13,954 bases of DNA from Chitinophagales bacterium (GTDB lineage: Bacteria; Bacteroidota; Bacteroidia; Chitinophagales; UBA2359): positions 1 to 13,954 of the forward strand of contig JAHDDN010000109.1 in assembly GCA_020629335.1 (NCBI GenBank), given 5' to 3'. The translations under genes were made by a program, and so were the position numbers. Positions 1 through 13,954 of this stretch are shown here, piece after piece. Each line of letters begins with the position of its first letter. Positions within the stretch are counted from its first letter, which is position 1. The notes beneath the pieces are model-generated. The model saw only the letters and a list, made by a program, of their open reading frames with translations, was not told the origin of the DNA and ran no database searches.

Positions 1-25
1 ACCTATGTGTGCGCCCTTTTTTAAA

Positions 26-47
26 ATTTGTGCACCCTCTCACAAAT
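26..47 (-). terminator. Possible terminator downstream of sppA
   Basis: About 30 bases past the sppA stop, the minus strand has a 7-bp stem (ATTTGTG pairing with CACAAAT) around an 8-nt loop, followed by TTTTAAAAAA. The stem is AT-rich and the T-tract is short and interrupted, so this is a weak intrinsic terminator at best. Positions 1-16 (acctatgtgtgc and following) also match the loop of the repeat element at 2779-2791, so the left edge of the window may be the end of another repeat copy. Confidence 0.35.
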
Positions 48-77
48 AAGACCTAATATGTCTGGTCGAATTGAATT

Positions 78-1865
78 TTAATGTATTTCTATATGGTATG
101 GCAATCTCATTTGGATGCCGTCCATTTCTTTGATTTCTTTAGCTTGTTTGAATAGGCGATAGGCGTCAGCTCCTAATTCTTTTTCGATCACGCTTTGGTA
201 ACTTGCTTCTCCTTTCATTTGCTTCAAAAATTGTTGGAAGGGGTCTTCTTTTTTGGGATAAGTGGAGGTACGATACTCTTCTAATTTAGCTAATTCGGCT
301 GCCTCTTCTATGGCGTCATTTATGCTTCCGATCTCGTCTACCAGACCAATTTCTACGGCTTGTCGGCCACTCCATACCCTTCCTTGTGCGATACTATCAA
401 CATTCGCTACGACCATTTCACGGCCATCGGCTACCTTTTCTAAGAAGGTTTGATAAATATCATCTACGCCTGTTTGGATAATTTTGCTTTCTTCCTCATT
501 GAGTGGTTCAGACAATAAAGGAAAGGTAGGGAAGTCGGAAAACTGAGTAGTTTTTACTTCATCAAAGGTCATTCCTAAGCGCTCATCGAAAAATTTAGAG
601 CCATCTGCTAAGATGCCGAATACTCCAATGGAGCCAGTGATGGTATTTTCTTCTGCATAAATCTTATCGGCATCACAAGCGATATAGTAACCACCAGAAG
701 CAGCTAAATCTCCCATTGACACCACGACAGGTTTGCCTGATTCACGTAATAATTGTACTTCTCTCAAAATGATGTCGGATGCTAAGGCGCTACCCCCACC
801 AGAATTGATTCTAAATACCACTGATTTTACTTTGTCGTCTTTTCTGACATCTCGTAATATTTTAACATAGGAATCAGAGCCAATTGAGCCATCTTTTCCT
901 TTGCCAGTAGTAATACTACCTTCAGCAATCACCACAGCCACTTTATCGTTTTTGAAATTTAACTCTTTCTTAGAAGGCACATTAGCGTAAGCATTCATAG
1001 AGATAAACTCTAAGTCGTCATCTTCTTCTAAACCAGCCTTATCTCTTAGCACAGAACGAACTTGATCAACAAAGTAAGTATCGTCTACGATATTATGGAC
1101 TTTAGCATCTTCTGCCTTTCTTATTTTGAGCGAATCCATGATAGATACTAATTGGCTAGGCGACATATTACGAGACTTGGCTACTCTTTCCACATAAATG
1201 TCTAAAAAATCTTGGAGGAAAGCTCTTGTTTGCTCTCTATTATAAGGGCTCATCTCAGTTAAGCGGAATGGTTCCGTTGCACTTTTGAAATTCCCAGCAT
1301 AAAATATTTGAGGAACAATCCCCAATCTATCCAATCCCTTTTTGAAGAAAGTCAATTGAGAGGCGAAGCCCTTTAACTCTACTAATCCTTCTGGATTTAC
1401 AAAAATCTGATCTGCTACAGAACCTAAATAATAAGCCTTTTGCGAGATAGTTTCGCCATAAGCAACGATAAATTTATCGGAGTTTTCTTTGAAGTCAATC
1501 AAGGCATCTCTCACCGCTTCCAAAGTAGCAAAGCCTGAAGGCGCACCACTTAATTCCAAGTAAATACCCTTGATATTATCATCGGTTTTGGCCTTTTCAA
1601 TATTATCCAAAATATCATTTAATCCCAAATTCTTAGTAGGAGGACTCAAGCTAGCTGGATTAAAGTTTTGAAAAGGATTATCAATCGTTCGTTCAGGTAT
1701 ATTGGATTTGAAAGTCGCTTTCAAAATGGAATTAGGTTTAACCTTAACTTTAGACTGTTTTGTGATTTGTCTACCAATTACGCCAAATCCAATGATTGAT
1801 ATGATAAATAAGGTAAGAAATATGCCGATGATTACGGCTAATAACATTTTAAAGAAACTTCCCAT
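78..1865 (-). CDS. sppA: Signal peptide peptidase SppA, long (67K) type
   Basis: Membrane-bound serine protease of family S49 that degrades cleaved signal peptides and other membrane-embedded fragments. The 595 residues match the long, tandem-domain form (E. coli SppA is 618 residues). Residues 8-30 form one hydrophobic N-terminal anchor with the rest predicted on the far side of the membrane. The N-terminal half contains GNFKSATEPF (residues 191-200), which supplies the general-base lysine, K194, by alignment with E. coli K209. The C-terminal half contains the nucleophile motif AASGGYY with S390, followed by NTITGSIGVFG (407-417). The 196-residue K-to-S spacing matches the family. The start at 1865 places the anchor at the extreme N-terminus; M7 is a possible alternative. 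The gene diverges from folK across 109 bp. Identification is secure; substrates are inferred from the family. Confidence 0.95.
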   Translation of the reverse strand: MGSFFKMLLAVIIGIFLTLFIISIIGFGVIGRQITKQSKVKVKPNSILKATFKSNIPERTIDNPFQNFNPASLSPPTKNLGLNDILDNIEKAKTDDNIKGIYLELSGAPSGFATLEAVRDALIDFKENSDKFIVAYGETISQKAYYLGSVADQIFVNPEGLVELKGFASQLTFFKKGLDRLGIVPQIFYAGNFKSATEPFRLTEMSPYNREQTRAFLQDFLDIYVERVAKSRNMSPSQLVSIMDSLKIRKAEDAKVHNIVDDTYFVDQVRSVLRDKAGLEEDDDLEFISMNAYANVPSKKELNFKNDKVAVVIAEGSITTGKGKDGSIGSDSYVKILRDVRKDDKVKSVVFRINSGGGSALASDIILREVQLLRESGKPVVVSMGDLAASGGYYIACDADKIYAEENTITGSIGVFGILADGSKFFDERLGMTFDEVKTTQFSDFPTFPLLSEPLNEEESKIIQTGVDDIYQTFLEKVADGREMVVANVDSIAQGRVWSGRQAVEIGLVDEIGSINDAIEEAAELAKLEEYRTSTYPKKEDPFQQFLKQMKGEASYQSVIEKELGADAYRLFKQAKEIKEMDGIQMRLPYHIEIH

Positions 1866-1974
1866 TTTATTGATGCTTTAAGTAGTGTTTATCTAAAAAG
1901 CTAAAAATACTAAAATTTTTACGGATGTACGTAAAATATTGATTTTCTCCTTACATTGATGTCAAATTTAGCAA
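1866..1974. promoter_or_regulatory. Divergent sppA-folK spacer with a short palindrome
   Basis: This 109-bp AT-rich spacer must hold the promoters of both divergent genes. It contains a perfect 7+7 bp inverted repeat, TTTTACG (1917-1923) and CGTAAAA (1930-1936), separated by 6 bp, which could be a binding site for a dimeric regulator. No clear Bacteroidota -7 box (TAnnTTTG) was found, so promoter positions are not assigned. Confidence 0.3.
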
Positions 1975-2463
1975 ATGGCCATCATTTTTTTAGGCTTAGG
2001 AAGCAATATGGAAGGTCGATATCAATATTTGCAATCAGCCATTCAGTTCCTAAGTCAAGATATAGGATTCATTCAGAAAGTATCACCCATTTACGAAACC
2101 GCCGCTTGGGGTAAAACCGATCAAGCGGTCTTTCTCAATCAAGTAATAGCTATTGAATCCGTTTATACTCCCATTCAAATATTAAGCTTGACCCAAGCTC
2201 ATGAAAAGAGCCAAGGTCGAGTCAAAAAAGAAAAATGGGGCCCACGTACTATTGATATTGATTTGTTGTTTTATGGCAATCGCTTAATAGAGCAAGCAAA
2301 ACTGAGCATTCCACATCCACATATTGCTGATAGAAGATTCGTGTTAAAGCCCCTTTCCGATATTGCTCCCGACTTCATTCATCCCATTTCTAATGTTTCC
2401 ATCCAAAAACTTTTACAAGTATGTAAAGACAAGACGGAAGTGAAAATTTGGCTAAGAAAATGA
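1975..2463 (+). CDS. folK: HPPK, 2-amino-4-hydroxy-6-hydroxymethyldihydropteridine diphosphokinase
   Basis: Cytoplasmic enzyme that transfers pyrophosphate from ATP to 6-hydroxymethyl-7,8-dihydropterin, the step before dihydropteroate synthase in folate synthesis. The 162 residues compare with 159 in E. coli. Visible family motifs are LGLGSN at residues 6-11, SPIYET at 37-42, the signature WGPRTIDIDLLFYG at 88-101 with the magnesium-binding pair D94 and D96 (E. coli D95/D97), and IPHPHIADRRFVLKPL at 112-127. The ATG at 1975 puts the first beta strand directly at the N-terminus, as in the family. It diverges from sppA and ends 7 bp before the convergent DUF5522 gene, so it is probably transcribed alone. 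No oddities were seen. Confidence 0.96.
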   Translation: MAIIFLGLGSNMEGRYQYLQSAIQFLSQDIGFIQKVSPIYETAAWGKTDQAVFLNQVIAIESVYTPIQILSLTQAHEKSQGRVKKEKWGPRTIDIDLLFYGNRLIEQAKLSIPHPHIADRRFVLKPLSDIAPDFIHPISNVSIQKLLQVCKDKTEVKIWLRK

Positions 2464-2470
2464 ACTAATT

Positions 2471-2668
2471 CTACTTCTTTTTGCTTCTATCAATGCCTGT
2501 CGCTTCTTTTTTATCCGACTTCAAATCGGCCTCATGAATGCCATAAGGACAGTGTTTACATCTATTTTTACAACAATAACCTCGCTTACTCAAATATAGC
2601 TCCGTGAATACCAGTAAGCCCGATTCATTCATATAATAATCAACACCTTCTATAAGTTTTGCCGACAT
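2471..2668 (-). CDS. DUF5522 small cysteine-rich protein
   Basis: A 65-residue protein matching the DUF5522 pattern, in which a G-x-DYY...G-x-x-VFT segment is followed by a cysteine cluster. Here GVDYYMNESGLLVFTELYL spans residues 8-26, and RGYCCKNRCKHCPYG spans 29-43 with cysteines at 32, 33, 37 and 40. That spacing would suit a zinc or iron-sulfur site, but the function of the family is unknown to me and metal binding is inferred. The C-terminal 20 residues are charged and lysine-rich, ending in KKK. The gene converges on folK with a 7-bp gap, and copy A of the structured repeat lies 67 bp beyond its start. It is short but clearly real because the family motif is intact. Confidence 0.85.
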   Translation of the reverse strand: MSAKLIEGVDYYMNESGLLVFTELYLSKRGYCCKNRCKHCPYGIHEADLKSDKKEATGIDRSKKK

Positions 2669-2735
2669 AATGCATTTATCTATGTATTTAATAACGTAGC
2701 GAGTAAAGCTAGGTTTAATTTTTGTTACTAGATTT

Positions 2736-2950
2736 GGGGCTTCCCCTTTTTAAATTTTTCATCGGCCCGTAGGAGCGCTACCTATGTGTGCACTCTCCGA
2801 TGAAAAATTTAAAAAGGGTCGGGCTGTCCGCTCTTATGGAGCTATTCAGTAGCTACTACGCTAAGTGCTGCTTGTCTCTAAGGAGCCTGCGCATCACTAA
2901 GCTACGTAAGCCACTTCATATACGCTCCATACCACTCCCATCCCTAAGCC
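2736..2950 (+). repeat. Structured intergenic repeat, copy A
   Basis: A 215-bp element with the same architecture as 13131-13354. It opens with ttggggcttccc and closes with atccctaagcc; ggctt (2738-2742) pairs with aagcc (2946-2950). Hairpin 1 (2744-2818) is followed by the shared segment gtcgggctgtccg. Hairpin 2 is framed by tatggagc (2835-2842) and gctccata (2924-2931), around a core almost identical to copy B (gctaagtgctgcttgtctc and gcgcatcactaagc). In copy B the hairpin-2 arms read tatgtggc and gccacata: bases changed on both sides while pairing was kept. There is no coding frame. It resembles dispersed repeats I recall from other Bacteroidota genomes; no family name can be given. Confidence 0.75.
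2744..2818. repeat. Perfect 22-bp inverted repeat (hairpin 1 of copy A)
   Basis: Positions 2744-2765 and 2797-2818 are exact reverse complements (22 of 22), with a 31-nt loop that contains a small nested palindrome around agcgct. The arms are AT-rich in the middle and end in CCC/GGG. Copy B has only a 6-bp arm pair (cctgcg/cgcagg) at the same place, so this stem varies between copies while the flanks are fixed. Confidence 0.85.
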
Positions 2951-3197
2951 GATAAGGGGGGTAATACAAAGGCATTACTTTTGGTCAAAAAGAAGCCCAA
3001 AATGAAGATTTATACATATCGATATTGCCGAATAAACGATCCATCTAAAAAAATAGATGGATAAAATTTGTAAAAAACTCAAATAGCTTTCTTAATATTG
3101 CAGGCTGAAATAGTAAAACATACTAACTTCCTGTCTGCAATAAAAAGGAACGATTCTTGACTACTGACTTAATTGTTTAATGTAACTACACATACAA
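2951..3197 (+). promoter_or_regulatory. topA upstream region with small hairpin
   Basis: Non-coding stretch between repeat copy A and topA. It contains a 9-bp perfect hairpin (atccatcta, 3039-3047, and tagatggat, 3054-3062) with an A6 loop, immediately followed by taaaatttg, which is one base longer than the Bacteroidota -7 consensus TAnnTTTG. A further weak repeat, gtaat and attac, lies shortly after copy A. The topA promoter is presumably here, but no site is assigned with confidence and no small ORF looks real. Confidence 0.25.
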
Positions 3198-5555
3198 ATG
3201 AGTATAAAAAATTTAATGATTGTGGAGTCGCCAGCTAAGGCCAAAACCATAGAAAAATATTTAGGAGACGGATTTACCGTAAAATCTTCTTATGGTCATA
3301 TAAGGGATTTACCCAGAGGTAGTATCGCTATTGATGTAGATAATAATTATACTCCAGAGTATGAAGTCCCAAAAGACAAAAAAGACTTAGTAAAAGAATT
3401 AAAAAAGCTAGCAAAAGAAGCAGAGGCTGTATGGCTAGCAACGGATGAGGATCGTGAAGGAGAAGCCATCTCTTGGCACCTTTGCGAAGAATTAGGACTC
3501 AATGTTGCCAATACTAAGCGTATCGTATTCCACGAGATTACCAAAAAAGCGATCCAAAGTGCGGTACAAAATCCACGCATCATTGATATGAATTTAGTCA
3601 ATGCTCAGCAAGCAAGAAGAGTATTAGACCGTTTAGTAGGATTCAAAATTTCCCCTATCTTATGGCGTAAAATTACCAGAAGTGGTTCTCTATCAGCCGG
3701 TAGAGTACAGTCTGTTGCCTTAAGATTAGTAGTGGAGAGAGAAAAGGCAATCAAGGACTTTGAGGTAAAATCATACTTCAAAATTTCAGCTATTTTCATT
3801 GTAGAAGATGCCAACGGACGAAAAGTAGAACTCAAAGCAGAACTACCTAAGAAGTTTGAATTGGAAGGAGATGCGAATGCCTTTTTGGAAAAATGCAATG
3901 GCGCTGATTTTACAATTGAAAAAATTGAAGTAAAGCCAGCCAAGAAACGTCCGCCAGCACCATTCACGACTTCTACCTTGCAACAAGATGCCAGCCGTAA
4001 ATTCGGCTTTTCAGTAGCTCGTACCATGAGTGTGGCACAAAGACTATATGAAGCAGGTTTGATTACCTATATGCGTACCGATTCTGTAAGCTTATCAGAT
4101 ACAGCTGTGCAAGCAGCAACGGAAGAGATTAATTCAAAGTATGGTGAATCATACGTACAAAATCGTCAGTATAAAAATAAATCTTCAAATGCTCAAGAAG
4201 CACACGAAGCTATTCGTCCTGCTTATATGGATAGAGAAACAGCAGGCGATACTCCAGAACAAGAAAAATTATATAAACTGATCCGTAAGCGTGCCTTAGC
4301 TTCGCAAATGAAAGATGCGGAGTTTGAACGCACAACAGCTACTATCGGTATTTCTACTACAGATGAAAAACTAGTTGCCAAAGGAGAAGTATTAACTTTT
4401 GATGGTTTCTTAAAAATCTACCGTGAATCATTCGATGATGAAGTAGAAGATGATTCAGGTATGTTACCACCTTTAAGTGTTGGGCAGTTACTAAACTTAA
4501 GAGAATTATTCGCTACTGAGCGTTTCAGTCGTCCACCAGCAAGATTCACAGAAGCGAGTTTAGTAAAGAAATTAGAAGAGTTAGCGATTGGTAGACCATC
4601 TACTTATGCTCCAACGATTAGTACTATTCAGAAGCGTAATTATGTCGTCAAGGAAAGCCGAGAAGGTAGCCCACGTAATTATACTGAATATACACTTTAC
4701 GGTCCAGCCAGCGATAAGTCAGGCACTTTAGACAAACTGCTTAAGCAAGAAAACCATGGTGTAGAAAAATCAAAGTTATTCCCAACAGATATGGGTAGGC
4801 TGGTTAGCCAGTTTTTGGTACAGCACTTTGAGAATATCATGGAATATAGCTTCACCGCGAATATTGAAAAAGAATTTGACGAAATTGCACAAGGCAAAAT
4901 GGTATGGAATAATATGATAGACGAGTTCTATAAACCATTCCATATAGTAGTCGAAGAAACAATGGAAACGGCTGAAAGAGTGACTGGACAAAGAGAATTA
5001 GGAGTTGATCCTAAGTCTGGAAAGAAAGTGTATGCTCGTTTAGGAAAGTTTGGTCCTATGGTCCAAATCGGAGAAGTAGAAGATGAAGAAAAGCCCAAGT
5101 TTGCCTCTATTCGTCCGCCACACACTTTAGATAGTGTCACCTTTGAACAAGCCATGGAGCTATTCAAATTGCCAAGAGAAGTAGGAGAATTTGAAGATCA
5201 AAAGGTGATTGCCAGCCAAGGAAGATTTGGCCCTTACTTAAAGCTAGGAACAGGCAGTAACTTCTTTTCTATCAAAGAAGATGATCCCTATACAATCGGT
5301 ATAGAAAGAGCTATTGAAGTGATCAAGGAGAAAAGAGAAGCAGATGCTAAGAAAATCATCAAGCTTTTTGATGAAGATCCAGAAATTCAAATTCTAAATG
5401 GTCGATGGGGGCCATACATCAAAGCAGGCAAAAAGAATGTGAAGATTCCAAAGGAGCAAAAAGAAACGCCAGAAGCCTTAACATTTGAAGAAGTGTCTGA
5501 GTTAATTAAAAATGCACCAGAAAAGAAGTCGAGAGCGAGGAAAAAGAAATCTTAA
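3198..5555 (+). CDS. topA: DNA topoisomerase I (type IA)
   Basis: Relaxes negative supercoils by cutting and rejoining one DNA strand through a 5'-phosphotyrosine link. The 785 residues begin with a Toprim domain: VESPAKAKT with E10, and ATDEDREGE with acidic D83 and D85. The core includes SAGRVQSVALRLVVERE (166-182) and GLITYMRTDS (287-296), whose Y291 corresponds to the catalytic tyrosine (E. coli Y319). The C-terminus has no C4 zinc fingers; it carries three short repeats of the R-x-GxFGP type near residues 613-625, 676-684 and 735-744, followed by a basic tail ending RARKKKS. This matches the form usual in Bacteroidota. The ATG at 3198 places the Toprim strand directly at the N-terminus. 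It converges on the retron RT gene, with 9 bp between stop codons. Confidence 0.97.
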   Translation: MSIKNLMIVESPAKAKTIEKYLGDGFTVKSSYGHIRDLPRGSIAIDVDNNYTPEYEVPKDKKDLVKELKKLAKEAEAVWLATDEDREGEAISWHLCEELGLNVANTKRIVFHEITKKAIQSAVQNPRIIDMNLVNAQQARRVLDRLVGFKISPILWRKITRSGSLSAGRVQSVALRLVVEREKAIKDFEVKSYFKISAIFIVEDANGRKVELKAELPKKFELEGDANAFLEKCNGADFTIEKIEVKPAKKRPPAPFTTSTLQQDASRKFGFSVARTMSVAQRLYEAGLITYMRTDSVSLSDTAVQAATEEINSKYGESYVQNRQYKNKSSNAQEAHEAIRPAYMDRETAGDTPEQEKLYKLIRKRALASQMKDAEFERTTATIGISTTDEKLVAKGEVLTFDGFLKIYRESFDDEVEDDSGMLPPLSVGQLLNLRELFATERFSRPPARFTEASLVKKLEELAIGRPSTYAPTISTIQKRNYVVKESREGSPRNYTEYTLYGPASDKSGTLDKLLKQENHGVEKSKLFPTDMGRLVSQFLVQHFENIMEYSFTANIEKEFDEIAQGKMVWNNMIDEFYKPFHIVVEETMETAERVTGQRELGVDPKSGKKVYARLGKFGPMVQIGEVEDEEKPKFASIRPPHTLDSVTFEQAMELFKLPREVGEFEDQKVIASQGRFGPYLKLGTGSNFFSIKEDDPYTIGIERAIEVIKEKREADAKKIIKLFDEDPEIQILNGRWGPYIKAGKKNVKIPKEQKETPEALTFEEVSELIKNAPEKKSRARKKKS

Positions 5556-5572
5556 GCTTATTCCTTAAGATT
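5548..5572. other. Inverted repeat spanning the topA and RT stop codons
   Basis: A perfect 9-bp inverted repeat (AATCTTAAG, 5548-5556, and CTTAAGATT, 5564-5572) with a 7-nt loop sits exactly on the convergent junction and contains both stop codons. It could stabilise both mRNA 3' ends or slow polymerase in both directions, but neither side has a T-run, so it is not a classical terminator. Confidence 0.5.
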
Positions 5573-7037
5573 CCCACATATTCCACCATTCGTCATCTTT
5601 CTCATCATTAGAAGATGACTGGTCTTTAGGGGGCGTATTAAGTCTATTACTATATGGGCTTAATATATCCCTTACTTTTTTTAATAAGGCTTCCCCTTTT
5701 CTTGGATTCACCATATTAACAAATTGGGCAAAACCATAAATTGAGGGGATTAATCGCGGCCCTTTTTTTCCATTCCAATGTTTGCCCTCCAGGCCATCTT
5801 TCCCAATTTGAAAAAGCAAAGCTCGAAATTTTTTCAGTGTTTTATTATCAACAGATAAATGTTGATTGACAATAATACCTGTTACCTCTTGTTTTTGATG
5901 CTTTCGCATGATCCGTAACTTATCAGGATGCAGGGTGAATCCTTCCTCTTTTAAAATCATATTCACTGTCCAAAGTATATTTTGGACATTATTTTGAGCC
6001 GCTTCCCCTGAAGCAGAAAAGCTTAAATCGTCTGCATATCGAGTATAGGTAAATGATAAAGCTTCCGCTAAACCTTGTAAGCGCTTGTCGAGTTTATAGC
6101 ACAGTATATTGGTTAATGCTGGGCTAGAAGGAGCACCTTGAGGCAATACTCTTTCCCCTGTGGCTAAGTAGAATATTTCTCCATCGATTTTGATTCTCTC
6201 CATTGGAGATTCTGTGCAAATTAGGCTAAGTATAGTCGCTAACTGTTCAGAATATCCTAAGTTTTTGAATAAGCCTTTGATTCTGTTATAGCTAATTGTT
6301 GGGAAGAAATCTTGTATGTCAAAGTTAATCACAATATCCTTTTGAATATGTGGATAAGCATTATTGATAATAGATTTTTGTTTGACGAATCCCTTAGCTG
6401 CTTGATGTATAGGCACCTTCTCTAAAATATGATTGAGTATCCAATATTGAGCTTGTTTGAGGCGAGGCATTGGGGCAGAAATAAGTCGATGTCCGCCATT
6501 CTTTTTAGGGGTATAAAAACGCTGGTAATGATTAATTTTAGATCGCTTTTTTTGATAACTCAAAAATCTCAATTCACTAATACTGATGTTCATAGCCGAA
6601 GCGAGCATAGAAGCATTATTAATAAGTGGCAATCCAAATTGAGTGAGTTTTTGAATATTAGAATTTTGATCTTCTAATCCTTTAGACAGTCCTTCGCCTA
6701 AGTAAACGATATTGTTACTGGCTCTTTCTCTCCAATCATTATCTTTGAGTTGCGCTTCTAATTTTAGTTGCTTTAATTCTCTATTTTGAGTGGCGCTTGA
6801 TTGTTGTATTAATCGGATTTGTTTAAGCTTTTCTTCCCAATTAGGTATACTTTCCAATGCTGCTTTGATCGCTTGCCATTGCGCTTGTTCTTCAATATTT
6901 GATAGCTCATTTTCAGGCACAATTTTCCCCTCTTGCCAAAAACCCAATTGGATTAATTTAGCCAATAATTGATCAGGCTTTAGGAGTTTTAATGGCTGAT
7001 CAAATAATTCTTGATTGTTCCCTGTTTTTTGGGGCAT
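5565..7037 (-). CDS. Retron reverse transcriptase
   Basis: RNA-directed DNA polymerase expected to prime from the 2'-OH of a guanosine in its cognate RNA and make msDNA. Within 490 residues the RT core shows FDIQDFFP (239-246, catalytic D240), LPQGAPSSP (298-306) and YADD (334-337, catalytic D336/D337). Two retron hallmarks are present: NAYPH (226-230, the NAxxH motif) and VTG (385-387). Residues 1-160 form an unusually long N-terminal extension, helical and charged, with a possible coiled coil near 65-105; many retron RTs are only about 300-350 residues. The C-terminus is acidic and tryptophan-rich (DDEWWNMWES). The frame stays open to 7172, but that part overlaps the candidate msr-msd RNA, and residues before MPQKTGN look like translated RNA structure, so the ATG at 7037 is preferred. 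It is last in a minus-strand operon. Confidence 0.93.
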   Translation of the reverse strand: MPQKTGNNQELFDQPLKLLKPDQLLAKLIQLGFWQEGKIVPENELSNIEEQAQWQAIKAALESIPNWEEKLKQIRLIQQSSATQNRELKQLKLEAQLKDNDWRERASNNIVYLGEGLSKGLEDQNSNIQKLTQFGLPLINNASMLASAMNISISELRFLSYQKKRSKINHYQRFYTPKKNGGHRLISAPMPRLKQAQYWILNHILEKVPIHQAAKGFVKQKSIINNAYPHIQKDIVINFDIQDFFPTISYNRIKGLFKNLGYSEQLATILSLICTESPMERIKIDGEIFYLATGERVLPQGAPSSPALTNILCYKLDKRLQGLAEALSFTYTRYADDLSFSASGEAAQNNVQNILWTVNMILKEEGFTLHPDKLRIMRKHQKQEVTGIIVNQHLSVDNKTLKKFRALLFQIGKDGLEGKHWNGKKGPRLIPSIYGFAQFVNMVNPRKGEALLKKVRDILSPYSNRLNTPPKDQSSSNDEKDDEWWNMWES

Positions 7038-7071
7038 GATAAATTTTGAAAATTGGGAGCGTAGCAACAGG

Positions 7072-7272
7072 AAAGAGATACCTTCGTACATGCACAGGAC
7101 CGGAATCCTCAATTCATGCGACCCGGTACTATATATGCTCATTGACTTTTCAAAGTCGAACCGCAATAGCATATATAGTGATAGGGGCGATTTGTAATGA
7201 GTTTTCCGGTGAAGCTTGCTAATGTCATACTACACGGACAACGATCCATTGCCCTAATTGCAAGGTCTCTTT
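7072..7272 (-). ncRNA. Candidate retron msr-msd RNA
   Basis: This 201-nt minus-strand segment lies between the winged-helix gene and the RT gene, the usual place for retron RNA. The ends are complementary: a1 reads AAAGAGACCTT (7272-7262) and a2 reads AAGGTATCTCTTT (7084-7072), pairing as 7+4 bp with a 2-nt bulge. Just inside a1 is AATTAGGG; the UUAG context resembles the branch site of known retrons, making G7254 (or 7253/7252) the candidate priming guanosine. A hairpin follows (GGGCAAT and GTTGTCC, 5-nt loop, 7254-7236, two G-U pairs), as expected of an msr stem-loop. The msd part would contain the long hairpin at 7128-7179 and a second one closed by ACCGG/CCGGT (7127-7123 and 7103-7099). 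The msr/msd boundary and exact ends are inferred. Confidence 0.72.
7128..7179 (-). other. Long msd-type hairpin inside the retron RNA
   Basis: ACTATATATGCT (7179-7168) and AGCATATATAGT (7139-7128) pair perfectly over 12 bp. After one bulged base (7140) the stem continues with ATTG/CAAT (7167-7164 and 7144-7141). The apical region contains GACTT/AAGTC around a 4-nt loop, which competes with the last pair of the lower stem. Long, nearly unbroken stems of this kind are typical of msd regions that become the single-stranded DNA hairpin. The stem is strikingly A/T-only in its lower half. Confidence 0.7.
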
Positions 7273-7327
7273 ACCCATCACTACGGACAGAATGTCTTTC
7301 TCCCAAAGGATTTTTATTATTTGATTA

Positions 7328-8626
7328 TCAAGTTAATTGATATTTTTGATTACTTAAGTTACATTTGATTTTTCTCTTCATAATTAGATTGATAATTAGT
7401 TTGTATTTATCTTGTTTAGTTAGTCCAAAATGAGCACCTATTTCTTTCTCACTCATCTGAGTTTTACTCGCTAAAACACCCAAGAATTCTTCTTGTAGTG
7501 CAATATCTTCCTGAGTCTCTCTATTATTCATTTCAAATGAATGATGCAGTTGTTCTATATGCTGTGGATTGCCACAAAGTCCCAAGCAAAAGTGCAAATC
7601 ATTCATAGGGGCCGAAAAGAAAACAGGCAAATCATTATTAAGCAAATGAACATTAACTTTTGGAACCCAAGGAAGTATAGGCCTTAATAAAGTAATCGGG
7701 CGTATATCATAAATTGAAATAAAGCCTTTTTGACTACCTATATAATTTGTTCGTACACATTTATAAGTGTAGGGCCACTCAGGAAAATGTAGTTGAACGG
7801 GCTGATTTTTATTCAGTTGAACTTGACAATTAATCCTTTTTGCACCTTTTGATTTTTGTTGGATCAATGTGCATATATTATGTATATCAATCGGCTGAAG
7901 TTGGAATCTACAATTATGAGAAGCCATAGCCCAATACATTAAGGTTTTAACTTGATCCCATTTAGGATCATGTGCTACTTTTATGATGGAATCTTCTTTA
8001 GCCTCAATATTTATTTGAGTCGTTTGATAATTTCTTATTTGGTTAAGCTGCTCAAAATATCGCTTCTCGAAAGGCAATTGTATACTGAATGAGCGATTAT
8101 TTTCAATATCTCTCAACGTATCCGATTTTGTTGAGAAAGTAGTTAAGCAACAAGCATTAGTACTAAAAGCTTCCATACTTAATTGAGTATTATTAACACT
8201 TAGCTCATAAGGAGGAATAAGTGAATACCCCATATTTTGCTCATAATGATATTGCTGATATTTGGAGATAGCTCTTTGGTAGTCCGTTTTTTGTTGATGG
8301 AGTTGAGACTTTATTTGATCAATATCTTCGCTAATTTTAGATAATTGATCACCCCCATTGACTTCTTGTTTAATCAATTCTTCAATGAGCTCCAATTTTT
8401 TTAGCTGATTGAATTTTTGATAAGATATTTTACTTTTAGGCCGAGCAGTACAATACAAAAGAGTTTGCTCTAATATGCGCACAGCTTCTCTGAAACTAAG
8501 TCCTTTTTTTAGACTTGCTCTAAAGTAATCACCTGCGTTTAATTGATTAGAGGAAATATTGATTCCTAATCTTTGGCGATTAAAATTGACGGCATATGTT
8601 TCTTTATAGCTATTAGGGCGATGCAT
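7328..8626 (-). CDS. Retron accessory protein with C-terminal winged helix
   Basis: A 432-residue protein not recognised over most of its length. Residues 35-60 look helical, 70-125 form a probable coiled coil (LKKLELIEELI, then IDQIKSQLHQQKTDYQRAI), the middle is mixed and rich in aromatic and cysteine residues, and 375-430 look like a winged helix: MSEKEIGAHFGLTKQDKYKL followed by a recognition-helix-like stretch and an NQKYQL wing. C347-x3-C351-x4-H356 could bind metal, but a full SWIM motif (CxC...CxH) is not present. No signal peptide or membrane segment is seen. The ATG at 8626 follows the 1079-residue gene by 7 nt after an A-rich leader, indicating one transcript, and the retron RNA follows its stop by about 55 nt. 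From memory, type XIII retrons encode a winged-helix/SWIM partner; this fits in position. Effector or DNA-binding roles are inference. Confidence 0.8.
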   Translation of the reverse strand: MHRPNSYKETYAVNFNRQRLGINISSNQLNAGDYFRASLKKGLSFREAVRILEQTLLYCTARPKSKISYQKFNQLKKLELIEELIKQEVNGGDQLSKISEDIDQIKSQLHQQKTDYQRAISKYQQYHYEQNMGYSLIPPYELSVNNTQLSMEAFSTNACCLTTFSTKSDTLRDIENNRSFSIQLPFEKRYFEQLNQIRNYQTTQINIEAKEDSIIKVAHDPKWDQVKTLMYWAMASHNCRFQLQPIDIHNICTLIQQKSKGAKRINCQVQLNKNQPVQLHFPEWPYTYKCVRTNYIGSQKGFISIYDIRPITLLRPILPWVPKVNVHLLNNDLPVFFSAPMNDLHFCLGLCGNPQHIEQLHHSFEMNNRETQEDIALQEEFLGVLASKTQMSEKEIGAHFGLTKQDKYKLIINLIMKRKIKCNLSNQKYQLT

Positions 8627-8633
8627 TTTTATT

Positions 8634-11600
8634 TTATTTTTTATCTCTTACCTCATAAGGAACTAGTTCCAAAGGCATCTTAGTTTTGGGGAATTGTTGT
8701 GCAATTTTCTGCATAATAGCAATACTTGCAGTTTTGTCTTTTTCGATTACACTCAAAGAAATTTCTTGTAGAAATTCCGAAATGATATTTGCCGCAGAAG
8801 GCGTTTTGACAGCCTCTGCACTTAGGTAATTGAAAATGCTATTTTTGGTACTTCTATTCGCTTCTCCGCCATAAAATATGCTCTTGAAATAAGGCATCAA
8901 AGCTAAGAGTTTTTTTGGTTCTCCACTGGCGTATTTTTCCAAATAATTGGTTAAATATGCTTGGATGTTGGGAGAAGGGTGCTCGTGGAGTTTCTCCAGA
9001 TAAATACTTCCAAATTCATCATCGAAAAATTGTCCTAATAAATCTTTGCCAAATTGTTGTACATCTTCTGTACTATGATCACAGATAAAGATTAGCTGCT
9101 CCGCTTCCCAATCTTGAATATTGAACTGTAGGAAAAAATTAATAGCGAAAAAGCGCATATCCTCCCATTCCGAAGAGAATAATCCAAGTGCATCATTGAT
9201 AGACTCCTTCACTCTTGGAATATCTGATTCAAACACTTCCCCAACCACATTCCTAACCGCTTGATAAGGATGATTTCCTAATTGAGCTAACTGTCGGATT
9301 GACAGATCATGTGCTAATTGAGAATTTCTCATTAGATAACTCGCAAATTCCTGAGCGGAAGGGGAAGATGTTTGAAAAAGCTGCCATAACAATTGACTGT
9401 CAATAACTGATAATACTTGCTTTGGAAAATTAGTTAATTGGTTAATAATAAAAGCATGTTGAGCATGATCAGCCTTAGTATCCAGCAGTTTTTGTACTAA
9501 AGTATTTAATAAGGAATGGAGTAAGGCTTCATCATCTTCTGCCACCCGATTAATTAAGTCCTTTGCAAAGGCTTGAACATTATCAAAGGCGGAAACAAAT
9601 ATTTCATAAATAAGTGTTTTATTCTTGAAGATATCATTTGTCTCTTGCTCATTGATCGCCTTAATAGCAAAATTCCTATTCGTCTCAATTGGACTATTCA
9701 ATAAGCTGATCAGTATTTCATCATTTACATCCCTAAGATTTATCTTGCTTAAGTTTAATAGATTAGCACCAATTTGTTGAATTGGAAGGGCAGGATGTTG
9801 AAAAAGTGCTTGAATGCTAGATAAGTCTAAATTCGAAAGTATTTTAGGATAGACTTGAACAAGACTTTTATAACTTCTATTAAGTTGTATTTGCTGAATA
9901 TCATCTATTTCAGTCGGATAAGCAGCCATTTGTCCTAAGCTATGTTGAACTACCTCTTTTTGAAGTTGATTAGCAAGTGTTGGTAAAATGGCCTGAGCAT
10001 ATTGACTGACGTCTTCCTCCATCGCTAATAGTTGTGCAATGAAGTCAGTCGCTTTGAGCCACCAGTCCTTATTCTCTTTTATATCCAACCAATCTAATCC
10101 TATTTTTCTAATAGCAGCTTTAGGATGCTTTAATAAACTCAAAATCAATGTTCGGTTGACAGCATCACGCTGAATTCTTCCTTCAACTAAGTGAAGTCCA
10201 AATGATTGATTAGCCTCATAAGGAGATTGAAGCAAAAGCTGTATAAACCCAATACTAATTCTATGATGAATTCCGCTATTAGCCATTAATGCCTTCACGG
10301 CAAATTCTTGCACAATTTCGCACTTGCTCTCCGCCAATAAATGCAGCAAACCTTCTGGAGCAGCATCCCATAAATGTGGAAATGCTTCTTCTCTTTCCTG
10401 AGGTGTCTTAGCATTAATAGGCTGGCCTATTTTATAAGTCCAAGCCCTTCGGCTTTTAACTAATTCATAGCGAGGGCTATTACTATACAAGATATGATTG
10501 AGCACCCAATAAGGAGCATAAGGCCCATAAATCGCCTCTTTCCCTTTTTTCCCTTTTTTAATATTTTGAGCGTCTGCATCCACATAAGGCAGTAATATAC
10601 CCACCGCCATTTGAACATAAGTTCGACTGTTTTGCTGTGCTAATTTTCTAAGATAACGCCATATGCGTTTTTGTATATATCGTCTTGTCCAAAAAGAATA
10701 GGTCAACTTAGTATAAGGGCTTTTTAATTCCTCTCGAATATTCACCCATCTTCCTTTGATAAAGACGCCTCGATGCGCTCGATTATAATAGAAATTATGT
10801 GGTGACTTCGCAATACGATAAGCAATCCAACCTAAAGTTTCTGAATCATCCCTAAACTCAGCGGCCTTAAATAATCGCCTGAAATTTTTAAAAAAACCAA
10901 GCTCTAATGGATGATCTTGAATGATACTAATCAAAACCTGCTTTACGGCAGTATACTCATCCGTTAGTAAATATAGCGTATTTAAAACATCATAAGTAGC
11001 ATGGGATTTTTGGAAATAATTAAAAATCGCTTCAGCTAGCAAATCAGTATTATTGGTCTGTAGAGATTCTTTTATTTCAAAAGGTAATTGCTCTAAAGTC
11101 TCCTTAATAAACTGTTTTCTTTGTGCTCCAGTGGAAAGCTGACGAATACCCTCTGAAGCAATTTGACGAATCGAGGCATTATAATTTTTATGTTGATACC
11201 GACGCAAAATGCTTAAAGCTTCCGTTTCCTTAGAACGTCCTAATGACCAGACTAATGAATAATCTAAAATATTGGGATTGATCACTTTGTTATCACTAAG
11301 TTGAGTCGAGCTTGAAAAGCTATTTTGAGCAATAGCAATCAAATAAGGAGTCAACTTTTTTAAGCGCAATTCTCCTGCTCGCCACACTAACCTCTCTAAC
11401 GAAATTGTGGCCTCATAAGGATTGATCGCATTCTCAGAAATGGCCTTCAAATGCTGAACTAAATAATCATCATCTTCCTGTGAGAATTCCTGATCAATCG
11501 CCATTAGCTCTAATGGATCTTCTTCAACAGCAATTGGCTCAGCTATTTCTTCCGTTCCAATAAGATCATTCGACTCATCAGGAGAAGCAACTACTTCATC

Positions 11601-11873
11601 CTCATGACCCAAATCTCTGGAATTTTCCGCTAAGTCAACTAATTGATAAGCCTTGGCGAGTCTATAATTGATGCAATTTTCAAAAACCTTAACAGCAGAT
11701 TCATAAGAAACAGCTAATATGGTTTCTTGCCCCTCTTTAACCAACTGATTATTTAAAAGCTGTCTGAAATTGACGACATAGCGATCTCGTCCGACCTCAC
11801 ATAGGTCAATCTCATAAAGGTGATGATAGTCGTCGCCCTTAAGAACTAGGGATTGCTGATGAATCAATTTCAT
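8634..11873 (-). CDS. WGR-like and HEAT/ARM-repeat retron accessory protein
   Basis: A 1079-residue soluble protein. Residues 1-80 match a WGR domain (YEIDLCEVGRDRYVVNFR at 20-37, then a VSYESAVKVFENCINYRLAKAY-like helix), but the WGR signature itself is replaced by QLLNNQ. In PARP proteins WGR domains bind DNA ends. An acidic linker (86-136) follows. A basic, aromatic middle section (about 355-480, including KGRWVN, FWTRRYIQKRIWRYLRK and GKKGKEA) may be a separate domain. Helical repeats of HEAT/ARM type fill much of the rest, clearest at LKHPKAAIRKIG (581-592), FQHPALPIQQIG (691-702), LGNHPYQAVRNVVG (865-878) and HEHPSPNIQAYL (963-974). It is first in the operon, 7 nt ahead of the winged-helix gene. 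No catalytic motif is visible, so scaffold or sensor is as likely as toxin. The start at 11873 is the only ATG fitting the WGR N-terminus. Confidence 0.85.
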   Translation of the reverse strand: MKLIHQQSLVLKGDDYHHLYEIDLCEVGRDRYVVNFRQLLNNQLVKEGQETILAVSYESAVKVFENCINYRLAKAYQLVDLAENSRDLGHEDEVVASPDESNDLIGTEEIAEPIAVEEDPLELMAIDQEFSQEDDDYLVQHLKAISENAINPYEATISLERLVWRAGELRLKKLTPYLIAIAQNSFSSSTQLSDNKVINPNILDYSLVWSLGRSKETEALSILRRYQHKNYNASIRQIASEGIRQLSTGAQRKQFIKETLEQLPFEIKESLQTNNTDLLAEAIFNYFQKSHATYDVLNTLYLLTDEYTAVKQVLISIIQDHPLELGFFKNFRRLFKAAEFRDDSETLGWIAYRIAKSPHNFYYNRAHRGVFIKGRWVNIREELKSPYTKLTYSFWTRRYIQKRIWRYLRKLAQQNSRTYVQMAVGILLPYVDADAQNIKKGKKGKEAIYGPYAPYWVLNHILYSNSPRYELVKSRRAWTYKIGQPINAKTPQEREEAFPHLWDAAPEGLLHLLAESKCEIVQEFAVKALMANSGIHHRISIGFIQLLLQSPYEANQSFGLHLVEGRIQRDAVNRTLILSLLKHPKAAIRKIGLDWLDIKENKDWWLKATDFIAQLLAMEEDVSQYAQAILPTLANQLQKEVVQHSLGQMAAYPTEIDDIQQIQLNRSYKSLVQVYPKILSNLDLSSIQALFQHPALPIQQIGANLLNLSKINLRDVNDEILISLLNSPIETNRNFAIKAINEQETNDIFKNKTLIYEIFVSAFDNVQAFAKDLINRVAEDDEALLHSLLNTLVQKLLDTKADHAQHAFIINQLTNFPKQVLSVIDSQLLWQLFQTSSPSAQEFASYLMRNSQLAHDLSIRQLAQLGNHPYQAVRNVVGEVFESDIPRVKESINDALGLFSSEWEDMRFFAINFFLQFNIQDWEAEQLIFICDHSTEDVQQFGKDLLGQFFDDEFGSIYLEKLHEHPSPNIQAYLTNYLEKYASGEPKKLLALMPYFKSIFYGGEANRSTKNSIFNYLSAEAVKTPSAANIISEFLQEISLSVIEKDKTASIAIMQKIAQQFPKTKMPLELVPYEVRDKK

Positions 11874-12058
11874 AATATTATTTGTTGCAACACGCTTGTT
11901 TGCTTAATGGTTGGAGGAAGAATTTAATATAAAAAGGGGTATCGATTTAGTAAAAAAATCAAAAATGCCACCATTAAAGTTAATGATGTTAACTTAATAA
12001 ATGCAATTTCCACTCCAACTTTTTGGGTGAAGAGTTCTATAATACCCTATATATCAAA
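11874..12058 (-). promoter_or_regulatory. Retron operon promoter region with palindrome
   Basis: This 185-bp AT-rich stretch lies between the terminator of the preceding gene and the first retron gene, so it should hold the operon promoter. It contains a perfect 7+7 bp inverted repeat, aagttaa (11977-11983) and ttaactt (11989-11995), 5 bp apart, which could be an operator. Minus-strand TATATT near 11920 could be a -10 element, but no matching upstream box was found, so no promoter is assigned. No regulator gene is next to it unless the winged-helix protein acts on it. Confidence 0.35.
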
Positions 12059-12094
12059 AAAGCCCCCACTCTTCGTTCGAAAAGTGGGGGCTTT
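12059..12094 (-). terminator. Intrinsic terminator of the head-GIN lipoprotein gene
   Basis: A perfect 12-bp stem (aaagcccccact, 12059-12070, and agtgggggcttt, 12083-12094) continues past one mismatch with ttc/gaa. On the minus strand it ends in a run of six T, so it terminates transcription from the gene that stops at 12143. It also insulates the retron operon from read-through. The plus strand has only TTT after the stem, so action there would be weaker. Confidence 0.92.
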
Positions 12095-12142
12095 GTGCAG
12101 TCAAAAATTAGTCTAAACTTTAAACACTATGTTTGATTTTTT

Positions 12143-12871
12143 TTAATTCGCATCATAAATATCTCCAGAACCAGAAATATCAATACTCATAGCTGGATAC
12201 CCCCTATAGTAAATATCTCCACTACCACTAATATTCACGTCCAACTCTTCTAAAGCAGTCAATCGAGCATCTCCACTTCCGCTGATTCTTACGGCAGCTG
12301 TCTTAGCTTCCAAATCAAATCCTTTTAATTTTCCAGATCCAGATACCTTGAAATAAATATCGTCTGTAGTTCCCCAAAGTTCATAATCCCCTGATCCTGA
12401 TACTTTAGCATCAATTTCATTAGCCACTACTTCCATATCTATATTGCCCGATCCAGTAATTTCCAAATCCAACTGATCTGCTTCAATAGCAGTTTCAGCC
12501 TTTACATCCCCAGATCCAGTAATTTTTACCGCTTCTATCTCAGGCAAAGTGATGAAAATTTTCAAATCATTTAAAGCATTTCCTCTCATACACTCCTCAA
12601 AATCAATTCTCCACTCTCCATTACTGACATTTCTTTTAATTTCATTAACTGCATCCAATGGGCCTTCCACAATCACTTTTTGTTCATCCCCCTGTATCAA
12701 TTCTACATTCGCAGAAATACACAAATCAAATTTTTCAAACTCCTCCAATTCAAATACTTCCGTTACAATAGGGCCATCTGCTTTTTCACAAATTCCGTGC
12801 TCATCACAAGCCGTAAAAACAAACAAAACAGACAGTACACTGATCATTAAAATACTCTTTAAATTTTTCAT
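12143..12871 (-). CDS. Head-GIN domain (DUF2807) lipoprotein
   Basis: A 242-residue secreted lipoprotein. Residues 1-21 are a signal peptide (MKNLK, then a hydrophobic core) ending in FTAC, so C22 would be lipidated. The body has the DUF2807 pattern: an N-terminal segment (FEKFDLCISANVELIQGDEQKVIVEG) followed by a right-handed beta-helix-like array in which [IV]-[TS]-GSG-[DN] recurs seven times, with GSG starting at residues 119, 140, 159, 178, 198, 216 and 234, every 18-21 residues. Such proteins are common in Bacteroidota, where the domain is called the putative auto-transporter adhesin head-GIN domain; a role in adhesion or envelope stress is not established here. It is a single-gene unit with its own terminator. 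The ATG at 12871 is fixed by the signal peptide. Confidence 0.9.
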   Translation of the reverse strand: MKNLKSILMISVLSVLFVFTACDEHGICEKADGPIVTEVFELEEFEKFDLCISANVELIQGDEQKVIVEGPLDAVNEIKRNVSNGEWRIDFEECMRGNALNDLKIFITLPEIEAVKITGSGDVKAETAIEADQLDLEITGSGNIDMEVVANEIDAKVSGSGDYELWGTTDDIYFKVSGSGKLKGFDLEAKTAAVRISGSGDARLTALEELDVNISGSGDIYYRGYPAMSIDISGSGDIYDAN

Positions 12872-12998
12872 GGTAAAACGTTTTATTAGGTTAATGTTTT
12901 ATTTTCTGATTTACACTCACAAGACGCAGCCAAAATATAATCACCCCTATTTTGAGGTGAATTTTTTTTTGAAATTTTATTTTACATTGCAGATTCAA
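12872..12998 (-). promoter_or_regulatory. Upstream region of the head-GIN gene
   Basis: AT-rich non-coding DNA that must hold the promoter of the lipoprotein gene. It includes an imperfect palindrome, tcacc (12941-12945) and ggtga (12956-12960), next to minus-strand TATATTTTG, which is one base longer than the Bacteroidota -7 consensus. The plus-strand frame running through here (12549-13058) is an antisense shadow. Confidence 0.25.
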
Positions 12999-13041
12999 GG
13001 ACGTTGCAGTACGGGAGAGAGGACGTTGCGGTGCAACGTCC
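12999..13041. repeat. Small palindromic repeat (GGACGTTGC family)
   Basis: ggacgttgc (13021-13029) and gcaacgtcc (13033-13041) form a perfect 9-bp hairpin with a 3-nt loop. The same ggacgttgc also occurs at 12999-13007, giving two direct copies and one inverted. It resembles short dispersed palindromes common in Bacteroidota intergenic DNA. The next 90 bases to 13130 show no gene. Confidence 0.7.
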
Positions 13042-13130
13042 CTACTATAGGTTTATAAAAAAAATCTGACAGTGAGCGTAGCAAGCAGTCTCTTTTCTGA
13101 AAGCGAAGCGGTCTAACATCTTTTATAATT

Positions 13131-13354
13131 TGGGGCTTCCCTGCGTTCACAAAAATCAAGTGTACAGCACAGTCCCATTAATCATCATGCATTCATCATT
13201 AATCATTCGCCGAAGGCGCAGGTCGGGCTGTCCGTTCTTATGTGGCTATGCTGCTCCTACTCTGCTAAGTGCTGCTTGTCTCTAAGGAGCCTGCGCATCA
13301 CTAAGCGCCGTAAGTCACATCATAAACGCCACATACCACTTCCATCCCTAAGCC
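13131..13354 (+). repeat. Structured intergenic repeat, copy B
   Basis: Same orientation and plan as copy A: ttggggcttccc opens it, ggctt (13134-13138) pairs with aagcc (13350-13354), a hairpin-1 arm pair cctgcg (13140-13145) and cgcagg (13217-13222) is followed by gtcgggctgtccg, and hairpin-2 arms tatgtggc (13239-13246) and gccacata (13328-13335) enclose the shared core. The loop of hairpin 1 is unrelated to copy A and carries attaatcat duplicated. No coding frame. The plan is conserved while arm sequence drifts in step. Confidence 0.75.
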
Positions 13355-13416
13355 TTTTCTTAACCGATAAACTTGTAAACTGAACAACTGATTAACCAAA
13401 ATAAGTTTGAAAAAGC

Positions 13417-13713
13417 TGTCATTCTGAACGAAGTGAAAGAATCTCTTGAAAGGGAATTGTTGAAAAAATGTAAGACCCTATGCAAGTCGGGATAAAAGCA
13501 CCGACCTAAATTAGAGGATTGCTGTGCTGGCCTGAGGCTTCAGCCGAAGGGGGCTGTGCAAGGTTTCTGGTCCCCCTGCCTTCACGCTGAAGCGTTCGGG
13601 TTTTGATCGTATTCCTTTTGGCCTCGCTATTGGGGTGCTTCGTGCTTGTGGAATGCTTACGTTATATAGAGGGAATCGTATCAAGTGATTCTTTCGCTTC
13701 GCTCAGAAGGACA
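13417..13713. repeat. 297-bp element with 33-bp imperfect terminal inverted repeats
   Basis: The left end (13417-13449, tgtcattctgaacgaagtg and following) and the right end (13681-13713) are reverse complements at 29 of 33 positions. Between them lies a structured core with a long imperfect hairpin at 13537-13593 (gcttcagc/gctgaagc, then gaagg/ccttc, then ggg/ccc). There is no ORF and no evident target-site duplication. It may be a small non-autonomous mobile element or two facing copies of a dispersed repeat. Confidence 0.6.
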
Positions 13714-13720
13714 TATTAGC

Positions 13721-13821
13721 GATGAGCGCATAGTGATGAGCGATTAGTGTATCAAATTTTCTCTCTGTTGCAAGTCCACTTGTTCCTTTTTGTTATAAAT
13801 ACTCATCGCTATACGCTCATC
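13721..13821. repeat. 20-bp inverted repeat pair
   Basis: gatgagcgcatagtgatgag (13721-13740) matches the reverse complement of 13802-13821 at 18 of 20 positions, with further gatgagcg-type repetition next to both. The 61-bp spacer shows no gene. The pair lies directly outside the 297-bp element and before copy C, in a repeat cluster. Confidence 0.6.
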
Positions 13822-13842
13822 ACTCATCGCTAGTTTCCGCAA

Positions 13843-13954
13843 GGGATGGCAGCGGTATGTGGCGTACATGATGCGACTTACGGCGCTTAGTGATGCGACG
13901 GCTGGCCCGCAGGGCAGACAAGCAACACTTAGCAGAGTAGGAGCAGCATAGCCA
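13843..13954 (-). repeat. Structured intergenic repeat, copy C, inverted, cut by window end
   Basis: Read on the minus strand this matches hairpin 2 of copy B: ggctatgctgctcctactctg near the window edge, then gctaagtgttgcttgtct, gcatcactaagcgccgtaagt and gccacata (13863-13856), then ccatccc. The apex differs (tgccctgcgggcca in place of tctaaggagcct) but is again self-complementary. The window ends inside the outer arm, so the rest of the element lies beyond it. It faces copy B about 490 bp away. Confidence 0.7.

Follow-up and report, generated by a model that had tools for sequence, protein, structure and literature searches.

A minus-strand operon in the stretch of Chitinophagales DNA analysed here (13,954 nt at its full length; hereafter, the window) is almost certainly a retron of type XIII descent, a type that is already described and was reportedly defined by Mestre and colleagues in 2020. 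With type XIII retrons it shares the RT family, the ncRNA family, both partner genes and their order (WGR/HEAT gene, middle gene, ncRNA and RT, as in L001, L002 and other loci), whereas it differs from them in lacking the SWIM zinc finger, in having lost the WGR signature and in the divergence of its middle protein. Because the SWIM zinc finger is absent, we class the locus as a variant descended from type XIII and not as a canonical member.

Operon layout, reverse transcriptase and retron RNA

The initial annotation had described one minus-strand operon with a WGR/HEAT protein, a winged-helix protein and an RT, and all three ORFs were confirmed on that strand (Table 1), with a gap of 7 nt between the WGR/HEAT gene and the middle gene. 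The operon does lie amid housekeeping genes, as had also been proposed, its neighbours encoding an S49 peptidase, HPPK, topoisomerase I and a DUF2807 protein, and the codon usage of the retron genes resembles that of the window's housekeeping genes. The strong upstream terminator is likewise present, and among terminator-like sites whose count in the region is not above chance (4 observed vs 4.8 expected from shuffles) its stem is the only unusually strong one; it is most simply read as terminating the DUF2807 gene. A promoter scan of the window gave 23 sites against 25.2 expected, and a tRNA scan of the window gave none. Direct copies of a 134-nt non-coding repeat, 87% identical to each other, occupy positions 2817–2950 and 13221–13354, and a third, partial copy lies inverted at 13842–13954; the copies flank the stretch that runs from topA through the retron to the DUF2807 gene.

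Table 1. Features of the retron operon and its flanks, in window coordinates
Feature	Position	Strand	Basis
WGR/HEAT-repeat gene, 1079 aa, first of operon	8634..11873	-	ORF; PADLOC WGR_XIII
WGR region, residues 1-80, predicted fold, signature residues lost	11634..11873	-
HEAT/ARM-like repeat body, residues 132-1060	8694..11480	-	AF2 helices
Middle gene, 432 aa: PCNA-like body (predicted) and winged helix, without SWIM zinc finger	7328..8626	-	PADLOC SWIM_XIII; own HMM
PCNA-like (sliding-clamp) region, residues 34-356, helical insertion at ~66-130	7559..8527	-	predicted model
Winged-helix-like C-terminal end, residues 375-431	7334..7504	-	AF2 H-H-H-E-E, pLDDT ~67-81
Retron ncRNA (msr-msd) with long a1/a2 stem	7055..7304 (a1 side from 7304, a2 side to 7055)	-	covariance model R1; fold
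Long msd-tip hairpin of the ncRNA	7129..7178	-	fold; counterpart helices covary in the family
Retron RT, 490 aa from ATG 7037 (535-aa ORF opens at 7172)	5565..7037	-	PADLOC RT_XIII; NAYPH/YADD/VTG
Intrinsic terminator between DUF2807 gene and operon	12059..12094	-	16-pair stem and T tract
Topoisomerase I (topA) gene, facing the RT gene end at 5565	3198..5555	+

Retron RTs carry the hallmark motifs NAxxH and VTG, and both of those claimed for this RT were located, NAYPH at 6348–6362 and VTG at 5877–5885, together with YADD at 6027–6038. In a PADLOC profile search of the three proteins the RT scored 574.6 bits against RT_XIII (vs 307 bits for the next model), the first partner 813.5 bits against WGR_XIII and the middle protein 140.9 bits against SWIM_XIII, so that the proposed type XIII gene set stands, with RT_XIII the best model by far and both partners matching models of the type. 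Retron RTs head the PDB sequence matches of the window RT, Ec86 first (E = 1.4e-45), and 66 of the 69 residues invariant among 23 relatives are kept. Placement of the RT outside the retron clades, which the initial annotation had named as counting against its reading, was not what we found: in a tree of 102 RTs, all RT_XIII-like, such that it is the PADLOC scores that separate the RT from other retron types, the window RT groups with type XIII RTs inside an 89-row group containing the RNA-bearing loci. It sits on the longest of the tree's long end branches (1.23), which makes its exact position unsure. The RT ORF is as annotated, but its start had been placed too far upstream; the start is most likely the ATG at 7037 and not 7172, because the longer ORF passes through the ncRNA (placed at 7062–7288 by the covariance model), an overlap for which we rejected the start at 7172, and the ATG at 7037 gives an N-terminus resembling those of the relatives. 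Two stretches were returned when viral contigs were scanned with the RT, neither of them a relative, and a plasmid search returned one record, from Methylobacterium, at 43% identity.

The msr-msd RNA, until then a candidate, is confirmed by a covariance model (R1) derived from the aligned RNAs of 11 relatives with the window excluded: its single match in the window scores 107.7 bits (E = 2.6e-26), and the ncRNA has a folding z-score of −4.81, with 0 of 100 shuffles folding as well. No Rfam family reaches its gathering score within the window. On the unfitted alignment of the 11 RNAs (A1), RNAalifold gives 57 pairs, in 40 of which one or more sequences carry a compensatory change. After fitting to R1, variation on both sides is seen in 45 of the 57 pairs, and the share of cells that pair is 89.9%, vs 67.2% in shuffled and 33–45% in slid controls; all of these figures, controls included, come from the model-fitted alignment. 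Across 39 sources R1 matched 25 (11 of these inside the model), with 32 matches in total, and gave no match in 14 (L036, L037, L050 and L060–L070). The last of these, L060–L070, belong with L098 to a deeper group of RT_XIII-like RTs, some with a SWIM partner adjoining the RT and, in two loci inspected, with a HEAT partner that lacks a WGR start. Some loci of the order RNA, RT, WGR/HEAT, SWIM carry tandem retron RNAs, with two or three copies before one RT (L045 3031–3750, L046 3069–3672, L051 8398–8939, L057 8218–8718, L058 8155–8666 and L059 8151–8676).

Partner proteins of the variant

The WGR_XIII match to the 1079-aa protein extends over residues 1–1075, the HEAT-ARM_XIII models of PADLOC match it less strongly, and its AF2 model (mean pLDDT 64) consists mostly of helical repeats, with HEAT proteins such as karyopherins as the top Foldseek rows. 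Its description as a WGR-like/HEAT protein agrees with the profile match and, for the HEAT part, with the model; the loss of the WGR signature had been missed. Residues 2–78 are modelled as strand-strand-strand-strand-helix-strand from an alignment of three sequences, and the protein has no Pfam WGR match at E ≤ 1; the relatives L001 and L002 score 19.9 and 18.9 bits against Pfam WGR, both below the cut-off of 22. Of 31 residues invariant in the 23 relatives the window protein keeps 22, and all nine losses fall at residues 16–75, with 9 of 17 invariant residues changed in residues 1–80 vs 0 of 14 after residue 80 (Fisher p = 0.0013, for a split picked after seeing the data). Some of the 14 invariant residues of the HEAT body are polar and, in the excerpt of PMC13158370, known retrons are described as mostly releasing enzymes, both of which would suit a working type XIII effector-release retron with a catalytic toxin hidden in the HEAT or middle protein and a clamp likeness that is that of a scaffold. 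We regard this as unlikely, given that neither partner scores above the curated cut-off for any Pfam or NCBIfam family, in keeping with the earlier remark that the partners have no evident nuclease, protease, NADase or membrane-pore motif, that no PDB sequence relative of either partner was found, and that the HEAT model matches scaffold proteins.

The middle protein corresponds to the winged-helix/SWIM partner of type XIII retrons, but the SWIM zinc finger after which that partner is named is absent, which the initial annotation had missed: the middle proteins of all 23 relatives (541–576 aa) carry a C-terminal CxC..CxH motif, and the window protein stops before that position. In alignment A3, 49 of 51 rows match Pfam SWIM at E ≤ 10, and the window is one of the two without a match. 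We rejected the possibility that the SWIM end was merely frame-shifted away, since the stop codon lies only 40 nt from the RNA match, too little for the 100-plus missing residues. At RT identities of 38.9–46.9%, middle proteins of the relatives are 47.6–63.8% identical to one another (101 of 253 pairs), whereas the window protein is 17.4–22.0% identical to those of the 23 relatives (23 pairs) and keeps 36 of the 133 residues invariant among them (97 lost). The HEAT protein is no such outlier (22.1–30.5% for the window vs 21.2–37.7% among relatives). This 23-relative comparison covers loci with all three genes whole in the fetched stretches, leaving out loci whose genes were broken, truncated or unlinked, as well as the 13 genomes that form a third group described below. 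Judged by sequence comparison, homology of the middle protein to the SWIM_XIII partners is still clear, the SWIM_XIII match spanning profile positions 6–404 of 509 and our own middle-protein HMM, built without the window, matching at E = 1.3e-47 over positions 5–418 of 548. The lone self-match of the protein in a large protein database was discarded as evidence, because that search needs shared 5-residue words and relatives exist at 22–24% identity.

Losses on this scale raise the question of decay, in which the middle gene and the WGR region would be under relaxed constraint after loss of use, the RT and RNA being not yet decayed. The missing SWIM end, the 97 lost residues of the middle protein and the long RT end branch all point in this direction, as does L054 (G194), a system of the same kind in which the RT is broken and the middle gene split, while the adjacent WGR/HEAT gene is intact. 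We nevertheless think decay improbable: the three frames are intact, the first two genes remain closely spaced, codon usage is like that of housekeeping genes, the RNA still matches its family model, and core residues of the RT and HEAT proteins are retained. Neither a 395-genome phylum set nor the relatives fetched yielded another instance of the variant.

The body of the middle protein probably has a PCNA-like fold, as judged from its predicted model (AF2), in which a duplicated clamp fold is present; that PCNA/clamp proteins rank among its best viral matches also favours this fold. The winged-helix partner of the initial annotation is consequently retained in part, in a C-terminal winged-helix-like end, but the predicted PCNA-like body had been overlooked. 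Mean pLDDT of the clamp model is 63.4, most of residues 34–230 lying at 38–73, and in the alignment behind it the window is ~20% identical to the other sequences. The lack of other folds among the structural matches carries no weight as evidence. Sequence searches with the middle protein recovered no PCNA, either in the PDB at E ≤ 10 or among the Pfam matches listed (25 of 28 families); hhalign gives a probability of 2–4% against PCNA and, for the profile without the window, which is the only one that the shuffles cover, a score of 25.05, barely above the best of 100 shuffles (24.43). The protein thus differs from PCNA and other sliding clamps in having no significant sequence match to them, in its helical insertion and winged-helix tail and in its bacterial host, the likeness being one of predicted fold. 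Fold likeness alone shows no function. A possible match of one kept arginine to a DNA-contact residue of human PCNA was dropped, as the aligned R210 is absent from the contacts reported in the excerpt of the PCNA paper, which lists human residues K20, K77, R149, H153, K217 and K80.

Among the best viral matches to the middle-protein model in BFVD are PCNA/clamp proteins, including phage clamps such as a Tenacibaculum phage protein and DnaN-like phage proteins. With the PCNA-like predicted fold, these would accommodate a phage-clamp decoy or sensor, that is, a partner that pairs with the phage sliding clamp or its loader and detects or poisons replication, the msDNA acting as a second gate. We consider this highly unlikely, in that fold likeness is common to all clamps and the interaction is purely putative; a tblastn search with human PCNA also found no match in phage records, which says little at such a distance.

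Co-occurrence of the partners with type XIII RTs

In 341 genomes of the order to which L001's genome belongs, RT_XIII was detected at E ≤ 1e-100 in 41 and SWIM_XIII at the same threshold in 39, all 39 falling within the 41, so that the co-occurrence expected of true partners is seen for SWIM_XIII and, at strong scores (E ≤ 1e-190), in 28 of the 41 RT genomes for WGR_XIII. Both RT genomes that lack SWIM_XIII, G112 and G172, have short RT matches. WGR_XIII is weak in 7 of the RT genomes and absent at 1e-10 in 6; these make up the third group, in which the HEAT partner is without a WGR start in the two cases examined and R1 did not find the retron RNA. In the phylum set, the window middle protein finds a partner in 6 of 6 RT_XIII genomes (best E = 1.9e-28; 22–24% identity to the six), with one additional weak match (E = 0.001).

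Weaker SWIM_XIII matches only (E of 1e-20 or better) occur in 21 further genomes, and seven weak or extra places, in seven genomes, were inspected, all of which encode SWIM proteins of 445–455 aa (L103–L109). This family is akin to the retron partner, and its genomes lack RT_XIII with the exception of G042. Among the closest known systems are WGR-HEAT proteins that occur without retrons and these ~450-aa SWIM proteins, also from L001's order, which score 82–94 bits against the middle-protein HMM; in contrast to the window protein the ~450-aa proteins carry the SWIM finger, and we rejected the idea that the window protein is a stray member of their family because the family has no significant match to it.

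Several relatives depart from the compact layout. The partner pair lies ~65 kb from the RT in G026 (contig C2) and G042 (contig C23), and in G083 the RT and the WGR/SWIM pair are on different contigs (C3/C14/C66), all present in the genome. In L001 (6499–7938), L048 (4959–6398) and L049 (5609–7051) the WGR/HEAT and SWIM genes are separated by an extra gene; the one in L001 codes for a beta-propeller together with a WGR domain that scores well (66 bits).

A possible mechanism and its implications

We found no mechanism for type XIII retrons in the open-access literature, and the excerpt of a 2020 conflict-systems paper (eLife 52696) contains no mention of SWIM or WGR that we could find. The partners' predicted folds are DNA-related (clamp, winged helix, WGR-type domain and HEAT scaffold, with a SWIM finger in relatives). 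In other retrons, according to the excerpt of PMC13158370, the effector stays held by msDNA until this is disturbed by phage SSB, methylation or degradation. The best explanation overall, to which we give somewhat less than an even chance, is a type XIII-derived retron in which a DNA-binding clamp/HEAT pair is held by msDNA and freed by phage.

The guarded-clamp mechanism that we tentatively propose would run as follows. The RT would make hairpin msDNA out of the ncRNA and would form a resting complex with it and the two partners, the first of which is modelled as a HEAT superhelix that begins with a WGR-type domain. At rest, the msDNA hairpin would fill the surfaces with which the clamp/winged-helix protein and the HEAT scaffold would bind DNA; phage proteins that bind, cut or modify the msDNA would then release the clamp/HEAT pair, which would grip DNA and block replication or transcription, such that the infected cell would halt before phage release and a catalytic toxin would be unnecessary. 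The msDNA latch proposed here would be shared with Retron-Eco8, Ec86 and Ec83, as described in the same excerpt, whereas no OLD nuclease, NADase or other enzyme is recognised in the window's partners. The zinc finger and WGR signature are candidate DNA-contact elements. Their joint loss from a locus that retains the RT, RNA and HEAT core would make them accessory, or replaced, in the window; it also suggests that the two act together. More generally, and more doubtfully, type XIII retrons may use a defence-dedicated bacterial partner of PCNA fold that is held by msDNA and the HEAT scaffold and grips DNA non-enzymatically, the window being a pared-down natural form; that it shed zinc finger and WGR signature together would mark these two as one functional unit, dispensable for the core or replaced.

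As far as our searches of the open-access literature reach, three things are new: the prediction of a clamp-like partner, the family model for the RNA, and a variant that has neither finger nor WGR signature. The PCNA-type fold is usual in archaea, eukaryotes and some viruses. If the clamp-like partner is true, this fold would enter bacterial anti-phage defence and the unknown effector of type XIII retrons would become a testable one. R1 can serve to search for type XIII msr-msd RNAs, and the window, as a natural deletion variant without two parts of its complete relatives, indicates which parts may be dispensable and gives a concrete handle on how type XIII retrons may work.
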